64,000 nt of DNA from Erythrobacter crassostreae (GTDB lineage: Bacteria > Pseudomonadota > Alphaproteobacteria > Sphingomonadales > Sphingomonadaceae): NCBI RefSeq assembly GCF_019204045.1, contig NZ_JAGSPC010000001.1, positions 434,001 through 498,000 on the forward strand, written 5' to 3'. Below the pieces are notes generated by a model. The model did no database searches. It was not told where the DNA came from and saw only the letters and a list, made by a program, of their open reading frames with translations. Below, in pieces: positions 1 through 64,000 of the stretch (the stretch's first letter is position 1; each line of letters begins with the position of its first letter). The translations under genes and the position numbers were made by a program.

Positions 1-357
1 GATTGAACTGGTGTTGGAAGCCATGACTGCATCGCCGGACAAGACCTTGCCCGCGCTTTCAAAGATCGCGTTCTTGATCTCTTCGCGCTCAGTCGCGGCT
101 TCGATGATGATATCAGCCTCAGCCATCGGCGCGTAATCGGCGACAGGGGTGATCTTTGCGAGCAGTGCCTCGGCTGCGTCAGCTTCGATCTTGCCGCGCC
201 CCATCAGCTTGACCAGCGCCTTTTCCACCGACGCTTTGCCAGCTTCAGCGCGCGCCAGATCAACGTCTGACAGCATTACATTCATGCCATGCTGGGCCAC
301 AGTCTGGGCAATGCCCGCCCCCATTTGGCCCGCTCCGATTACAGCGATGTTTCGCAT
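1..357 (-). CDS. 3-hydroxyacyl-CoA (3-hydroxybutyryl-CoA) dehydrogenase, N-terminal part
   Basis: NAD-dependent oxidation of 3-hydroxyacyl-CoA in fatty-acid or butanoyl-CoA metabolism. Only the first 119 codons are in the window; the rest lies beyond position 1. The visible protein opens with MRNIAVIGAGQMGAGIAQ, a Rossmann dinucleotide-binding loop (GAGQMG, residues 8-13), and continues to the family's ASNTSS segment at the cut edge, which carries a conserved active-site serine. The ATG at 357-355 is the first start in frame and sits directly before the Rossmann strand, as is usual. Substrate chain length cannot be told from this part; a single-domain hydroxybutyryl-CoA dehydrogenase is the likeliest form. 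Confidence 0.9.
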   Translation of the reverse strand, partial: MRNIAVIGAGQMGAGIAQTVAQHGMNVMLSDVDLARAEAGKASVEKALVKLMGRGKIEADAAEALLAKITPVADYAPMAEADIIIEAATEREEIKNAIFESAGKVLSGDAVMASNTSSI

Positions 358-436
358 GGCAATTTTCCTTCGCACTTGCAGCAATTAGTCTCTGCGCGCC
401 TGTTAGCGCCGACACTTTGCAAATGCCAGAGATCAG

Positions 437-1012
437 TTACCGATTGGCGCCGGGCACCCATTTCACATCGGCCTTACCATCGTCGTTCTGCACGCGTGCG
501 AGAACAAAGAGCAAGTCGGAAAGACGATTGATATAGCCCACTGCCGCCGGATTAACCGGCATCTCAGCGGCCATTGCGGTTACCGCGCGTTCAGCCGAAC
601 GCGCCGTCGCCCGTGCGACATGCACCCGGCCCGCCGCTTCACTGCCGCCTGGCAAAACAAAACTGGTCAGAGGCTCCAACCGTTCGTTAAGCGCATCGAT
701 TTGTTCTTCAATCCAGGTTGCTTGTTCGGCCACGACACGCAGCACCATCTCAGACGGAGTAAAATCACCATCATCCGCCGGTGTCGCAAGATCAGCGCCA
801 AGATCGAACAGGTCATTTTGCACACGGGTTAGAACCGAGCGCTGATCTTCATCTCCCATCGCGCAGATCGCGAGGCCGATGGCGCTGTTCGCTTGGTCCA
901 CCTCGCCAATTGCGGCGATGCGAGCAGAGTGTTTTGGGCAGCGCGTCCCATCGACGAGGCCAGTTGTGCCATCATCGCCGGTGCGAGTGTAGATCTTGTT
1001 GAGCTTTACCAT
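437..1012 (-). CDS. PduO-type cob(I)alamin adenosyltransferase
   Basis: Transfers the adenosyl group of ATP to cob(I)alamin, giving coenzyme B12. The 191-residue protein has the N-terminal ATP-binding motif YTRTGDDGTTGL (residues 8-19), FVLPGG (118-123), the basic helix ARATARSAERA (133-143) and YINRLSDLLF (160-169), all in PduO/MMAB order and at full length. It lies 79 bp downstream of the twin-membrane-segment gene start side and upstream of the hydroxyacyl-CoA dehydrogenase, all on the same strand; this neighbourhood is common in alphaproteobacteria. Family assignment is firm; whether it serves methylmalonyl-CoA mutase or another B12 enzyme is not visible here. Confidence 0.93.
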   Translation of the reverse strand: MVKLNKIYTRTGDDGTTGLVDGTRCPKHSARIAAIGEVDQANSAIGLAICAMGDEDQRSVLTRVQNDLFDLGADLATPADDGDFTPSEMVLRVVAEQATWIEEQIDALNERLEPLTSFVLPGGSEAAGRVHVARATARSAERAVTAMAAEMPVNPAAVGYINRLSDLLFVLARVQNDDGKADVKWVPGANR

Positions 1013-1049
1013 GCCGCCTCACTAGGCGGCACGAACCTCATGGTCCAGC

Positions 1050-1289
1050 CTATTGGCTGCTGCCTGCAACAACCGCGATCAGAACCACGACACCGATTGC
1101 CGCAGCCTGATACTTAATGCGCGAGAACATTGCCTTGTTCTGGACCGCTTGCATTTCGGTGACAGTTTCACCCTCACCAGTTTCAAGGTCGATTTTGGTG
1201 GTTTTCAGAAACGCGACGATGCCGCGAACCAGCGAGACAACAACCATGATGCACAGCACCACGAGCACAGCAATTAAAACATAGTTCAT
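1050..1289 (-). CDS. Small twin-transmembrane (HIG1-type) inner membrane protein
   Basis: A 79-residue protein with two hydrophobic helices, about residues 4-28 and 61-78, joined by a polar loop that contains KIDLETGEGETVT. The second helix is preceded by NKAMFSRIKYQAAAI, which resembles the core of HIG1 (hypoxia-induced) domain proteins, a family that in alphaproteobacteria is often annotated as twin transmembrane protein and associated with respiratory supercomplexes. The role here is inferred only from family likeness. It lies 37 bp upstream of the adenosyltransferase on the same strand, so the two may be cotranscribed. Confidence 0.75.
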   Translation of the reverse strand: MNYVLIAVLVVLCIMVVVSLVRGIVAFLKTTKIDLETGEGETVTEMQAVQNKAMFSRIKYQAAAIGVVVLIAVVAGSSQ

Positions 1290-1313
1290 GACAGTAAAAT
1301 GGGTGGCCTCGCG

Positions 1314-2168
1314 CTAAGTTCCAGATCGCATTTGCTGCAACCTCAGTTGCTCTGCAAGCGCCAATCCATCCTCGCCCGCCTCGCGCCGGTCTTTCAGAGA
1401 CGGCGATCCGCGCCGCTTGGCCAGCTTTTGCCCGTCATCATCAAGAAGCAATTTGTGGTGATGCCAATGCGGCACCGGTAGCTTGAGCAGTTCTTGCAAA
1501 TACCGGTGGACATGCGTGGAAGTGAACAGATCCTCTCCGCGAGTAACCGCAGTCACCCCATCGACAGCATCATCCAGCGTGGCGGCAAGGTGGTAGCTCG
1601 CAGGCAAATCCTTGCGCACAATTACGACATCACCAAACTCGCGCGGATCGGCCACTACCGATCCTGCTTCCTCATCGGTCCAAACACATTCGCCCAAAGC
1701 AGCCATCATCCGATTAATATCAAGCCGCAACGCCTCGGGCCCGTCCAAGCTACATTGCGCTCCCTTGCAAGACCCGGGATAGATGAAACCGTCCGCGCCG
1801 CACCGCGGCTCTAACGCCTCGATATCTTTGCGATTGCAACTGCAGCGGTAAAGCCAGCCGTCCTCCAGCAAGCGTTTGGCCGCCGCATCATAGCTGTCAA
1901 AGCGTGTCGATTGCGCGGGCACTTCATCCCAATCGAGCCCCAGCCATTCAAGGTCACGGCGAAACTCATCGGCAAATTCGGACTGTGATCGAGGTCCGTC
2001 GATATCCTCTATCCGCATCAGGAAATGGCCGCCGGCATCCCTCGCCAGATCGTGCGCATAGATCGCGGAATAGGCATGCCCCAGATGCAAATTGCCATTG
2101 GGGCTGGGAGCAAAGCGGGTCACTATTTCCACGTTCTCGCTCTGCCACACCCCCTTGCTGAGCACCAT
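1314..2168 (-). CDS. gluQ: Glutamyl-Q tRNA(Asp) synthetase
   Basis: Activates glutamate and transfers it to the queuosine base in the anticodon of tRNA-Asp. The fold is a GluRS catalytic core without the anticodon-binding domain: TRFAPSPNGNLHLGHAYSA with the HLGH signature near residue 28, a zinc-type YRCSC...YPGSC pair, and KLAKRRGS in place of KMSKS. I start at ATG 2168 (284 residues), because the longer frame to 2255 adds a basic, unconserved leader and would run far into the divergent HNH gene. queC, another queuosine-pathway gene, is elsewhere in this window (25.0-25.7 kb). Confidence 0.9.
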   Translation of the reverse strand: MVLSKGVWQSENVEIVTRFAPSPNGNLHLGHAYSAIYAHDLARDAGGHFLMRIEDIDGPRSQSEFADEFRRDLEWLGLDWDEVPAQSTRFDSYDAAAKRLLEDGWLYRCSCNRKDIEALEPRCGADGFIYPGSCKGAQCSLDGPEALRLDINRMMAALGECVWTDEEAGSVVADPREFGDVVIVRKDLPASYHLAATLDDAVDGVTAVTRGEDLFTSTHVHRYLQELLKLPVPHWHHHKLLLDDDGQKLAKRRGSPSLKDRREAGEDGLALAEQLRLQQMRSGT

Positions 2169-2274
2169 CCACTTCTCATTCACAGGCTTATCCCTGTGGA
2201 TATACACAGTGTCACGGCTTTGCCTCACGCGCCTGCCACGCCATGTTTGTGTCAATCAGGTAGGAGCGCAAGAC

Positions 2275-2883
2275 GTGTTCAAACGCGAACTGATCGAAAC
2301 AGCGGCGAAATTCCGCAGCGCACAGGAAGACCCGTCGCGCAACCTTTCCGGTTGTCCCGCGCTGGTCCTGAATGCCGACTACACACCGTTATCCTATTAC
2401 CCGCTTAGCCTGTGGCCGTGGCAAACCGCGATCAAGGCGGTGTTTCTGGACCGCGTCGATATCGTGGCGAGTTACGACCGGGAGGTTCACTCGCCCAGCC
2501 TCGATATGAAAATCCCGAGCGTGATCGCGCTGCGGCAATATGTGAAGCAAAGCGAATTTCCCGCTTTCACCCGCTTCAACGTCTTCCTGCGCGATAAGTT
2601 TGAATGCCAATATTGCGGCAGCGGCGATACGCTGACGTTCGACCATGTGATCCCGCGCCGTCTGGGCGGAAAGACCACGTGGGAAAACATCATAACCGCC
2701 TGCGCGCCGTGCAATATGAAGAAGGGTGGCCGCACGCCGAAGCAAGCGCATATGCCGGTGCAAATGAAGCCGATCCGCCCGACCAGCTGGCAATTGCAGC
2801 AATTCGGCAAGCAGTTCCCACCGAACTATCTCCACGAGACATGGCGGGATTGGCTCTATTGGGACATTGAGCTGGAGGCTTAA
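2275..2883 (+). CDS. HNH endonuclease family protein
   Basis: A 202-residue protein with a C-terminal HNH/zinc-knuckle nuclease domain: CQYC at 111-114, DHVIPRR at 123-129, the WEN segment near 136 and CAPCN at 143-147. This is the RE_alpha/HNH subtype widely found as a stand-alone chromosomal gene in alphaproteobacteria; its substrate is unknown. The start is a GTG at 2275 preceded at good distance by AGGTAGGAG (2258-2266); the longer ATG frame from 2092 would overlap gluQ and has no ribosome site. The gene is divergent from gluQ. Confidence 0.85.
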   Translation: MFKRELIETAAKFRSAQEDPSRNLSGCPALVLNADYTPLSYYPLSLWPWQTAIKAVFLDRVDIVASYDREVHSPSLDMKIPSVIALRQYVKQSEFPAFTRFNVFLRDKFECQYCGSGDTLTFDHVIPRRLGGKTTWENIITACAPCNMKKGGRTPKQAHMPVQMKPIRPTSWQLQQFGKQFPPNYLHETWRDWLYWDIELEA

Positions 2884-2968
2884 GCTTCGCCCCGACCTCC
2901 GCTGTAAAAAGTATAGACGTTAACGCTCACTTGGTTCTATTCGCGCTGGTGCGAACGGGAGGTCGGTT

Positions 2969-3700
2969 ATGCAGCAACTTTTGGCCAAATACGGCAAGAT
3001 CACCGATCTTTTGGAGGAAGAGGCGGAGACTTTCAGGAGCCTCGCCTCGACAAAACGGGAGTTTGAGGCGGGCGAAGTCCTCGTCGCCAGTGAACTTCAA
3101 AGCCCGGATCAACTCTATATCGTGGATGACGGGCGCCTTTTCGCCTCGATGGAACTGCGCAACGGTGAACGCGCCATAACGCGGCTATATTTTCCCGGCG
3201 ACATTATGGGCACCGCAAACATCCCCTTTGATCACGCGACCCAGACAATCACAGCGAACACCGCATCTTCGATGTATATTTTCCCGCGCAGCAATCTGGT
3301 CGATGCGTTCACGCGGCTCCCCCGCATCGCGGCGATTTTCTACACGTTTGCCGCGCTCGAAAACGCCATTCTCAATGACCGATTGGTGTCGATTGGCCGC
3401 ACCAGAGGGCGTGCAAGACTCGCTTCTTTGTTGCTCGAGATTGCCGCCCGCGAACATCTGGTCGAATGCGATGATCCCAATATCTGCCGCCCTGCTCTGA
3501 CGCAGGAACAGATAGGAGACGCAATCGGGCTAACTACCGTCCAGGTGAGCCGTTTGTTCAAAGAATTGACGACCCAGAAGTTGATAAAACGCCGCGACGG
3601 TAACGTGGAGTTACTCGATCCTACAGCTTTGCAGGATCTCGGTCTTTTCAGAAACCGCTATGAAGACCTCGACCTCGATTGGTTTGAAGAGGATTTTTAG
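2969..3700 (+). CDS. Crp/Fnr family transcriptional regulator
   Basis: A 243-residue transcription factor with an N-terminal cyclic-nucleotide-binding-type beta barrel (about 25-120), a long dimer helix and a C-terminal Crp-type helix-turn-helix (LTQEQIGDAIGLTTVQVSRL, 177-196). There is no N-terminal cysteine cluster, so it is not an oxygen-sensing [4Fe-4S] FNR. GGGAGG at 2958-2963 precedes the ATG. It is a single gene; nothing adjacent suggests its regulon. The ligand is unknown. Confidence 0.88.
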   Translation: MQQLLAKYGKITDLLEEEAETFRSLASTKREFEAGEVLVASELQSPDQLYIVDDGRLFASMELRNGERAITRLYFPGDIMGTANIPFDHATQTITANTASSMYIFPRSNLVDAFTRLPRIAAIFYTFAALENAILNDRLVSIGRTRGRARLASLLLEIAAREHLVECDDPNICRPALTQEQIGDAIGLTTVQVSRLFKELTTQKLIKRRDGNVELLDPTALQDLGLFRNRYEDLDLDWFEEDF

Positions 3701-3725
3701 CCTCAGCCTTTTGGCTTGGTAAAGT

Positions 3726-3759
3726 GCCCCGCCGGGACGTTTCCGTGCACCGGCAGGGC
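3726..3759. other. Stem-loop between convergent genes
   Basis: The arms GCCC-c-GCCGG (3726-3735) and CCGGC-a-GGGC (3750-3759) can pair with a 14-base loop between the convergent crp-type gene and the small gene at 3856. There is no clear T-run, so it is at most a weak or factor-assisted terminator. Confidence 0.4.
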
Positions 3760-3855
3760 GAGAAACCTACTGACTCTGCGATAATCAGAAAATTCCTCAT
3801 TCGTTGGCGGCCAAAACAATTCTGGAATGATCGTTTTTGCCGCCACAAACGCGTT

Positions 3856-4080
3856 TTATCCGTTTTGAGCTGACTGCCCCGGCATGACGAGCCAGACCCC
3901 GGTTTCCTCCACTAGCCGGAGATTACAGAGCAGCTCATCGCCCTGATAGAGCTCAGCCCAGTCGCCCTCTGCGGCTCGCTTTGCGGTATCAAGAGCTCCG
4001 CTTGTCGAACGCGCGTTGAACATGAGTTCCCGGATGCCTTCGTCTTCGTGGGCAACAAATAGTAATCTATATTTGAGCAT
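3856..4080 (-). CDS. Small hypothetical protein downstream of kynU
   Basis: A 74-residue soluble protein beginning MLKYRLLFVAHEDEGIRELM and ending in a short beta-rich segment (ETGVWLVMPG). I do not recognise a family. The start at 4080 is chosen because AGGAGG lies 5 bases upstream (GGCAG spacer); a longer frame to 4131 lacks such a site. The gene follows kynU on the same strand after 86 bp. Its ribosome site is the 3' arm of a perfect hairpin (next entry), suggesting translational control. Confidence 0.6.
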   Translation of the reverse strand: MLKYRLLFVAHEDEGIRELMFNARSTSGALDTAKRAAEGDWAELYQGDELLCNLRLVEETGVWLVMPGQSAQNG

Positions 4081-4085
4081 CTGCC

Positions 4086-4102
4086 CCTCCTGAAAGAGGA
4101 GG
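4086..4102 (-). promoter_or_regulatory. Hairpin sequestering the Shine-Dalgarno of the 74-residue gene
   Basis: Read on the minus strand the leader is CCTCCT-CTTTC-AGGAGG followed by GGCAG and ATG. The six-base arms are fully complementary, and the 3' arm is the complete Shine-Dalgarno sequence while the 5' arm is an anti-Shine-Dalgarno copy. A closed hairpin would block initiation; it is small enough to open with heat or with an upstream translating ribosome. Confidence 0.6.
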
Positions 4103-4166
4103 CTCATAGTGACGTGGCGAATGCTCGCCATATCAAATGATAAGTCTAGCGGATTTTATGAGCAGC

Positions 4167-5384
4167 TCAGGTAACCGCAGCCCGCTGGCTAAACTCATCC
4201 CGCTGCCATTCTTCGGTTTGAATAACCTCAGCCAAATGCTTTGCAGCCTCCGCCATATCCTCAAACCGCAGATATGCAGGTGCAAAGCCCAGCCGCAGGA
4301 TGTCGGGATCGCGGAAGTCACCGATCACGCCGCGCGCGATCAGAGCCTGACACAGCGCATAGGCGTTATCGTGTCGGAAGCTTAGCTGGCTGCCACGTGC
4401 GGTGCTTTCGGACGGGCTGACCAGATCGAGGTCAAGGCCGCGTTCGACAATGCATTCAAGGAAGAATTCGGACAGCGCGCGGGATTTGGAATAAAGCCGG
4501 TCCACACCGATTTCTGCGATCAGGTCCACACCCACTTCCAGCGCGGTTAGGCCAAGAATGGGCGCTGTGCCGCACTGCAATTGCTCGATGCCGGGCGCGG
4601 CTTCGTATTCGTCTGAAAAAGCAAACGGACGCGCATGGCCGAACCAGCCGGTGAGCGGTTGTGCGAAGTCAGCGTGGTGACGATCAGCGACATAGGCAAA
4701 GGCCGGCGCACCGGGGCCGCCATTGAGATATTTGTAACCGCAGCCCGTGGCGAAATCCGCGTGCACGCCGTTCAAATCCACCGGCAGCGCGCCGGTGCTA
4801 TGCGAAAGGTCCCAAAGGACCAGCGCGCCCGCATCATGCGCGGCTTTGGTCATAGCCGCCATGTCGAACAGCTCGCCCGTTTTGTAATGCGCATGGGTCA
4901 GCATCAACAGCGCGACGTCATCGTCCAGCGCGTCCATAATCTGATCCCGTGGGGCCAGCCGCTGGGTGGCTAGTCCCTGACGCTCTAGCCCTTCGATCAT
5001 ATAGATATCAGTCGGGAAATTGCCGGGTTCGGACAAGATCACTTTGCGGCCCGGACGCATCGCGAGCGCGGCGGAAATCAGCTTGAACAGGTTCACGCTC
5101 ACCGTGTCACAGGCGATCACTTCATGCGGCTTTGCGCCGATAAGTGGAGCGATTTTGGCGCCAACGCGCGTGCCCATTGCGAACCAGTCGGCATCGTTCC
5201 AACTGCGGATCAACCCTTCACCCCATTCCTTCTCAACCACCCGCGTCATTGCAGCAGTTGTGGCCTTGGGCAACGCGCCGAGCGAATTGCCGTCTAGGTA
5301 AATAACCCCTTCAGGAAGGATAAAGCTCTCGCGAAATGCGGCTAGCGGATCGGCAGCATCCAGCGCTTTGGCGCGGTCCATCAT
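4167..5384 (-). CDS. kynU: Kynureninase
   Basis: PLP-dependent hydrolysis of kynurenine to anthranilate and alanine. The 405-residue protein has the fold-type I features of kynureninase: YLDGNSLG (29-36), NFPTD (122-126), DLSHS with the PLP-ring aspartate (192-196) and the Schiff-base lysine in GCGYKYLNGG (Lys218). Its ATG overlaps the kynB stop by four bases (ATGA at 5381-5384). Third gene of kynA-kynB-kynU. No kynurenine 3-monooxygenase is in the window, so the local route ends at anthranilate. Confidence 0.95.
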   Translation of the reverse strand: MMDRAKALDAADPLAAFRESFILPEGVIYLDGNSLGALPKATTAAMTRVVEKEWGEGLIRSWNDADWFAMGTRVGAKIAPLIGAKPHEVIACDTVSVNLFKLISAALAMRPGRKVILSEPGNFPTDIYMIEGLERQGLATQRLAPRDQIMDALDDDVALLMLTHAHYKTGELFDMAAMTKAAHDAGALVLWDLSHSTGALPVDLNGVHADFATGCGYKYLNGGPGAPAFAYVADRHHADFAQPLTGWFGHARPFAFSDEYEAAPGIEQLQCGTAPILGLTALEVGVDLIAEIGVDRLYSKSRALSEFFLECIVERGLDLDLVSPSESTARGSQLSFRHDNAYALCQALIARGVIGDFRDPDILRLGFAPAYLRFEDMAEAAKHLAEVIQTEEWQRDEFSQRAAVT

Positions 5385-6004
5385 GGCAGTTCTCTCAAAA
5401 TAGCGCGCACTGGCGATGCATCGCCGCCGACAATCGGCAAAGGCAGCGCAATCAACTCGTAACGACCCAGCGGCACTTCATCGAGCGCCAGCCCTTCGAG
5501 AATGCGCATGTCATTTTTGAGCACCGCTTTGTGCGCGAGCATATCCTTGGAAGATTGCGGATCAATCGAAGGCCCATCGAGGCCGACCAATTTGACTCCT
5601 CGTGACGCCAACCACTCGATCGTCTCGGGCGCGATGGCAGTCGTATCCTCTTCCCAAACATGATGCGGGAACACATCAAAGGTGCGAAACAGGACTCGTT
5701 CTGTGCCCTCTATTTCCGGCAAATCAGCGACGTCTATAAGAGCCCCCGAAGACCGCGCATCAACCACCAGACACTCGCCCAGATACGGCTCAAGCGAGAC
5801 CGACGCGATATCAGACGCGACCGGCGAATAATGCAGCGGCGCATCGGCATGCGCGCCCGTATGAGTGGAGAGCGTCACCGCCGAAACATTGACAGGAGAG
5901 CCCTCCTCCATCTGCCAAGTCCGCTTATGCCCAAACGCGGTGTCGCCGGGCCAAACCGGCAAATCCGGGCGCAATCTTTGGGAAATATCCCAGATACGGC
6001 TCAT
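5381..6004 (-). CDS. kynB: Kynurenine formamidase
   Basis: Hydrolyses N-formylkynurenine to kynurenine and formate. The 207-residue cyclase-fold protein shows WPGD (18-21) and the metal-binding motif HTGAHADAP (48-56), where His48, His52 and Asp54 are the expected ligands. It overlaps kynA by four bases upstream (6001-6004) and kynU by four bases downstream, so translation of the three is coupled. Length and context both match KynB; a generic cyclase is excluded by the operon. Confidence 0.95.
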   Translation of the reverse strand: MSRIWDISQRLRPDLPVWPGDTAFGHKRTWQMEEGSPVNVSAVTLSTHTGAHADAPLHYSPVASDIASVSLEPYLGECLVVDARSSGALIDVADLPEIEGTERVLFRTFDVFPHHVWEEDTTAIAPETIEWLASRGVKLVGLDGPSIDPQSSKDMLAHKAVLKNDMRILEGLALDEVPLGRYELIALPLPIVGGDASPVRAILRELP

Positions 6005-6792
6005 ATCGCGGTCCTGACGCTTAGCAGCTCCGGGAAAAATGCCTGCTTCAGCACTCCTTCCAGATACGGCACGCCCGGCGTCCCTCCGGTGCCGCGTTTG
6101 AAACCGATAATTCGCTCTACAGTTTTGAGATGGCCAAACCGCCAGCGTTGGAAATGGTATTCGAGGTCGACGAGCTTTTCGGCCAGCTCATACAGATCCC
6201 AATGCTCCTGCGGGTCGCGGTAGATCGTCGCCCACGCCTCCTCGACGCTGGAATTGTGCGTGTACGGAGCGTTTAGGTCGCGCTCTGTCACTTTAGGGTC
6301 GATCTCAAATCCGCGCCGTTGGAGCAGCCGGATTGCGCTGTCATAAAGGCTGTCGCGGGTGACTTCGTGGCTCAATCGGCTCGCCCAATCGCCGGTCTTC
6401 TCGTGTAGGCGAATGTGCTTTTCATCGCGCCCGCCCAGCATAAATTCCATCATGCGATACTGAGGTGACTGGAACCCGCTGGAGGCACCGAGATGCGGCC
6501 TGATCCGCGAATAATCATGCGGTGTCATGGTGCTGAGCACATCCCAGCTTTGGATGAGCTGCTGCTGGGCTCGGGCAACCCGTGCAAGCATTTTAAACGC
6601 CGGCCTTAGGTTGTCAGATTCGACGCATTCACGCGCTTCGGTCAGCTCATGCAGACACAGCTTTAGCCATAGCTCGCTCGCCTGATGGACCACGATGAAA
6701 AGCATCTCGTCATGCGCGCCTGAACCGAGGTGCTGCGCGTCAAGAATTTTGCCGAGATCAAGATAGCTCGAATATGTAACTTTGTTGGACAT
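6001..6792 (-). CDS. kynA: Tryptophan 2,3-dioxygenase
   Basis: Heme enzyme opening the indole ring of tryptophan to N-formylkynurenine. The 263-residue protein carries the substrate-site segment FIVVHQASELWLK (from residue 32), RPHLGASSGFQSPQYR, and the C-terminal region with the likely heme histidine in RFGHLKTVERIIG followed by the GTGGTPGVPYLE loop. It is the first gene of the overlapping kyn operon and starts 35 bp after the DUF4112 gene on the same strand, so transcription may begin further upstream. Confidence 0.96.
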   Translation of the reverse strand: MSNKVTYSSYLDLGKILDAQHLGSGAHDEMLFIVVHQASELWLKLCLHELTEARECVESDNLRPAFKMLARVARAQQQLIQSWDVLSTMTPHDYSRIRPHLGASSGFQSPQYRMMEFMLGGRDEKHIRLHEKTGDWASRLSHEVTRDSLYDSAIRLLQRRGFEIDPKVTERDLNAPYTHNSSVEEAWATIYRDPQEHWDLYELAEKLVDLEYHFQRWRFGHLKTVERIIGFKRGTGGTPGVPYLEGVLKQAFFPELLSVRTAI

Positions 6793-6827
6793 GCGGCCGC
6801 TCTAGCGCCGAGACGCGCCGAGGGAAA

Positions 6828-7244
6828 CTATCCCTCGATTACGCGCGTTTCGGGATGGTGCTTATCAAGGTGTTTTTTGATGATGCGCAGATTGCGCGTG
6901 TTAGACCGGAACATAAAGTCAGCCGCGTCTCCGACCACCGGAACGAGTCCAAGGACCGTATCGAACGCAACATTCGCGCCCATGCGCGTCAGGTGCCATT
7001 TGGAAAGGCCAAGATTGCGCGCCTCCCACACGATATAGGCACCCAGCGCTGTCGTAATGATATCGCCGATTACCGGTACGAGGCCGATAATTGCATCAAG
7101 CCCGATCGGCATGTTGATACCCGGTATCCGCATGCTCCGTTCAAGCAGCAATTCAACCGCTTCGACGCGGGCTCGGATAGAGGCCGGATCTGTGCCGGTC
7201 GGCAATTGCAGATTGAGGGTTTGCGGGCGTTCTGGGCCGTCCAT
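6828..7244 (-). CDS. DUF4112 family membrane protein
   Basis: A 138-residue protein with two internal repeats of the form GLVPVxGD, each within a hydrophobic stretch (about residues 44-62 and 90-110), the pattern of DUF4112. The termini are hydrophilic. No function is established for the family. It lies 18 bp after the substrate-binding lipoprotein gene and 35 bp before kynA, so it may be part of a longer transcript with the kyn genes. Confidence 0.85.
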   Translation of the reverse strand: MDGPERPQTLNLQLPTGTDPASIRARVEAVELLLERSMRIPGINMPIGLDAIIGLVPVIGDIITTALGAYIVWEARNLGLSKWHLTRMGANVAFDTVLGLVPVVGDAADFMFRSNTRNLRIIKKHLDKHHPETRVIEG

Positions 7245-7262
7245 GCGATCTCCTTATACCCT

Positions 7263-8732
7263 CTATGTGGTGGGTTGTGAGAGCGGGAACAAGGGGTGCA
7301 GGCCCCACTGGTTCGCCTGATACGTGTCTACAGCACCGCGCACGAGCGCCCAGCGCACAGGAGCACCCAGCGGGATAAACACCTCTTGCTGGACCAGTTC
7401 GGCATGGGCTTCAGCTAGGACTTGCTGTTTGGAAAATGGATCAGATTGAGAGAGGGATTCGCGCACCAAAGCGTCAGCCTCCGGTGAGCAAAGCCCGATT
7501 TCAAGCTCGCAATTGAACTGGTTCAGGAACCAGCGCGGCGACGTATAGCGAGCCAATCTGTCCCGCAATTCTAGGTCAGCCCCCGCGCCCGGAGCAACTT
7601 TGACAGAGATTACACCGATAGCCGCCCAGGCATCACGCAATTGTTCAAACAACAGGTCGCTGCCTGGCCCAGCGGGCAGGCCAATCCGCAGTTCAGCGCC
7701 CTCTCCGCTCGCCGCTTCCCATGCGGCAATCCTTTGCGACGCCATGCGTTGGCGCTCTTCAATCGACAAATCAGGCCAGCGCGTGTCGGGATAAGGTGGC
7801 TCGGCAAATAAGCTCGGAGGGATAATCCATGTTGTCGGCTGCCAACCCCCGAGGCCGAACGGCTCGATCAAAGCGGAGCGATCAAGCGCCATTGAAAGTG
7901 CCTCGCGCCGCGCAGGGTCACTAAGCAAGCCGCCATCGTTGCGAATCGCCAGTCCAAGCATTCCGATTGAGGGATCAACCTGGATCGCTCCGCGCGAAAG
8001 CGGGCCAAGCTGCGCCAATGGAAAGCTGGAGAGCCGTCCATTTAAAAGCAGATCGATATCGCCATTGGTGAACGCCTCTACAGCCGCCTCAGCAGGCAGC
8101 GCTCGGACAGTCAGTGTTCGGGCAAGGTCTTCCCAGTTTTCTCTTGCAGGGAACCCGCGCGCCTCAGGCGGCAGCGCGCTCAGTCGGACAATAGACGCCT
8201 CTCCATCGCGAGAGGCAACCATCGGCCCTGCCCCGCTGCCGTTCTTTACGAACCCTAATTCCGGCTGTGCGAGCAACCGCAAAAATTCTGGCATTGGACT
8301 GGAAAGACGGACCTCAACGACCCGGCCAGTCATTGCCCGGACCTCGACCACCTTCGCCAGATCCAATCCTAGCGATGTGCCTTCAAGGCGTGAAATAGTG
8401 TCGCGGAGCAACGCCCGGATATCATTCGCTGTGATGTCTGCGCCGTCCGGCCACGATGTGTTGCGCAATCGGAAAATGTAACTGCGACCGTCATCGGTCA
8501 CAATCCAGCGCTCTGCAATCGCGGGAACGATTTGACCTGCCGGGTCGAGCGCGACGAGCCCCTCAAAGGAAGCTGCACGAACGTGCTGAGCCGCGGGAGA
8601 AAGGCGAATGCCTTGTTGAAAGAGGCTTTCCGGCTCACCCACTATTGCCACGTCAACAGGTCCCGAGCCGGTCGATGGACCGCAGGAACCAAGCGCCAGA
8701 CCAAGCGCAAGCAGGACAGAGAATCTTTTCAC
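7263..8732 (-). CDS. ABC transporter substrate-binding lipoprotein, peptide family 5
   Basis: A periplasmic solute-binding protein of the oligopeptide/nickel family, about 489 residues. I use the GTG at 8732, which gives VKRFSVLLALGLALGSCGP: a short basic n-region, a hydrophobic core and a lipobox cysteine, so the mature protein is lipid-anchored. The body has family landmarks such as GLVALDPAGQIVPAIAERW and SLADxW-like C-terminal loops. No permease or ATPase genes are adjacent, so it is an orphan binding protein. It precedes DUF4112 and kynABU on the same strand, but a tryptophan or kynurenine ligand would be speculation. Confidence 0.8.
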   Translation of the reverse strand: MKRFSVLLALGLALGSCGPSTGSGPVDVAIVGEPESLFQQGIRLSPAAQHVRAASFEGLVALDPAGQIVPAIAERWIVTDDGRSYIFRLRNTSWPDGADITANDIRALLRDTISRLEGTSLGLDLAKVVEVRAMTGRVVEVRLSSPMPEFLRLLAQPELGFVKNGSGAGPMVASRDGEASIVRLSALPPEARGFPARENWEDLARTLTVRALPAEAAVEAFTNGDIDLLLNGRLSSFPLAQLGPLSRGAIQVDPSIGMLGLAIRNDGGLLSDPARREALSMALDRSALIEPFGLGGWQPTTWIIPPSLFAEPPYPDTRWPDLSIEERQRMASQRIAAWEAASGEGAELRIGLPAGPGSDLLFEQLRDAWAAIGVISVKVAPGAGADLELRDRLARYTSPRWFLNQFNCELEIGLCSPEADALVRESLSQSDPFSKQQVLAEAHAELVQQEVFIPLGAPVRWALVRGAVDTYQANQWGLHPLFPLSQPTT

Positions 8733-8803
8733 GCTGCTTTGCCTAGCAGCTTGTAACCTCAAGGTCAGTGCCCCAGACGGGCACAATCATCAGCGTTGAT
8801 CGC

Positions 8804-9181
8804 TCAGACTTTGCGAAGCGATTGCGGTGTCGGCGCAGGAGGGGCGCGATGCGCCCATGAATTCTCGCTTTTGCGCTCTGTAAGAGAGCTGGCCTCGCCT
8901 GACGGTTTTCTGGCGAGCTGCGATTCGACTTCTTCATCGAATGCGATACCAAAACGGTTGTCCTGCACCCAAGCAACGCTGCCTTCGACCTTGCCGATAT
9001 TGCGCAATTCTATCTGGAGCCGGTTGCCGCGTTTTACGCGAAGGTTTCCTTCGCCCATCATGCCCCCGTCAGACAGATTACGAACGCGCACTTTATGCGC
9101 TTCCTCATCCTGTTCCACCCGAATGCTGGCAAGCAGGAACAGGCTATCGCGAGTGACCGTCCTTGTTTCAACAGCTGACAT
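8804..9181 (-). CDS. PilZ domain protein
   Basis: A 125-residue single PilZ domain, a likely c-di-GMP receptor. The RxxxR motif is visible as RTVTR near residue 7 and the second motif as NLSDGG near residue 41, followed by the barrel strands ending in GIAFDEEV. The start at 9181 is chosen because AAGGAGG lies 10 bases upstream. Monocistronic between the lipoprotein gene and dksA; there is no partner enzyme nearby. Confidence 0.85.
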   Translation of the reverse strand: MSAVETRTVTRDSLFLLASIRVEQDEEAHKVRVRNLSDGGMMGEGNLRVKRGNRLQIELRNIGKVEGSVAWVQDNRFGIAFDEEVESQLARKPSGEASSLTERKSENSWAHRAPPAPTPQSLRKV

Positions 9182-9420
9182 AATTGGTTCGCCTCCTTGG
9201 CGCTTCAAACTAATCGTTCGGTTGGCGCTCGCTCTTTCGAACGGACCCCGTGCACCGGTTGAGATGGGGCTAGTATTTCGAGGTAAACGCTTCGTAAAAA
9301 TTGTACGCTGCGGACAGAGCGAAGCGTCACCCGTCCCAAACTGAGACGGGACCGGCTCATGCGGTAAATTGGTTCTGGCGGTATACGCGTATTCGCGCCG
9401 TTGCCATTCTACTCGCGCGT

Positions 9421-9879
9421 TTAGGTGTCGCGAGAGACTTTTTCGCGGCGCTCATGCGCTTCTTGCGATTCAACAGTCATAGTGGCGACCGGTCGCGCAA
9501 TGAGGCGTTTCAAGCCGATCGGATCGCCAGTTACTTCGCAATAGCCGTATTCGCCTTCGTCGATCCGGCGAAGAGCGGATTCGATTTTAGACACGAGTTT
9601 GCGCTGACGATCACGAGTGCGCAGTTCGATGCCCCAGTCGGTTTCGCTCGATGCGCGATCGTTGAGATCAGCTTCGCGGATTGGTCCGTCAGCCAATGAT
9701 TGCAAAGTCTGGTCAGCAGCATCGCGGATCGAAAGCTTCCATTCGATCAACAGCATTCGGAAATAAGCCACATGCTTGTCGCTCATATAAACTTCGTCCT
9801 CGCTCGGACTGTAGTCCGGCGCAAACATAGACTTAGCTTTTTCGAGAATTTCAGTTTCTTTAGACACCGCCGTGGCCAT
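9421..9879 (-). CDS. dksA: DksA/TraR family RNA polymerase-binding protein
   Basis: Binds the RNA polymerase secondary channel and mediates the stringent response with ppGpp. The 152-residue protein has the coiled-coil half and a C-terminal globular end reading GYCEVTGDPIGLKRLIARP then HERREK. Only one of the four zinc-binding cysteines of E. coli DksA remains, which is usual for alphaproteobacterial DksA. AGAGGA lies before the ATG. Separate transcription unit. Confidence 0.9.
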   Translation of the reverse strand: MATAVSKETEILEKAKSMFAPDYSPSEDEVYMSDKHVAYFRMLLIEWKLSIRDAADQTLQSLADGPIREADLNDRASSETDWGIELRTRDRQRKLVSKIESALRRIDEGEYGYCEVTGDPIGLKRLIARPVATMTVESQEAHERREKVSRDT

Positions 9880-10194
9880 GTGATCCTCTTACCCCAATCA
9901 CTTCCCGCGAGACTGCCCCATCAAAACGCCTGACTCACTCAATGCGTTTTCAACCCCAACAACTCATTGCTTGGCGGGCCTATAGGGAAGCTGCCGCTGG
10001 GGCACAAGTCGCTTTGCGATAGGACCGCTCGCATTCGGCAAATTCGTACGATTCGCAATTCTGGCCAGAGCACGTCCGGCGCAAAGTTATGTAAAAGGTT
10101 TAACGGCGTTAACCATTTGTTGACCATGATCCGCGACTTCTGTGTTTGCCCGATCCGCAAGGGGGTGGATCGACACAGTAACGGGGAATGAGAA
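9880..10194. other. Intergenic region between dksA and the SEL1 gene, with a CtrA-like box
   Basis: A 315 bp divergent region. I find no ORF with a ribosome site. The only motif of note is at 10109-10125: TTAACC-ATTTG-TTGACC, a direct repeat that fits the alphaproteobacterial CtrA consensus TTAA-N7-TTAA at seven of eight positions. It is preceded by GGTTTAACGGCG, which adds another TTAA. It is positioned to control the plus-strand SEL1 gene at 10195. Confidence 0.35.
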
Positions 10195-10524
10195 ATGAAA
10201 CTGACACCGCTAAACGGAGGCGAGTTTGAAACCGCCCACAGCGCCGAAGTCGATATGGTTGTGGCGAAGTGCCTGGCCGCTGCTTCAAATGGCGATACCG
10301 CCGCTCTGTTTGACCTTGGCGTTGCCTTCTCGACAGGCAGCAATGGTGTGACCAGCGACCTGATCGAAGCACATAAGTGGTTCAACATCGCCGCATCACG
10401 TGGTCACGAAGAAGCTGGCTGGTGCCGCGCTGACGTGTCTGATGAGATGACCGCCCGCGAAATCGCCGAAGCACAGCGCCGCGCGCGTCAATGGCTAGCA
10501 GACGAGCGTCGTCAGGCTGCCTGA
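10195..10524 (+). CDS. Small SEL1-repeat protein
   Basis: A 109-residue protein with one recognisable SEL1/TPR-like helical repeat (AALFDLGVAFSTGS...DLIEAHKWFNIAASRG, about residues 40-75) and a basic amphipathic C-terminal helix (IAEAQRRARQWLADERRQ). Such short SEL1 proteins act in protein-protein contacts; no partner is known here. The upstream GGGGAATGAGAA region gives a usable ribosome site. It converges with the FemAB-like gene, whose stop is at 10525, immediately adjacent. Confidence 0.75.
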   Translation: MKLTPLNGGEFETAHSAEVDMVVAKCLAAASNGDTAALFDLGVAFSTGSNGVTSDLIEAHKWFNIAASRGHEEAGWCRADVSDEMTAREIAEAQRRARQWLADERRQAA

Positions 10525-11679
10525 CTAATTGCCTTTCTTGAACGGTGTTCGCTGATCAAGAAATATCTGATCAGTCGCAATACCTTCGCGCTCGCGCTCT
10601 AGGTAATCGGCGATTGCGGCTTTAAAACCGGGTTCAGCCAGCCAATGCGCAGAATGTGTCTGCACAGGCTCATACCCGCGAGCGAGTTTATGCCCGCCCT
10701 GTGCGCCTGCCTCGACCCTTGGCAGGCCCAAATCGATAGCGATGTCGATGGCTTGGTAATAACACAGTTCGAAATGCAGGAAGCGCACATCCTTTGTGCA
10801 CCCCCAATACCGGCCATAAATTGCTTCTGGCCCGATAAAATTGAGTGCCCCGGCGATCGGCACGTCTTCGTCGAATGCCAAAATGAGCACGATGGCCTCA
10901 CCCATGCGTTCACCCAACAGAGTAAACGCTTCACGCGTCAGATAAGGTGTGCCCCATTTGCGCGCGCCGGTGTCCTGGTAGAAAATCCAGAATGCGTCCC
11001 AATGTTCTGGCTTGATCTCATCGCCTTGCAGCCGCTCAATCCGCAAACCCTCCAGCGCTTTGGCGCGTTCTTTCCTAAGGTCTTTGCGTTTGCGCGACGT
11101 CAGTGCACCCAAGAAACCTTCAAAGCTGTCATAATCGCGGTTGAGCCAGTGAAATTGGATATCATCCCGTATGAGCCAGTCACCTGCTTCAAACAGCGGG
11201 ACCTGATCCGGGTCGATAAAGGTCGCATGTGCAGACGATAGATTGTTTTTCAAACAGACCGCTTCCGCTCCTTTGAGCAAATGCGGCGCAAGCGCCCGAT
11301 CAGACAACAACAAGCGCGGCCCATTGGCAGGCGTAAACGGCGCAGCGATTTGCAGCTTTGGGTAATACTGCCCGCCAGCACGGTGCAGCGCGTCTGCCCA
11401 GGCGTGGTCAAATACAAACTCACCTTGGCTGTGACCCTTGGCATAACTGGGCATCGCTGCCATCAATTTGCCTGCGGCATCGGTGATTACAATCGGGACA
11501 GGGTCCCAGCCGGTGCCTTTACCAACGCTGCCAGAATCCTCCATTGCGGTAAGGAATTCATGGGACACGAAAGGATTGCCTGCCCCCTCAAGCGCATTCC
11601 AATCATCGCGATCGAATGAACCAACCGAGGGCCCAAGCCTGACCGTCAATTCGCTTTTGGCAGGTTCGGTATCACTCAT
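10525..11679 (-). CDS. FemAB-like peptidoglycan-recognition N-acyltransferase (DUF482/PF04339)
   Basis: A 384-residue protein of the GNAT-fold family often named peptidoglycan biosynthesis/recognition protein. Visible family segments are NPFVSHEFLTAMEDSG near the N-terminus, the LTSRKRKDLRKERAKA helix, and a C-terminal GLPRVEAGAQGGHKLARGY motif. True substrate unknown for the family. Its ATG overlaps the GDPD stop by four bases (11676-11679), making it the last gene of a five-gene coupled operon. Confidence 0.85.
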   Translation of the reverse strand: MSDTEPAKSELTVRLGPSVGSFDRDDWNALEGAGNPFVSHEFLTAMEDSGSVGKGTGWDPVPIVITDAAGKLMAAMPSYAKGHSQGEFVFDHAWADALHRAGGQYYPKLQIAAPFTPANGPRLLLSDRALAPHLLKGAEAVCLKNNLSSAHATFIDPDQVPLFEAGDWLIRDDIQFHWLNRDYDSFEGFLGALTSRKRKDLRKERAKALEGLRIERLQGDEIKPEHWDAFWIFYQDTGARKWGTPYLTREAFTLLGERMGEAIVLILAFDEDVPIAGALNFIGPEAIYGRYWGCTKDVRFLHFELCYYQAIDIAIDLGLPRVEAGAQGGHKLARGYEPVQTHSAHWLAEPGFKAAIADYLEREREGIATDQIFLDQRTPFKKGN

Positions 11680-12389
11680 GGAAGGCCGTTGCCTTCGCTC
11701 ACCAGCGCATCAACATTGGCCAATGCAAGTTTACGTGTCTCGGATGAGTTTACCGTCCAGCTGAGGATCGGCAGTCCGCTTTGGCGCAATCCCATTACCC
11801 AATCGTTCGGCAATGCGGCGATATGGTAGGCTAGGAAATCGGGCTTGGCGGCGTTGAATGCGTCAAGCCGCTGCTTCTTTGTTTGCGTATAGCCGTGCTC
11901 GTCTTCGCGCATGACAAGGCCTGCGCATGTCGCTGGAGAATGCTTTCGGAACCAGATCACCACGGCGGGGTCAAAACTCATGACTGAATGATCACCAAGG
12001 TAATCAGCCAATGCGTCTTTTACCGCCTCGCAAGTTGCTTCTACATCGTAGCCCGGTCTGGATTTAATCTCGATCAGCAGCGGTACCCGCGCGCCAATTG
12101 CGCTAAGAAATTCGGGAAGTGTCGCGGGGCTTTCTTCAGTCCCATGATACGTAAGCTCCTTCAACGCTACCGTGCTTAGCTCCGTGGTCGCACCACGTAC
12201 ACCTGTCAGCCGGTCTGTTTCCCAGTCATGGAACACAATTGCATCGCCGTTTGCACTGCGCTGAATATCACATTCGATACCCATCCCAGCCGCTATCGCA
12301 GCTTCAGCAGCAGCAAGAGAGTTTTCCGGTACGCCCTTCCCGTGCAGGCCGCGATGGGCATAGTCCCAAGCTGTTAACCAGCCAGAGAT
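11676..12389 (-). CDS. Glycerophosphodiester phosphodiesterase, non-canonical start
   Basis: Hydrolyses glycerophosphodiesters to glycerol-3-phosphate and an alcohol. The TIM-barrel motifs are AHRGLHGKGVPENS (catalytic His-Arg), GIECDIQ, and VFHDWETDRLTG. The first in-frame ATG (12284) lies after the HRG motif and would yield a dead enzyme. Reading upstream to the previous in-frame stop (12407-12405) shows no ATG, GTG or TTG. The best candidate is ATC at 12389, which has GAGGG seven bases upstream and gives ISGWLTAWDYAHRG; ATT at 12404 or a sequencing error are alternatives. The frame overlaps the ridA 3' end. Confidence 0.75.
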   Translation of the reverse strand: MSGWLTAWDYAHRGLHGKGVPENSLAAAEAAIAAGMGIECDIQRSANGDAIVFHDWETDRLTGVRGATTELSTVALKELTYHGTEESPATLPEFLSAIGARVPLLIEIKSRPGYDVEATCEAVKDALADYLGDHSVMSFDPAVVIWFRKHSPATCAGLVMREDEHGYTQTKKQRLDAFNAAKPDFLAYHIAALPNDWVMGLRQSGLPILSWTVNSSETRKLALANVDALVSEGNGLP

Positions 12390-12856
12390 GCGGCGACCCT
12401 CAATTCAGACACAGCGATCACGGCATCAACTTCAACGGCAGCACCAAGCGGCAGCACAGGAACGCCAACCGCTGCACGCGAATGGCGACCTTTTTCGCCA
12501 AAGACATCGAACATAAGATCAGAGGCACCATTGGCGACCTTTGGTTGGTCGGTAAAATCGGCAGTCGAGCTTACAAAAGCGCCAAGCTTTACGACCCGCT
12601 CAACCTTTTCCAACAAGCCGGCGGATTTCAGCTGCGCAAGGATCATCAAGCCGCATGCACGCGCGGCCGCCATGCCGCCATCAAGATCGACGTCTTCACC
12701 CAAACGTCCTGTTGCTAGCTCTCCGTCGATGAAGGGAAGCTGCCCTGAAACGTGCGCAAAGCCGCCGTGCACTACGACCGGTTGGTAGCTTGCGACCGGA
12801 GCGGCCGCCTGCGGCAAAGTTATGCCAAGCTCGTTCAATCGTGCTTCGATGCTCAT
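12374..12856 (-). CDS. RidA family protein
   Basis: A 160-residue member of the RidA/YjgF/UK114 family; type members deaminate reactive enamine/imine intermediates. Recognisable are the HVSGQLPF strand, the acidic-helix segment LAQLKSAGLLEKVERVVKL and SRAAVGVPVLPLGAAVEVDAV, where the arginine is the carboxylate-binding residue. It overlaps the HAD gene by ATGA (12853-12856), and its end overlaps the GDPD frame. The longer N-terminus places it in the Rid6/Rid7-like or YjgH-like side of the family rather than RidA proper. Confidence 0.88.
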   Translation of the reverse strand: MSIEARLNELGITLPQAAAPVASYQPVVVHGGFAHVSGQLPFIDGELATGRLGEDVDLDGGMAAARACGLMILAQLKSAGLLEKVERVVKLGAFVSSTADFTDQPKVANGASDLMFDVFGEKGRHSRAAVGVPVLPLGAAVEVDAVIAVSELRVAASLAG

Positions 12857-13482
12857 GCGGGGATCTCCTCTAATTTACCCATCAGCCAAGGCAATGCTTC
12901 GGACCAGGCGTCGATCCTTGCGTCGGCATGCCCCGCCTTGTGCGCGCAATCGATTGCATGCGCGATGCTCGGTTCCCCGCACATATGCAGGCGCACAACT
13001 TCAGGCACCGTCTCGGATGCCGACAAATGATGCTGCGGCAGATCATCAATGAAGAAAGCGCGGCTGGGCGAATGTTCGGCTAGGATTTTTTCCAGCATCG
13101 GACCCTTTGGCCCCTGATTGGTATAGACCGGCGCGATGATGCCATGCTCTGCCAATTGATCTGTCCGCATATCGCGGCGCTTGTCGACCAGATTGGTCAG
13201 GATCACGATATCGGCATGTTCTGACAAAGCGTTTATCGATTCAACCGCACCGGAAATTGGCATTTGTCGGCCCATCTCAGTATCGAAAAAGCCACCAAGC
13301 ATCCGCCATACCTCGTTTGCCTCAAGCAGTTTTCCGCTGTCATTCCAGCGCAATGCTTCACCAAAGTTCGCCCCATCAAGGTTGAAAGTGATGCCCTGAC
13401 TTTCGGCAAGCCATTCTTTGAACGGGACGACCATGTGCAACAGCACTTCGTCGCAGTCAGAAATGATTAGGGGGCGACTCAT
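12853..13482 (-). CDS. HAD-superfamily hydrolase
   Basis: A 209-residue haloacid-dehalogenase-type phosphohydrolase. Motif I is SDCDEVLL (nucleophile Asp9, acid Asp11), motif II is VILTNL near residue 95, and motif IV is FFIDDLPQH. Substrate unknown. ATGA overlaps link it to the DUF3572 gene upstream (13479-13482) and ridA downstream, so it is translated from the same polycistron. Confidence 0.85.
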   Translation of the reverse strand: MSRPLIISDCDEVLLHMVVPFKEWLAESQGITFNLDGANFGEALRWNDSGKLLEANEVWRMLGGFFDTEMGRQMPISGAVESINALSEHADIVILTNLVDKRRDMRTDQLAEHGIIAPVYTNQGPKGPMLEKILAEHSPSRAFFIDDLPQHHLSASETVPEVVRLHMCGEPSIAHAIDCAHKAGHADARIDAWSEALPWLMGKLEEIPA

Positions 13483-13757
13483 TGGGAAAGCTCCTGGCGG
13501 GCGGCGATCAGTTCTTCTGGCGTAACGGCCAAAGCCTCTGCAGCACGGATCAAATCGGGTTCGTGGTTGGCAAGAAAGTCGAGTGGCGCAGCCAGAATAG
13601 ACGGATCATCCAAACCAGCGCGTAATGTATCAGGCGTTAAACCCGTCAGGCTCAAAAATCGTTCCGCACGATCATCATTCTCTAGCACCCAGCCGAGAAC
13701 GGCCAGCGCAAGAGTGCTTGCAGACAATGGCGAAGGGCTTGGCGAAGGGTCGTCCAT
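13479..13757 (-). CDS. DUF3572 family protein
   Basis: A 92-residue helical protein (ALAVLGWVLENDDRAERFLS... then GLTPDTLRAGL) matching DUF3572, a family typically adjacent to divK in alphaproteobacteria, as here, in divergent orientation. Function unknown. The start at 13757 (MDDPSPSP) avoids overlap with divK and is the only ATG close to the conserved helix; a longer frame to 13829 would overlap divK's start. Confidence 0.8.
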   Translation of the reverse strand: MDDPSPSPSPLSASTLALAVLGWVLENDDRAERFLSLTGLTPDTLRAGLDDPSILAAPLDFLANHEPDLIRAAEALAVTPEELIAARQELSQ

Positions 13758-13822
13758 GTGCGGGATTGTAGCGGCCTCTTGGTCAGGGTAGGTGGCGGAA
13801 ACTAAAGTGATCGGGGCAAGCA

Positions 13823-14191
13823 GTGGCAAAGCGAATAATGGTTGTCGAGGATAATGACCTCAACCGAAAACTCTTCTGCGATGTTCTGAAAGCCAACGGC
13901 TTTGAAGTGGAGCCGATTGCTGACGGCGAAAGCGTGCTCGAGACGGCACGCTCGATCACGCCGGACCTGATCATAATGGATATTCAGTTGCCCGGAATTT
14001 CTGGTGTCGACCTTATCGAGGCGGCTCAAAAGGACATGCTTCTTGCTCAAATCCCTGTTCTAGCCGTGACTGCGTTTGCGGCGAAGGGTGACGAGGAGCG
14101 TATCCGGGCGGCTGGCGCGTCCGGCTATCTGTCCAAGCCGGTTTCAATTATGCCGTTCATGAACGCAGTGAAAGCACTGCTTCCCGCCTAG
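13823..14191 (+). CDS. divK: Single-domain response regulator, DivK type
   Basis: A 122-residue receiver domain without an output domain. The acidic pocket is VVEDND at 7-12, the phospho-acceptor is Asp53 in IIMDIQLPG, and Thr83 and Lys105 (GYLSKP) complete the site, positions identical to Caulobacter DivK. DivK controls PleC/DivJ/DivL and through them CtrA. Start is GTG at 13823 (VAKRIMVVED), supported by the conserved N-terminus. Its stop overlaps the convergent effector gene by four bases. Confidence 0.9.
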   Translation: MAKRIMVVEDNDLNRKLFCDVLKANGFEVEPIADGESVLETARSITPDLIIMDIQLPGISGVDLIEAAQKDMLLAQIPVLAVTAFAAKGDEERIRAAGASGYLSKPVSIMPFMNAVKALLPA

Positions 14192-14751
14192 TAGAGCGAG
14201 GCCGCGTACTCGCTGGCATAGACAACCATGGTGATAAACAGGCCGGTCAGAAAGATGCGATACGCATAGGCCAGATACCGGTATTTCTTGCCATAGAGCA
14301 CCTGCCCGTTCTGATAAATATCACGCAGCATTGCGCGGAACACCGCTTCATCATCGCCAAAATCATTGAGTAAGCGGCGCTTCCATTCTTCCTCGTCCAT
14401 ACCAGTGAAATGGCCGAAGAAGAGGATATTGAAATTCGGATCGTCGCGGGGAATTCGTCCGGTACTCGGCAGCACCGAAAGAACCGCAAACAGAGACGAA
14501 ACAAAGGCCGTTAGCGCTAGACAAACAGTCGCTAGAGTAATTTCGCTCCCCAAAAGGCGAGTGACAGATAGCGAGAAGACGACAAAGGTCGCGCCGATCA
14601 GGATATTGGCTTTCTGATCTGCCATTTGAGACAATGTGAGCGTATTCAATTGCGCTGTGCGTGCCAGATGGATCGCATTATCCGAGAATGCTATCGGAAT
14701 ATCGTGTTCCTCCATCTGTGGTTTCGAACTATTGCGGTCACCTTGCTTCAC
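14188..14751 (-). CDS. Pycsar-type transmembrane effector (PycTM/DUF5706) protein
   Basis: A 187-residue protein with an N-terminal helix (HLARTAQLNTLTLSQMADQKANILIG) leading into two hydrophobic segments (about 50-70 and 73-95), a conserved PRDDPNFNILFFGHF loop and a last C-terminal membrane helix. This is the architecture of PycTM, the effector domain that depolarises the membrane upon cyclic-nucleotide binding in Pycsar phage defence. No pyrimidine cyclase gene is adjacent, so the link to defence here is inference; stand-alone chromosomal homologues are common in Sphingomonadales. Confidence 0.75.
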   Translation of the reverse strand: MKQGDRNSSKPQMEEHDIPIAFSDNAIHLARTAQLNTLTLSQMADQKANILIGATFVVFSLSVTRLLGSEITLATVCLALTAFVSSLFAVLSVLPSTGRIPRDDPNFNILFFGHFTGMDEEEWKRRLLNDFGDDEAVFRAMLRDIYQNGQVLYGKKYRYLAYAYRIFLTGLFITMVVYASEYAASLY

Positions 14752-14893
14752 GCCAATTCACCCCCAAAATCGCATTCCCCAGACGGTGTGCCAGCGGCGT
14801 GAAAACTTGACAAGCGGCATCCGCAGCCGCTTTGCAGCCGTATTCCTTTGGCAAGCATCGCCAGAATTCTAAAATGAAAGCACCCATTTCATC

Positions 14894-15136
14894 ATGACCG
14901 AAGCCGAAGTCGATACGCGCGTCCGCGCCCTGATCGAACCGTTCAACAAAAAGGGCGTCGAGATCGCAGAAGGCACAACCTTCGCCAATGATCTGGAATT
15001 CGACAGCCTGACGGTGATGGATTTCGTCGCAGAAATCGAAGACGAATTCGACATCATCATCAGCATGAACCAGCAAGCCGAGATTGAGAGTTACGGCCAG
15101 TTGGTAGCTGCGGTCCACAAATTGCAGGATAGCTGA
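14894..15136 (+). CDS. Acyl carrier protein dedicated to sphingolipid synthesis
   Basis: An 80-residue ACP with the phosphopantetheine attachment motif FDSLTVMDF (Ser38) and the acidic helix FVAEIEDEFDI. It starts 14 bases before the end of its gap to the serine palmitoyltransferase gene, from which it is separated by only 14 bp. In Caulobacter and Sphingomonas an ACP next to spt delivers the acyl chain for long-chain-base formation; that role is inferred from this context. Confidence 0.92.
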   Translation: MTEAEVDTRVRALIEPFNKKGVEIAEGTTFANDLEFDSLTVMDFVAEIEDEFDIIISMNQQAEIESYGQLVAAVHKLQDS

Positions 15137-15150
15137 TAAAGGCGCTGCCC

Positions 15151-16386
15151 ATGACTGAAAACGCGACCACAGACACCGCGCCAAAAGGCGATCTGTTCTC
15201 AAAATTCGATGACATCATCCAGACCCGGGAGACATTGCTCGCGAGCGGCGTCGAAGACCCGTACAATCTGGTCATGGAAAAGGTGCTCTCGCCAACCCGC
15301 GCAATTTGCAACGGGCGCGATACGATCCTGCTCGGCACATACAATTATATGGGTATGACGTTTGACCCCGACGTCCTCGATGCGGGAAAACAAGCGCTCG
15401 CTGATTACGGGTCCGGAACAACCGGCAGCCGCGTTCTAAATGGCACGTTTCAAGGCCACAAAGAGTGCGAAGACGCGCTCAAAGAGTTTTACGGCATGGA
15501 CCATGCCATGGTGTTCTCAACCGGTTATCAGGCCAATCTTGGGATCATCTCGACGATCGCTGGTAAGGGCGATTATGTCATCCTCGATATTGATAGCCAT
15601 GCATCGATCTATGACGGTTGTGCGATGGGCAATGCCGAAATCGTGCCTTTCCGCCACAACGATATCGAAGCACTGGAAAAGCGCCTGCGCCGCATCCCCG
15701 AAGGTGCTGGCAAACTGGTCATCCTCGAAGGTGTTTATTCGATGATGGGTGACGTTGCCCCGCTCAAAGAGATGATTGCAATCTCCAAGAAGTACGGCGC
15801 CATGGTACTAGTGGATGAAGCTCACTCCATGGGCTTCATCGGTGAGAACGGGCGCGGTGTCGCCGAAGAGCAAGGCGTCATGGACGATTGCGATTTCATC
15901 ATTGGCACGTTTTCAAAAAGCGTAGGAACGGTTGGTGGCTTTTGCGTTTCCAACCACCCGAAATTCGAAATCATGCGGCTCGTCTGTCGTCCCTATGTAT
16001 TCACGGCCAGTCTCCCGCCGAGCGTTGTTGCTACATCTGCGACGTCGATCCGCAAGCTGATGCATGGATCGAACAAGCGGGCGCATCTCTGGGAGAATTC
16101 GAAAGTCCTGCACAAAGGCCTGCGTGATCTAGGTTTTGAACTGGGGACACCAGAGGCTCAGAGCGCGATCATTGCAGTGATTATGCCAGACCTGCAGCAG
16201 GGGGCCATGATGTGGGAGGCTCTGCTAAAAGAAGGACTGTACGTCAATCTGGCGCGCCCGCCTGCGACGCCAGCGGGTATGACCTTACTGCGCTGTTCGC
16301 TATGCGCCGAGCACTCCGCCGAGGAAGTCCAAACGATCCTTGCAATGTTTGAACGTGCCGGCAAAGCTGTCGGCATTATCAGCTAG
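15151..16386 (+). CDS. spt: Serine palmitoyltransferase
   Basis: Condenses L-serine with a C16 acyl thioester to 3-ketodihydrosphingosine, the first step of sphingolipid synthesis. The 411-residue alpha-oxoamine synthase shows YGSGTTGSRVLNGT (86-99), the PLP-stacking His150 in DIDSHASI, VDEAHSMG (221-228) and the Schiff-base Lys256 in GTFSKSVGTVGG. The preceding ACP gene and the absence of biotin genes favour SPT over KBL or BioF. This is a hallmark gene of Sphingomonadales. Confidence 0.93.
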   Translation: MTENATTDTAPKGDLFSKFDDIIQTRETLLASGVEDPYNLVMEKVLSPTRAICNGRDTILLGTYNYMGMTFDPDVLDAGKQALADYGSGTTGSRVLNGTFQGHKECEDALKEFYGMDHAMVFSTGYQANLGIISTIAGKGDYVILDIDSHASIYDGCAMGNAEIVPFRHNDIEALEKRLRRIPEGAGKLVILEGVYSMMGDVAPLKEMIAISKKYGAMVLVDEAHSMGFIGENGRGVAEEQGVMDDCDFIIGTFSKSVGTVGGFCVSNHPKFEIMRLVCRPYVFTASLPPSVVATSATSIRKLMHGSNKRAHLWENSKVLHKGLRDLGFELGTPEAQSAIIAVIMPDLQQGAMMWEALLKEGLYVNLARPPATPAGMTLLRCSLCAEHSAEEVQTILAMFERAGKAVGIIS

Positions 16387-16401
16387 TTTTAGCTTCGACC
16401 C

Positions 16402-17052
16402 TTAGGCACCGCGCACCTCAGTCACAGCATCGCAGGCGTTTTCTGACGTTGCATCGTCGTTTCCGCCGGCCAGCTGCGTGAAGGCTATAAAGCCTCCGAC
16501 GACAAGCACGACAAATACCGTCGTGACTGCGCCGAGATACTTATCGATAATAGCTTTGATCGGCGCGCCGAAGACCTGAAACAGAATCCCGACAATCATA
16601 AATATCAGCGCGCGGCCAGCGATTGCGGCCAGCGTGAAAGTCAGCAGGTTCATTTCGATGAAGCCTGCGGTAATCGTCATGAGTTTGAATGGTACGGGTG
16701 TGCCTGCGGCGAAAAAGACAGCAAGCGCCCCCTGCTCGCGAATATAGCAGGCCGCCACGGGGAAGCTTTCGGTCAGCCCGAGCATTCCGATCATCCATGC
16801 GCCCACGGCTTCATAAAGGAAGTAGCCGATCGCGTACCCAAGCAGTCCACCAAGCACAGATGAGACCGTAGCAATCACGGCAAAACGGATCGCCTTCTTG
16901 GGCTCGGCCAGACACATCAAACCCAAAAGGGGATGCGGCGGAATCGGAAAGAAACTGGATTCGATGAAACAGAAGAAAGCGAGCCACCACACCGCTTTCG
17001 GGTGTGCCGCTTTTTCCATTGTCCAATCGTATAATGCACGCAGCCAAGCCAA
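16402..17052 (-). CDS. YqaA/DedA-family membrane protein (VTT domain)
   Basis: A 216-residue polytopic inner-membrane protein. It starts with RALYDWTMEKAAHPKAVWWL, then has FIESSFFPIPPHPLL, a re-entrant DedA-type motif, and GTPVPFKLMTITAGF, the second half-motif; further helices follow to about residue 200. DedA proteins take part in lipid flipping and membrane homeostasis; the precise activity here is unknown. Start is TTG at 17052 (TAGGAA about 10 bases upstream); the ATG at 17019 would cut the conserved RxLYDW segment. Converges with spt, 15 bp apart. Confidence 0.82.
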   Translation of the reverse strand: MAWLRALYDWTMEKAAHPKAVWWLAFFCFIESSFFPIPPHPLLGLMCLAEPKKAIRFAVIATVSSVLGGLLGYAIGYFLYEAVGAWMIGMLGLTESFPVAACYIREQGALAVFFAAGTPVPFKLMTITAGFIEMNLLTFTLAAIAGRALIFMIVGILFQVFGAPIKAIIDKYLGAVTTVFVVLVVGGFIAFTQLAGGNDDATSENACDAVTEVRGA

Positions 17053-17116
17053 AATCGAATGTTCCTATCCGGTGGTGAGGCAAGGGGTTAGGCGAGCCTC
17101 CCAAAGGGTGCAAGCG

Positions 17117-17177
17117 CCAAATAACGAACCTATTTGGTACTTTGTCATTGACATTGTCACGCTCTCTGGTTAGAGAG
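17117..17177. promoter_or_regulatory. Cluster of short inverted repeats between yqaA and the transposase
   Basis: Three symmetrical elements follow each other: CCAAATA-acgaacc-TATTTGG (17117-17137, perfect seven-base arms), TGTCA-t-TGACA-t-TGTCA (17143-17159, alternating pentamers with six-base period), and CTCTCT-ggtt-AGAGAG (17162-17177). They lie upstream of both divergent genes. They may be operators of yqaA or part of the left end of the IS1595 element. Confidence 0.4.
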
Positions 17178-17261
17178 GGGCATAGTCGAAAAATAGGGCG
17201 ATTGTGTACTTTACAAACCCAACCTTTCTCCGTATAAGAATGGGGAAAGGAACAACGAACC

Positions 17262-18233
17262 ATGTCGGTACTATCCAGCCCCCATTTCCACGACGAAGCC
17301 AAGGCGTTTGAATACCTTGAGAGCATCGTGTGGGCGGACGGAATTGCCTGCCCAAAGTGCGGTGTTGTCGGCGGTCGTGTGTACGATCTGTCGGGCGTTC
17401 GCACCAAGCCGAGCAAAAAGCACCCTAAAGGCAAGGTTCGCCACGGTCTGAAAAAGTGCGGCGAATGCCGTAAGCAGTTCACCGTGAAAGTTGGCACCGT
17501 GTTTGAACACGCCCGCCTGCCCCTTACCAAGATGCTACAGGCGGTTCACCTGATGGTATCGAGCAAGAAGGGTATCAGCGCCCACCAGCTTAGCCGCGTT
17601 CTCGAAGTCCAGTACAAGAGCGCGTGGTTCCTCTCGCACCGCATTCGTGAAGCTATGCGCTCCGGTGATCTGGCGCAGCCGTTCGGTTCTGGCGGCGGCG
17701 CGGTTGAAGTTGACGAGACCTATATCGGCTACAAGCGCGACTTCCCCATCAAGCAGGGTGTGAGCCACAAGCAGGCGGTTGTTGCGCTCGTTGACCGTGA
17801 CAGCGGTCAGAGTAAGTGGTTTCAGGTTGACCGTGCATCCATTGATGAAATCCACCCGATTGTACGTGACAACATCGCCCGCGAAGCCCGCCTAATGACG
17901 GACGAAGCCCTCGTGTACCGCACTGTGGGCCGCGAGTTCTCCGAGCATGGCACTACCAACCATGGCCGCGCTGAGTACGTAAGCCCCGAAGATCGCACCA
18001 TTCACACCAACACGGTTGAAGGCGCGTTCTCGATATTCAAGCGCGGTATGCGCGGTGTGTACCAGCATTGTCAGGAACACCACCTGCACCGCTACCTCGC
18101 TGAATTTGAGTTCCGCTATAACAACCGCGAGGCCAACGGCGTGAATGATCGTGGTCGGAGCGCGGCGGCGATAAAGGGTATCAGTGGCAAGCGATTGACC
18201 TATGGGTCAACTGACAGCCTTCAAAGCGCCTAA
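17262..18233 (+). mobile_element. IS1595-family transposase
   Basis: A 323-residue DDE-type transposase, apparently intact. It has the N-terminal zinc ribbon (C30-PK-C33 and C66-GE-C69), the catalytic start AVEVDETYIG (Asp151), a second aspartate in LMTDEALVYR, and the C-terminal TNTVEGAFSIFKRGMRG with HHLHRYLAEFEFRYNNR. These define the ISXO2/IS1595 group. GGGGAAAGGAA precedes the ATG. I could not identify convincing terminal inverted repeats; 8-bp copies of AACGAACC at 17123 and 18270 are of the right size for a target duplication but have no matching ends inside them. Confidence 0.9.
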
Positions 18234-18304
18234 ATCCAAAAGACGATTCCGGCGCAAGGGTAGGTGGCGAACGAACCGTTAAGGTGATAACTTCAAATTC
18301 GTTC

Positions 18305-18333
18305 TTGACGTAGGAATCGACGATTCCTACTAT
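18305..18333 (+). promoter_or_regulatory. Strong sigma-70 promoter with palindromic operator in the spacer
   Basis: TTGACG (18305-18310) and TACTAT (18328-18333) are separated by exactly 17 bp. The spacer is a perfect palindrome, GTAGGAATCG-A-CGATTCCTAC (18310-18330), overlapping the last base of the -35 and the first half of the -10 element. A dimeric repressor bound there would exclude polymerase. Confidence 0.7.
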
Positions 18334-18339
18334 CTAGCT

Positions 18340-18403
18340 AATCCGGCTGCGGTCGGAGGGAGAACGTGTTACGCGTTCAGCGGGGGCTTTAGGCCCCCGT
18401 TTT
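18340..18403 (+). ncRNA. Candidate small RNA or leader-peptide transcript
   Basis: A transcript from the promoter at 18305 would be about 65 nt. It would contain a purine-rich GGAGGGAG (18355-18362), a hairpin GAACGTG-TTA-CGCGTTC (18362-18378, one G-T pair), and end at the terminator 18381-18403. GGAGGG is also spaced five bases from a GTG opening an eight-codon frame ending TAG at 18392 inside the terminator stem, so it may encode a leader peptide rather than act as RNA. No plus-strand gene follows closely: the next is at 19213. Confidence 0.5.
18381..18403 (+). terminator. Intrinsic terminator
   Basis: CGGGGGC-TTTAG-GCCCCCG followed by TTTT. It closes the short transcript from the 18305 promoter and lies just beyond the stop of the convergent DUF3800 gene. 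Confidence 0.85.
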
Positions 18404-18407
18404 CCTG

Positions 18408-19211
18408 TTAGGACGGCAGCCACTTTAGCCCCCAACCATCAATCAGATCAGTTTTGGGTTTTCTTGCAAGCTTGCTCTCTTTGAGAACGTCAACCAACCT
18501 CGCACCATATCCTGTTGCAGGTGGCTCATTGAGTTTCTCCGTTTTCAAATATCGAAGGACGGGATGCGCGAGGGAAACAGCAAGCTGGTGGCCTGCGATA
18601 TCATCCTCCTTGCGACCAAACTTGATATGCTTGGATGTCAGGTACTTCTGCGCCGTTTCAGCTGTCACCGTAGAGTTCCCACGCTGCCAAAAGCGCTGAT
18701 AAGCAGCCTTGAGCCTCTTGTCGGCAAATTTACCTCGCGACTCTACCAAGACATCGCCCTGAAAATTGTGGCGCTTCAACCATTTCACGAAACGTTCAAG
18801 CAACATTTCCAAGCAGTAATGATATGGATCATGTTGCCAGACGATGTACTTCTTTACGTGAGCATCTTTGTCGATGGCAGTGGCCATCGCTAAGTATGCA
18901 GATTCTTCTACAACCTTAGTCCAACGTCTCTCAAATTCCATCGCGAGAAATGGATCTGATTTCAATTTCTCAAACGGTGCTTCGCCCCTTACCATTTCAC
19001 GGCGGTGTAATATGACAGGGCTCTCTTGCGAATGATCGAAAAGCTCTGTTTTTAAATCGAAGACCGTCTGGGTGAAGCTCTTGTCATGAGTCTCCTGAAG
19101 CATCACAATACCCATCAGGCAAAGAAACCTATCGATGTGCGCTTTCTTTAGTGATTGGGTGCCAGTTTCATCGATGTAGAGACGATAACGCTTGGAAGGG
19201 TGAATAAACAT
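18408..19211 (-). CDS. DUF3800 domain protein
   Basis: A 267-residue protein with the RNase H-like DUF3800 signature: YRLYIDETGTQSL (Asp-Glu near residues 10-12), an internal VESRGKFADKRL segment and DIAGHQLAVSLAHPVLRYL toward the C-terminus, which together supply the acidic residues of the predicted active site. Function is unestablished; the family is frequent on mobile and defence islands. The ATG at 19211 is one base from the ATG of a divergent 51-codon gene, so the 5' ends of the two genes face each other with no spacer. Context: IS1595 on one side, GTA remnant on the other. Confidence 0.82.
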   Translation of the reverse strand: MFIHPSKRYRLYIDETGTQSLKKAHIDRFLCLMGIVMLQETHDKSFTQTVFDLKTELFDHSQESPVILHRREMVRGEAPFEKLKSDPFLAMEFERRWTKVVEESAYLAMATAIDKDAHVKKYIVWQHDPYHYCLEMLLERFVKWLKRHNFQGDVLVESRGKFADKRLKAAYQRFWQRGNSTVTAETAQKYLTSKHIKFGRKEDDIAGHQLAVSLAHPVLRYLKTEKLNEPPATGYGARLVDVLKESKLARKPKTDLIDGWGLKWLPS

Positions 19212-19212
19212 T

Positions 19213-19368
19213 ATGGCGGAACATCCTAGCAACGCCAAAAAGAGTCAACTCGATAAGTTCAAAGAAGCCGCACGCGAACTCGAATGCGACGACGACGAAA
19301 AACGGTTTGCGGATCGCCTCGGCAAGCTAACCAAGCCTCTGCCCACTGGGGATAAAATGAAAGACTGA
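19213..19368 (+). CDS. 51-residue hypothetical protein divergent from DUF3800
   Basis: A short gene starting MAEHPSNAKKSQLDKF and ending in KPLPTGDKMKD. It has a charged helical middle (FKEAARELECDDDEKRFADR) with an acidic patch, and no signal peptide or membrane segment. It overlaps none of its neighbours but its start abuts the DUF3800 start (CAT-T-ATG at 19209-19215), so its ribosome site must lie within the first codons of the opposite gene. The pattern of charged residues and stop placement look coding; function unknown. It could be a partner or regulator of the DUF3800 protein. Confidence 0.6.
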   Translation: MAEHPSNAKKSQLDKFKEAARELECDDDEKRFADRLGKLTKPLPTGDKMKD

Positions 19369-19507
19369 CTCGCATTTCGCTGCATGCCGTGGATTCATGG
19401 TGGCGGTTCAAACACCTATGGCGCTGTCGAGCCTTTGACAGCGGGAGGCGCACACGGCGTCTTCGGGTGAACGGACCAACCGTTTGCGCTCAATAAGGAG
19501 AAATCCC

Positions 19508-19642
19508 ATGAGCAAGAACACCCACCAGCGGGCACGTAGCGCCATTTCAGGCCGCATCGTGACTCTGGCACATGCAAAACGCAGTCCTCACACGACTGTC
19601 GTTGAGCAATACAAGACGGGCAAGAAGGGTCCAAAGAACTAA
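19508..19642 (+). CDS. 44-residue basic hypothetical protein
   Basis: Starts MSKNTHQRARSAISGRIVTL and ends in YKTGKKGPKN; strongly basic with no acidic cluster, no signal peptide. A good AAGGAG (19496-19501) precedes the ATG by seven bases, and an intrinsic terminator follows 26 bases after the stop, so this is a complete small transcription unit. Family not recognised. Composition would suit a nucleic-acid-binding peptide. Confidence 0.65.
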   Translation: MSKNTHQRARSAISGRIVTLAHAKRSPHTTVVEQYKTGKKGPKN

Positions 19643-19668
19643 CGTTCAAACCTTCAAACCTTGAATGG

Positions 19669-19699
19669 GGTCGTCGGGGGAAACCTCGGCGGCCTTTTT
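19669..19699 (+). terminator. Intrinsic terminator after the 44-residue gene
   Basis: Eleven-base stem with three G-T pairs, GGTCGTCGGGG against CCTCGGCGGCC around a GAAA-type loop, followed by TTTTT (19695-19699). Confidence 0.75.
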
Positions 19700-19956
19700 C
19701 CTTTGAATCAGACGTTGATTCCTGTGTCAACTTGTTCCTAAAAACCGGACATACTTCTAAACAGTCTTGCATCCTGTAGGACAGGATAAATAACCAATCT
19801 GGTGAAAAACCTGTTTCCTACAGTGTAACGCTGAGCCTATAGCAATGCACATGATGGGCGAATCGCAACGACGACGAGACGCTCTGATTTAACGCTAAAC
19901 GAGTGGTAACGCCGTTGACTTTGTCCCCGTCAGTTCCGTGGGTTTGTTAAATACAC
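19700..19956. other. Non-coding stretch with operator-like palindromes
   Basis: No ORF with a ribosome site is seen here. It contains ATCCTGT-AGG-ACAGGAT (19771-19787, perfect seven-base arms) and CCTGTTTCCTACAG (19810-19823), whose reverse strand repeats CTGTAGGA of the first. The same GTAGGA core forms the arms of the 18310 palindrome. A TTGACT at 19916-19921 could be a -35 element for the leader below, but I see no good -10. Confidence 0.45.
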
Positions 19957-20016
19957 AATCGCCAAAAATAGCGATTCGCCAGCAGGCAGCTTCCCGCTTC
20001 GGGGCGCTGCCTTTTT
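19957..20016 (+). ncRNA. Leader with hairpin and intrinsic terminator upstream of the TerS-like gene
   Basis: AATCGC-caaaaata-GCGATT (19957-19976) is followed by a strong terminator, GGCAGC-ttCCCG-ctt-CGGGgc-GCTGCC-TTTTT (19985-20016). The TerS-like gene starts 24 bases later, so transcripts entering from upstream would be terminated unless attenuation is relieved. Either a short RNA or an attenuator. Confidence 0.5.
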
Positions 20017-20039
20017 CGTTCCTGGATCGGAGAATGCTT

Positions 20040-20516
20040 ATGGCCGCCGCGGGAAGGCAGCGCACAAGGATTAAGAAGCAATTCAAAGAAGGTGACGGCA
20101 CAAAGCCGAACCGCCATTGGCGCAGCCTATTTCTCGACTATTTGGCAGAAAGCTCGAACGTTTCAGAATCGGCACGCAAGGCTAACATAAACCCCAGCCG
20201 GGCCTACAAAGTGCGCCGCGAGGAACCCGAATTTGCACGCCAATGGCTCGCTGCACTTTGGGAAGGATACATCCATCTGGAAATGGAAGTGCTGCGCCGT
20301 CTTCGCGAAGGCGACCAGCAGACCGAAGATTCCGACAAATACGATTTCGCAAACGCCATCCGCTTGCTCAATGTGCACCGCGAAAACGCAATTCGGGCGC
20401 AAGCAGAACAACGCAATGTGAGCGCAGCCGAAATTCGAGCTTCGATTGATCGAAAGGTCGAACGCATCCGGCTCAAAGTAAAAGCTGAAAAGCAACGTGC
20501 AGGTTCGGATACGTGA
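20040..20516 (+). CDS. GTA/phage small-terminase-like (TerS) protein
   Basis: About 158 residues with an N-terminal helix-turn-helix-like segment (LAESSNVSESARKANINPSRAYKVRREEPEF) and a long basic C-terminal helix (AEIRASIDRKVERIRLKVKAEKQR). This matches the gene preceding the large terminase in alphaproteobacterial GTA clusters. I start at ATG 20040, with GGAGA seven bases before it; the longer frame from 19938 runs through a terminator and is rejected. It overlaps the terminase start (GTGA, 20513-20516). Confidence 0.7.
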   Translation: MAAAGRQRTRIKKQFKEGDGTKPNRHWRSLFLDYLAESSNVSESARKANINPSRAYKVRREEPEFARQWLAALWEGYIHLEMEVLRRLREGDQQTEDSDKYDFANAIRLLNVHRENAIRAQAEQRNVSAAEIRASIDRKVERIRLKVKAEKQRAGSDT

Positions 20517-20957
20517 CACCAGGGCTTGATTGGCTCGCAGACCAACCGGCACGAGTCCGATCGCGTGTCGCAGAGGCACTAAATGGCGCTGAAAGGGCCG
20601 AGTTTGATTATCATTGGGGGATGTCAGCGCGCGCCGCGCAATTGCCACCATCAGAAGACTGGCGGCTTTGGCTCATCATGGCCGGGCGCGGGTTTGGTAA
20701 GACGCGCGCTGGCGCAGAATGGGTCCGCAATATTGCTGAAACGAATTGCAACGCACGGATCGCGCTCGTGTCCGCTTCCCTTTCGGAAGCGCGAGCTGTT
20801 ATGGTCGAAGGAGAGAGCGGCATCATTGCGTGTTCCCCGCCTGATCGTGCACCTGTTTTCGAAGCCTCTTTGCGCAGGCTACGGTGGCCCAATGGGGCCC
20901 AGGCGCAGCTATTCTCAGCGGCCGAGCCTGAGTCCTTGCGGGGGCCGCAGCACAGCC
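20513..20957 (+). pseudogene. Truncated GTA large terminase (N-terminal ATPase part)
   Basis: Starts at GTG 20513. The sequence has the Walker A motif LIMAGRGFGKTRAGAEWV, a following IALVSASLSEARAVM strand and the coupling segment PESLRGPQHSHA, all of the large terminase that packages DNA into GTA particles. Immediately after SHA, near 20957, homology stops and the frame continues into unrelated reading of the next gene until 21040. The acidic Walker B and the whole nuclease half (about two thirds of a normal 420-450-residue protein) are missing. It cannot package DNA. Confidence 0.85.
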
Positions 20958-21365
20958 ATGCTTGCCGGACAGGCTCAAAGAGAATTCTTCATCAATCAAG
21001 CGTTTGTGATGATCGATGGTATAATCCAATTCGGTGTTGACGATAGTCTTTCGGCTCCTCCCAGCTCTTCAAGCGACGGCGCAATTTTCAGGATTGCACC
21101 TGCTGCAACAGGCGACTGGGCCGGTAAAGATGATCAAATCGCAATGCGAATTTCAGGCGCGTGGAATTACTCGATACCGAAAGAAGGCATGCGGGTGTTT
21201 GACCGGTCAGCCCAACAATTCTTGCTCTTTAAGACAAGTTGGGTGGCGCCTGTTGAGCCGGAACTGCCTACTGGTGGCGCGGTGATTGATCAGGAAGCCA
21301 GAAGTGCCGTCGATGGGGTAATTCAAGCGCTTCGAAATGCAGGAATTTTTACATCCGCAACCTAA
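20958..21365 (+). pseudogene. Truncated DUF2793 gene of a GTA tail region
   Basis: From ATG 20958 the frame reads MLAGQAQREFFINQAF, then ends ...RNAGIFTSAT (135 residues). This is the DUF2793 protein found near the 3' end of GTA clusters in Sphingomonadales, where AGQAQKEFFVNEAL is preceded by about 12-15 residues (an LPLL-type leader) missing here. It could be translated from the ATG created or retained at the deletion point. All head, portal, capsid and tail genes that should lie between terminase and this gene are absent. Confidence 0.78.
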
Positions 21366-21367
21366 CG

Positions 21368-21394
21368 AATCAGAACTTTTGAGATCTGATTTTT
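21368..21394 (+). terminator. Intrinsic terminator after the GTA remnant
   Basis: AATCAGA-acttttgaga-TCTGATT followed by TTT; seven-base perfect stem located directly after the DUF2793 stop. Confidence 0.6.
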
Positions 21395-21479
21395 GCATTA
21401 TCTGCAATTCAGGCTTCGATTTTTCCCCGTTGAGCACCTTATAGCGGCATTCTTGCAACAGTTTCGGGCCATTGATTGC

Positions 21480-21508
21480 TTGCGACTTTTTTGTCGAGAA
21501 GTTAGATA
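21480..21508 (+). promoter_or_regulatory. Probable sigma-70 promoter of the ompA-like gene
   Basis: TTGCGA (21480-21485), 17 bp, TAGATA (21503-21508); transcription would start about 35 bases before the ATG at 21547, and AAAAGGGG gives the ribosome site. Confidence 0.45.
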
Positions 21509-21546
21509 CGCCTAGTGCCTCAATCCTATAAAAGGGGAAATTAGAA

Positions 21547-22662
21547 ATGCGCAAACTCGTCATAGGTATGGCGATGGCTTCGACAGCGCTTACAGCGCCT
21601 GCCACAGCTCGTGAGGGCGAATGGTATGTCGAGCTCGGCGGTGGTCCGATGCTCGTTGAAGACATCGAATTTGATGTTAATGGTAACCCAGAAGATTACT
21701 CTGGTGATTACGAGAATGGTGCAGATTTCGGCGGCCTTGTTGGCTACGACTTCGGTGCTTTCCGTCTCGAAGCTGAAGCGAGCTATCGTACAGCGGATCT
21801 CGAATCGTTCACAGTGTCGCCAGGCTTCCTCAACCAGGTTCCTGCTGGCACCACTCAAGCTGCTAGCGGTGACGTTAGCGCGCTGAGCTTTATGGTGAAC
21901 GGTCTCTTTGACTTCGGTCCAGATGATGGCCTTCAGGCCTTCTTCGGCGGCGGTATTGGCGTTGCCCGTACTGACTTTGAAGCTCAGTATTTCTCCAACC
22001 TTTCACCTGTAATTGACGATTCCGACACTGGTCTCGCATGGCAGATTTTGGCTGGTATCCGCGCTCCAATCAGCGATAGCTGGGACGCTGGTCTTCGTTA
22101 TCGTTACTTCAACGCACCGAACATTGAACTGTTTGATACCGTTGGTAACACTCTCGATACCGACGCTAGCACTCACTCGCTTCTCGGTACGCTGACATAC
22201 AACTTTGGTGGCGATACACCTCCTCCACCGCCTCCTCCACCGCCACCACCTCCACCACCTCCACCGCCGCCACCGCCACCGCCACCGCCACCACCACCGG
22301 CTGCGGCACCGTGCAACACTGGTCCGTACATCGTATTCTTCGATTTCGATCAGTCTGACATCACGGCGGAAGCTGCGACAGTTCTTAACAACGCTGTCAC
22401 TGCTTATGCGAACTGCGGTACAGCCAACGTAATGCTTGCCGGTCACACCGACCGTTCGGGCAGCGTGACCTACAACATGGGTCTGGCTGAGCGTCGGAAC
22501 ACTTCGGTAACCGACTACCTCACAGGTCGCGGCATCCCAGGTGCGCGCATCAACAGCGAAGCATTCGGCGAATCTCAGCCGCGTGTTCCAACAGCGGACG
22601 GTGTTCGCGAACTGCAGAACCGTCGCGTTGAAGTATCTTACGGCCCAGGCTCGGGCATGTAA
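21547..22662 (+). CDS. OmpA-family outer membrane protein with polyproline linker
   Basis: A 371-residue outer-membrane protein. Residues 1-22 are a signal peptide ending TAPATA. Next comes an eight-strand-type barrel (EWYVELGGGPML ... HSLLGTLTYNFGG), then 27 uninterrupted prolines (DNA 22219-22299), and a C-terminal OmpA peptidoglycan-binding domain with VFFDFDQSDIT, AGHTDRSGS and QNRRVEVSY. The linker presumably spans periplasm from barrel to wall. It has its own promoter and a strong terminator. Abundant porin-like structural role is inferred from the family. Confidence 0.93.
   Translation: MRKLVIGMAMASTALTAPATAREGEWYVELGGGPMLVEDIEFDVNGNPEDYSGDYENGADFGGLVGYDFGAFRLEAEASYRTADLESFTVSPGFLNQVPAGTTQAASGDVSALSFMVNGLFDFGPDDGLQAFFGGGIGVARTDFEAQYFSNLSPVIDDSDTGLAWQILAGIRAPISDSWDAGLRYRYFNAPNIELFDTVGNTLDTDASTHSLLGTLTYNFGGDTPPPPPPPPPPPPPPPPPPPPPPPPPPPAAAPCNTGPYIVFFDFDQSDITAEAATVLNNAVTAYANCGTANVMLAGHTDRSGSVTYNMGLAERRNTSVTDYLTGRGIPGARINSEAFGESQPRVPTADGVRELQNRRVEVSYGPGSGM
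22219..22299 (+). repeat. CCN codon run encoding 27 consecutive prolines
   Basis: Twenty-seven proline codons in a row, mixing CCT, CCA and CCG and never CCC, within the ompA-like gene. Codon mixing reduces slippage, but short CCACCG and CCTCCA units still repeat. Confidence 0.97.
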
Positions 22663-22688
22663 GATTGGGCTTCACGCTCTAAGAATTG

Positions 22689-22717
22689 GGGGCCGGAGCG
22701 ATCCGGCCCCTTTTTTT
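22689..22717 (+). terminator. Strong intrinsic terminator of the ompA-like gene
   Basis: GGGGCCGG-AGCGAT-CCGGCCCC followed by seven T (22711-22717), 27 bases after the stop codon. Confidence 0.95.
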
Positions 22718-22738
22718 ATGATCTCAAGGGGAATTTGA

Positions 22739-23296
22739 ATGCGATTAACCTCTAGCCTTGGCCTCGTTGCGTTCGCGATTTCTGGATGCACTTCAGGTAC
22801 AGAGCCTGCTCAAGAAGCCGAAAAACCGATCGAAAATGAAGCCTCGGTTATTGCCAGTGCTTCCATGATTTCAGCCAAAGGCGACGCGAGAGGAACTGTC
22901 GAGTTCAAACAATCGGGCGACGTACTTACGCTGCAAATCTCGCTGAGTGGCATAGAGCCAGGTGCGAAAGCGTTTCACCTCCACACGACAGGAAAGTGTG
23001 ATGCGCCTGACTTCAAAACCGCGGGCGGCCACCTCAATCCCTTTGCGAAAACGCATGGTCGACTTAGTGAACAAGGATCGCATCTTGGAGACTTCGAAAA
23101 CATCGAAATCTCAGACAACGGCACTGCTCTTGCGACACGCATGATCGAGAAGAATGCTGCTGAAATCGAGAGTATACTCTTCGACGAGGATGGGACGGCT
23201 GTTATGATCCATGCCGGACCCGACGACTATATGTCAGATCCAGCAGGTGCAGCAGGCCCCCGTATTGCTTGTGGAATCGTCGAGCGCGCGCCTTAA
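22739..23296 (+). CDS. sodC: Periplasmic Cu/Zn superoxide dismutase lipoprotein
   Basis: Converts superoxide to peroxide and oxygen outside the cytoplasm. The 185-residue protein has a lipoprotein signal (LGLVAFAISGC), so it is membrane-anchored, and the Cu/Zn SOD ligands: FHLHTTGKCD, GGHLNPF, the bridging region KTHGRL, LGDFENI and VMIHAGPDDY, closing with GPRIACGIV, whose cysteine pairs with the loop cysteine. It begins 22 bases after the ompA terminator T-run and so needs its own promoter or read-through. It converges with the MFS gene, 7 bp apart. Confidence 0.92.
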   Translation: MRLTSSLGLVAFAISGCTSGTEPAQEAEKPIENEASVIASASMISAKGDARGTVEFKQSGDVLTLQISLSGIEPGAKAFHLHTTGKCDAPDFKTAGGHLNPFAKTHGRLSEQGSHLGDFENIEISDNGTALATRMIEKNAAEIESILFDEDGTAVMIHAGPDDYMSDPAGAAGPRIACGIVERAP

Positions 23297-23303
23297 GAGC
23301 TTG

Positions 23304-24950
23304 CTATTGCGCGGCCCCGACAGGTTCACCTGCCGCAGCTGCGCGCTCAACGACGCTCTTGTTCGCTTTGGGGACCAACCTTAGCGCTGCCAATAGTAAA
23401 ACGAAACCGATCGGCGTGATCCAAAGCGTAGAGAGAACTCCAGCGCTGAGGTCTCCTCCGTTTTGCGCTGAAACGTAACCGGCCGTGTACGGACCGAGAC
23501 CCAATCCAACCAAAGTCGTTGCGAGAAAGAACGTGGCTGTTGCAGTCCCGCGCATTCGAGGAAGAACCAAGGCTTGGCTACTTGCCGCCGCAGCTCCCAA
23601 GGCAGATGCAGCCAAGGCTCCTACGATTACATTCAGGACCAGGAACAGTGTCCAGCTCTCAGTCGTGTACTGCACATACGCAAAGGGAATAGGGCTTAGC
23701 AGGCCGAAGAGTATCACCCAAATCCGTCCTCCCTTTGTTTTTTGGTACAGGGTGTCAGCCATGCGGCCACCGAGGATAACACCCAGAAAACCGCCAGCAG
23801 CGCCGCCACCACCTAGCCAGAAACCCAGTTCCGCTTTCGAGACATCAAAGACGCGCTCAGCATACGGCGCGCCCCAATAGGATGCAGAATAGGCCATAAA
23901 CGCCACTGTCCCATATCCGAGGATAGTACAGAGGAATGCAGGGGAGCCCCAGGTTAACGCGAATGTCGGATAGTCTCTGAGGCGTAGGGCACTAGCCCAG
24001 CAGAATACCGCATAGTAGCCGATAGCAAGCAGGCACCATTGATCGGAGATTGCAGGCAACGCTACGCCCAGTAAATTACCGAGAGATGCGACAATAATTC
24101 CTTGCTCAGCACCCAGCCAAATTGTGATCAGGTGAGCGGCAACTTGTGCGCCAAAAAATACCAGAACGTTTATCGCCAATGCACTTGCGCCGCGCGACGC
24201 TGCGCCAACAAACGTGAACGGTGGTATTACAGTATACAGCTCCTGAATGAAGCCGCGGAAGGGGTGGGGATCCTCTTCCGTAGGTAAGCCATCAATGGCA
24301 CCCCGAACTGGCTCTCGCAGCGTGACAACCCAGATCGCCAAAAGCAAACCTGGCAAGCCAACAGCGATAAACGCGGCTTGCCAGCCAGCCAGACCAAACC
24401 ATGGGTCTCCATCCGGAAAGTTCTTGTTCCAGTTGTCTACGATCAACCCTCCGATCGCCAACGAAACACCGCCTCCAATATAAAGACCAGATGAATAGAT
24501 CGCCAATGCGGTCGCACGAAGTCGGGCGGGAAACCAATCTGAAATCAGCGAATATGCCGAAGGACTAGCGGTAGCCTCGCCGACGCCGACACCAATGCGC
24601 GCTACGGTCAACGTGGCTGCGTCTCTTGCGAAGCCAGAGACTGCCGTCATTGCAGACCATAGAGTGAGGCCGAGCGTCATCAACCGAACACGCTTCCAAC
24701 TGTCCGCTAGTTTGCCAAGCGGGATTCCAAACAATGCGTAAAAAATGGCGAAAGCCGTGCCATAGAGGAAGCCCAAATAGGCATCGTCAACACCCAAATC
24801 GGCCTTAATATCATTAGCGAGGATCGAGAGAATTTGCCGATCAATGAAGTTCAAGACATAAATTAAAACCAGTACGCTTAACGCGTACCAACTATATGCC
24901 GGAACGGGCTGTTCGGCCTGCTCCTGCTCGACTTTGGTGGCTTCTTGCAA
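23304..24950 (-). CDS. MFS transporter, Spinster-like
   Basis: A 548-residue major facilitator with about 12 membrane helices. Family signatures are NFIDRQILSILANDIK at the end of helix 1, GIPLGKLADSWKRVRLM in loop 2-3 and GVGEATASPSAYSLISDWFP in helix 5. This is the Spinster/sphingosine-1-phosphate-transporter-like branch, expanded in sphingomonads; substrate unknown. It is somewhat longer than typical (about 430-520), with extra loop between helices 6 and 7. Start is TTG at 24950 with GGGGATCGGA upstream; the first ATG lies inside helix 3. Confidence 0.85.
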   Translation of the reverse strand: MQEATKVEQEQAEQPVPAYSWYALSVLVLIYVLNFIDRQILSILANDIKADLGVDDAYLGFLYGTAFAIFYALFGIPLGKLADSWKRVRLMTLGLTLWSAMTAVSGFARDAATLTVARIGVGVGEATASPSAYSLISDWFPARLRATALAIYSSGLYIGGGVSLAIGGLIVDNWNKNFPDGDPWFGLAGWQAAFIAVGLPGLLLAIWVVTLREPVRGAIDGLPTEEDPHPFRGFIQELYTVIPPFTFVGAASRGASALAINVLVFFGAQVAAHLITIWLGAEQGIIVASLGNLLGVALPAISDQWCLLAIGYYAVFCWASALRLRDYPTFALTWGSPAFLCTILGYGTVAFMAYSASYWGAPYAERVFDVSKAELGFWLGGGGAAGGFLGVILGGRMADTLYQKTKGGRIWVILFGLLSPIPFAYVQYTTESWTLFLVLNVIVGALAASALGAAAASSQALVLPRMRGTATATFFLATTLVGLGLGPYTAGYVSAQNGGDLSAGVLSTLWITPIGFVLLLAALRLVPKANKSVVERAAAAGEPVGAAQ

Positions 24951-25001
24951 GTCCGATCCCCTAGCCCACGACTATATTTTATGGGCCCAAATGTGGTCGG
25001 A

Positions 25002-25691
25002 TTAGGCCGCGTACACAGTGCTATCCGTTATTCCTGCTTCGGCAAAACCCTTTTTACGCAAACGGCATGAATCACACAGCCCACAGGCCGCTTGATTGTC
25101 GGTTGGATCGTAGCATGACCAGCTCCATGAAGGGTCCAGGCCGAGGCGGTGACATTCAGTCGCGATGTCTGCTTTTGTCATGTCTTGTAGAGGAGTGTGG
25201 ATCGTGAAGGGATTGCCCTCCACACCTGATTTGGTGCCCAAGCGCGCCGTTTCAGTAAAACTCGCAATGAATTCCGGCCGGCAATCTGGGTAGCCCGAAT
25301 AATCCAGCGCATTCACACCGATAAAAACGTCTCGCGAACCAGCCGCCTCCGCACAAGCAGTCGTCAATGCAAGAAACACCAGATTTCTCGCAGGCACGTA
25401 AGTCACTGGAATATCGTCTCCAAGACCAGACTTAGGCACATCGATTGAATCGGTCAAAGCCGAGCCGCCAAATGAGCGCAAGTCTAGGTCAAGCACCGCA
25501 TGGCCAACCAACCCAAGGTTTGCGGCAATGGTTTTAGCAGACTCCAATTCAAGCCGATGACGTTGGCCATAATCGACCGATAGAGCCCTGACGGAATAGC
25601 CTTGCTCTTGCGCGATGGCAGCGGTCACCATGGAATCAAGCCCGCCAGAAAGCAGGACGATTGCTGTTGGTTTGGTGGTAGTCTGATTCAT
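25002..25691 (-). CDS. queC: 7-cyano-7-deazaguanine synthase
   Basis: Makes preQ0 from 7-carboxy-7-deazaguanine, ATP and ammonia in queuosine synthesis. The 229-residue protein has the PP-loop LLSGGLDSMV, YVPARNLVFLALT, GVNALDYSGYPDCRP and the zinc-binding cysteines in CYDPTDNQAACGLCDSC. Complete length. The other queuosine-related gene in this window is gluQ at 1.3-2.2 kb; queD, queE and queF are not here. Confidence 0.96.
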   Translation of the reverse strand: MNQTTTKPTAIVLLSGGLDSMVTAAIAQEQGYSVRALSVDYGQRHRLELESAKTIAANLGLVGHAVLDLDLRSFGGSALTDSIDVPKSGLGDDIPVTYVPARNLVFLALTTACAEAAGSRDVFIGVNALDYSGYPDCRPEFIASFTETARLGTKSGVEGNPFTIHTPLQDMTKADIATECHRLGLDPSWSWSCYDPTDNQAACGLCDSCRLRKKGFAEAGITDSTVYAA

Positions 25692-25726
25692 GGCCGATCA
25701 CTTAGCCTGAAACGGTCAATTAGCAA

Positions 25727-26140
25727 TCAACAGCTTCCGGTTCGACGGGCTTCTGCGGCAAACTGGAAAGGCTTACCCGCCGCAATCCCCTGGCTTTCAA
25801 TTTGGACCAGTGAACCTGTTTCACGGCGGATCGATGTACGCCCGTATCCATTGCCGGCACAGGTATAGTGCACGGCCACTTTTGAGGTATCGTCTTCAAC
25901 AACGAAGCGGTTGCAGCCATTGTCGGTATGGCGCAGCTGGATTAGTTCCTGACCGCTCTTTACGCAGATCTTGCGAGCAGGCGAGCCGTCGCGATACTTA
26001 ACCGTCCACTCGCCCTTAGCCAATTCGGAAAGCATGGCTAAACTGTCCGATTGTGCAAGAGCGGGCAAGGCAAAACCAAGCGCGCCCGCTCCAAGCAGTG
26101 CCGCCGCCTTTCTAGTCAAACTCACTTTGCCGTTGGTCAT
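25727..26140 (-). CDS. Secreted DUF3617-like protein
   Basis: A 137-residue exported protein. The signal peptide is MTNGKVSLTRKAAALLGAGAL...ALPALA with an AQS cleavage region. The mature part (GEWTVKYRDGSPARKICV ... CNRFVVEDDTSKVAVHYTCAGNGYGRTSIRRET) has the Gly-Trp start, four cysteines and beta pattern of DUF3617, a periplasmic family of unknown role. The start at 26140 gives a proper signal peptide; a frame to 26188 adds unlikely charged residues. It lies 35 bp before queC. Confidence 0.75.
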   Translation of the reverse strand: MTNGKVSLTRKAAALLGAGALGFALPALAQSDSLAMLSELAKGEWTVKYRDGSPARKICVKSGQELIQLRHTDNGCNRFVVEDDTSKVAVHYTCAGNGYGRTSIRRETGSLVQIESQGIAAGKPFQFAAEARRTGSC

Positions 26141-26224
26141 CAGATGATCATTGCCTTTTTCGTCATATTCGCTTGCACATAATCGCAATACACGGATGAG
26201 CCGTTCCTGAATAGCGACAAACCG

Positions 26225-27115
26225 TTAAATTTGTAGTTCAAAGTCCTTCGCACAGAAGGCGCAATCGACGACTATCTTGCCAGCTTCGTTGCGCATTTCG
26301 GCCTGCTCAGCTCTGGGAAAACGAGTAATGACGCCCTCATAATAGTCCGCACTGCAACGGCAACCGCGCGTTAATATGGCCCCTGGCTGGACCAAAACCT
26401 CATGCTCTTCATGGAATAAGCGCCATACAAGACCTTCCATGGAAAGAGTAGGGTCAAGCAGTTCATCGTGGCTCACACTCGATGCCATTACGGAGACATG
26501 CTCCCAATCCGGATGATCCATGCGGACGTGTAGTCGTTCACGCCCTTCTTCACCATCAGCCAAATGCTGTATCAGTAGCCCCGCAGCCACTGGTCCGTTG
26601 CTACCTGAGCGGCTGGCAACGCGGATCATGGTTGGGATCTGCTCGGATTGCGTGAAGTATGCTTCACATGCTTCGGTTAGCGTCTCCCCTTCCAGCGGCA
26701 CAATGCCTTGATACCTTTGGCCCGGACCGGTGTCGAAAGTGATCGCTAAAAAGCCCTCTCCGAACATAGCTGAGAGCGTGGGATTTGCGCCTAATCCCTT
26801 TAAGCGCTCCTCATCGAATTCCGCATAGCCACGCATTTCGCCAGCGCGAAAATCGCAGACCAGCAGCGATACAACACCAGTCTGCGTCTGAGCTTGCAGT
26901 GTCAGTTGTGATTTCTCACCCTTCAGCAAGCCCCCCATCAGCGCGCCCAGCACCAGCGCTTCGCTCAAAAGATGGGTAATGGGAGGTGGGTAGTTATGCG
27001 CCGAGAGAATGTTTGAAACGACATCGTCCAGCCGCACCAAACGTGCACGTGCACTGCGCGCCGGCAATGTGAAGCCGAGGATCTTATCGGCAAAAGTCTC
27101 TGTCTGGGTTTCCAT
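26225..27115 (-). CDS. hslO: Redox-regulated chaperone Hsp33
   Basis: Holdase activated by oxidation. 296 residues; the zinc-switch is CRCSADYY and CAFC near the C-terminus (CxC followed by CxxC), and the core has the family's GALMGGLLKGEKSQLTLQ and GYAEFDEERLKGLG. Full length. It follows argF by 60 bp on the same strand, an arrangement seen in several alphaproteobacteria. Confidence 0.95.
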   Translation of the reverse strand: METQTETFADKILGFTLPARSARARLVRLDDVVSNILSAHNYPPPITHLLSEALVLGALMGGLLKGEKSQLTLQAQTQTGVVSLLVCDFRAGEMRGYAEFDEERLKGLGANPTLSAMFGEGFLAITFDTGPGQRYQGIVPLEGETLTEACEAYFTQSEQIPTMIRVASRSGSNGPVAAGLLIQHLADGEEGRERLHVRMDHPDWEHVSVMASSVSHDELLDPTLSMEGLVWRLFHEEHEVLVQPGAILTRGCRCSADYYEGVITRFPRAEQAEMRNEAGKIVVDCAFCAKDFELQI

Positions 27116-27175
27116 AAATCGCCATATGGTGCCTCTTGGTTGCGCCGATAAGTCCCCAGAAGAAAATCGCCGCTT

Positions 27176-28108
27176 TTAAGCAATTAAACCAAAGCTCCAG
27201 AGCAGGATCGATTTCTGTGCATGGATGCGATTCTCAGCCTCATCAAAAACCACGGAACGCTCGCTCTCGAACACGCTTTCGCTGACTTCCTCACCCACAT
27301 GGGCAGGCAAGCAATGCAGAAAAATCGCGTCATGCTTGGCATTTGACATCAATGGTGCGTTGACCTGGTACGGTTCCATCGCTGCGCGCTTTTCATCAGC
27401 GTCAGCCTGACCCATCGAAATCCATGTGTCGGTAGCAATCACATCGGCAGCCTTCGCTGCCTCTGCTGCATCTTGGGTTAGCAGCACATTTGAGCCACCA
27501 GCGCGGGCAGTCTTAACAAATTCGGCTTCTGGCTCAAACCCTGCAGGTGTCGCCACGCGAACATTGAACTTCATCAAACCCGCCGCTTCGAGAATTGAGT
27601 GAAGCACATTGTTGCCATCGCCAAGCCACGCAACATCAAGTCCCGGTAAAGCTTTGCCATGCTCGATGATTGTCAGCAAATCGGCCACGATCTGGCAGGG
27701 ATGCGAACGGTCTGTCAGGCCATTGATGACCGGAACGCTGGCGTGCCTCGCCATTTCTTCGATCTTGGCATGATCGTCTGTCCGCAACATGATGGCATCA
27801 ACCATACGGCTCAGGACGCGGGCTGTGTCGGCGATAGACTCGCCGCGCCCAAGCTGGCTTGACCCTGCCTCTAAAATCAACACTGTCCCGCCTAGCTGGC
27901 GCATTGCGATATCAAAACTCACCCGGGTGCGGGTCGAGTTTTTTTCAAACACCAGCGCAAGAACGCGGCCTTCTAAAGGACGGTCGGCGTCCGGTTTACC
28001 CTTGGGCCAGTCAGTTCGGGCCGATTTGCGATCAATCGCGTCATTAATCATGGCCGCTATGGCATCCGGCCCAGCATCGCCCAAATCAAGGAAGTGGCGC
28101 GCAGCCAT
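27176..28108 (-). CDS. argF: Ornithine carbamoyltransferase
   Basis: Forms citrulline from ornithine and carbamoyl phosphate in arginine synthesis. The 310-residue protein has the carbamoyl-phosphate loop STRTR (58-62), HPCQIVADL, and the ornithine-site HCLPAH. Its ATG overlaps the argD stop by one base (TAATG at 28106-28110), so argD and argF are cotranscribed and coupled. Confidence 0.96.
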
Positions 28109-29307
28109 TATGCTGGTTCCGGCGCCTTGAAGCTCGCAGCACCTGCCGAAAGCTTTTCAAAGAACTCTTCGATCTCAGCATCGCCGATTACAAGCGGCGG
28201 GATCACGCGCAAAGTCTGGTCGCCCGCAGCCACCGTCAGCAACTGGTGATTATCGCGCAGATGGACGAAAAACGGCCGGCTTTCGACCTTCATCTTGATG
28301 CCAAGCATCAGGCCTTTACCGCGCACCAGGTCGAACAAATCAGGATAGTTTCCGATAAACTGCTCAAGGCGCGAACGGATACGCTCGCCCTTTTCAGTGA
28401 CCTCAGCAAGAAACTCTTCGTTCGCCACTGCATCCATAACTGCGCTGCCCGCCGCCATGCCCAACGGGTTCCCGCCATAGGTCGATCCATGCGTGCCAAA
28501 TGTCATGCCACGCGCGGCCTTTTCAGTCGCGAGGCAGGCGCCGATCGGGAAACCCCCGCCCAAGCCTTTGGCGCTCGCAAGAATGTCGGGATCAATGCCG
28601 TAATGTTCGTGCGCGTACATTTTGCCTGTCCGCGCGACGCCGCATTGCACTTCATCCAGCACAAGCATCAGATCGTGTTCGTCAGCCAGCGCGCGGAGGC
28701 CTCGCATAAACTCGTCTGATGCGGGGCGAATGCCGCCCTCGCCCTGGATCGGCTCCACAAGGAAGCCCGCCGTGTTCGGACCCATCAACGCCTTGGCCGA
28801 TTCCAGATCGTCGAATTCGGCATATTTGAACCCTTCGAGGAGCGGCGAGAAGCCGTGATGCATCTTCGTTTGGTTCGATGCGCTGATCGTAGCCATCGTC
28901 CGACCGTGAAACGCATTGGCGAAGGTGATAATTTCAAAGCGGTTGGCATCGCCATCTTCACCGGCATTCTGGTGATAGGCGCGCGCGCATTTGATCGCTG
29001 TCTCGACTGCTTCAGCACCCGAGTTTGTGAAAAACACAGTGTCCGCAAAACTGTTATCGACCAGCTGCTGCGCCAGCTTTTCGCCCTGAGGACTGCCATA
29101 AAGGTTCGACACATGCATGAGCGTTTCAGCTTGCCTCTGAACCGCTCCGATCAACCCTGCATGCGAATGCCCGAGCAGGTTGACCGCGATGCCGCTCGCG
29201 AAATCGAGGTAACGTGTCCCGTCCTCGTCAATCAAATGACAGTGCTCACCGCGAACAGGGCGCACACCGCAGCGCGGATAAACAGGCATGAGCGGAGTAA
29301 TCGACAT
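28108..29307 (-). CDS. argD: Acetylornithine/succinyldiaminopimelate aminotransferase
   Basis: PLP enzyme of arginine (and often lysine) synthesis. 399 residues from ATG 29307: [74 protein letters not shown], the Schiff-base lysine in [14 protein letters not shown] and [11 protein letters not shown]. An upstream extension to 29451 is rejected because it lies in the terminator region of the cold-shock gene. Confidence 0.95.
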
Positions 29308-29334
29308 AACGTGATTCCTAATTTGGAAATCGGG

Positions 29335-29371
29335 TACAAAAACAAATGGCGGCCCATAACTGAGCCGCCAT
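29335..29371 (-). terminator. Intrinsic terminator of the cold-shock gene
   Basis: On the minus strand ATGGCGGC-tcagttatgg-GCCGCCAT is followed by TTTGTTTTTG. It lies between the csp stop (29432) and the argD start (29307), separating the two units. Confidence 0.8.
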
Positions 29372-29431
29372 CTGGATTGAGATAAGGCCGCTCTTACGCT
29401 TGGCCAAACGGCCTGATGAGTTTTTGGAGGG

Positions 29432-30199
29432 TTACTCCTGAACCTTCGCAAGATTGACCGCAGAATGCTTTCCGCGCCGATCCACTTCTAGGTCGAATTC
29501 GAACCGTTCGCCTTCGGCAATTTCGGTCAGACCTGAACGCTCAACAGCGCTGATATGCACGAATGCATCCGGCTGGCCATCATCGCGTACGAGGAAACCA
29601 AAGCCCTTCATTGAATTGAAGAATTTGACCGTACCGGTTGCCTTCTCACCCGTCAGCTCTCGCTTCGGAGGGCCGGCATCGGCTTTGGGTGCTGCGATGA
29701 CATCACCGACAACCTGTAAATCTTGGGCAGAAACTTTTCCGCCGCGATCGACCAGGTTGAACTCAAGTTCCTGACCCTCGGCCAGGCCCTCAAGACCCGC
29801 GCGTTCGACTGCGCTGATATGCACGAACACATCTTCACCGCCAGTTTCCTGCGCGATGAAGCCAAAACCTTTTTCGCCATTGAAGAATTTCACGGTGCCT
29901 TTGCCGGTGCCTACGACTTGTGCAGGCATACGGTTAAAGCCGCCGCCTCCGCCGCGATCTCCACCGCCACGATCACCGCCGCCCCCGCCGCGTGGCCCGC
30001 CGCGATCACCGCCGCCGAAGCCGCCGCGTGAGCCGCCACGATCACCGCCGCCGCCGCTATAGCGGTCGCCGCCACGATCATTTCCGAAATCGCTCGGCGG
30101 GGAATATCCATCCATACCGCCGCCAAAAGGATCAAAGCTGTCCTCGCCGAATCCGTCGCGCTTGTCCTTGCCGCGCCGACGTCCCCTATCGTAACCCAT
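29432..30199 (-). CDS. Double cold-shock-domain protein with RGG-rich N-terminus
   Basis: A 255-residue RNA-binding protein. Residues 1-95 are a low-complexity region rich in Gly, Arg and Asp with repeated DRGG units. Two cold-shock domains follow: [18 protein letters not shown] ... [14 protein letters not shown] and [18 protein letters not shown] ... [14 protein letters not shown], each with both RNP motifs. Double CSD proteins are typical of alphaproteobacteria, but most lack such an extended arginine-glycine-rich arm, which can promote RNA annealing or condensates. The mRNA has a structured leader (next entry). Confidence 0.92.
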
Positions 30200-30220
30200 A
30201 ATTCCGTACGTACCTTGTCA

Positions 30221-30301
30221 CACTGTCCCGACCTTCAACACGTCGGTAGCGAGGACAGTGATCCGTACCGAACGCGGGCAAGATTTCGACGGATCGAAAT
30301 C
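30221..30301 (-). promoter_or_regulatory. Structured 5' leader of the cold-shock gene
   Basis: Two perfect stem-loops lie upstream of the ATG at 30199: GATTTCGA-TCCG-TCGAAATC (30301-30282 on the minus strand) and CACTGTCC...GGACAGTG (reported on the plus strand at 30221-30228 and 30253-30260), the latter with an inner CCGAC/GTCGG stem. Only about 20 bases separate the second from the start codon. This resembles temperature-responsive csp leaders. The region 30302-30487 further up shows nothing else definite apart from a CAAAGCAGCGCTTTG palindrome. Confidence 0.5.
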
Positions 30302-30487
30302 GCCCTCTTGCACAAGTCATAGCGTACAAAGCGCTGCTTTGCGAATGTTTTAACTCGTGGAGCCTTCTTCGCGCAAAAATATGACATTTTCGAACCACTT
30401 TTGTGATGTTCCGGCGTGAATCCCAATTTGAAATAACGCTCTTTGGCGAGTAGCACTCGTGCGAAACTTTAAAAGGCGCACCAATTA

Positions 30488-30919
30488 GTGAGCACATTTC
30501 GCAAATTGTCCGAATCGGTTCTTGCCAGTCCCCAGATCGATAAAGCCGACATCTCGCTGGCCAAAGATCAGGGGATCACCCTTATCGTGAACAACCGTCC
30601 CGATGATGAGGAGCCCAGTGCACCTCAAGGCGATGAAATCGCTGCAGCCGCCAAAGCGGCAGGATTGGCCTACCTCGCAATTCCCATCGGTCACGCGGGT
30701 TTCAGTGAGCCTCAGATCGACCAGATGGTTACCGCGCTGTCCGATACCGACGGTAAAGTGCTGGCTTACTGCCGATCCGGCACACGTTCCACGTTTCTCT
30801 GGTCTCTGGCAGAAGCCAAGATTGGCAGTGACCCAGATGAGATCGCAGCCGCAGCAATGGCTGCGGGCTACGATGTCAGCCCGATCCGCCCAATGATCGA
30901 CATGCTTGCCGCTCGCTAG
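30488..30919 (+). CDS. BLH-type (DUF442/TIGR01244) phosphatase domain protein
   Basis: A 143-residue protein of the beta-lactamase-hydrolase-like phosphatase family. It begins FRKLSESVLASPQI and has the phosphatase loop YCRSGTRSTFLW (Cys-X5-Arg) and INNRPDD-like early loop. Homologous domains sit in sulfide-stress enzymes (Blh); this version is the free-standing phosphatase domain. Substrate unknown. Divergent from csp; TTG/GTG alternatives at the start are possible since the first codon is GTG at 30488. Confidence 0.85.
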   Translation: MSTFRKLSESVLASPQIDKADISLAKDQGITLIVNNRPDDEEPSAPQGDEIAAAAKAAGLAYLAIPIGHAGFSEPQIDQMVTALSDTDGKVLAYCRSGTRSTFLWSLAEAKIGSDPDEIAAAAMAAGYDVSPIRPMIDMLAAR

Positions 30920-30922
30920 AGC

Positions 30923-32365
30923 CTATTTGCGGTAATCAAGCGGCGGTGCACGGTCGCCCAGCAGAGAGCGATATTCGTAATCATCGCCCCTTGCAGCATC
31001 GAATTCGGCACGCGCGGCTGCGCGCAGTTCGGGATTGGTGAAGAGCTCGACCGCCATTAGCGTCATCGATTTTGCGGCCACTTGGGTGCCTTTGTGTCCG
31101 ATTGAGTGCCCGCTCGCCGCGACAGCTTGCCAGCTATGCGCGCTGGTTCCCGGGACCCATGTCGCCGTGCGAACGCCAACGGTGGGGGTGGCCCAAGACA
31201 CATCGCCTACATCGGTTGAGCCATATCCAAGGCTCTTCCCGTAGTCGCCAATCTCGCCCGCGCTTTCGAGCGGCTTCGCCGAATCGCCCAGCGATTCCTG
31301 CAGTTGTTCAGCCCACGCGCGTTCTTCATCGGTATACTCTACGCCGCCGACCTGGCGCAGTTTCTGGTCCATCACTTTGGCAAGGGTTTCGTTGACGAGC
31401 AATGGGTTGTTGCCGTGTATCACTTCCCACTCAACTTCGGTGCCGGTTCCCATAGCCCCTCCGCGCGCTGCAGCTTCTAACCGCGTCCAGATTTCCTCAA
31501 CTCCATCAGGATCAGGGTGCCGGACATAGTAGAACACTTCGGCGAAATCGGGCACCACGTTCGGAGCGTTTCCGCCCGATGTAATAACATAATGCATCCG
31601 CGCATCCTGCGGCATATGCTCATGCAGCATATTGGCCATCATGTTCATCGCTTCCGCTCCGTCCAATGCGCTGCGTCCGCGCTCCGGCGCGCCAGCAGCG
31701 TGCGCTGAAATCCCTTTAAAGCGGAACTTGGCAGAACGGTTGGCGAGGCTCGTTTGCGCCGCTGCGCTGTTTTCATCATCGGCGTGCCAGTGGATCGCCA
31801 CATCGACATCGTCGAACATGCCCGCACGGGTCATATATACCTTGCCAGAGCCGCCTTCTTCCGCAGGAGTGCCGTAAAACCGGATGCGGCCAGGGGTGCC
31901 TGTTTCTTCCAACCATTTCTTGATGGCGATGGCGGCGACAAGCGATCCGGCGCCAAACAGATTGTGCCCGCACGCATGGCCTGCATTCTTCCCCTCGACA
32001 ATCTCCCGCAAAGGTGATGCCGACTGGTTGATACCTGGCAACGCATCCATTTCCGCCATGATTGCGATAACAGGCCCACCTTCGCCCCACTCGGCCAGAA
32101 ACGCTGTCGGGATATCCGCGATGCCTTGTTCAATCCGAAAGCCTTCTCCCGAAAGCTCGCTTTGGAGCAATGCGCTTGTTTCTGTCTCCAGATAGCCAAG
32201 CTCGGCCAGTTCCCAGAGCTGCTGCGCAACACGCGCCGTCCGATCAGCATCCGCGTTAACGAATTCTACCGGATCGACCCCATGATCATCGGCAGACAAA
32301 GGTGTTGTCGCCACCAGCAAAGCGATGCTCGCAGCGGCAGCCAGCGGTTTGAACGGCAATTTCAT
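30923..32365 (-). CDS. Secreted M20-family amidohydrolase (AbgB-like)
   Basis: A 480-residue exported metallopeptidase/amidohydrolase. Signal peptide [18 protein letters not shown]...PLSADD. Metal-site segments are IAIMAEMDALPG, GHACGHNLFGAG, the catalytic-acid TPAEEGGSG and SAHAAGAPERGRSALDG of the dimerisation lid; it ends with GTSAHSWQAVAASGHSIGHKG. It resembles p-aminobenzoyl-glutamate hydrolase subunit B, but the signal peptide places it in periplasm. The ATG at 32365 has CAGGAG upstream. Confidence 0.88.
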   Translation of the reverse strand: MKLPFKPLAAAASIALLVATTPLSADDHGVDPVEFVNADADRTARVAQQLWELAELGYLETETSALLQSELSGEGFRIEQGIADIPTAFLAEWGEGGPVIAIMAEMDALPGINQSASPLREIVEGKNAGHACGHNLFGAGSLVAAIAIKKWLEETGTPGRIRFYGTPAEEGGSGKVYMTRAGMFDDVDVAIHWHADDENSAAAQTSLANRSAKFRFKGISAHAAGAPERGRSALDGAEAMNMMANMLHEHMPQDARMHYVITSGGNAPNVVPDFAEVFYYVRHPDPDGVEEIWTRLEAAARGGAMGTGTEVEWEVIHGNNPLLVNETLAKVMDQKLRQVGGVEYTDEERAWAEQLQESLGDSAKPLESAGEIGDYGKSLGYGSTDVGDVSWATPTVGVRTATWVPGTSAHSWQAVAASGHSIGHKGTQVAAKSMTLMAVELFTNPELRAAARAEFDAARGDDYEYRSLLGDRAPPLDYRK

Positions 32366-32420
32366 GGCAATCTCCTGTTGCCCCAAGCTTGCCGCAAAGT
32401 GCCGCTCATGCCAATCCCGC

Positions 32421-32843
32421 ATGATCATGGACATCCACCCTCAAATCCTGACCTTTGGCGGTTCGCTAATCGCGATTCTTGCCATAACCGGCTTTGCAAA
32501 GCTCCTCCGTCTTGGGGGAAAGCCAACCTTGTCTAATGAGGACGAGGCAAGGCGCGCAGCTACAGAAGTGGTTGACGGGTATGAGGCTTCCGAAGTCGCG
32601 CTCGACACAAACGGCGCAGGCGCTTTGCTCAGGGATGCAAGCAGCCAGATCATGGTGATCAAGCCGCACGGTAATCAGTTTGCCGGCCGGATTCTTACTT
32701 CCCAAGCGAGCGTGCTGGTCGAGGACGGACACACCATTATCTCCACCGGTGAAGCTCGTTTTGGCTGCGTAACTCTTATGCTCGCAAGGCCAGAGCCTTG
32801 GGTAGACGCGATCAATCGGTTAAACGGCACGGAAGATGCCTGA
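32421..32843 (+). CDS. Membrane-anchored hypothetical protein
   Basis: About 140 residues: one N-terminal membrane helix (ILTFGGSLIAILAITGFAKLL) and a soluble alpha/beta part ending in PWVDAINRLNG. Family not recognised, though such a gene often precedes the sterol-desaturase gene, which starts 8 bases inside its 3' end (32836-32843). The start at 32421 or 32427 (ATGATCATG) is favoured since a longer frame would overlap the divergent M20 start. Confidence 0.65.
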   Translation: MIMDIHPQILTFGGSLIAILAITGFAKLLRLGGKPTLSNEDEARRAATEVVDGYEASEVALDTNGAGALLRDASSQIMVIKPHGNQFAGRILTSQASVLVEDGHTIISTGEARFGCVTLMLARPEPWVDAINRLNGTEDA

Positions 32844-33792
32844 ATTCTCCCCCACCCAATTTGCTGTGCCGCTTTTCGTGGTTGCCGTTCTCGCAGAGAT
32901 ACTGTGGGCGAGATTCCGCGCGCCCGAGAAATATGAGCCGAGAGATACGCTCATAAGTCTAGCGTTTGGATTGGGCTCTACAGTTGCAGGCGCTTTGTTC
33001 GGCGGCTTTGCGGTCTATGTGTTCATCGCTGCTTACGAATACCGCGTGTTTGACCTTGGCCCTGAATGGTGGAGTGTCTGGTGGGCATGGCCGCTCGTCT
33101 TTGTGTTGGATGATCTCAAATATTACTGGGTTCACCGCGCAGGGCACCGAATCCGCTGGATGTGGGCAAGCCATGTGAACCATCATTCCAGCCAGCACTA
33201 CAACCTGTCCACCGCGCTGCGGCAATCGTGGACCGGATCGTTTACCTTTGGACTGCTGTTTGCATTGCCGCTTGTGCTGCTCGGATTTCATCCGGGTATG
33301 ATCGCAATCGTTGGCGGGTTCAATCTGATCTACCAATTCTGGATTCATACCGAAGCCATCGATCGGATGCCGCGTTGGTTTGAGGCCGTGATGAATACAC
33401 CGAGTCACCACCGCGTCCACCATGCCACCAATCCGCGTTATCTCGATCGGAATTATGCCGGTGTCTTTATCATTTGGGACAAGATGTTCGGCACATTCGA
33501 AGCTGAGACCGATGACGAGAAAATCCGCTACGGTATCATAAAGCAGCTGGGCAGTTTCAACCTGCTCTGGGCAGTGTTTCACGAATGGATCGGCATGATC
33601 AGCGATATCTGGCGCGCGCCATGGAAGCACAAGCTTTCCTACCTGCTGCGCGCACCCGGCTGGAGCCATGATGGATCGCGCGACACATCGGACACAATCC
33701 GCGAGAGATGGCGAGCCCGAACAGGACAAATCGAGGCTGCAAATTCGGTTGCACAGCGAAACCCGATTGAAAGCCCGCGCGAACCTGCTTAA
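32836..33792 (+). CDS. Sterol desaturase/fatty acid hydroxylase family protein
   Basis: A 318-residue membrane di-iron oxygenase. The eight-histidine signature is visible as HRAGH, HVNHHSSQHYN and HRVHHATN, spread between four or more membrane helices. Substrate is likely a lipid such as a carotenoid, hopanoid, ornithine lipid or long-chain base; none can be assigned. The reading frame overlaps the preceding small membrane protein by 8 bp. Confidence 0.9.
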   Translation: MPEFSPTQFAVPLFVVAVLAEILWARFRAPEKYEPRDTLISLAFGLGSTVAGALFGGFAVYVFIAAYEYRVFDLGPEWWSVWWAWPLVFVLDDLKYYWVHRAGHRIRWMWASHVNHHSSQHYNLSTALRQSWTGSFTFGLLFALPLVLLGFHPGMIAIVGGFNLIYQFWIHTEAIDRMPRWFEAVMNTPSHHRVHHATNPRYLDRNYAGVFIIWDKMFGTFEAETDDEKIRYGIIKQLGSFNLLWAVFHEWIGMISDIWRAPWKHKLSYLLRAPGWSHDGSRDTSDTIRERWRARTGQIEAANSVAQRNPIESPREPA

Positions 33793-33815
33793 TCCTGTCT
33801 CCTAGAGGAGAGATC

Positions 33816-35405
33816 ATGGAGAGTTTCGATTACGTCGTTATCGGCGGAGGTAGTGGTGGCAGCGCAGTTGCAGGGCGCTTGGCCGTAGATGGCACGCGCC
33901 GTGTGTGTTTGATCGAAGCCGGCGGGCGCAATGACAACGTCATTATCAAAACGCCCGGCTTCATGCCCTTCATCCGCAATTCCTCGAATTACAAATTCGA
34001 CACTGTCCCGCAAAAGGGGCTGAATGGCCGGATCGGATATCAGCCGCGCGGGAAAGGCCTTGGCGGGTCTTCGGCGATCAATGCCATGGTCTATATTCGC
34101 GGCAACAAATGGGATTACGACAATTGGGCCGATATGGGCTGCGATGGCTGGTCGTACGACGATGTGCTGCCCTATTTCAAAAAAGCTGAATCGAATGAGC
34201 GCGGCGGTGATGATTATCACGGCGATGGAGGGCCATTGTTTGTCTCTGACCAAGGCTCTCCCAATCCCACAAGCCACGCTTTTGTAGAGGCCGCCGCATC
34301 GCTTCAGATGCGGCCCAACGACGACTTTAACGGGGAACGGCACGAGGGTTTCGGCCTCTATCAAGTGACCCAGCGCAATGGCGAACGTTGGTCTGCTGCG
34401 CGCGCTTATGTCGAGCCGATCCGCGACCAAGGCAATTTCGCTGTCTGCACAAACACGCTGGTTGAAAAGCTGGTGATCGAAGGCGGGCGGGTCACCGGAG
34501 TGATGGTAAAGCGCGGGAAACGCAGCGAGATGATCTATGCCAAACGCGGCGTGATCCTTTCGGCAGGCGCGTTCAATTCTCCGCAGATATTGATGTTGTC
34601 GGGTATCGGCCCAGCGCAGCATTTGAAAGACAACGGCCTTGATGTGGTGTTGAATCGCGAGGCTGTTGGCGGCAACTTACAAGATCACATCGACTATGTG
34701 TCCGGCTGGGAAACGGAAAGCGATGTTCCTATCGGCGGCACGTTGAAAGGCACGCTCAAGATGGCAGGCGCCATTTTTGAGCACCGCCGTAAGCGTACGG
34801 GCGCAATGACCACACCTTATGCTGAGGCAGGCGGTTTCTGGACCGTGATGAACGACGCGCCTGCACCAGATATCCAATGGCACTTCGTTCCAGCGGTGCT
34901 GGAAGATCATGGCCGCGAAAATGTGAAGGGCTACGGCTTTTCGCTCCATGCCTGCGTGCTGCGCCCGGAAAGCAAAGGCACCGTTCGACTCGGCTCGGGT
35001 GACGCAGCCGCTGCGCCGGTGATTGATCCGAACTTCCTCGACGATGACCGTGACATTGCCACTTTGCGCGAAGGCATACGCCTTTCGCACCGCATCGCTG
35101 ATGCGCCGCCGCTGCAAGTTTACGGACCTACCGACCGTCACCCCGTTGATCTCAATGACGACGCAGCGCTGGACGAAATGATCCGCAACCGCGCTGACAC
35201 TGTTTATCATCCAGTCGGCACGTGCCGAATGGGCGCAGATGATGACGCGGTAGTCGATCCGACGCTGAAAGTGCGCGGGCTCGAAGGCCTATGGATCGCC
35301 GATGCCAGCGTGATGCCAAAGATCGTCAGCGGCAACACAAACGCGCCAAGCATCATGATCGGTGAGCGCTGCGCAGACTTTATCAAGGCCGCCGAGAACC
35401 GCTGA
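33816..35405 (+). CDS. GMC-family FAD-dependent oxidoreductase
   Basis: A 529-residue choline-dehydrogenase-like enzyme. The FAD site is VVIGGGSGGSAVAGRLA (from residue 7), the second signature is LSAGAFNSPQILMLSGIGP, and the catalytic His region is YHPVGTCRMG followed by the GNTNAPSIMIGERCAD flavin-covering end. Substrate is an alcohol of unknown kind; no BADH or transporter gene is adjacent, so betaine synthesis is unproven. AGAGGAG precedes the ATG. Confidence 0.92.
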   Translation: MESFDYVVIGGGSGGSAVAGRLAVDGTRRVCLIEAGGRNDNVIIKTPGFMPFIRNSSNYKFDTVPQKGLNGRIGYQPRGKGLGGSSAINAMVYIRGNKWDYDNWADMGCDGWSYDDVLPYFKKAESNERGGDDYHGDGGPLFVSDQGSPNPTSHAFVEAAASLQMRPNDDFNGERHEGFGLYQVTQRNGERWSAARAYVEPIRDQGNFAVCTNTLVEKLVIEGGRVTGVMVKRGKRSEMIYAKRGVILSAGAFNSPQILMLSGIGPAQHLKDNGLDVVLNREAVGGNLQDHIDYVSGWETESDVPIGGTLKGTLKMAGAIFEHRRKRTGAMTTPYAEAGGFWTVMNDAPAPDIQWHFVPAVLEDHGRENVKGYGFSLHACVLRPESKGTVRLGSGDAAAAPVIDPNFLDDDRDIATLREGIRLSHRIADAPPLQVYGPTDRHPVDLNDDAALDEMIRNRADTVYHPVGTCRMGADDDAVVDPTLKVRGLEGLWIADASVMPKIVSGNTNAPSIMIGERCADFIKAAENR

Positions 35406-35447
35406 AACCTCGCAAATTGCGTGGCGAACAAGCCTGCAAAGTGTACG

Positions 35448-35482
35448 AAAAAGGGGCCGAAGCGGGGATGCCGCTTCGGCCC
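35448..35482. terminator. Bidirectional terminator between GMC gene and amt
   Basis: GGGCCGAAGCGG-ggatg-CCGCTTCGGCCC, a 12-base perfect stem. On the minus strand it is followed by CTTTTT, which fits amt termination; on the plus strand a shorter TTAT follows. A second long imperfect hairpin (35519-35556, one mismatch in 12) lies closer to the amt stop. Confidence 0.85.
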
Positions 35483-35575
35483 TTATCAGTTTGTTCGTTC
35501 GCAGGAGGAACGCGGTGAGGCGGGGAAAGAGGGAGAGGAGAATGTCTTCCCCCGCCAAACTGGTGAGCGAGTTGG

Positions 35576-36919
35576 TTAGGTTCTCGCAAATTCAGGATAG
35601 GCTTCGACGCCGATCTCGGCCTTGTCCAAACCGTTCACTTCGTCTTCTTCGCTTGGACGGACGCCGATCGTGTATTTGAGAGCCAGCCACACGATGGCCG
35701 ATGCGCCGGAGACCCAGACTGCGGTCAAGAGAACGCCGACGAGTTGACCCATGAAGGTAACACCTGCGTCGGGTGCAGCAGTCCAAGCGACGATCAACGT
35801 ACCCCAGATACCTGCGAACAGGTGAACCGGGATTGCACCAACGACATCGTCGATTTTGAACTTGTCGAGCATCGGAACTGCAAAGACCACGATCACGCCG
35901 CCAACGCCGCCGATCAGGATCGACTGACCGACAGAAGGAGCAAGCGGCTCAGCAGTGATCGACACAAGGCCGGCCAGTGCGCCATTGAGCGCCATCGTGA
36001 CGTCGGCTTTCTTGTACATCACCTGCGTCAGGATGATCGCGACAACCACACCGCCAGCGGCGGCCATATTGGTGTTCACGAAAATCTTCGACACATCGGA
36101 AACATCGCCGACTGTGCCCATGGCAAGCTGCGATGCACCGTTAAAGCCGAACCAGCCGAGCCAGAGAATAAACGTGCCAAGCGTCGCCAGAGGGATGTTG
36201 GTCCCCGGGAATACATTGACCTGACCATCTTTGCCGTAGCGGCCAACACGCGAACCGATGATGATTGCGCCCATGAGAGCCGCCCAACCGCCGGTTGAGT
36301 GAACCAAGGTGGAGCCAGCAAAGTCGCTGAAACCGTGAACACTATCAAGGTAGCCGCCGCCCCATTCCCAGCTGACAACAACCGGATAGATAACGCCGGT
36401 CAGGATTGTGACGAAGATGAAGAACGGTACGATTTTCACGCGTTCTGCAACGGTGCCCGACACAATCGAGGCCGTTGTGGCGCAGAAAACCATCTGGAAG
36501 AACCAGTCTGATGCGACCGAGTAACCCGTATCGAGATCAGCAGCGCCGACCTCTTGCATCGAATAGATGCCGGTAAATCCGCCAATCAGGCCAAGGCTGT
36601 CTTCGGCAAAGCTTGGATAGGCAATATTATAGCCGATCACCCAGAACATCAGACCGGCAATCGAATAGAGGCCGATGTTTTTGAGACACTGGGTCGAGGT
36701 GTTCTTGGCACGGACAAGGCCGGCTTCGAGCATCGCAAAACCAGCTGCCATCCACATGACGAGGAAACCGCCAATGAGGAATAGCAAAGTGTTAAGAATA
36801 TAGGCTGTGCCGCCGCCCACCGCATCTGCGGCTGGCGCCGCAGGTACAGCTGCCAAAGCAGGTGCAGCCGTAAGGCCAACTCCGGCTAGGGCAGCAAGTG
36901 TCAGAAAAGTACGCTTCAT
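35576..36919 (-). CDS. amt: Ammonium transporter
   Basis: Trimeric ammonium channel of the inner membrane. 447 residues with a cleavable signal peptide (FLTLAALAGVGLTAAPALA) and eleven further helices; landmarks are WMAAGFAMLEAGLVRAKNT, FSDFAGSTLVHSTGGWAALMG (first pore histidine region) and IPVHLFAGIWGTLIVAW (second). The gene follows glnK by 14 bp on the same strand, the standard glnK-amtB operon in which GlnK closes the channel when nitrogen is plentiful. Confidence 0.96.
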   Translation of the reverse strand: MKRTFLTLAALAGVGLTAAPALAAVPAAPAADAVGGGTAYILNTLLFLIGGFLVMWMAAGFAMLEAGLVRAKNTSTQCLKNIGLYSIAGLMFWVIGYNIAYPSFAEDSLGLIGGFTGIYSMQEVGAADLDTGYSVASDWFFQMVFCATTASIVSGTVAERVKIVPFFIFVTILTGVIYPVVVSWEWGGGYLDSVHGFSDFAGSTLVHSTGGWAALMGAIIIGSRVGRYGKDGQVNVFPGTNIPLATLGTFILWLGWFGFNGASQLAMGTVGDVSDVSKIFVNTNMAAAGGVVVAIILTQVMYKKADVTMALNGALAGLVSITAEPLAPSVGQSILIGGVGGVIVVFAVPMLDKFKIDDVVGAIPVHLFAGIWGTLIVAWTAAPDAGVTFMGQLVGVLLTAVWVSGASAIVWLALKYTIGVRPSEEDEVNGLDKAEIGVEAYPEFART

Positions 36920-36933
36920 GATGCTTGTCCCCT

Positions 36934-37311
<378 letters not shown>

Positions 37312-37431
37312 TTAAGAGAGCAAAGGATGTGCCAAACCGTGATTCAAGGGATTCCCAAGCGGTAAGGAACGGCGCGGATGCCTTAATAGGCACTGGCTAT
37401 GCCCACTTTTTAATCTTTTGGCTATTTATTA

Positions 37432-37448
37432 GGCAGTTCAAGTGCCAA
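37432..37448 (-). promoter_or_regulatory. Sigma-54 promoter of glnK-amt
   Basis: On the minus strand TTGGCAC-TTGAA-CTGCC has the invariant -24 GG and -12 GC exactly ten bases apart and matches the RpoN consensus. It is about 160 bp upstream of glnK, implying an NtrC-type activator. The -24 element overlaps a TGCCAATTGGCA palindrome (37443-37454). Confidence 0.75.
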
Positions 37449-37492
37449 TTGGCATTGCGGGCGGCTCCGTCGACACAAAATTTCTTTCCGCC

Positions 37493-38062
37493 CTACTCGC
37501 CAGCAATATATCTGTCGGTGGCGCGCGTTGTTAGGCCGTCGATACTCGTGGTCCGGCCCGCCATTTTGGCCTCCCATTCAGCCGGATCAGATTGCCGGTG
37601 GGCTTTTTGGAGAGTTTCGCGCTCACCCTCAAGGCTCATAAATGGCACGCCCCAGCCACAGCTCGTCTGAACGCTCTCGACCTCGATTTCGAAAATCTGC
37701 CGCGTTCCAGGCAGCATTGTAAAGTGCGCCGCAAGTTCATCCCAGCCATCATCTTGCGGGAGAACCGGTGTGCCTTTGCCATAGATCCGCAATATCAAAG
37801 CAGGTCGGTCAAAATTGGTGAACATGATGGTGATGCGGCCCGCGTCATCCTGTTCGGCGACGAGATGCGCGTGAGTCTCGTTCCCTGACCCACCTAGATC
37901 GAGATAGGCTACCCGCGTCGGGGAAAGCACGCGAAATGCATCATAGCCTTTGGGGCTAAGATTGACCCGGCCATCAGCAGCCGCCGTCGCAACAAAGAAC
38001 ACCGGCTGCTTTTCAATCATCGCCACCTGCTTTGGATCAAGCGCGTCGAAAAAATCAGCCAT
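37493..38062 (-). CDS. Pyridoxamine 5'-phosphate oxidase-family FMN-binding protein
   Basis: A 189-residue split-barrel flavoprotein: FFVATAAADGRVNLSPKG near the N-terminus, LDLGGSGNETHAHLV and TMLPGTRQIFEIEVESVQTSCGWGVPF, followed by a helical tail. Reaction unknown; not the vitamin B6 enzyme PdxH, which is larger in its core motifs. Lies between the a/b hydrolase and the nitrogen operon. Confidence 0.82.
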   Translation of the reverse strand: MADFFDALDPKQVAMIEKQPVFFVATAAADGRVNLSPKGYDAFRVLSPTRVAYLDLGGSGNETHAHLVAEQDDAGRITIMFTNFDRPALILRIYGKGTPVLPQDDGWDELAAHFTMLPGTRQIFEIEVESVQTSCGWGVPFMSLEGERETLQKAHRQSDPAEWEAKMAGRTTSIDGLTTRATDRYIAGE

Positions 38063-38080
38063 CTATTTTCTCCATCAAGT

Positions 38081-38950
38081 TCAAAGGAAATCTTGGAGGA
38101 CTTTCATAAACTTGTCGAACTGATCGTGGTGGAGCCAATGTCCAGCTTCTTCAAATTCAATCACGTCGGCATCGTTGAAATGCTTGATCCGACCATCCTT
38201 CTCGGGATTCGAGGCCCAACTGTTCGCACCATAAAGCAGAAGGGTAGGGCAGGAGATCGCCGCCCATGTTGCCTCGATAAACTCATCTGCGACATCTTCG
38301 ACGCCCCAAACATTAAGATGCGGATCGAATTTCCAGGTGTATGTCCCGTCCTCATTGCGGGTGACCCCGTGGACAGTCAGATGCTTGGCCTGAACCTCGG
38401 TGAGGTACGAGTTTTCCTCGATCATTCGCGCAAAAGCGGCTTCAATCGTGTCGTATTTGCGAGGGCTCCGGCCAGCGGCCTTGCGCTTTTTCTCGATCCA
38501 TTCGCGCATCCGCTCGGGATAGGGGGTGGAACGCTGCTTGTCCTTCCATTCCGGTGATGGGCCCAGCCCTTCGATCGCGACGAGCTTCGTCACCATATCT
38601 GGGAACATTCCGGCATATCGAAGCGCGACATTGCCGCCCATCGAATGCGAGACGATGGTTACAGGGCCGCGCCCAAGCTGATGAACCAGCTGCGCGAGGT
38701 CATAGACCATGTCGTTGGAATTGTAGTTCCCGTCCGACACCCAATCGCTGTCACCGTGGCCGCGATGATCCATCGCGACAACGTGCCAATCCTGCGCCAA
38801 TTGCTCGGCGGTCCAATCCCAGCTGCGCGCATGATCGCGCCCGCCATGTACGAGCACAAGCGGCGGCTTTTCGTGGTTTCCCCAATCGAAATAGTTCAGC
38901 TTGAGGCGCTGGGAGATAAAGGTCTGCGAAGTTGGGCCGGATACTGTCAT
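38081..38950 (-). CDS. Alpha/beta-fold hydrolase
   Basis: About 289 residues. The oxyanion HGGRDHARSW, the nucleophile elbow SHSMGGN and the terminal EAGHWLHHDQFD give a Ser-Asp-His triad. A lid of about 70 residues follows the nucleophile. Substrate unknown; similar proteins are called haloalkane-dehalogenase- or epoxide-hydrolase-like, but the nucleophile here is Ser. ATG 38950 is used: the frame to 39070 overlaps prfC's end. Confidence 0.85.
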   Translation of the reverse strand: MTVSGPTSQTFISQRLKLNYFDWGNHEKPPLVLVHGGRDHARSWDWTAEQLAQDWHVVAMDHRGHGDSDWVSDGNYNSNDMVYDLAQLVHQLGRGPVTIVSHSMGGNVALRYAGMFPDMVTKLVAIEGLGPSPEWKDKQRSTPYPERMREWIEKKRKAAGRSPRKYDTIEAAFARMIEENSYLTEVQAKHLTVHGVTRNEDGTYTWKFDPHLNVWGVEDVADEFIEATWAAISCPTLLLYGANSWASNPEKDGRIKHFNDADVIEFEEAGHWLHHDQFDKFMKVLQDFL

Positions 38951-39003
38951 GCCGCAGGCTTTGCCGCGAAGCGCGTCTGCCCGCAAGACTGCCTGCGGCA
39001 AAT

Positions 39004-40536
39004 TTAGCGTTCTTTGGTCGCCGAAAATGTCAGGTCTGGATTCTTCTCGACCTGATAATTCACATCCCACGGGCTCTTAGCCATAAAGACCATGTCCCCA
39101 TCCCGGTCTTTCGCAAGGTTCGCGCGGTTGAATTGTTCGAATTCATCCATCGCTTTTTGATCGCCTTTGACCCAGCGCGCAGTCGCAAACGGCGCCGCCT
39201 CAAGTGCAGCCTCGACCTTATATTCCGCCGATAGCCGCGAAATCAGAACTTCGAGCTGAAGCTGGCCGACCACACCAACGATGTGGTTCGCGCCAAGCTC
39301 CGGGTAGAACACTTGGATAACACCCTCTTCAGAAAGATCATCCAGCGCCTTGCGAAGCTGTTTCGTCTTAGTTGGATCTTTCAGTTGAACACGGCGCAGG
39401 ATTTCCGGCGCGAAATTCGGCAATCCTGTGAAGCGAAGCGTGTCTTTTTCCGACAGCGTATCACCCACGCGCAATGTGCCGTGGTTAGGAATGCCGATAA
39501 TATCGCCAGCCTCGGCGGTGTCGGCAATCTCGCGGTCCTGCGCAAAGAACAGGATCGGCGAATGGATCGCGATCGGTTTGCCAAGGCCCGAGGGAGTTAG
39601 CTTCATTCCGCGTCGAAATGTGCCCGATACCTGACGCATGAATGCGATCCGGTCGCGATGGTTCGGATCCATGTTGGCCTGCACTTTGAAGATGAAACCG
39701 GTGACTTCATCGTAATCCGGCGCAATCTGCTCGTCGCCTGCGGGCTGTGGACGCGGCGGCGGTGCGTGCTTGGCAATCGCATTGATCAATTCGGTCACGC
39801 CGAAATTCTTGAGCGCCGAACCGAAGTAGACCGGCGTCAAATCGCCGCTGCGATAGGCCTCCAGATCAAATTCGGGATAGCCGACCTGTGCAAGCTCAGC
39901 CTCTTCCGCAAAGTTGTCGGGAATCTCTGGATCTCTGTCGCGCCTGCCGAGAAATTCTTTGGATGGACCCTGCGGACGACTCACTTCGCCGCTCGCGAAA
40001 TCGAGGATTCCCTCGAATTGCCCGCCCATGCCAATAGGCCACATTTGCGGTGACACATCCAGCGCAAGCATATCGGCAACTTCGTCAACCGTTTCGAACG
40101 GGTCACGGCCCTCGCGGTCGACTTTGTTGACGAACGTGATGATCGGGACATTGCGAAGCCGGCACACTTCGAAGAGTTTTCTAGTCTGCGGCTCGATACC
40201 TTTGGCCGCATCGATCACCATTACGGCGCTGTCTACAGCGGTTAGGGTCCGATAGGTGTCTTCTGAAAAGTCCTCGTGGCCCGGCGTATCAAGCAGGTTG
40301 AAAGTGATCTTTTCGCCAGAATACTCTTTCTCGAAGGTCATGACCGAGGACGTGACCGATATGCCGCGTTGCTGCTCGATCTTCATCCAATCGGAACGCG
40401 CACGCCGCTGCGCCCCGCGGGCCTTAACTTCGCCCGCAAGGTGGATCGCGCCGCCTTGCAGCAGCAGCTTTTCCGTCAGCGTGGTTTTACCAGCATCAGG
40501 GTGCGAGATGATCGCGAAGGTGCGGCGATTGGACAT
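39004..40536 (-). CDS. prfC: Peptide chain release factor 3
   Basis: GTPase recycling RF1/RF2 from the ribosome. 510 residues from ATG 40536: G1 SHPDAGKTTLTEK, switch I REQQRGISVTSS-type region, G3 DTPGHEDFSEDTYR, G4 NKVDREGRD, and the RF3-specific C-terminal domain with FQAEYKVEAA-like segment (SAEYKVEAALEAAPF). Begins 4 bases after the pheT stop (40541-40543), so probably cotranscribed with pheST. Confidence 0.95.
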   Translation of the reverse strand: MSNRRTFAIISHPDAGKTTLTEKLLLQGGAIHLAGEVKARGAQRRARSDWMKIEQQRGISVTSSVMTFEKEYSGEKITFNLLDTPGHEDFSEDTYRTLTAVDSAVMVIDAAKGIEPQTRKLFEVCRLRNVPIITFVNKVDREGRDPFETVDEVADMLALDVSPQMWPIGMGGQFEGILDFASGEVSRPQGPSKEFLGRRDRDPEIPDNFAEEAELAQVGYPEFDLEAYRSGDLTPVYFGSALKNFGVTELINAIAKHAPPPRPQPAGDEQIAPDYDEVTGFIFKVQANMDPNHRDRIAFMRQVSGTFRRGMKLTPSGLGKPIAIHSPILFFAQDREIADTAEAGDIIGIPNHGTLRVGDTLSEKDTLRFTGLPNFAPEILRRVQLKDPTKTKQLRKALDDLSEEGVIQVFYPELGANHIVGVVGQLQLEVLISRLSAEYKVEAALEAAPFATARWVKGDQKAMDEFEQFNRANLAKDRDGDMVFMAKSPWDVNYQVEKNPDLTFSATKER

Positions 40537-40540
40537 CAGA

Positions 40541-43012
40541 CTAGAAGGAGCCGTAACCATCTATGTTTTCCATCGACGCGCGAACCGCATCAGAGATGCC
40601 GGCACCGCGAAGCTCTGCTCCCTGTTTCGCTGCAGCCGCCACAATCCTATCCGAAATCGCTTTGAGGTCAGCGTCTTTGAAGGACTTCTCTTGCGGTTGG
40701 AGTGTAACCTCGACCGCGACCGATTTCTTGCCTTCGGGGACACCTTGTCCGGCGAACACATCGAACACACGCGTGTCGATGATGTTCGCTTTGTCCGCGC
40801 CTTTCACAGCGCGCACCAAATCGGCTGCGGCGAGTTCTAACGGCACAAGGAACGCAAAGTCGCGGGTGACCGATTGCAGTGCAGGCGGCGCAAAGCTTGG
40901 CCGCGCGAAACTGACTGGGCCTTTACCGGCTTTCTTTTGAGGGATTGCATCCAGGAAAATCTCGACTGCGGCGATCGGGCCATCCACATCAAACGCCTTG
41001 AGTGTTGCGGGATGGATCATACCAAAGCGCGCGAGCACTTTTTTCGGGCCGAGGCGCAAGGTTGCCGATTGGCCGGGATGGAATTGAGTGCCTTCGCCAT
41101 TGACGACAGGTTCCATCACCATAAGCTTTTCGGACGGAGCGCCCGCTGCTGCGAGCAACTCGAGCGCTGCTGCTTTCGCATCAAATGCATCGAACATCGC
41201 GGCTTTGCCATCTGCCCAGCCGCGCGCAGTTTTCTCTCCGGAAAGGATCACGCCAACTGTGGCGCGTTCGTCGCTAAGGCCATCGGAACCGCGGAAATAG
41301 CGACGGCCAATTTCGAAGATCCGGCTGGATGAGCTACCACGTGTCGCCGCGCGTTTTGCCGCCATCAGCAGACCCGGGATCAGCGACGGGCGCATGACCT
41401 TCATATCTTCGCTGATCGGGTTAGAAAGCTTCCACAGGTCATCCGCCGCGGTGAAATGCGCAGCTTCTGCCTCAGGCAAAAACGACCAAGTGATCGCCTC
41501 GTTCAAACCGCTGGCGGCGGCCGCACGCCGCAATTTGCGTTCCAAAACTTGCTCTGACGTCGCGGTCGGGCGAGCAACACCTTCGGCACGCGGCAGAACC
41601 ACGCTTTCGACTTTGTCGAGACCGTGAATGCGCACGACCTCTTCAACAAGATCGGCAGGCCCTTCGATATCATGGCGGCGCAGCGGGCACGTCACTTGCC
41701 AATCATCGGTGACCGCAAAGTCGAGACTTTCGAGAATGCGGCGCTGCTCATCGGCGGGCACTTCGACGCCGCCAAGCTTGGTGGTCAGAACCGGATCGAA
41801 CTTAACCACCTTGGCATCGATTGGCGCCGCACCAGCATGCACCTTTTCACTGGCTGTACCTCCAGCCAGTTCGACGATCAGCCCTGCGAGCAGATCCAGT
41901 CCATCATCCAGAAAAGCCGGATCAACACCGCGTTCAAAACGAGTGCGCGCATCGGAAGCTAGGCCAAGCTTACGCCCCGTCACACCAATACGCGGCGGAT
42001 CGAAGTAAGCGATTTCGAGCAGTAGGTCGGTCGTGTCATCCGACACACCGGAGTTGTTACCACCCATGATGCCCGCGATGTCGTGAACCTCTTTGTCATC
42101 CGCGATCACAACCATGCTGTCATCGAGCGTGTAGGTTTTCTCGTTCAGCGCCAGAACCTGCTCGCCGGACTTCGCACGGCGGGCCACTACTGCACCGGAC
42201 AGCTTGGACAGGTCATAGGCATGCGCCGGACGGCCAAAGGCGAGCATCAGGTAGTTGGTAAGGTCGACGAGCAGAGAGATCGGGCGCTGGCCCGCGCTCT
42301 GCAAACGCTGTTGCAACCAATCGGGCGAAGGTCCGTTTTTCACGCCCTTGATTACGCGACCGTAGAATGCTGGGCACCCTTCTTCGTCGTCCGTACGAAT
42401 TTCAACCGGGCAATCATCAGCCGCATCGAATTTCGGAAACGCAATCGGTTTGAGCCTGCCGAGTCCAGCTGCCGCCAGATCACGCGCGATGCCATAGACA
42501 CCCATGCAATCCGGGCGGTTCGGCGTGATCGCAACGTCGATGATTGGCGAGGAGCCATGGTAGTCGGCAAAGCTATGACCAACCGGCGCATCATCCGGCA
42601 ATTCGATAATGCCGTCGTGATCTTCGCCCAGCTCAAGCTCACGCACGGAGCACATCATGCCGTTTGATTCGACCCCGCGAATGGCGCTCTTGCGAAGCTC
42701 CATGCCGTTGGACGGGACAACCGCCCCCGGTTGGCCAAGCACACCCATCATGCCCGCACGGGCATTGGGCGCGCCGCAGACAACCTGCAGCGGATCGCCT
42801 TCGCCGGTGTCCACGATCAGGACTTGAAGCTTGTCTGCATCAGGATGTTTTTCAGCGGTAAGAACCTCGGCAACGGTGAAGCCGGCAAGACGCTGCGCCG
42901 GATCTTCGACGCCTTCCACTTCAAGACCGATCGCGTTCAGGCACTCAGTAATTTCGGAAAGCGTAGCGTCCGTTTCGAGATGGTCTTTCAGCCAAGTGGT
43001 CGAGAATTTCAT
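40541..43012 (-). CDS. pheT: Phenylalanine-tRNA ligase beta subunit
   Basis: 823 residues from ATG 43012. It has the N-terminal EMAP/tRNA-binding domain ([20 protein letters not shown]), B3/B4 editing domain, B5 DNA-binding-fold domain and the C-terminal anticodon-binding domain ([13 protein letters not shown]). ATGA overlap with pheS at 43009-43012 couples the two subunits of the heterotetramer. prfC follows at once. Confidence 0.96.
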
Positions 43013-44145
43013 GATGGAGCTCCCACACCAGCAGAGAGGGTTGGCTGGTCCACCGCGCCAAAGCCGTAGTGCGACAGCCAACGGGGATCGCCATCAAAGA
43101 AAGCGCGCAAATCGTTCATGCCATATTTGAGCATTGCGATGCGGTCGATCCCGAGGCCAAAAGCAAAGCCCTGATACTCGTCAGGATCGACGCCCGCCAT
43201 TTCGAGCACTCGGCGATTGACCATGCCGCTGCCGCCTAGCTCCATCCAGTCATGCCCCTCGGCATCACCATGTCCGCCAACTACGCGGCGATTGCCCTCG
43301 TTGGAGTAGCCTACGTCGACTTCGACGCTTGGCTCCGTAAACGGGAAGTAAGATGGGCGCAGTCGAAGCGTGATATCTTCGCGTTCGAAAAATGCTTTGA
43401 AGAAAGTCTCTAACGTCCATTTCAGGTGGCCGAGATGAATGTCGCGATCGACAACAAGACCTTCGACTTGGTGGAACATTGGCGTATGCGTCGCGTCGCT
43501 GTCCGAGCGATAAACACGGCCCGGCGCGATCAAGCGTATCGGAGCGCCTTGTTCTTTCATGCTACGGATTTGCACGGGCGAGGTGTGCGTCCGCAGAAGC
43601 ATTTTCTTCTGGCCTAACGCTTCGCTGCTTGAGGCCGGTTGCCCACCATCTGGTACCGCGTCTGGAAAATAGAACGTGTCGTGCATTGCGCGTGCGGGGT
43701 GGCTCTCATCCATATTGAGAGCGGTGAAATTATGCCAGTCGTCCTCGATCTCGGGACCGGTCGCAACAGCGAAGCCCAGGTCAGCAAAGATTTCGGCGAG
43801 TTCGTCCATCACCTGACTCACTGGATGAACCGAGCCTTGTGGTCGGACAGGTGCGGGCAGAGTCAGATCCAGCGTCTCGCTGGCCAACTGACTCTCAAGT
43901 TCGGCGGCCTCTAACGCAGCCTTTTTCGCTTCGATTGCACTGGCGATTTCCGCGCGCACAGCCTGTATGGCAGGCGCAGCTTCCTGACGCTGCTCCGGAC
44001 TCATCTGCCCGAGTGTTTTCAGGGCCAAGCTGACCCAGCCCTTTTTACCCAATGCCGCCACGCGCTGTTCGTCCAGCGCCTCAAGCGAAGCGGCATCAGC
44101 GATAGCAGCAAGGGCAGCGTCTTTTTGTAGTGTCAATTCAGTCAT
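43009..44145 (-). CDS. pheS: Phenylalanine-tRNA ligase alpha subunit
   Basis: 378 residues from ATG 44145. N-terminal coiled coil, then motif 2 ([16 protein letters not shown]) and motif 3 ([17 protein letters not shown]), with TEPSVEVDV before them. Charges tRNA-Phe together with PheT. The usual rpmI-rplT-pheS-pheT order is kept but an AraC-type gene is inserted upstream of pheS. No Phe-rich leader peptide was recognised in 44146-44263. Confidence 0.96.
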
Positions 44146-44263
44146 GTTCTGGCTCAATAGAATGAGCGCGTCCGTTAGCGTTCTATCACGCGCGTTGCAA
44201 AGTGCGATTGAGGCTTTGATCCATGTTTGATTGCAAAGACAGCTCAATCGTCTCTGCAGAACG

Positions 44264-45166
44264 TCATCGAGACGGCTTGTCGAGCGCCTGAGCCGCGCTG
44301 CCCCAAACCCGCGCGCGGGCCTCCATAAAGGACGACAGAATAGGATGGTCGAGCGCAGAATACTCGCTCGGGTTCATGCTCATGAATTCCTTGAACTCAC
44401 GGGTGAACTGGGCTTGATCGTGATATTCACCGTCCATTGCTTCGGTCCAGCGACTGCCCTGATGCAGCATGAACGTGGTCAAGCTGCGCGTAAACCGTTG
44501 CCGGCGCATCAGCCTTTTCGGTGTAAACCCGAAATACCGGCGGCACACTCTTTCCAAAGTCCGAATGCTCATGCCGCATGCTTCGGCCAGATCACTGACA
44601 GCAAGAAATTCGCCGTCAACCAAAGCTGTGTGGACGCGAAGGATTTTGGGCTCATCGCGGTTGTGACGCATAAGCCGGCCCATCAAAGTGACAATCGCAT
44701 CAAATTGTTCGTCACGTGTCGCTTCGGGGTCGCACAAAACATCTTCTAAAGACGCGAATTTTTTAAAGTCGGGATGCTTCGCTCCATCACAGACTGTGTT
44801 GGCAAGCGTATGTGCATCAACATCAACAAACCGCGCCCAGCCCAGCGGCAGAAATCCAATTCCCCACATTTCCGATGTGCCGAGTTCAAATTCTGCTGGA
44901 AGTGAGCTTGGGCCGGTCGCGTTGAAACGCGCGCCGGTTACCTGGGACGTCCCGATCCTTGCGCTAGGGCAGCCACCGCAGAAAAAGCGGATATTGCCCC
45001 ACTCCGGCTGGAGATAATCGTGAACAATCCCGCCGTTTTTCACGTCGAGCGTCAGGTGATAAAATGTGGTGAAGCAGCCATCGAATTCTGAAGGGGGCGC
45101 GTGAAAGTTGCTGCGGACCTTATAGTCCGGCGCGGAACCCGTGTCCTTACCCTGCCCCTTTTGCAT
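44264..45166 (-). CDS. AraC-family transcriptional regulator
   Basis: 300 residues: an N-terminal ligand-type region with several cysteines ([13 protein letters not shown]) and a C-terminal double helix-turn-helix, with [38 protein letters not shown] as first HTH block and [19 protein letters not shown] as the signature end. It sits between rplT and pheS in the translation cluster, apparently as an insertion. Regulon unknown. Confidence 0.88.
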
Positions 45167-45242
45167 AGATTCCTATGTGCCAGATTGGCGGATCTATACA
45201 AGGGATTTGGCGGTTACATACAAATTTGAACTGCCAAGACAC

Positions 45243-45281
45243 AAAAAGGGCCCCTATGCAGATCGCAGCGGAGCCCTTTTT
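45243..45281. terminator. Bidirectional intrinsic terminator after rplT
   Basis: AAAAAGGGC (45243-45251) pairs with GCCCTTTTT (45273-45281) around an inner CCC/GG region; A- and T-runs on both sides let it work in both directions. It ends the rpmI-rplT unit. Confidence 0.9.
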
Positions 45282-45298
45282 AGAAATCGGTAGCTGGC

Positions 45299-45658
45299 TT
45301 AAGCTGGCAGAGCAGCTTTCGCCTGTGCGATGATCGTTTTGAACGCCGCTTCTTCGTTCATGGCGAGGTCTGCCATAACTTTGCGGTCAAGCTCGATACC
45401 AGCAAGTTTCACGCCGTGCATGAACTGCGAATAGGTCAGGCCTTCGGCGCGAACCGCAGCGTTGATACGCTGAATCCACAGAGCGCGGAAGTTGCGCTTA
45501 TTGATGCGGCGATCACGGTAAGCATATTGGCCGGCTTTTTCGACGGCCTGACGAGCGATACGGATCGTGTTCTTGCGGCGGCCGCGGTAACCCTTGGCCT
45601 GGTCCAGAAGACGCTTGTGTTTTTGGCGCGTGGTAACGCCGCGTTTAATGCGTGGCAT
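45299..45658 (-). CDS. rplT: Ribosomal protein L20
   Basis: 119 residues, full length: [52 protein letters not shown]. Binds 23S rRNA early in 50S assembly and, in many bacteria, represses its own operon. Follows rpmI by 50 bp. Confidence 0.98.
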
Positions 45659-45708
45659 ATCAGTATATCCTTATTCTGACGGGGAGGAGCACGAAGCTCG
45701 CGTCACCC

Positions 45709-45912
45709 TCAATCGAGGCCGTATGGCGCCCATTTCTTGATCGTCTTGGTATCGGGATCAGATATCACCGAAGTACCGCGATTCTGGCGGATATACTTGG
45801 CATTGTGGTGCGTAAGGCGGTGACGCTTACCAGCGACGCCGTGCTTCACTTTGCCGGTTGCGGTGATTTTGAAGCGCTTCTTCACACCGCTTTTGGTCTT
45901 AAGCTTGGGCAT
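45709..45912 (-). CDS. rpmI: Ribosomal protein L35
   Basis: 67 residues, [17 protein letters not shown] through [17 protein letters not shown] to KKWAPYGLD. First gene of rpmI-rplT; infC, often upstream, is not adjacent here. The leader (45913-46043) contains CCTGGC-gaatagggct-GCCAGG on the minus strand, a possible L20 or processing site. Confidence 0.97.
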
Positions 45913-46043
45913 TTCTATCTCCTATGATCAGAGACACATTGGACCAGCCCTGGCAGCCCTATTCGCCAGGCCGGACTCGAAATCTGTGTCGTGAAGCACG
46001 CGCACATAACGGTTCTGCGGGGGTTTGCAAGTGATTCGGGCTC

Positions 46044-46811
46044 TTAACCCATCGCCTCCAGCACTTCTTCCAAACGCGCAGGCTCACCCAGCGCCAGCAC
46101 GGTCCCGTCACTGTTGGCATCCAGCGGATTGCCCTGCCAATCGCTCATCAGGCCGCCTGCCCCTTCGACGATGGGCACAAGCGCGGCGTAGTCGTATAGC
46201 TTCAACCCCGCCTCGCACACGACATCCAGATGCCCGCCTGCGAGCAGCCCGTAGTTGTAGCAATCACCGCCCCACACCATGATTTGGGATGTTTGCGCCG
46301 CGAGCGACATGAACGCTGCGCCTTGCTCACCAGTAAAGTATTGCGGCCCGGATGAGGCGATGGTCGCATCGGACAGTTCCTTGCACGCCCGCGTCTTCAC
46401 CGGTTTTCCGTTGAACGTGGTGCCTTCGCCAATACGCGCAGCCCAGCGTTCGCCCGCAACCGGTTGGTTGATCACGCCGAGGACCGGCCAGCCGTCTTGC
46501 ATCAATGCGATCAGTGTGCCGAAGATCGGACGGCCCGCCATAAAGCTGATTGTGCCATCAATCGGATCAAGCACCCATTGCCGCCCAGCCCCTTCGTTAC
46601 GGGTGCCATATTCTTCACCAATAATCCCGTCATCAGGGCGGCGTTCCTCCAGGATCGCTCGCATCGCAGCCTCCGCCGCTTTGTCCGCCTCGGTCACCGG
46701 CGATCGGTCCGCTTTGCGCTCCTGATCCCACTGACCCCGAAACATCGGTCGGATGGCATTGCCCGCTGCATCCGCAAGAGCATGGGCAAGTTCTAAGTCA
46801 GCGGGGGTCAT
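46044..46811 (-). CDS. hisN: Inositol monophosphatase-family phosphatase, probably histidinol-phosphatase
   Basis: 255 residues from ATG 46811. Metal-site motifs are GEEYGTR, WVLDPIDGTISFMAG and VWGGDCYNYGLLAGGHLDVV. In alphaproteobacteria this subgroup (KADRSPVTEADKAAE near the N-terminus) supplies the HisN histidinol-phosphatase step of histidine synthesis. General inositol-monophosphatase or nucleotide phosphatase activity remains an alternative. The longer frame to 46877 lacks a ribosome site. Confidence 0.85.
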   Translation of the reverse strand: MTPADLELAHALADAAGNAIRPMFRGQWDQERKADRSPVTEADKAAEAAMRAILEERRPDDGIIGEEYGTRNEGAGRQWVLDPIDGTISFMAGRPIFGTLIALMQDGWPVLGVINQPVAGERWAARIGEGTTFNGKPVKTRACKELSDATIASSGPQYFTGEQGAAFMSLAAQTSQIMVWGGDCYNYGLLAGGHLDVVCEAGLKLYDYAALVPIVEGAGGLMSDWQGNPLDANSDGTVLALGEPARLEEVLEAMG

Positions 46812-46996
46812 ATTGGTCTCTATGAATGGCCAGATTACGTTCGCCATTCCTAGACACTTGGAAAGCCATTCGGTCAAACGCCCGTTAACAAAGCATCCTA
46901 CCAGTTTGTCCGGGCCGTTGATCTATCTCTTTAAGAATAGGTGACAAAACGTAGCGCTGCGTCCAATACAGCCTTGGGCACACGGGCAGGGTTGAC

Positions 46997-47980
46997 ATGA
47001 ATTCCGAATTAGACGCAGCGGCAAAGCTCCGATCTCGCACCGGAGCCACTGATAAAGGTGATCCGCTCTCTATCAATCGAGCGCCGGACAAACGGATTGC
47101 TCCTTGGGTGAGCCGTTCGATGGTGGCCTATGCCTACCAGAAGGGGGCAGAAACGCTCGAGGGCGCGCTCTGCAATGATGCGCCTTATATCCGAAGCGCG
47201 GTCGGGGTGGATTGGACTGCGACGACGCGCGATGGCGATCTAGCAATTCGTGACGAGACTTTCCTGTGCGGGCAGCACAGCACGATCATGCCGCTCAAGT
47301 ATTCGGGCGGAATAAAAGTCGCCGGATTGATGCTGCGTCCTGGAGCCCTGCGCGCTTTGTTTGGAGTGAATGACGGGAATATGCTCGACCGGATCGTTTC
47401 CATCGAGCGCGGCGGTGTGGACGACGATGAAGTGACCAGTCTGTTCGACGAGTCATTGGCCCCGACCGCTTGGCTCTTGCGGATCGAAAACTGGCTCGCT
47501 GATTTTGTAAAGCGGACAGGTGTCGCAGAACCTGATCCGATTGCACAGGCCCTGGAATTGCAGGCTTTTGTCGATCCCAACGGATCGCTTAGCAAATTCG
47601 CAGAACGCCAGAACGTTTCGCTGCGAACAATCGAACGCACTGCAAAACGAGATTTCGGCTTACCGCCGAACCAAATCATGCGCCGCGCGCGCATTCTGGA
47701 TCTCGCTGCAAAACTATGCGGCGTTGCCGATCAAGAAGATGAGGAGATTACGCTCAGGTTCTTCGATCAGGCGCATCAGATTCGCGAGTTCCAAATCTTT
47801 TTCGGAATGACGCCGCTGGAATTCCAACGCAATCGTTCAGCCATCCTCACCCTAAGCCTAGAGATTAGGCAGGCACGGCGTTTGGAACTGCTAGACTGGA
47901 TAGAACCCGGAGCAATCCGGCCTTGGATGCGAAAACCGCTTCTCGCTGCGCGGGCCCAACTCAATCAAACAGTGAACTGA
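46997..47980 (+). CDS. AraC-family transcriptional regulator
   Basis: 327 residues with an N-terminal DUF6597-like sensor part ([32 protein letters not shown]) and a C-terminal AraC HTH ([38 protein letters not shown], then [22 protein letters not shown]). Regulon unknown. Its 3' end overlaps the convergent prs by 20 bp (47961-47980). Confidence 0.87.
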
Positions 47981-48896
47981 CCGAGCTTTCGTCCGCGATC
48001 CGGCGGATTGCTTCGCCAACTAGAGGCGCCATCGTGAGGATACGGATGCGATCACTCGCTTCGGCGGCCTCGGTTGGACGGATCGAATCCGAAATGACCA
48101 GCTCTTTCAATTTCGAACCATTAATGCGCGCGACTGCACCGCCCGAAAGGACACCATGCGTGATATAGGCCGCAACCGACTTTGCTCCGTTGGCAAGCAA
48201 CGCCTCCGCGGCGTTGCAAAGCGTCCCGCCAGAATCGACGATGTCATCGATCATGATGCAATGACGCCCTTCGACTTCACCGATAATGTTCATCACTTCG
48301 CTTTCGCCTGGGCGATCGCGACGTTTGTCGACAATAGCGAGCGGCGCGTTGTCGAGCCGTTTTGCAAGCGCACGGGCGCGAACCACGCCGCCAACATCGG
48401 GTGAGACGACCATCAAGTCCTGGTCGCCGTAGCGCGCCTGAATATCGGCAGCCATCACTGGCGCAGCATACAGATTGTCGGTCGGGATATCGAAAAAGCC
48501 CTGAATCTGGCCCGCGTGCAGGTCGACTGCCAGAACCCGGTCAGCGCCTGCTTCGGTGATCAAATTCGCGACCAGCTTAGCCGAAATTGGCGTACGAGGA
48601 CCGGGCTTCCGATCCTGACGGGCATACCCGAAGTAAGGAATGACAGCCGTAATCCGCTTTGCCGAAGCGCGCTTCAGCGCATCGATACAAATCAACAGCT
48701 CCATAAGGTTGTCGTTCGCCGGAAAACCCGTCGGCTGAAGGATAAACACATCCTCGCCGCGCACATTCTCATGAATCTCGACGAAAATCTCTTCATCCGC
48801 AAACCGGCGCACGCTGGCATCGGTTAGCGGGATTTCGAGATAGGCCGCAATCGCCCGGGCTAGAGGCAAGTTTGAATTGCCGGACATGATCTTCAT
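47961..48896 (-). CDS. prs: Ribose-phosphate pyrophosphokinase
   Basis: Makes PRPP from ribose-5-phosphate and ATP. 311 residues: [36 protein letters not shown], the PRPP/metal loop [16 protein letters not shown], and the flexible-loop [12 protein letters not shown]. Complete protein, single gene with 20-bp tail overlap to the AraC gene. Confidence 0.97.
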
Positions 48897-48988
48897 GAGT
48901 GCGCGAATCCTCGACTGTTTTGATGCGACCGGCCTAGCCCAGAGTCATGGAAACGCAACAGAGGCGCAAATCGGTTGTCCGCAATTTC

Positions 48989-49336
48989 TCAGCGGTATCG
49001 CGCGATTATTGCGGCGAGATCATCGGGGAGTTTCATCGGCTTGATCGCACTGACATTCGATCCGCCGGTGTTTCCGACGGGGACCATACCGATCGCAGTC
49101 TTTGTCGCTGCGCCAGCAAGGCGAATGATCTGGCCGAACGCTTCGCGCCAGTCACGCTGATTGCGCGCCCATTTCAACATTGCCAGATGCACCCGCATAT
49201 GATCGCGGGTGGAATACTGACTCAGGATATGCGCCCTCTCAAGATGATGGAAGGAAAGCTGCGGCGTTGCCGCTCGCTCCGCCTGCGTCAGTTCGTTTCG
49301 AACATGATCGGTGAGTGCATGCATTGAAGCTTCCAT
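48989..49336 (-). CDS. DUF3703 family protein
   Basis: About 115 residues with the DUF3703 core: FHHLERAHILSQYSTRDHMRVHLAMLKWARNQRDWREAFGQ and GAATKTAIGMVPVGNTGGSNVSAIKPMKLPDDLAA. Function unknown; a His-rich helix in this family suggests metal or cofactor contact. The start at 49336 places it 7 bp after the glpX stop; 49324 is possible too. A longer frame to 49423 would overlap glpX. Confidence 0.8.
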   Translation of the reverse strand: MEASMHALTDHVRNELTQAERAATPQLSFHHLERAHILSQYSTRDHMRVHLAMLKWARNQRDWREAFGQIIRLAGAATKTAIGMVPVGNTGGSNVSAIKPMKLPDDLAAIIARYR

Positions 49337-49343
49337 AAAGGTT

Positions 49344-50393
49344 TTAGCCCGCGCGATGCGGAGCGATCCGATGCTCGCCCCGGATCCAGCGTACAGTGCC
49401 GCTCGACGCACGCATAACCACACTGTCCGTGGTCATGATCGTCGCGCCGGTCGCTTTCTTACGCTTCTTCACGCCATCCAGCAGCGAACCATCAGTCACG
49501 CCAGTCGCAGCAAAGATGCAGTCGCCTTTTGCGAGGTCTTCGAGCTTATAAATGCGATCAAAGTCGGTGATGCCCCACTTCTTGGCGCGCGCTTTTTCAT
49601 CATCGTTGCGGAACACCAGCCGGCCATTGAACTGTCCGCCTACACAGCGCAGCGCCGCAGCAGCCAGCACGCCTTCGGGCGCGCCGCCTTGTCCCATATA
49701 CATATCGATACCGGTATCCTGATCGGTCACCGCAATCACGCCTGCGACATCACCGTCGCCAATCAGATAGACGCCGCAGCCGAGCTCTCGCAGTTCGGCG
49801 ATGATGCTCGCGTGGCGCGGCCTGTCGAGGACGCACACGTTTATGTCAGCAGGCTGTTTACCCTTGGCCGCAGCCACAGCCTTCACATTCTCTGTTGGCG
49901 ATTTCGCCAGATCGATCACTCCCTCGGGATAGCCCGGACCAACCGCGAGCTTGTCCATATACGTGTCCGGTGCGTTGAGGAGATTGCCTTCCTCAGCAGC
50001 CGCGAGAACCGCCAACGCGTTCGGGCCAGCCTTGGCGGTAATGGTTGTGCCTTCCAAGGGATCAAGCGCGATGTCGATCTTTGGCCCTTTGCCCGGCGCG
50101 CCGCCAACCTTCTCGCCGATATAGAGCATCGGGGCTTCGTCGCGCTCGCCTTCGCCGATCACAACTGTGCCATCCATGTAAAGATCATCGAATGCGCGCC
50201 GCATCGCTTCAACAGCGGCAGCATCGGCGGCTTTCTCATCGCCGCGGCCAACCAATTGCGCGGCCGCGACAGCCGCTGCCTCTGTCACGCGGACCATTTC
50301 TAGCACCAGAACACGGTCTAGCGCACCCTCGGCATCAGGCTCTTTACCGGCAAGAACATCAGTTTGGGCGGAATTAATTGCGGGGGTATTCAT
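49344..50393 (-). CDS. glpX: Class II fructose-1,6-bisphosphatase
   Basis: Gluconeogenic phosphatase of the GlpX fold. 349 residues: MDGTVVIGEGERDEAPMLYIGE, IDIALDPLEGTTITAKAGPN, VLDRPRHASIIAELR and GQGGAPEGVLAAAALRCVGGQ. No class I enzyme is in the window. hom lies 1.3 kb upstream on the same strand, with the two secreted paralogues on the opposite strand in between. Confidence 0.95.
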   Translation of the reverse strand: MNTPAINSAQTDVLAGKEPDAEGALDRVLVLEMVRVTEAAAVAAAQLVGRGDEKAADAAAVEAMRRAFDDLYMDGTVVIGEGERDEAPMLYIGEKVGGAPGKGPKIDIALDPLEGTTITAKAGPNALAVLAAAEEGNLLNAPDTYMDKLAVGPGYPEGVIDLAKSPTENVKAVAAAKGKQPADINVCVLDRPRHASIIAELRELGCGVYLIGDGDVAGVIAVTDQDTGIDMYMGQGGAPEGVLAAAALRCVGGQFNGRLVFRNDDEKARAKKWGITDFDRIYKLEDLAKGDCIFAATGVTDGSLLDGVKKRKKATGATIMTTDSVVMRASSGTVRWIRGEHRIAPHRAG

Positions 50394-50503
50394 CTGAAAT
50401 TCAGTCCCTATTCTCTTTCACGGAGGCCTTGCGTAATTGCGGGGCCTGTGCGCATTCGTATGCGCGTGATTTATGAGGGGCGCTTACGCCCAAGGAGACG
50501 CGC

Positions 50504-51109
50504 TTGTCGAGTAATGCTGCACCTGCTTTGCGCTTTTCCACACTGCCGATCTGTTTTATCGCACTACTCGCACTGTCCGTGCCTTTGGCGGCGCAGGATC
50601 AAGCATCGGCAACAGCCGACGCAGAGAGCGGCGAAAACATTCAGGAGCCACCTCCTGCGGAGCAACCACTGCGATTGGACCTGTCTGTAACAGTTCCGAA
50701 ATCCGAATCGGATCAATTGCTGGAAGAAGACTGCGAAGAAGAGGCGGACGCCGCGCGAATCGCAAACGAGATTATTGTCTGCCGCCAGCTTGGCGAAGCA
50801 ACTGACGGTTCCTGGAACAAAGAAGAATGGCAAAAACGTTATGCCGAAAAGACCAAAGGCGGAAGCACGCCGAACACTTTCGGCATTCCCAATCACGGCA
50901 ACGCGATAGGTTTCGGCAGCGTTCCGCCACCTGCAATTTTCATCGATGTCGAAGCTTTGCCGCAAGCCCCGGAAGGATCGGACGCAGATAGGATCGCACG
51001 CGGACTACCACCGCTGGGTAAAGACCCCGAGCCAAGCGCTGAAGAAATCGCTGAGCGTCGCCGGAAACTTGGGCTCGACGCCCCGCCTGCGGGAAGCGAT
51101 CCGAGATAG
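50504..51109 (+). CDS. Secreted hypothetical protein, paralogue 1
   Basis: 201 residues, start TTG at 50504 with AAGGAG six bases upstream. It has a signal peptide (TLPICFIALLALSVPLAAQDQ), an acidic Pro/Glu-rich stretch, and the core CEEEADAARIANEIIVCRQ, then a K/W-rich helix (WNKEEWQKRYAEKTKG) and EGSDADRIARGLPPLGK. The same blocks recur in the next gene at about the same spacing. Two conserved cysteines could form a disulfide. Function unknown; apparently restricted to this order. Confidence 0.72.
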   Translation: MSSNAAPALRFSTLPICFIALLALSVPLAAQDQASATADAESGENIQEPPPAEQPLRLDLSVTVPKSESDQLLEEDCEEEADAARIANEIIVCRQLGEATDGSWNKEEWQKRYAEKTKGGSTPNTFGIPNHGNAIGFGSVPPPAIFIDVEALPQAPEGSDADRIARGLPPLGKDPEPSAEEIAERRRKLGLDAPPAGSDPR

Positions 51110-51712
51110 ATGACAAGCATGTGGGTCATGGGTGCCGTGATCCTGATAGGGATTGCGCCTGTTGCCGCCATTACGATTGAGCAAGATGAGCCGCCGCCAG
51201 CTCTCGAGCCAGACAACGGCACACTCGAGATCGACTTAAAAGCAAAAGCGGTTTCAAAGCCGCAAGACCCTATCCTCGTCAAGGAATGCGAAGACGAAGC
51301 CGACGCCGCCCGTCTGGCAAACGAGATTGTTGTTTGTCGCCGCCGCGATGACACCGCCTTCAGTGGGTTCGACAAAGCGGATTTCGAGCGCCGCTATGCC
51401 GAAGCAACCCAAGGGCCAAAACCGGTGCCGGTGGATAGGTCTGGTCTGCGTGCACCGGGCGGCGCGCCAATGGCACCGCTTGTCACCGTTAAGTTTGGAC
51501 GGGTTGCCGAACCTTCTTTGTTCATCAACGTTGCGGCCCTGCCGAAAGCGCCAGCCGGGTCGGACGCTGATCGTATTGCACGCGGCCTCCCGCCTCTTGG
51601 CGCGGAGGGTGACGCAGGTCGCAAACCTATTGCAGAGAGCGAATTAGGACTGCCCGCTCCGCGTGAATTCAAAGAAAGCGCCGGATCAAGCCGGAAGGAT
51701 CGGCAGAACTAG
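51110..51712 (+). CDS. Secreted hypothetical protein, paralogue 2
   Basis: 200 residues, its ATG directly follows the stop of the first copy (TAGATG). Signal peptide MTSMWVMGAVILIGIAPVAA; shared blocks CEDEADAARLANEIVVCRR, FDKADFERRYAEATQG and AGSDADRIARGLPPLGA. The central and terminal regions differ from copy 1. It overlaps the convergent hom 3' end by 27 bp (51686-51712). The pair is a tandem duplication with divergence. Confidence 0.72.
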   Translation: MTSMWVMGAVILIGIAPVAAITIEQDEPPPALEPDNGTLEIDLKAKAVSKPQDPILVKECEDEADAARLANEIVVCRRRDDTAFSGFDKADFERRYAEATQGPKPVPVDRSGLRAPGGAPMAPLVTVKFGRVAEPSLFINVAALPKAPAGSDADRIARGLPPLGAEGDAGRKPIAESELGLPAPREFKESAGSSRKDRQN

Positions 51713-53008
51713 AGGATCATCTGTCAGGCTATCTGATCCCTTAAGCAGCTCCAATGCGCGCCGAACATTGGCCTCTGGGCCCTCATGCGTGACCATTGCG
51801 ACCAGCACATCACCGCCTTGATTTGCCCTGCCCTGCTGGATCAAGCTTTCGATCGAAACATCGGCATCCCGCATAGCAGCAGTGATCTCCGCCAAGACGC
51901 CCGGGCGATCATTGACAGTGAAACGCAAATACGTCCGCTCCATCCGGTGTCCGGGTTCTGCTGCCGGAAATGCTGCGAGCTGCGCAACAGGGATCGAGAA
52001 TGGTGCGCCAACTTCATTGCGCGCAATATCAATAAGGTCTGCGACAACAGCGCTCGCGGTTGGTCCATCGCCAGCACCCGCACCCTGAAACAAGAGGCGG
52101 CCCGAGAAGTTGCCCTCTGCGACGACAGCATTGGTGGGCCCATCTACTGGGGCGAGGGGATGATCTTTGGCGACGAGGCATGGGCGCACGCGCTGCAAAA
52201 GCCGTGCATCTTTGCCTTCCCCTTCGACATCGGCTTGCGCGATCAATCGGATAACAAAGCCTAATGCGTCAGCTTGCGCGATATCTGCCGCGCGGACCTG
52301 GACAATGCCATTGACCCGGACAGCATCGAAATCGACCTTCGCACCGAAACCTATTGCAGCAAGGATCGCCAGCTTGTGTGCGGCGTCTATGCCTTCGATA
52401 TCAAAGGTGGGGTCAGCTTCTGCATATCCCAGTTTCTGTGCCTCCGCGAGCGTCTCTGCGAAGTCTGCACCTGTCTCTTCCATTTCCGAAAGGATGTAAT
52501 TGCAGGTGCCGTTGAGGATGCCGTAAACTTTGGTCAGGGCATTCGCGCTGGTGCCTTCGCGCAAGCCTTTCACAACGGGTATGCCACCAGCAACTGCGGC
52601 TTCGAATTTGAGCGGCGCGTTCTTGCCCTCGGCAAGTTCGGCAAGCTGCAAACCATGATGGGCAATCATCGCTTTATTAGCTGTCACCAATCCTTTGCCC
52701 GCCGTCAGTGCCGCGCGGGATGCTGCCAATGCAGGGCCATCTGATCCGCCAACCAGTTCCACCAGCACGTCAATATCATCGCGCGCTACGAGGGCGCTCA
52801 TATCGTCTTCCCAAGCGTAGTCTGAAAGATCAACACCGCGGTCCAATGTCCGATCGCGGGCGCTCACGGCGACAACTTCTATCGAACGGCCAGCGCGCGC
52901 CGCGATCAGATCGCCGTTGGTATTGAGGAGGCGGATTACGCCTGCTCCAACTGTACCCAAACCCGCAATTGCAATGCGCAGCGGTGCGGTATCGTTTGGC
53001 TGTTTCAC
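51686..53008 (-). CDS. hom: Homoserine dehydrogenase
   Basis: NAD(P)H-dependent reduction of aspartate semialdehyde to homoserine. 440 residues from GTG 53008 (VKQPNDTAPLRIAIAG); NAD motif GLGTVGAGVIRLL, VTANKAMIA, FEAAVAGGIPVVKGLREG, YAEADPTFDIEGIDAAHKLAILA, and a C-terminal ACT domain (YLRFTVNDRPGVLAEIT) that suggests threonine feedback. Confidence 0.96.
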   Translation of the reverse strand: MKQPNDTAPLRIAIAGLGTVGAGVIRLLNTNGDLIAARAGRSIEVVAVSARDRTLDRGVDLSDYAWEDDMSALVARDDIDVLVELVGGSDGPALAASRAALTAGKGLVTANKAMIAHHGLQLAELAEGKNAPLKFEAAVAGGIPVVKGLREGTSANALTKVYGILNGTCNYILSEMEETGADFAETLAEAQKLGYAEADPTFDIEGIDAAHKLAILAAIGFGAKVDFDAVRVNGIVQVRAADIAQADALGFVIRLIAQADVEGEGKDARLLQRVRPCLVAKDHPLAPVDGPTNAVVAEGNFSGRLLFQGAGAGDGPTASAVVADLIDIARNEVGAPFSIPVAQLAAFPAAEPGHRMERTYLRFTVNDRPGVLAEITAAMRDADVSIESLIQQGRANQGGDVLVAMVTHEGPEANVRRALELLKGSDSLTDDPLVLPILPA

Positions 53009-53122
53009 GTCATCAATCCCTGTCCATTGCCCGGCGCACGGCTCTATACGCGTCCGAAGACAGACGAAAAGCAATTTGTCTTGAGGAGGCGAAAGACGTG
53101 CTTCTTTTGGCCTTCAACGCGT

Positions 53123-54028
53123 TCAACCAGTTTCTGTTATCGCGCGCGCGCACTCGCCCAGACCGTCTACAACCAAACTGTAGTCATTTGTGGCCAGTCG
53201 GCGGGCGGCGGGATCGCGCGCGAGATTGGCCCGGCTGGGCAATTCACGGGGTAGCGAGCACGCTAGGCGGTACCATTGCAGTGTGTTTTTCGCCGGCGCG
53301 CGTGCGGAGGAATCGACAATTTCACCCCAAGACACGCCCCATACTGGACGCAGTCCGGGGCGGCGCAAGACGGTGATAGAAACCGGCGATCGATCCTCCG
53401 TCGTAAGGAATATCTGTGTCTCGGATTCTCCAGCAAGCGTCCCTGGCACAGCAAGGGCGTCGGCAATGCCTTCGACCTTTGGTGGAACATCAGACTGGGC
53501 CAATGAAGTCAGGACCGCGCGAAGACGGGCTTCGAATGCAGATGAGTAATCCAGCTGCGCATTTTTAGCGGACAGCTGGATTTCTGTACCTCTCTTAGTC
53601 GTTGGACGACCCGGCACGGTGTTTGCGAAAAGGACCATTTGGCGCTTTTTGAGCTTGGGCGCTTTGCCCTTCGGAGTCAGCGGAACATCGACGAGATAGA
53701 CGAGCGATTCGCCGATCGAACTGTTGCCAGCTATCAAAGCCTGCGTTTCCGCCTCTATGTATAGCCGCGCAAATCCCGGCGCGAGACCGGGAGCACGCTC
53801 GGGCGCCAATTGCGTTTGGCGGCGAATCTCAGCACGGATTACCAGTTCACTTCGTTCGGCCAGGGTAACGAGGTCCACATAAGTCGCCCGATCAGCCATT
53901 GTTGAAGGAACTGCATTCGAATTCTGTGCATACACAGATTCGGTCGCAGTCCCGCAAAACACGAACGCAGTCGTCAGCGCAGTTAGTACGCTGAATTTAT
54001 TTCTTAAATTTCGGTTAACGCTGTTCAT
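53123..54028 (-). CDS. Secreted conserved hypothetical protein
   Basis: 301 residues with a signal peptide (FSVLTALTTAFVFCGTATESVYAQN). The mature part has LVTLAERSELVIRAEIRRQ, RLYIEAETQALIAG and RQMVLFANTVPGRPTTKRG in a mostly beta pattern; its C-terminal part has LQWYRLACSLPRELPSRANLARD and a final GLGECARAITETG. No family recognised. It precedes hom's unit on the same strand and is divergent from tonB across 370 bp. Confidence 0.7.
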   Translation of the reverse strand: MNSVNRNLRNKFSVLTALTTAFVFCGTATESVYAQNSNAVPSTMADRATYVDLVTLAERSELVIRAEIRRQTQLAPERAPGLAPGFARLYIEAETQALIAGNSSIGESLVYLVDVPLTPKGKAPKLKKRQMVLFANTVPGRPTTKRGTEIQLSAKNAQLDYSSAFEARLRAVLTSLAQSDVPPKVEGIADALAVPGTLAGESETQIFLTTEDRSPVSITVLRRPGLRPVWGVSWGEIVDSSARAPAKNTLQWYRLACSLPRELPSRANLARDPAARRLATNDYSLVVDGLGECARAITETG

Positions 54029-54398
54029 CGCCTGTCATTCCTGCACTGTCTCTTCAGCCCCATTTGCACGTGATAACACCCCAGTACCAGTGCGCTGAAT
54101 TGCATCTGAACCGATAAAGCGTTTGATTGCCTAAGGGTTGACCGTTAAAGCCATGAAGGCCTGCGCGGTTATCGGGGACAACGTCCGCGCAGGAACAAAC
54201 ACCTACTGCATCGATCGCAATAGGTGTCTCATAAGGAGGGGACTCGCCGTGTTGTTCGGCAATTCGCCCCGAAATGTGAGGTTTAGAATTCTGGGATTCA
54301 CATCTTTGTGGTCCGATTCGGCGAAACCTGATTCGGGCTTGATGTGAGAATTTGTGCCGGTATGTCCGCCGGCCTGTGAATGGAGAGAAAGCGACTGG
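54029..54398 (+). promoter_or_regulatory. Structured leader region upstream of tonB
   Basis: 370 bp without a convincing gene. It contains four successive inverted repeats: CCTGCGCGG/CCGCGCAGG (54160-54168, 54185-54193), CACCTA-c-TGC/GCA-a-TAGGTG (54200-54226), GGGG..GCCG/CGGC..CCCC (54238-54270) and TCACATC/GATGTGA (54298-54304, 54341-54347). AAGGAGG at 54233-54239 precedes a GTG that opens a 33-codon frame ending at 54347, a possible but unsupported peptide. The region probably carries the tonB promoter and a regulatory 5' leader. Confidence 0.5.
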
Positions 54399-55070
54399 AT
54401 GGCCTACGCTGACCAACAAATGGGTGGAAGCAAAGTTTCTTCCATTATCATAGTGGCGTTGATCCATGTGGTGATCGGGTACTTGCTCATCTCTGGCCTG
54501 GCTATTTCAGCCGTGAAAGAGATCGCCGAGCGGGTTACCACGATTGACATTGAGGAGCCCCCGCCCCCTGAAGAACCGGATGAGCCGCCGCCCGAGCAGC
54601 CGCAGGAAACTGCGCCGCCACCGCCGGTAGCACCTCCGCCGCCGATTAGCATTGCTCCGGCACCGCCGCCGATCCAGACGCAGCCGACGATCCCACCGCC
54701 CGCTCCGCCGGCGTTGACGATTCCGCCGCCTGCTCCGGTAGCAGCACCTGCTCCGCCGCCCGCTCCGCCTTCACAGGCGCGTGGTGTAACGACACGGGGT
54801 GAACGCCGCTGGGCATCGCGTATTCAAGAAAACTATCCGTCTCGCGCCTTGCGTGAGGAAGTGGAAGGCACCGTCGGCGTTCGCGTCACTGTGACAGCAG
54901 ATGGCCGGGCGACAAATTGTTCGGTCACGTCTTCAAGCGGGTCAAACGATCTTGATCGTGCCGCCTGTCAGGGAATGGAGCGTTATGCTCGCTTCAACCC
55001 GGCTCTCAATGATGCCGGTAATCCGACTTCAGCTAGTTACGCGACACGGATTACGTATCGTTTGAATTGA
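54399..55070 (+). CDS. tonB: TonB energy-transduction protein
   Basis: 223 residues: a single N-terminal membrane anchor (SIIIVALIHVVIGYLLISGLA, about 14-34), a long proline/glutamate-rich periplasmic spacer (PPPPEEPDEPPPEQPQE and beyond, to about residue 128) and a C-terminal TonB domain (YPSRALREEVEGTVGVRVTV ... FNPALNDAGNP). Links the ExbBD motor to TonB-dependent receptors. ATG 54399 has GGAGAG upstream; the open frame from 54354 adds a cysteine-rich leader without a ribosome site. First of tonB-exbB-exbD-exbD. Confidence 0.94.
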   Translation: MAYADQQMGGSKVSSIIIVALIHVVIGYLLISGLAISAVKEIAERVTTIDIEEPPPPEEPDEPPPEQPQETAPPPPVAPPPPISIAPAPPPIQTQPTIPPPAPPALTIPPPAPVAAPAPPPAPPSQARGVTTRGERRWASRIQENYPSRALREEVEGTVGVRVTVTADGRATNCSVTSSSGSNDLDRAACQGMERYARFNPALNDAGNPTSASYATRITYRLN

Positions 55071-55149
55071 TTACGCAAGTGGATTTGGGCCTTTCGAAAA
55101 GGTTCGGATTGCTGGGACATAAAAAGATTTTTCAAGAGGACTATTCGCA

Positions 55150-55914
55150 ATGAACCTTTACACTCTTACGGCTGCTGCCACTGAAGCGCCGGTCAACGAA
55201 TTCGGCTTCTGGAAAGCCATGGAAGAAGGCGGCCCGGTCGCCTGGTCGATCCTTGCGGTCATGGTCATCATGTCGGTTGGTTCGTTCTACATCCTCTTCA
55301 CCAAGCTGTTCGAACAGAACAAGGTGATGAAGCAGTATAACGGCGTCAAGAACGCTTTCTGGCGTGCTCCTTCGCTCAAAGAAGGCGCGACCAAGCTTGA
55401 GAAGAACAGCGCATGGCGTCAGCTCGCTGATGATGCGGTAACTGCTCAAGAGCACCACTCGAAGATGGAGGGTGCCGGCAACGAGATTCACTTCGTTGAA
55501 GAAGAACTCGCTCACTCGCAGAACACGATCAACCAGTCGCTTTCTGGCGGCCTTTCCTTCCTCGCATCGGTTGGTGCTACTGCACCGTTTATCGGTCTGC
55601 TCGGTACGGTGATCGGTATTTACCGCGCCCTGATCAATATCGGTATCGAAGGCTCCGCCTCGATCGATAAGGTTGCGGGTCCGGTTGGTGAAGCGCTCAT
55701 CATGACCGCGATTGGTCTGCTTGTTGCCGTGCCTGCTGTTCTTGCCTTTAACTGGCTCCAGTCGCGCAACCGTCGCATCGACGCGTTGATGACTGATTTT
55801 TCGAACAACATCGTTGCCTTCATCGGTTCGAACGGCGCAGTTAAGCCTGCCGTTTCGGCACCTGCTGGCAAAGCCAAGCCTGCTGCTAAACCAGCTCCGG
55901 CGAAGAAAGCCTAA
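55150..55914 (+). CDS. exbB: ExbB proton-channel protein
   Basis: 254 residues of the MotA/TolQ/ExbB family with three membrane segments: helix 1 (VAWSILAVMVIMSVGSFYIL), helix 2 (GLSFLASVGATAPFIGLLGTVIGIY) and helix 3 (LIMTAIGLLVAVPAVLAFNWL). The periplasmic-side glutamate and conserved GATAPFIGLLGTV motif of ExbB are present, and a lysine/alanine/proline-rich tail ends the protein. Forms the pentameric motor around ExbD. Confidence 0.95.
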   Translation: MNLYTLTAAATEAPVNEFGFWKAMEEGGPVAWSILAVMVIMSVGSFYILFTKLFEQNKVMKQYNGVKNAFWRAPSLKEGATKLEKNSAWRQLADDAVTAQEHHSKMEGAGNEIHFVEEELAHSQNTINQSLSGGLSFLASVGATAPFIGLLGTVIGIYRALINIGIEGSASIDKVAGPVGEALIMTAIGLLVAVPAVLAFNWLQSRNRRIDALMTDFSNNIVAFIGSNGAVKPAVSAPAGKAKPAAKPAPAKKA

Positions 55915-55931
55915 TTCTGCGGAATTGTTTC

Positions 55932-55956
55932 GGGGCTGGCTGTAATGGCCAGCCCC
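55932..55956 (+). other. Intercistronic stem-loop between exbB and exbD
   Basis: GGGGCTGGC-tgtaatg-GCCAGCCCC, a perfect nine-base stem without a T-run, 18 bases after the exbB stop. It probably stabilises the upstream mRNA (protecting against 3' exonucleases) and sets the exbB excess over exbD rather than terminating. Confidence 0.7.
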
Positions 55957-56003
55957 CAACCAACCCACAGACCATATTACTTTTTAGGGATAGGAATTAG
56001 GCA

Positions 56004-56537
56004 ATGGCGATTTCGATGGGAGGCGGTGAAACGCCCATGTCGGACATCAACACCACCCCGCTGGTGGACGTGATGCTCGTGCTCCTGATCATCTTCCTCA
56101 TCGCGGTTCCGGTAGCGATCCAGACGATTGAGGAACTCGAAATTCCGATTTTCAGATCGGAAGAGTCGAAAGATAAAGTCGAGAACTTGCTTCTCACGAT
56201 CAGCACGACCGACGCGGCTGGCAACACAGCCCGCACAACCCGGACTGGTTTTACAGGCGCGACCCGTATGGGCGAATGTCGAGTGTATTTTAACAACATC
56301 ACTGCGGTAAGCTCGGAAGAACTTTACGATCAGGCATTTAGCCGCCTTGATGCGATTGTTCAGGCAGCGGGCGGTCCGGAAGCGATCATGGAAGATCCAG
56401 AGCGGATTCCGCAAGTTCACATTCGCGCTGACAAGAATGCGCCTTGGCGCTGCGTCGCTGGTGCGATCTACAATGTGCAGGCTGCGGGTTATCCGACAAT
56501 CGGCTTCATCTCGAACCCGGTCGACCCTAACGGCTGA
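56004..56537 (+). CDS. exbD: ExbD protein 1
   Basis: 177 residues: short cytoplasmic end, then the proton-carrying helix with the catalytic Asp in [20 protein letters not shown] (about 12-31), and a periplasmic domain longer than usual that contains an [13 protein letters not shown] insertion, [18 protein letters not shown] and [11 protein letters not shown]. The two cysteines in the periplasmic domain may pair. First of three ExbD genes in the locus. Confidence 0.92.
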
Positions 56538-56568
56538 TCTGGCGTACAAAGTTTAAGGAGTAACGACT

Positions 56569-57000
56569 ATGGGTATGGCAGGAGGCAAGCTTGACGGCGA
56601 GCCAATGCTCGACATGAACATGACGCCGTTGATCGACGTTTTGCTTGTGTTGCTCATTATGTTCATCATCACCATTCCGGTGGCAACGCACTCGGTTGAT
56701 ATCGATCTTCCGCAGGGTGATCCACCGCCGCAGGACATCATTATCGAGCCAGTAAAGAACAAGCTGGTTCTGTCCAACGCAGACCAAATTCTTTGGAATG
56801 CTGAGGTAATCAGTCAGGCCCAATTGGTTAGCCTGCTCCAGGAGACGACCACTATGGCAGTTGAACCTGAGCTGCAGTTTGAGCCTGAACCACAGGCAAG
56901 CTATGAGCTTTCCGCCAATGTGGTTCGCATCATCAAAGCATCCGGTGTGACCAAGTTTGGCTTCGTCGGTAACGAAAAGTATCGCGCTTTTGGTAAGTGA
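56569..57000 (+). CDS. exbD: ExbD protein 2
   Basis: 143 residues; MLDMNMTPLIDVLLVLLIMF contains the conserved aspartate and helix, followed by ITIPVATHSVDIDLP and a compact periplasmic domain (LWNAEVISQAQLVSLLQ ... LSANVVRIIKASGVTKFGFVGNEKYRAFGK). A normal-size ExbD. 31 bp after exbD1 and followed by a strong terminator. Confidence 0.92.
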   Translation: MGMAGGKLDGEPMLDMNMTPLIDVLLVLLIMFIITIPVATHSVDIDLPQGDPPPQDIIIEPVKNKLVLSNADQILWNAEVISQAQLVSLLQETTTMAVEPELQFEPEPQASYELSANVVRIIKASGVTKFGFVGNEKYRAFGK

Positions 57001-57041
57001 GTTTTTCTGAAGCCTAATTGGCTTTCGCACGAAACAGAGAA

Positions 57042-57073
57042 GGGCGGCCCGGTCTTCGGTGCCGCCCTTTTTT
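57042..57073 (+). terminator. Strong intrinsic terminator after exbD2
   Basis: GGGCGGC-ccggtcttcggt-GCCGCCC followed by TTTTTTT. It ends tonB-exbB-exbD-exbD, so the downstream exbD3 pair is a separate unit. Confidence 0.93.
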
Positions 57074-57218
57074 ATCTATCGCTCCTCTTGTGAGATCGCA
57101 GGCAAGTCTTATTCGGCATACCGGTACGCGTTAGGCAACTTGATAGTTATGATATACAATCCCCAAATGGCGGGCATTTCAAATCAGACCGCCATCGCCG
57201 AATTGGGAGAAAAGAGTC
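57074..57218 (+). promoter_or_regulatory. Leader and promoter region of exbD3
   Basis: Contains a TATACAAT-like -10 (about 57151-57158) with a weak TTAGGC -35 upstream, and a hairpin ATGGCGG...CCGCCAT (around 57167-57195) in the presumed leader before the GGGAG ribosome site. Confidence 0.4.
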
Positions 57219-57689
57219 ATGACCAGCCTCGCAACGAGCCGCCGCAGCCGCTTTTCAGAAAGTTACGACCCGCGTGGTCGGCATAAAAAAGCATCGGCAA
57301 TGGGCGAAATGAATGTCACCCCATTTATCGATGTTCTTCTGGTCCTGCTCATCATGTTGATGCTCGCCATTCCTGTACAAACCCATCAGACGACCGTCGA
57401 TCTGCCATCTCCCCCAATCAAACCGATCCATCCGGTACTGCAAGAGAACACTGTCTTCATTACCGCAAATGATGACCTGCTTTGGAATGGGTCTGCGGTC
57501 ACATCAAACCAACTCCGCGCGCAGGTCACCGCTGCGAGTGCGATGGAAACCGAACCCTTGCTACGCTTCGAGCCAGCCGCACTTGCCAGCTACGACCGTT
57601 CTGCCCGAACGATCACCCTCATCAAAGAATCCGGCGCGGAAAGCTTCGCGTTCGTCGGAAACACAAAGCACCGCAAGTTTGGCCATTGA
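57219..57689 (+). CDS. exbD: ExbD protein 3
   Basis: 156 residues with a longer basic N-terminus (SRRSRFSESYDPRGRHKKAS), the helix with the conserved aspartate (NVTPFIDVLLVLLIMLMLAIPV) and a periplasmic domain close to ExbD2 (LWNGSAVTSNQLRAQVTAAS ... SGAESFAFVGNTKHRKFGH). An additional ExbD paralogue in its own transcription unit, perhaps for a different motor state or partner. Confidence 0.9.
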   Translation: MTSLATSRRSRFSESYDPRGRHKKASAMGEMNVTPFIDVLLVLLIMLMLAIPVQTHQTTVDLPSPPIKPIHPVLQENTVFITANDDLLWNGSAVTSNQLRAQVTAASAMETEPLLRFEPAALASYDRSARTITLIKESGAESFAFVGNTKHRKFGH

Positions 57690-57736
57690 ATGTGGGTGCC
57701 TATTGGTCACCGCCATACCTCGCCAGAGTTCCAGCC

Positions 57737-58126
57737 ATGAAGCGGCTCAAACTTTCCCACTTCCAGCGATCCGGCATGCTAGCGCTCGGTCTGGCGATCC
57801 CTCTCGGCCTCACCGGTTGCAACGCACCGCTAACGCAGTCCGGCATTAGCGAACCAACAATCAATCATGATAGGAACCTCCTGGAAATCGGCGCAGATGA
57901 CACCCTTCGTTGGAACGGAGTTCTTTTCCCGCTTGGCAGTCTCCCAGACCTACTGAAACAGACTACCGAGCTCGCCAAAGAGCCGGAATTGGAGTTTCGG
58001 CCTGCAGCCAATGCGAGCTACGATCTTTCCGCCCAAGTAATCGGCGCGATTAGGGAATCCGGCGTCGCGAAATTTGGGTTTGTCGGCAACGAGAAATACC
58101 GCGTAACAGACCCAAGCAACGACTAG
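57737..58126 (+). CDS. ExbD-like lipoprotein lacking the proton-channel helix
   Basis: 129 residues. The N-terminus is a lipoprotein signal (MLALGLAIPLGLTGC; lipobox LTGC near residue 27). The rest, LRWNGVLFPLGSLPDLLKQT ... AQVIGAIRESGVAKFGFVGNEKYRV, is plainly the ExbD periplasmic domain: KFGFVGNEKYR is shared verbatim with ExbD2 (56569-57000), and LxWNx(V/I)... and ELxFxPxAxASYxLSA align in order. The transmembrane helix with the proton-binding aspartate is missing and replaced by a lipid anchor, so it cannot be a motor subunit by itself. It lies 47 bp after exbD3. A novel arrangement; I know of no description. Confidence 0.8.
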   Translation: MKRLKLSHFQRSGMLALGLAIPLGLTGCNAPLTQSGISEPTINHDRNLLEIGADDTLRWNGVLFPLGSLPDLLKQTTELAKEPELEFRPAANASYDLSAQVIGAIRESGVAKFGFVGNEKYRVTDPSND

Positions 58127-60591
58127 CCTTCAAGGTCTTGCTCATCATCCGGCTCAATCCGCATGGCCTCTCCTACAAGCGTTTCCGCTTCGATCAGCAG
58201 TTCATCATCGACTGCCCCTTGCGGGACGGCTTCCCGGCCGATCATCGTCATCACCGGGACAGCCAACGGGCTAACCCGATCAAGCTCAACATGAACCAAT
58301 TCATGCTGTGACCGCTCAAGCAAGTCTGCCAGCCTTCCAACATCAGTCATCCGTGCGCGGGCATCGGCCCAAGCCGCTTCGAGAAGGACATGATCTGGCT
58401 CATATTTCTTGAGAACATCATAAATAAGGTCAGTCGAAAAGGTCACTTGCTTGCCGGTCTTCCGCTTACCTGGATGTTGCCGCTCTACTAGCCCGCTAAT
58501 CACAGCCACTTCGCGAAATGCGCGGCGTAACAGGTGGCTTTCAGTAACCCACTCCGTGAATTCGTCCGTCAGAATATCTGGCGACAATAGCGGTTTTGGA
58601 TCCTCAACCGGCTTCAGACCCCACACGGCGAGGCAATAATCATTCGCTACAAACCCGCCCGGCATTAGCCCCCGTTCTTCCATCCGCCGCGTGATTAACA
58701 TGCCGAGTGACTGGTTCGCGTTCCAGCCCTCAAACGTGTAGTAAGTGGTGTAATGCTTGCCGGCTCGCGGGAAGCTCTCAACAAGCAATTCTCCGGGAGC
58801 AGGCATCCGGCTTCGGTAATCCTGCACCTCAAGCCATTCGCGCACATCATCGGGAAAACGGCCCCAGCTCGCGCGGTCACTCAACATCGCCTGAACCCGG
58901 CCAGAAAGATGCGTGGTCAAAGGCAGGCGGAGGCCGCCATAAGATGGGATCGTTGCGCTCTTCTTGGCCGCGCGGACAATCACATCCATATCTTTGACGC
59001 TTTCCACCTCCAAGCTCATGCCGGCGAAGAAGAATGTATCGCCACTGGATAGCTGCGCCGCGAAGCGTTCCTCAACTTTGCCGAGACGCCTACCGTTCTT
59101 GAAGCGCACCGTGAGCATTTCGCTATCGACAATGATGCCTGCGTTCATCCGATGCCGTTGCGCCTGATCGGGATGCGCAAGGCGCCACGTCCCGTCTTTC
59201 TCGCGCACGATCCTTTTGAATTTATCATAGGCTTTAAGAGCGTATCCGCCGTTCTCGACAAAGCCGAGCACTCGCCTAAATGCGGCTTCGTCCACCCATG
59301 CATAGGCGACTGACGAACGGATTTCGGTAAGCAAATCAACTTCGTGAAATGGTGCAGCACAAGCGCAAGCCATGACGTGCTGCGCCAGCACATCCAAACC
59401 GCCCGCACGGAATTCCTCGCCATCTCGCTGACCTTCGTCGACAGCGTCTTTTGCCGCCATCGCTTCCAAAAATTCGAACCGGTTGCCCGGGACAAGCATC
59501 GCCCGACTGGCTGTGTCCAGCCGGTGCCCTGCACGGCCGATCCGCTGCAACAATCGCGAAGATCCTTTCGGTGCGCCCATTTGCACCACCAGATCGATGT
59601 CGCCCCAATCGACTCCCAAATCGAGGCTGGCGGTGGCGACTAGCGCGCGCAATTCCCCGCGTGCCATTGCCTCTTCTACCTTCCGTCGCGCTTCTACCGA
59701 TAGACTGCCATGATGAACGCCGATCGGCAGGTGATCCTCGTTCTCCTCCCACAGGCATTGGAAGATGAACTCGGCAAGAAAGCGCGTGTTCGTAAAGATC
59801 AAAGTCGTGCGATTGGCCTTGATTGCCTCATAAAGTTGGCCAACCGCCCACCGCCCGGCATGCCCTCCCCACGGTACGCGTTCTTCAATCGGGAGCAGGA
59901 TTTCGACTTCTGGCTCCGCGCCCTTTTCACCGAGCACCAGATCGGCGGCCTTAATCTCTCCCGTCCCGTCCACCGGTTGCGGGCTAAGCCATTCTTGAAA
60001 GGTTAGCGGGTTCGCCAACGTGGCCGAGAGCGCAACACGCTGGAGATCAGGCGCGATGCGTTGCAACCGCGCCAGCGACAATGCCAGCAGATCACCGCGC
60101 TTGCCTGTCGCGAAGGCATGAACCTCATCAACAACCACCCGCTTCAAACTGGCGAATAGATCAATGCTCTCAGGATAGGACAGCAAAAGCGCCAGGCTTT
60201 CTGGCGTTGTCAAAAGCACATGTGGCGGCTTCTCACGCTGGCGTTTTTTCCGATTGGAAGGCGTATCGCCGCTGCGGGTTTCAACCTTGATAGGCAGCCC
60301 GATTTCTTCAATCGGTGTGAGCAGATTTCGCTTCACATCATGTGCAAGCGCCTTGAGCGGCGAGACATATAGCGTGTGCAGACCGTCGTGCAGAGCAGCA
60401 CCAGTAGAGGGCACAAAGTCACATAGTGTCGGCAGAAACCCGGCGAGTGTTTTTCCCGCGCCGGTATCGGCGACCAGCAACGCGTGACGGCCTTCGCGCG
60501 CCTTTACCAGCATATCGGTCTGATGGCGCCGCACCCGCCAACCGCGTGCGTCGAACCATTGCTGAATTTCGGGCGGGATTATGTCCGTCAG
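58123..60591 (-). CDS. Lhr-type DEXH-box helicase (ligase-associated DNA damage response)
   Basis: 822 residues if read from CTG 60591. Walker A is ADTGAGKTLAGFLP, the DEXH box is VVVDEVHAFATG, motif III is LSATLANP, and the C-terminal half has the Lhr/LADDR winged-helix and beta-barrel region ending DDEQDLEG. This subgroup accompanies DNA ligase and exonuclease genes in damage response. The first GTG in frame (60534) would cut the conserved EIQQWFDARGW segment; reading upstream, the only candidate is CTG within CTGA at 60591-60588, overlapping the DUF2059 stop. Confidence 0.82.
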   Translation of the reverse strand: MTDIIPPEIQQWFDARGWRVRRHQTDMLVKAREGRHALLVADTGAGKTLAGFLPTLCDFVPSTGAALHDGLHTLYVSPLKALAHDVKRNLLTPIEEIGLPIKVETRSGDTPSNRKKRQREKPPHVLLTTPESLALLLSYPESIDLFASLKRVVVDEVHAFATGKRGDLLALSLARLQRIAPDLQRVALSATLANPLTFQEWLSPQPVDGTGEIKAADLVLGEKGAEPEVEILLPIEERVPWGGHAGRWAVGQLYEAIKANRTTLIFTNTRFLAEFIFQCLWEENEDHLPIGVHHGSLSVEARRKVEEAMARGELRALVATASLDLGVDWGDIDLVVQMGAPKGSSRLLQRIGRAGHRLDTASRAMLVPGNRFEFLEAMAAKDAVDEGQRDGEEFRAGGLDVLAQHVMACACAAPFHEVDLLTEIRSSVAYAWVDEAAFRRVLGFVENGGYALKAYDKFKRIVREKDGTWRLAHPDQAQRHRMNAGIIVDSEMLTVRFKNGRRLGKVEERFAAQLSSGDTFFFAGMSLEVESVKDMDVIVRAAKKSATIPSYGGLRLPLTTHLSGRVQAMLSDRASWGRFPDDVREWLEVQDYRSRMPAPGELLVESFPRAGKHYTTYYTFEGWNANQSLGMLITRRMEERGLMPGGFVANDYCLAVWGLKPVEDPKPLLSPDILTDEFTEWVTESHLLRRAFREVAVISGLVERQHPGKRKTGKQVTFSTDLIYDVLKKYEPDHVLLEAAWADARARMTDVGRLADLLERSQHELVHVELDRVSPLAVPVMTMIGREAVPQGAVDDELLIEAETLVGEAMRIEPDDEQDLEG

Positions 60592-61496
60592 GTGAATGGG
60601 TCTTCTTCGTCAGTGCCTTCGTCTTCCGAGACTGCTTCGGGAGCGAGAGACTCCAATTCCGAGACCCCCTTATCGAGCAAGCCGGCAAGCTGCTCTTTTT
60701 CCGCAGCGCTCAGTTCGGGGAAACGGCGGCCTTCGGGGTAATCTTGTTCGAACGCGGCCATTTCTTCCATCATGTCCGGAATAGCGTCGCCGAATGCGGG
60801 GCCCATTGCCTCCATCACTCCCATCATCTGCGGATCATATTGCAGCCGGAAGCTCTCGCGGGCAAACTTTCCGCCAAGCGGCGTATCGAAGAAGACCAGC
60901 AATTCTTCCATTTCTGCCTCATCAAAACGGATCGCGAAGACGCGGGCAATGGCTTCGCCGTAAGCCGGCTCCATCGCTTCGAACATTTTGGTAACCATAT
61001 TCACCACGACCTCGCCCATCTTGGCGTTTCGCTCTTCAACCAGTGGATCGAGAAGATCGATTGCAGCTTGCGCATCCTCATCGCTTAGTTCGGCAAGGTC
61101 TTCCGCCGAAACGCCTGTCAGTTCGGTCAATTGCGTGCGGGCATCGCCCTCTGCCATTTGCATGATAACCGACATCATCGGCTCCATACTTTCCTGCATA
61201 ACTTCGGCCATGGTTCCTTCGGGCATAACGACTGCAGTCATTTTCTCGGCAAGCGGCAGCCGGGCTTCCTGTTCTTCTGTGAGTGGCTCTGCAGCAAAAA
61301 GCTCGCCAAAAATGGCGAAGGCGTCGGTCATTTCCTGCTGAAACGCCTCGGCCTCGGCCTCTTCTTCGGTCTGGAACTCGAACACCTCTTCGGTCTCAGC
61401 CGGGTCGCTTTCTTGCGCACGTGCAGATGCAGGGGCGAGCGCGAAGGCCAAAGCAGTCGGTGCAGCGAATGCGAGCAACAGCGAGCGGGTGTCCAT
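60588..61496 (-). CDS. Secreted DUF2059 protein
   Basis: 302 residues, signal peptide MDTRSLLLAFAAPTALAFALA...SARAQ. A glutamate-rich N-terminal mature part is followed by a helical DUF2059 domain (MQMAEGDARTQLTELTG... FFDTPLGGKFARESFRLQ). Function unknown; the LVFFDTPLGGKFA motif is the family core. Directly upstream of the helicase and likely coupled to it through CTGA. Confidence 0.8.
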   Translation of the reverse strand: MDTRSLLLAFAAPTALAFALAPASARAQESDPAETEEVFEFQTEEEAEAEAFQQEMTDAFAIFGELFAAEPLTEEQEARLPLAEKMTAVVMPEGTMAEVMQESMEPMMSVIMQMAEGDARTQLTELTGVSAEDLAELSDEDAQAAIDLLDPLVEERNAKMGEVVVNMVTKMFEAMEPAYGEAIARVFAIRFDEAEMEELLVFFDTPLGGKFARESFRLQYDPQMMGVMEAMGPAFGDAIPDMMEEMAAFEQDYPEGRRFPELSAAEKEQLAGLLDKGVSELESLAPEAVSEDEGTDEEDPFT

Positions 61497-61589
61497 ACAG
61501 AATTCTCCGTTTGTATTCTGATAGGTAATGCCCGAATTGCCGCTCGTGTTCCAGCATTGCTTGGGGCCAATACATTTGCCGTGCTTTTG

Positions 61590-62910
<1,321 letters not shown>

Positions 62911-62921
<11 letters not shown>

Positions 62922-64000
62922 CGCTCTCCCCGCGCTCAAGGCCTGAAAGCTCAAGCTGCTCGTCAATCTGACTGATTAAGCGGGCGAGACCGTCTTCCGT
63001 ATCGCTTTCCGCGCGGGCGACGAGCACATCCTGCGTGTTGGACGCACGCAACAGCCACCAGCCGTCTTTGGTGTTCACACGCACACCATCGGTTGCATTG
63101 ACTGCCTCGACTTCAGGTCCGGGATTGTTGGCCAGACGATCGCTGATTTCAGCGATAGCGGGGAATTTGCGCACTTCATCGACTTGGAAACGCATTTCCG
63201 GCGTGTTGAGCATGTTTGGCATGGCCGAGCGCAATTCGGTCACCGATTTACCCAGACGTGCGGAAGCCGCGAGCAGACGGATGCCTGCGTAAAGCGCATC
63301 GTCAAATCCGTAATATGTGTCGGCAAAAAACACGTGCCCGCTCATCTCGCCGGCAAGCGGTGAGCCTGTTTCCTTCATTTTGGACTTAATTAGCGAGTGG
63401 CCGGTCTTCCACATCAGCGGCTTGCCGCCATTCGCCTCAACCGAATCAAACAGAGCGCGGCTGGCCTTTACATCGGCGATAATCGTCGCACCCTGGTACG
63501 TATCGCCCTGTGTCTTGAGCAAATCTTCTGCGTAGATCATCAGTAGTTGATCGCCCCAGATTACGCGGCCTGTGCCGTCAATCGCGCCGATCCGGTCGCC
63601 ATCGCCGTCAAAAGCCACTCCAAAATCGAGGTTCTTCTCCGCGACCAGCGTGCGCAGATCCGCCAAGTTGGCTTCCACAGTCGGATCAGGATGGTGGTTA
63701 GGAAAATGCCCGTCAACGTCGGTAAACAGCAAATGATGCTCTCCGGGAAGCTTCGCAGCGAGCATTTCGAGAGCGGGACCGGCCGAACCGTTTCCGGCAT
63801 CCCATCCCACTTTGAGCCCTTCGAGTGTGACAGTATCGATACCGGTGAGGCCTTCGAGCATACGCTCGACATACTCGCCCATGATGTCGCGCGTAGAAAC
63901 GGCACCCGCACCGTCGATCCAGTCCGCAGCTGCTGCCATTTCCCCGAGCTTTTGGATATCGGCCCCAAAAAACGGACGCCCCTGAAATACCATTTTGAAG
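62911..64000 (-). CDS. Phosphomannomutase/phosphoglucomutase, C-terminal part
   Basis: About 363 residues visible; the 5' end is beyond 64000, as the frame is open there (FKMVFQGRPFFGAD). Metal-binding DGDGDRIG (about 63613-63590), the substrate loop GEMSGHVFFADTYYGFDDA, VNATDGVRVNTKDGWWLLRASNTQ phosphate-binding end. Interconverts hexose 1- and 6-phosphates for exopolysaccharide and LPS precursors. The phosphoserine loop would be in the missing N-terminus. Confidence 0.92.

Follow-up and report, generated by a model that had tools for sequence, protein, structure and literature searches.

The window analysed here, a stretch of 64,000 nucleotides of the Erythrobacter crassostreae genome (7 contigs totalling 2.59 Mb; 84% complete), contains a Ton locus in which tonB, exbB and three exbD genes are followed by a gene for a predicted lipoprotein. 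One more ExbD match was found in this genome outside the locus (C1:50470). The features of the locus are listed below.

54354-55070, forward strand: tonB (Pfam TonB_C, 2.2e-20)
55150-55914, forward strand: exbB (Pfam MotA_ExbB, 2.6e-29)
56004-56537, forward strand: exbD1 (Pfam ExbD, 4e-14)
56569-57000, forward strand: exbD2 (Pfam ExbD, 3.7e-17)
57036-57076, forward strand: terminator-like hairpin with T-run, 3' of exbD2 (-27.1 kcal/mol, z -6.15)
57123-57160, forward strand: putative promoter of the exbD3-lipoprotein unit, containing the conserved TACGCGTTAGGCAAC (57125-57139)
57219-57689, forward strand: exbD3, a third full ExbD with the proton Asp (Pfam ExbD, 6.8e-16; MNVTPFIDVLLVLL)
57737-58126, forward strand: predicted lipoprotein with an ExbD periplasmic domain, 129 residues plus stop (open frame, ExbD similarity, versions in the relatives G009 and G120)
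57737-57820, forward strand: predicted signal peptide of lipoprotein type, residues 1-27, with lipobox LTGC; Cys28 is the predicted lipid acceptor
57821-57871, forward strand: linker of 17 residues (29-45) without NIBS, at the place of the NIBS strand in other ExbDs
57872-58090, forward strand: ExbD periplasmic fold, residues 46-118 (AlphaFold2 and structural matches)
58070-58102, forward strand: KFGFVGNEKYR, including the D-box strand equivalent (identity to ExbD2; structural alignment)
58123-60534, reverse strand: convergent helicase gene, which we take to be Lhr-like, 3' neighbour of the lipoprotein gene (same place in G009, 94.9% identical, and G120, 89.7%)

The lipoprotein gene is a single uninterrupted frame from the ATG at 57737 to the TAG at 58124-58126, as the original prediction had it. 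It starts 47 nt after exbD3, and its stop codon overlaps the end of the helicase gene. The placement in the same locus as ExbD2 was also correct (the order is tonB-exbB-exbD1-exbD2-exbD3-lipoprotein), although two things had been left out: exbD3, which lies between exbD2 and the lipoprotein gene, and the loss of the NIBS strand described below.

The product has the lipobox L25-T26-G27-C28, preceded by a basic n-region (K2, R3, K5 and R11) and a hydrophobic core. Cys28 is the sole cysteine of the protein and is predicted from the sequence to be lipidated. The lipobox reads ITGC in G009 and LSSC in G120. The N-terminal transmembrane helix, which in ExbD sits inside the ExbB pentamer, is absent, a lipoprotein-type signal peptide stands in its place and no residue aligns with the proton aspartate (Asp25); thus, the proposed replacement of the aspartate-bearing proton helix by a signal peptide ending in LTGC was confirmed. 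As a control, a common lipobox pattern was applied to the ExbD frames of the fetched loci, with any M, V or L accepted as start. In its strict form it matched none of 338 distinct Asp-bearing frames; of 53 frames lacking the Asp motif, some of them fragments, it matched 3, all belonging to the lipoprotein family. The loose form added one frame to each class (L132 and L065).

Single BLASTP comparisons showed 44 of 92 residues (48%) identical to ExbD2 (E 2e-26) and 34 of 76 (45%) identical to ExbD3 (E 5e-19). Among the sequence blocks said to be shared with ExbD2, KFGFVGNEKYR was identical at all 11 positions, whereas the others proved merely similar (LRWNG versus ILWNA; ELEFRPAANASYDLSA versus ELQFEPEPQASYELSA). 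In Pfam, residues 41-116 aligned to positions 49-124 only of the ExbD profile (PF02472; E 2e-4), leaving the helix part unmatched, and the score of 21.9 bits was below the curated cut-off of 25.4. ExbD was the only match in a scan with E up to 1, and an OmpA-like match was absent.

Between exbD2 and exbD3, the hairpin at 57036-57076 was missed by a simple consensus scan. With a slightly looser pattern, 14 of 49 loci, the present one among them, had TACGCGTTAGGCAAC between exbD2 and the third ExbD gene; G009 and G120 carry a copy there that differs at one position, and this genome has a single site at up to one mismatch. Five of 13 whole genomes carry it, once each, without mismatch and always between exbD2 and the third ExbD gene. 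A reversed control pattern gave nine matches in 7 of the 13 genomes at the same tolerance; the placement of the TACGCGTTAGGCAAC sites, not their number, is therefore informative. A sigma-70-like match at 57132-57160 was by itself not above chance. On this sequence pattern, TACGCGTTAGGCAAC at 57125-57139 is a putative dedicated promoter or operator and, together with the hairpin, it suggests that exbD3 and the lipoprotein gene likely form a transcription unit of their own. In Sphingobium SYK-6, according to the accessible part of the report, disruption of tonB1-exbB1-exbD1-exbD2 was not achievable (PMC8599685). By analogy, the core motor is probably required in this genome as well, and the exbD3-lipoprotein unit would be an add-on.

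In the TonB of this locus, ERVTTIDIEEPPPP lies directly after the membrane helix, in a segment that recurs in many frames of relatives, and we infer that it is a candidate D-box.

Predicted fold and the missing NIBS strand

The AlphaFold2 model of the lipoprotein, built on a 40-row alignment, has block means of pLDDT of 95-97 over residues 41-110, 84 over 111-120 and 50-66 over signal and linker; no helix was modelled at the signal peptide (pLDDT 50-55). The order of elements is E-E-E-H-E-H-E, and residues 46-118 are predicted with good confidence to adopt the ExbD fold. Foldseek (E up to 0.001) returned five matches, all of them ExbD. In VIA-align, the Z scores were 10.9 for 8p9r, 10.7 for 8vgc, 10.5 for 8vgd, 9.9 for TolR 5by4, 9.4 for the ExbD dimer 8pek, 8.0 for TolR 2jwk and 7.7 for ExbD 2pfu, the next, unrelated row having 6.0. 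Thus, the C-terminal part, for which a non-ExbD fold would have counted against the original prediction, is ExbD-like in structure prediction, with 8p9r as the closest match. The TolR periplasmic domain (5by4 and 2jwk) is alike in fold, but it has only 10% identity to the lipoprotein, which lies outside a tol-pal locus and lacks the membrane helix.

Residues 44-117 of the model superpose on residues 61-134 of E. coli ExbD, so that F115 corresponds to Leu132 and Y95 to Tyr112. F115 is one of two columns invariant among the 40 aligned sequences, and the Leu132 position is Phe in the lipoprotein as in ExbD2. Y95 and the loop residues P83, P89 and A93 are invariant in at least 90% of the 40 ExbDs and lipoproteins, and P89 occupies the position of Ala106 at the dimer interface. 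Such near-invariance, and the dimeric state of the ExbD periplasmic domain given in the accessible part of PMC10771500, would also suit a partner in heterodimers: pairing with ExbD2 or ExbD3 at the periplasmic interface might leave one arm of the motor free and change how the motor switches. We consider this quite improbable; the lipoprotein cannot contribute the motor's second pore helix.

The strand in which the lipoproteins depart from the ExbD domain is NIBS, whose residues fall in profile columns 36-41 and are followed by proline at column 42. These columns were placed by what we take to be E. coli ExbD numbering. The Leu-Pro core (columns 41-42) was found in 92 of 92 ExbD1, 89 of 89 ExbD2 and 55 of 60 ExbD3 domains, in 22 of 25 proteins encoded in the slot after exbD3 (slot-4, see below) and in none of the three lipoproteins. 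The corresponding counts for hydrophobic residues at both columns 37 and 39 were 92/92, 89/89, 33/60, 23/25 and 0/3. Identical domains were entered once and the fragment L070 was excluded; some slot-4 rows are fragmentary or cut by contig ends. With helix, aspartate and NIBS all absent, the product of 57737-58126 is not to be classed as an ExbD but as a predicted lipoprotein of ExbD descent.

The D-box-binding strand and the dimer tyrosine are both present (KFGFVG with F115, and Y95). In the part available of Loll et al., the TonB D-box pairs with ExbD residues 130-134 of both chains and L132Q does not bind (PMC10907165). FGFVGNEK is the longest run invariant across the three lipoproteins, whose sequences indicate that the D-box strand is their best-kept portion. 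In the accessible sections of Zinke et al. (PMC10771500), the groove is contested by NIBS and TonB, and a disordered strand of TonB replaces NIBS upon opening; the E. coli ExbD domain crystallised with a TonB peptide was a NIBS-deleted form; V47C (locked closed) and V47R (locked open) gave no growth and V47G poor growth; and the domain binds transiently to peptidoglycan glycans. How the ExbD periplasmic domain passes force to TonB, and what the open and closed states of NIBS contribute, has been argued from engineered mutants. The window appears to hold a natural NIBS-less domain, off the motor and on a predicted lipid anchor, beside three intact ExbDs.

Distribution, selection and origin of the lipoprotein

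The lipoprotein turned up in two of 61 genomes in a protein search; when 114 genomes of the genus were searched with a profile, three had it, namely this genome, G009 (70% identity) and G120 (39%). Some ExbD match was present in 106 of the 114; the profile matches below the three lipoproteins begin at E 2e-32, and those read from DNA carry the helix. The other eight genomes (67-82% complete) yielded no profile match at all. A sample of 396 genomes from the order, which does not contain G120, was also searched; among the matches listed at E up to 1e-20, only those of this genome (G000) and G009 exceeded the ExbD2 level. The order tonB-exbB-exbD1-exbD2-exbD3-lipoprotein-helicase is common to all three genomes, in which the exbD3 and lipoprotein genes are 47, 50 and 46 nt apart. 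Thus, the expectation of orthologues with a conserved, intact frame holds for G009 and G120, but the distribution is narrow; the rarity of the lipoprotein also implies that the motor does not need it. Among the open-access papers covered, no lipoprotein ExbD and no Asp-less ExbD family was found in titles and abstract openings, nor was either present in the accessible parts of PMC12204202 and PMC13367063.

Between this genome and G009, the lipoprotein genes differ at 23, 21 and 39 sites of codon positions 1, 2 and 3, respectively (third positions, 39 of 83). The Nei-Gojobori dN/dS was 0.175/0.564 = 0.31 for the whole gene and 0.149/0.772 = 0.19 for the domain (residues 46-123), while signal and linker (residues 1-45) were less constrained (0.186/0.386) and exbD2 had 0.018/0.471 = 0.04. 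Against G120, dS was 1.58, near saturation. On these figures, selection appears to maintain the lipoprotein domain, less strictly than ExbD2. These data also bear on a decaying duplicate, that is, an ExbD copy with a signal peptide captured by chance, functionless and on its way out. Occurrence in only three of 114 genomes and a whole-gene dN/dS well above that of ExbD2 would agree with such decay; however, frame, lipobox, D-box strand and position are intact in G009 and, even at 39% identity, in G120, and the domain has the lower ratio given above. We regard decay, too, as quite improbable.

A side observation concerns exbD3 itself, which has diverged far more from its counterpart in G009 (L116:5008-5502; dN/dS 0.311/2.14) than its neighbours exbD2 and the lipoprotein gene have from theirs; from the sequences, it looks as if one lineage had undergone replacement or conversion.

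In a tree of ExbD1 and ExbD2 from 50 loci, the three lipoprotein genomes fall within one 10-genome clade (support 97/90), within which they do not form one group. The clade also contains G036 and G004, whose third ExbD is ExbD2-like (for G004, the copy nearest exbD1 was used as ExbD2), and its other members are without the lipoprotein, a point in favour of decay. The ExbD2-like third copies of G036 and G004 (D3b) are full ExbDs with helix and Asp, unlike the lipoprotein. By sequence, the lipoproteins are closest to ExbD2 and to the ExbD2-like third copies; the G036 copy is the closest row to the G120 lipoprotein (54% over 81 columns). Over 95 columns, too few to separate these copies from the slot-4 family as nearest kin, the AU p values were 0.296, 0.239 and 0.352 with the lipoproteins constrained to one clade with the slot-4 proteins, with ExbD2 and with the ExbD2-like third copies, respectively; as one clade by themselves, they had an AU p of 0.572 and occurred in 42% of 200 bootstrap trees. 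An earlier domain tree of 90 rows and 93 columns had too little strength to speak on descent. Most simply, ExbD2 would have been duplicated and one copy given a new anchor within the 10-genome clade.

A change of transmembrane helix to signal peptide in place, with LAIP aligned on the LAIP at the end of the ExbD3 helix, was not supported: core-preserving shuffles reached the alignment score in 226, 257, 368 and 833 of 1000 cases in four comparisons.

A proposed passive domain for TonB or peptidoglycan

Our favoured reading, which we hold tentatively, is that the lipoprotein is a motor-free, constitutively open TonB- and peptidoglycan-binding domain on a lipid anchor, passive and in competition with ExbD2 and ExbD3 for TonB. 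The exported protein would carry just the periplasmic half of ExbD. Since it has no transmembrane helix, proton aspartate or NIBS, it should stay outside the proton channel, and its groove could not be closed from within. Tyr95 and its loop, the conserved interface for dimers, would most likely let it pair with itself (or with ExbD2 or ExbD3), and it would hold the D-box strand of TonB, and possibly glycan chains, without doing work. As a passive docking or holding site, it might thereby tune the amount of TonB that is coupled, and it may affect uptake.

Compared with the ExbD of Ton systems (8p9r and 8vgc), the lipoprotein is alike in periplasmic fold, dimer tyrosine, D-box strand and tonB-exbB-exbD neighbourhood, and differs in its missing helix, proton Asp and NIBS, its lipoprotein-type signal and its Pfam score under the cut-off. 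That its fold is nearest to these two E. coli structures with bound TonB or D-box peptide speaks for the open domain, although it is in part a trivial outcome that structures lacking NIBS score best, as their chains hold just this domain. Against it, the D-box strand is the least certain part of the domain model (the block at 111-120). Phe at the Leu132 position, P89 at that of Ala106, the rarity of the gene and the looser constraint on signal and linker also count against it, as does the frequent lack of the paired hydrophobic residues (columns 37 and 39) in ordinary ExbD3s. The original prediction had proposed competition for TonB or peptidoglycan; this is a structure-based suggestion, consistent with the D-box strand and dimer tyrosine kept in the model and the competing NIBS lost, and the interpretation as a whole is partly supported. 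Capping of inactive motors and setting of stoichiometry, proposed there as well, would be further conceivable roles. Deletion or addition of the lipoprotein would ask whether an uncoupled open ExbD domain aids or blocks TonB.

The membrane in which the protein ends up is important for this reading. In E. coli, lipoproteins whose residue after the Cys is not Asp are sorted to the outer membrane. The residue after Cys28 is Asn here, Tyr in G009 and Asn in G120, and by the E. coli rule this points to the outer membrane. If so sorted, the lipoprotein may find the membrane-proximal D-box of TonB hard to reach. A protein of this kind might be a tether: sorted by Lol to the inner face of the outer membrane, it would bind peptidoglycan as a Pal-like anchor near transporters and have no role with TonB. 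Besides the residue after Cys, which is never Asp in the three lipoproteins, this would agree with the glycan binding of the ExbD domain (accessible part of PMC10771500) and with the cryptic peptidoglycan binding that TolR shows without its swapped ends (accessible part of PMC4646322). The TolR construct that binds, however, is also without the C-terminal strand that the lipoprotein keeps (same part of PMC4646322), and conservation is strongest in the D-box strand and not in any known peptidoglycan motif. Pal, an OmpA-like outer-membrane lipoprotein, resembles the product in its lipid anchor and possibly in a peptidoglycan-binding periplasmic domain, but it belongs to a different domain family, and the Pfam scan gave no OmpA-like match. 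A pure tether is unlikely in our view. For the passive open domain, it depends on the final membrane whether it would store TonB, brake TonB or anchor at peptidoglycan.

Asp-less membrane-spanning ExbDs in the slot after exbD3

Reading of the DNA showed that the slot after exbD3 holds an extra gene for an ExbD-derived, membrane-spanning protein in at least 25 of the 114 genus genomes. These slot-4 genes (26 in 25 genomes, G110 having two; loci L117, L118, L125, L133 and L165-L186) were collected from profile matches and an earlier locus set, which makes 25 a lower bound. From the likely start, they mostly encode 165-220 residues. Their helix aligns by eye, without gaps, with that of ExbD2 (L056: HGEPIGRPDSLPILLFVFTLIA on DGEPMLDMNMTPLIDVLLVLLI), and the aspartate position is taken by F (18), I (3), L (3) or S (1), so that Asp is missing in 25 of the 26 genes. 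An AlphaFold2 model from an 18-row alignment has a helix at 31-48, the ExbD order of elements and a mean pLDDT of 72. Gain or loss of the slot-4 gene accounts for at least 14 changes on the ExbD1 and ExbD2 tree. G094 has a slot-4-type gene directly after exbD2. Among the slot-4 genes read in the genus, that of G066 (L176) is the sole one keeping D (APFADVLL), and it is perhaps an intermediate.

Like the lipoprotein, the slot-4 proteins are encoded by an extra ExbD-derived gene right after exbD3 and have lost the Asp. They differ from it in that the helix and mostly NIBS (22/25) are kept, the D-box strand mostly has FCF-like residues and there is mostly a C-terminal extension with Cys. With the D-box pattern mostly lost and cysteines gained, the slot-4 proteins and the lipoprotein have retained ExbD parts that complement each other. 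The Asp-less slot-4 ExbDs are commoner than the lipoprotein. None of the three lipoprotein loci has a slot-4 gene, which says little because a chance overlap of less than one is expected.

It is conceivable, though we doubt it on balance, that in this genus (Erythrobacter and its relatives in Qipengyuania) the Ton loci evolved a class of ExbD parts, encoded behind exbD3, that tune the motor and do not drive it. Many species would have the membrane-spanning type without the Asp, and a single small clade the type on a lipid anchor, which lacks NIBS, would be permanently open and would hold the D-box independently of the proton motive force. The companion question raised by the Asp-less ExbDs is how a motor with a proton-dead ExbD arm acts.

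Two minor observations concern other loci. L065:5996-6553 encodes a slot-4 ExbD with NIBS whose N-terminus (SVLIVSAILAGIGC) fits the loose, not the strict, lipobox; it is a possible second lipid-anchored ExbD, as far as this motif indicates. In addition, two exbD3 genes have a changed proton Asp, with Gly in L054:4928-5992 (TPLIGVMLVLL) and Glu in L072:5898-6353 (TPLIEVMLVLL).
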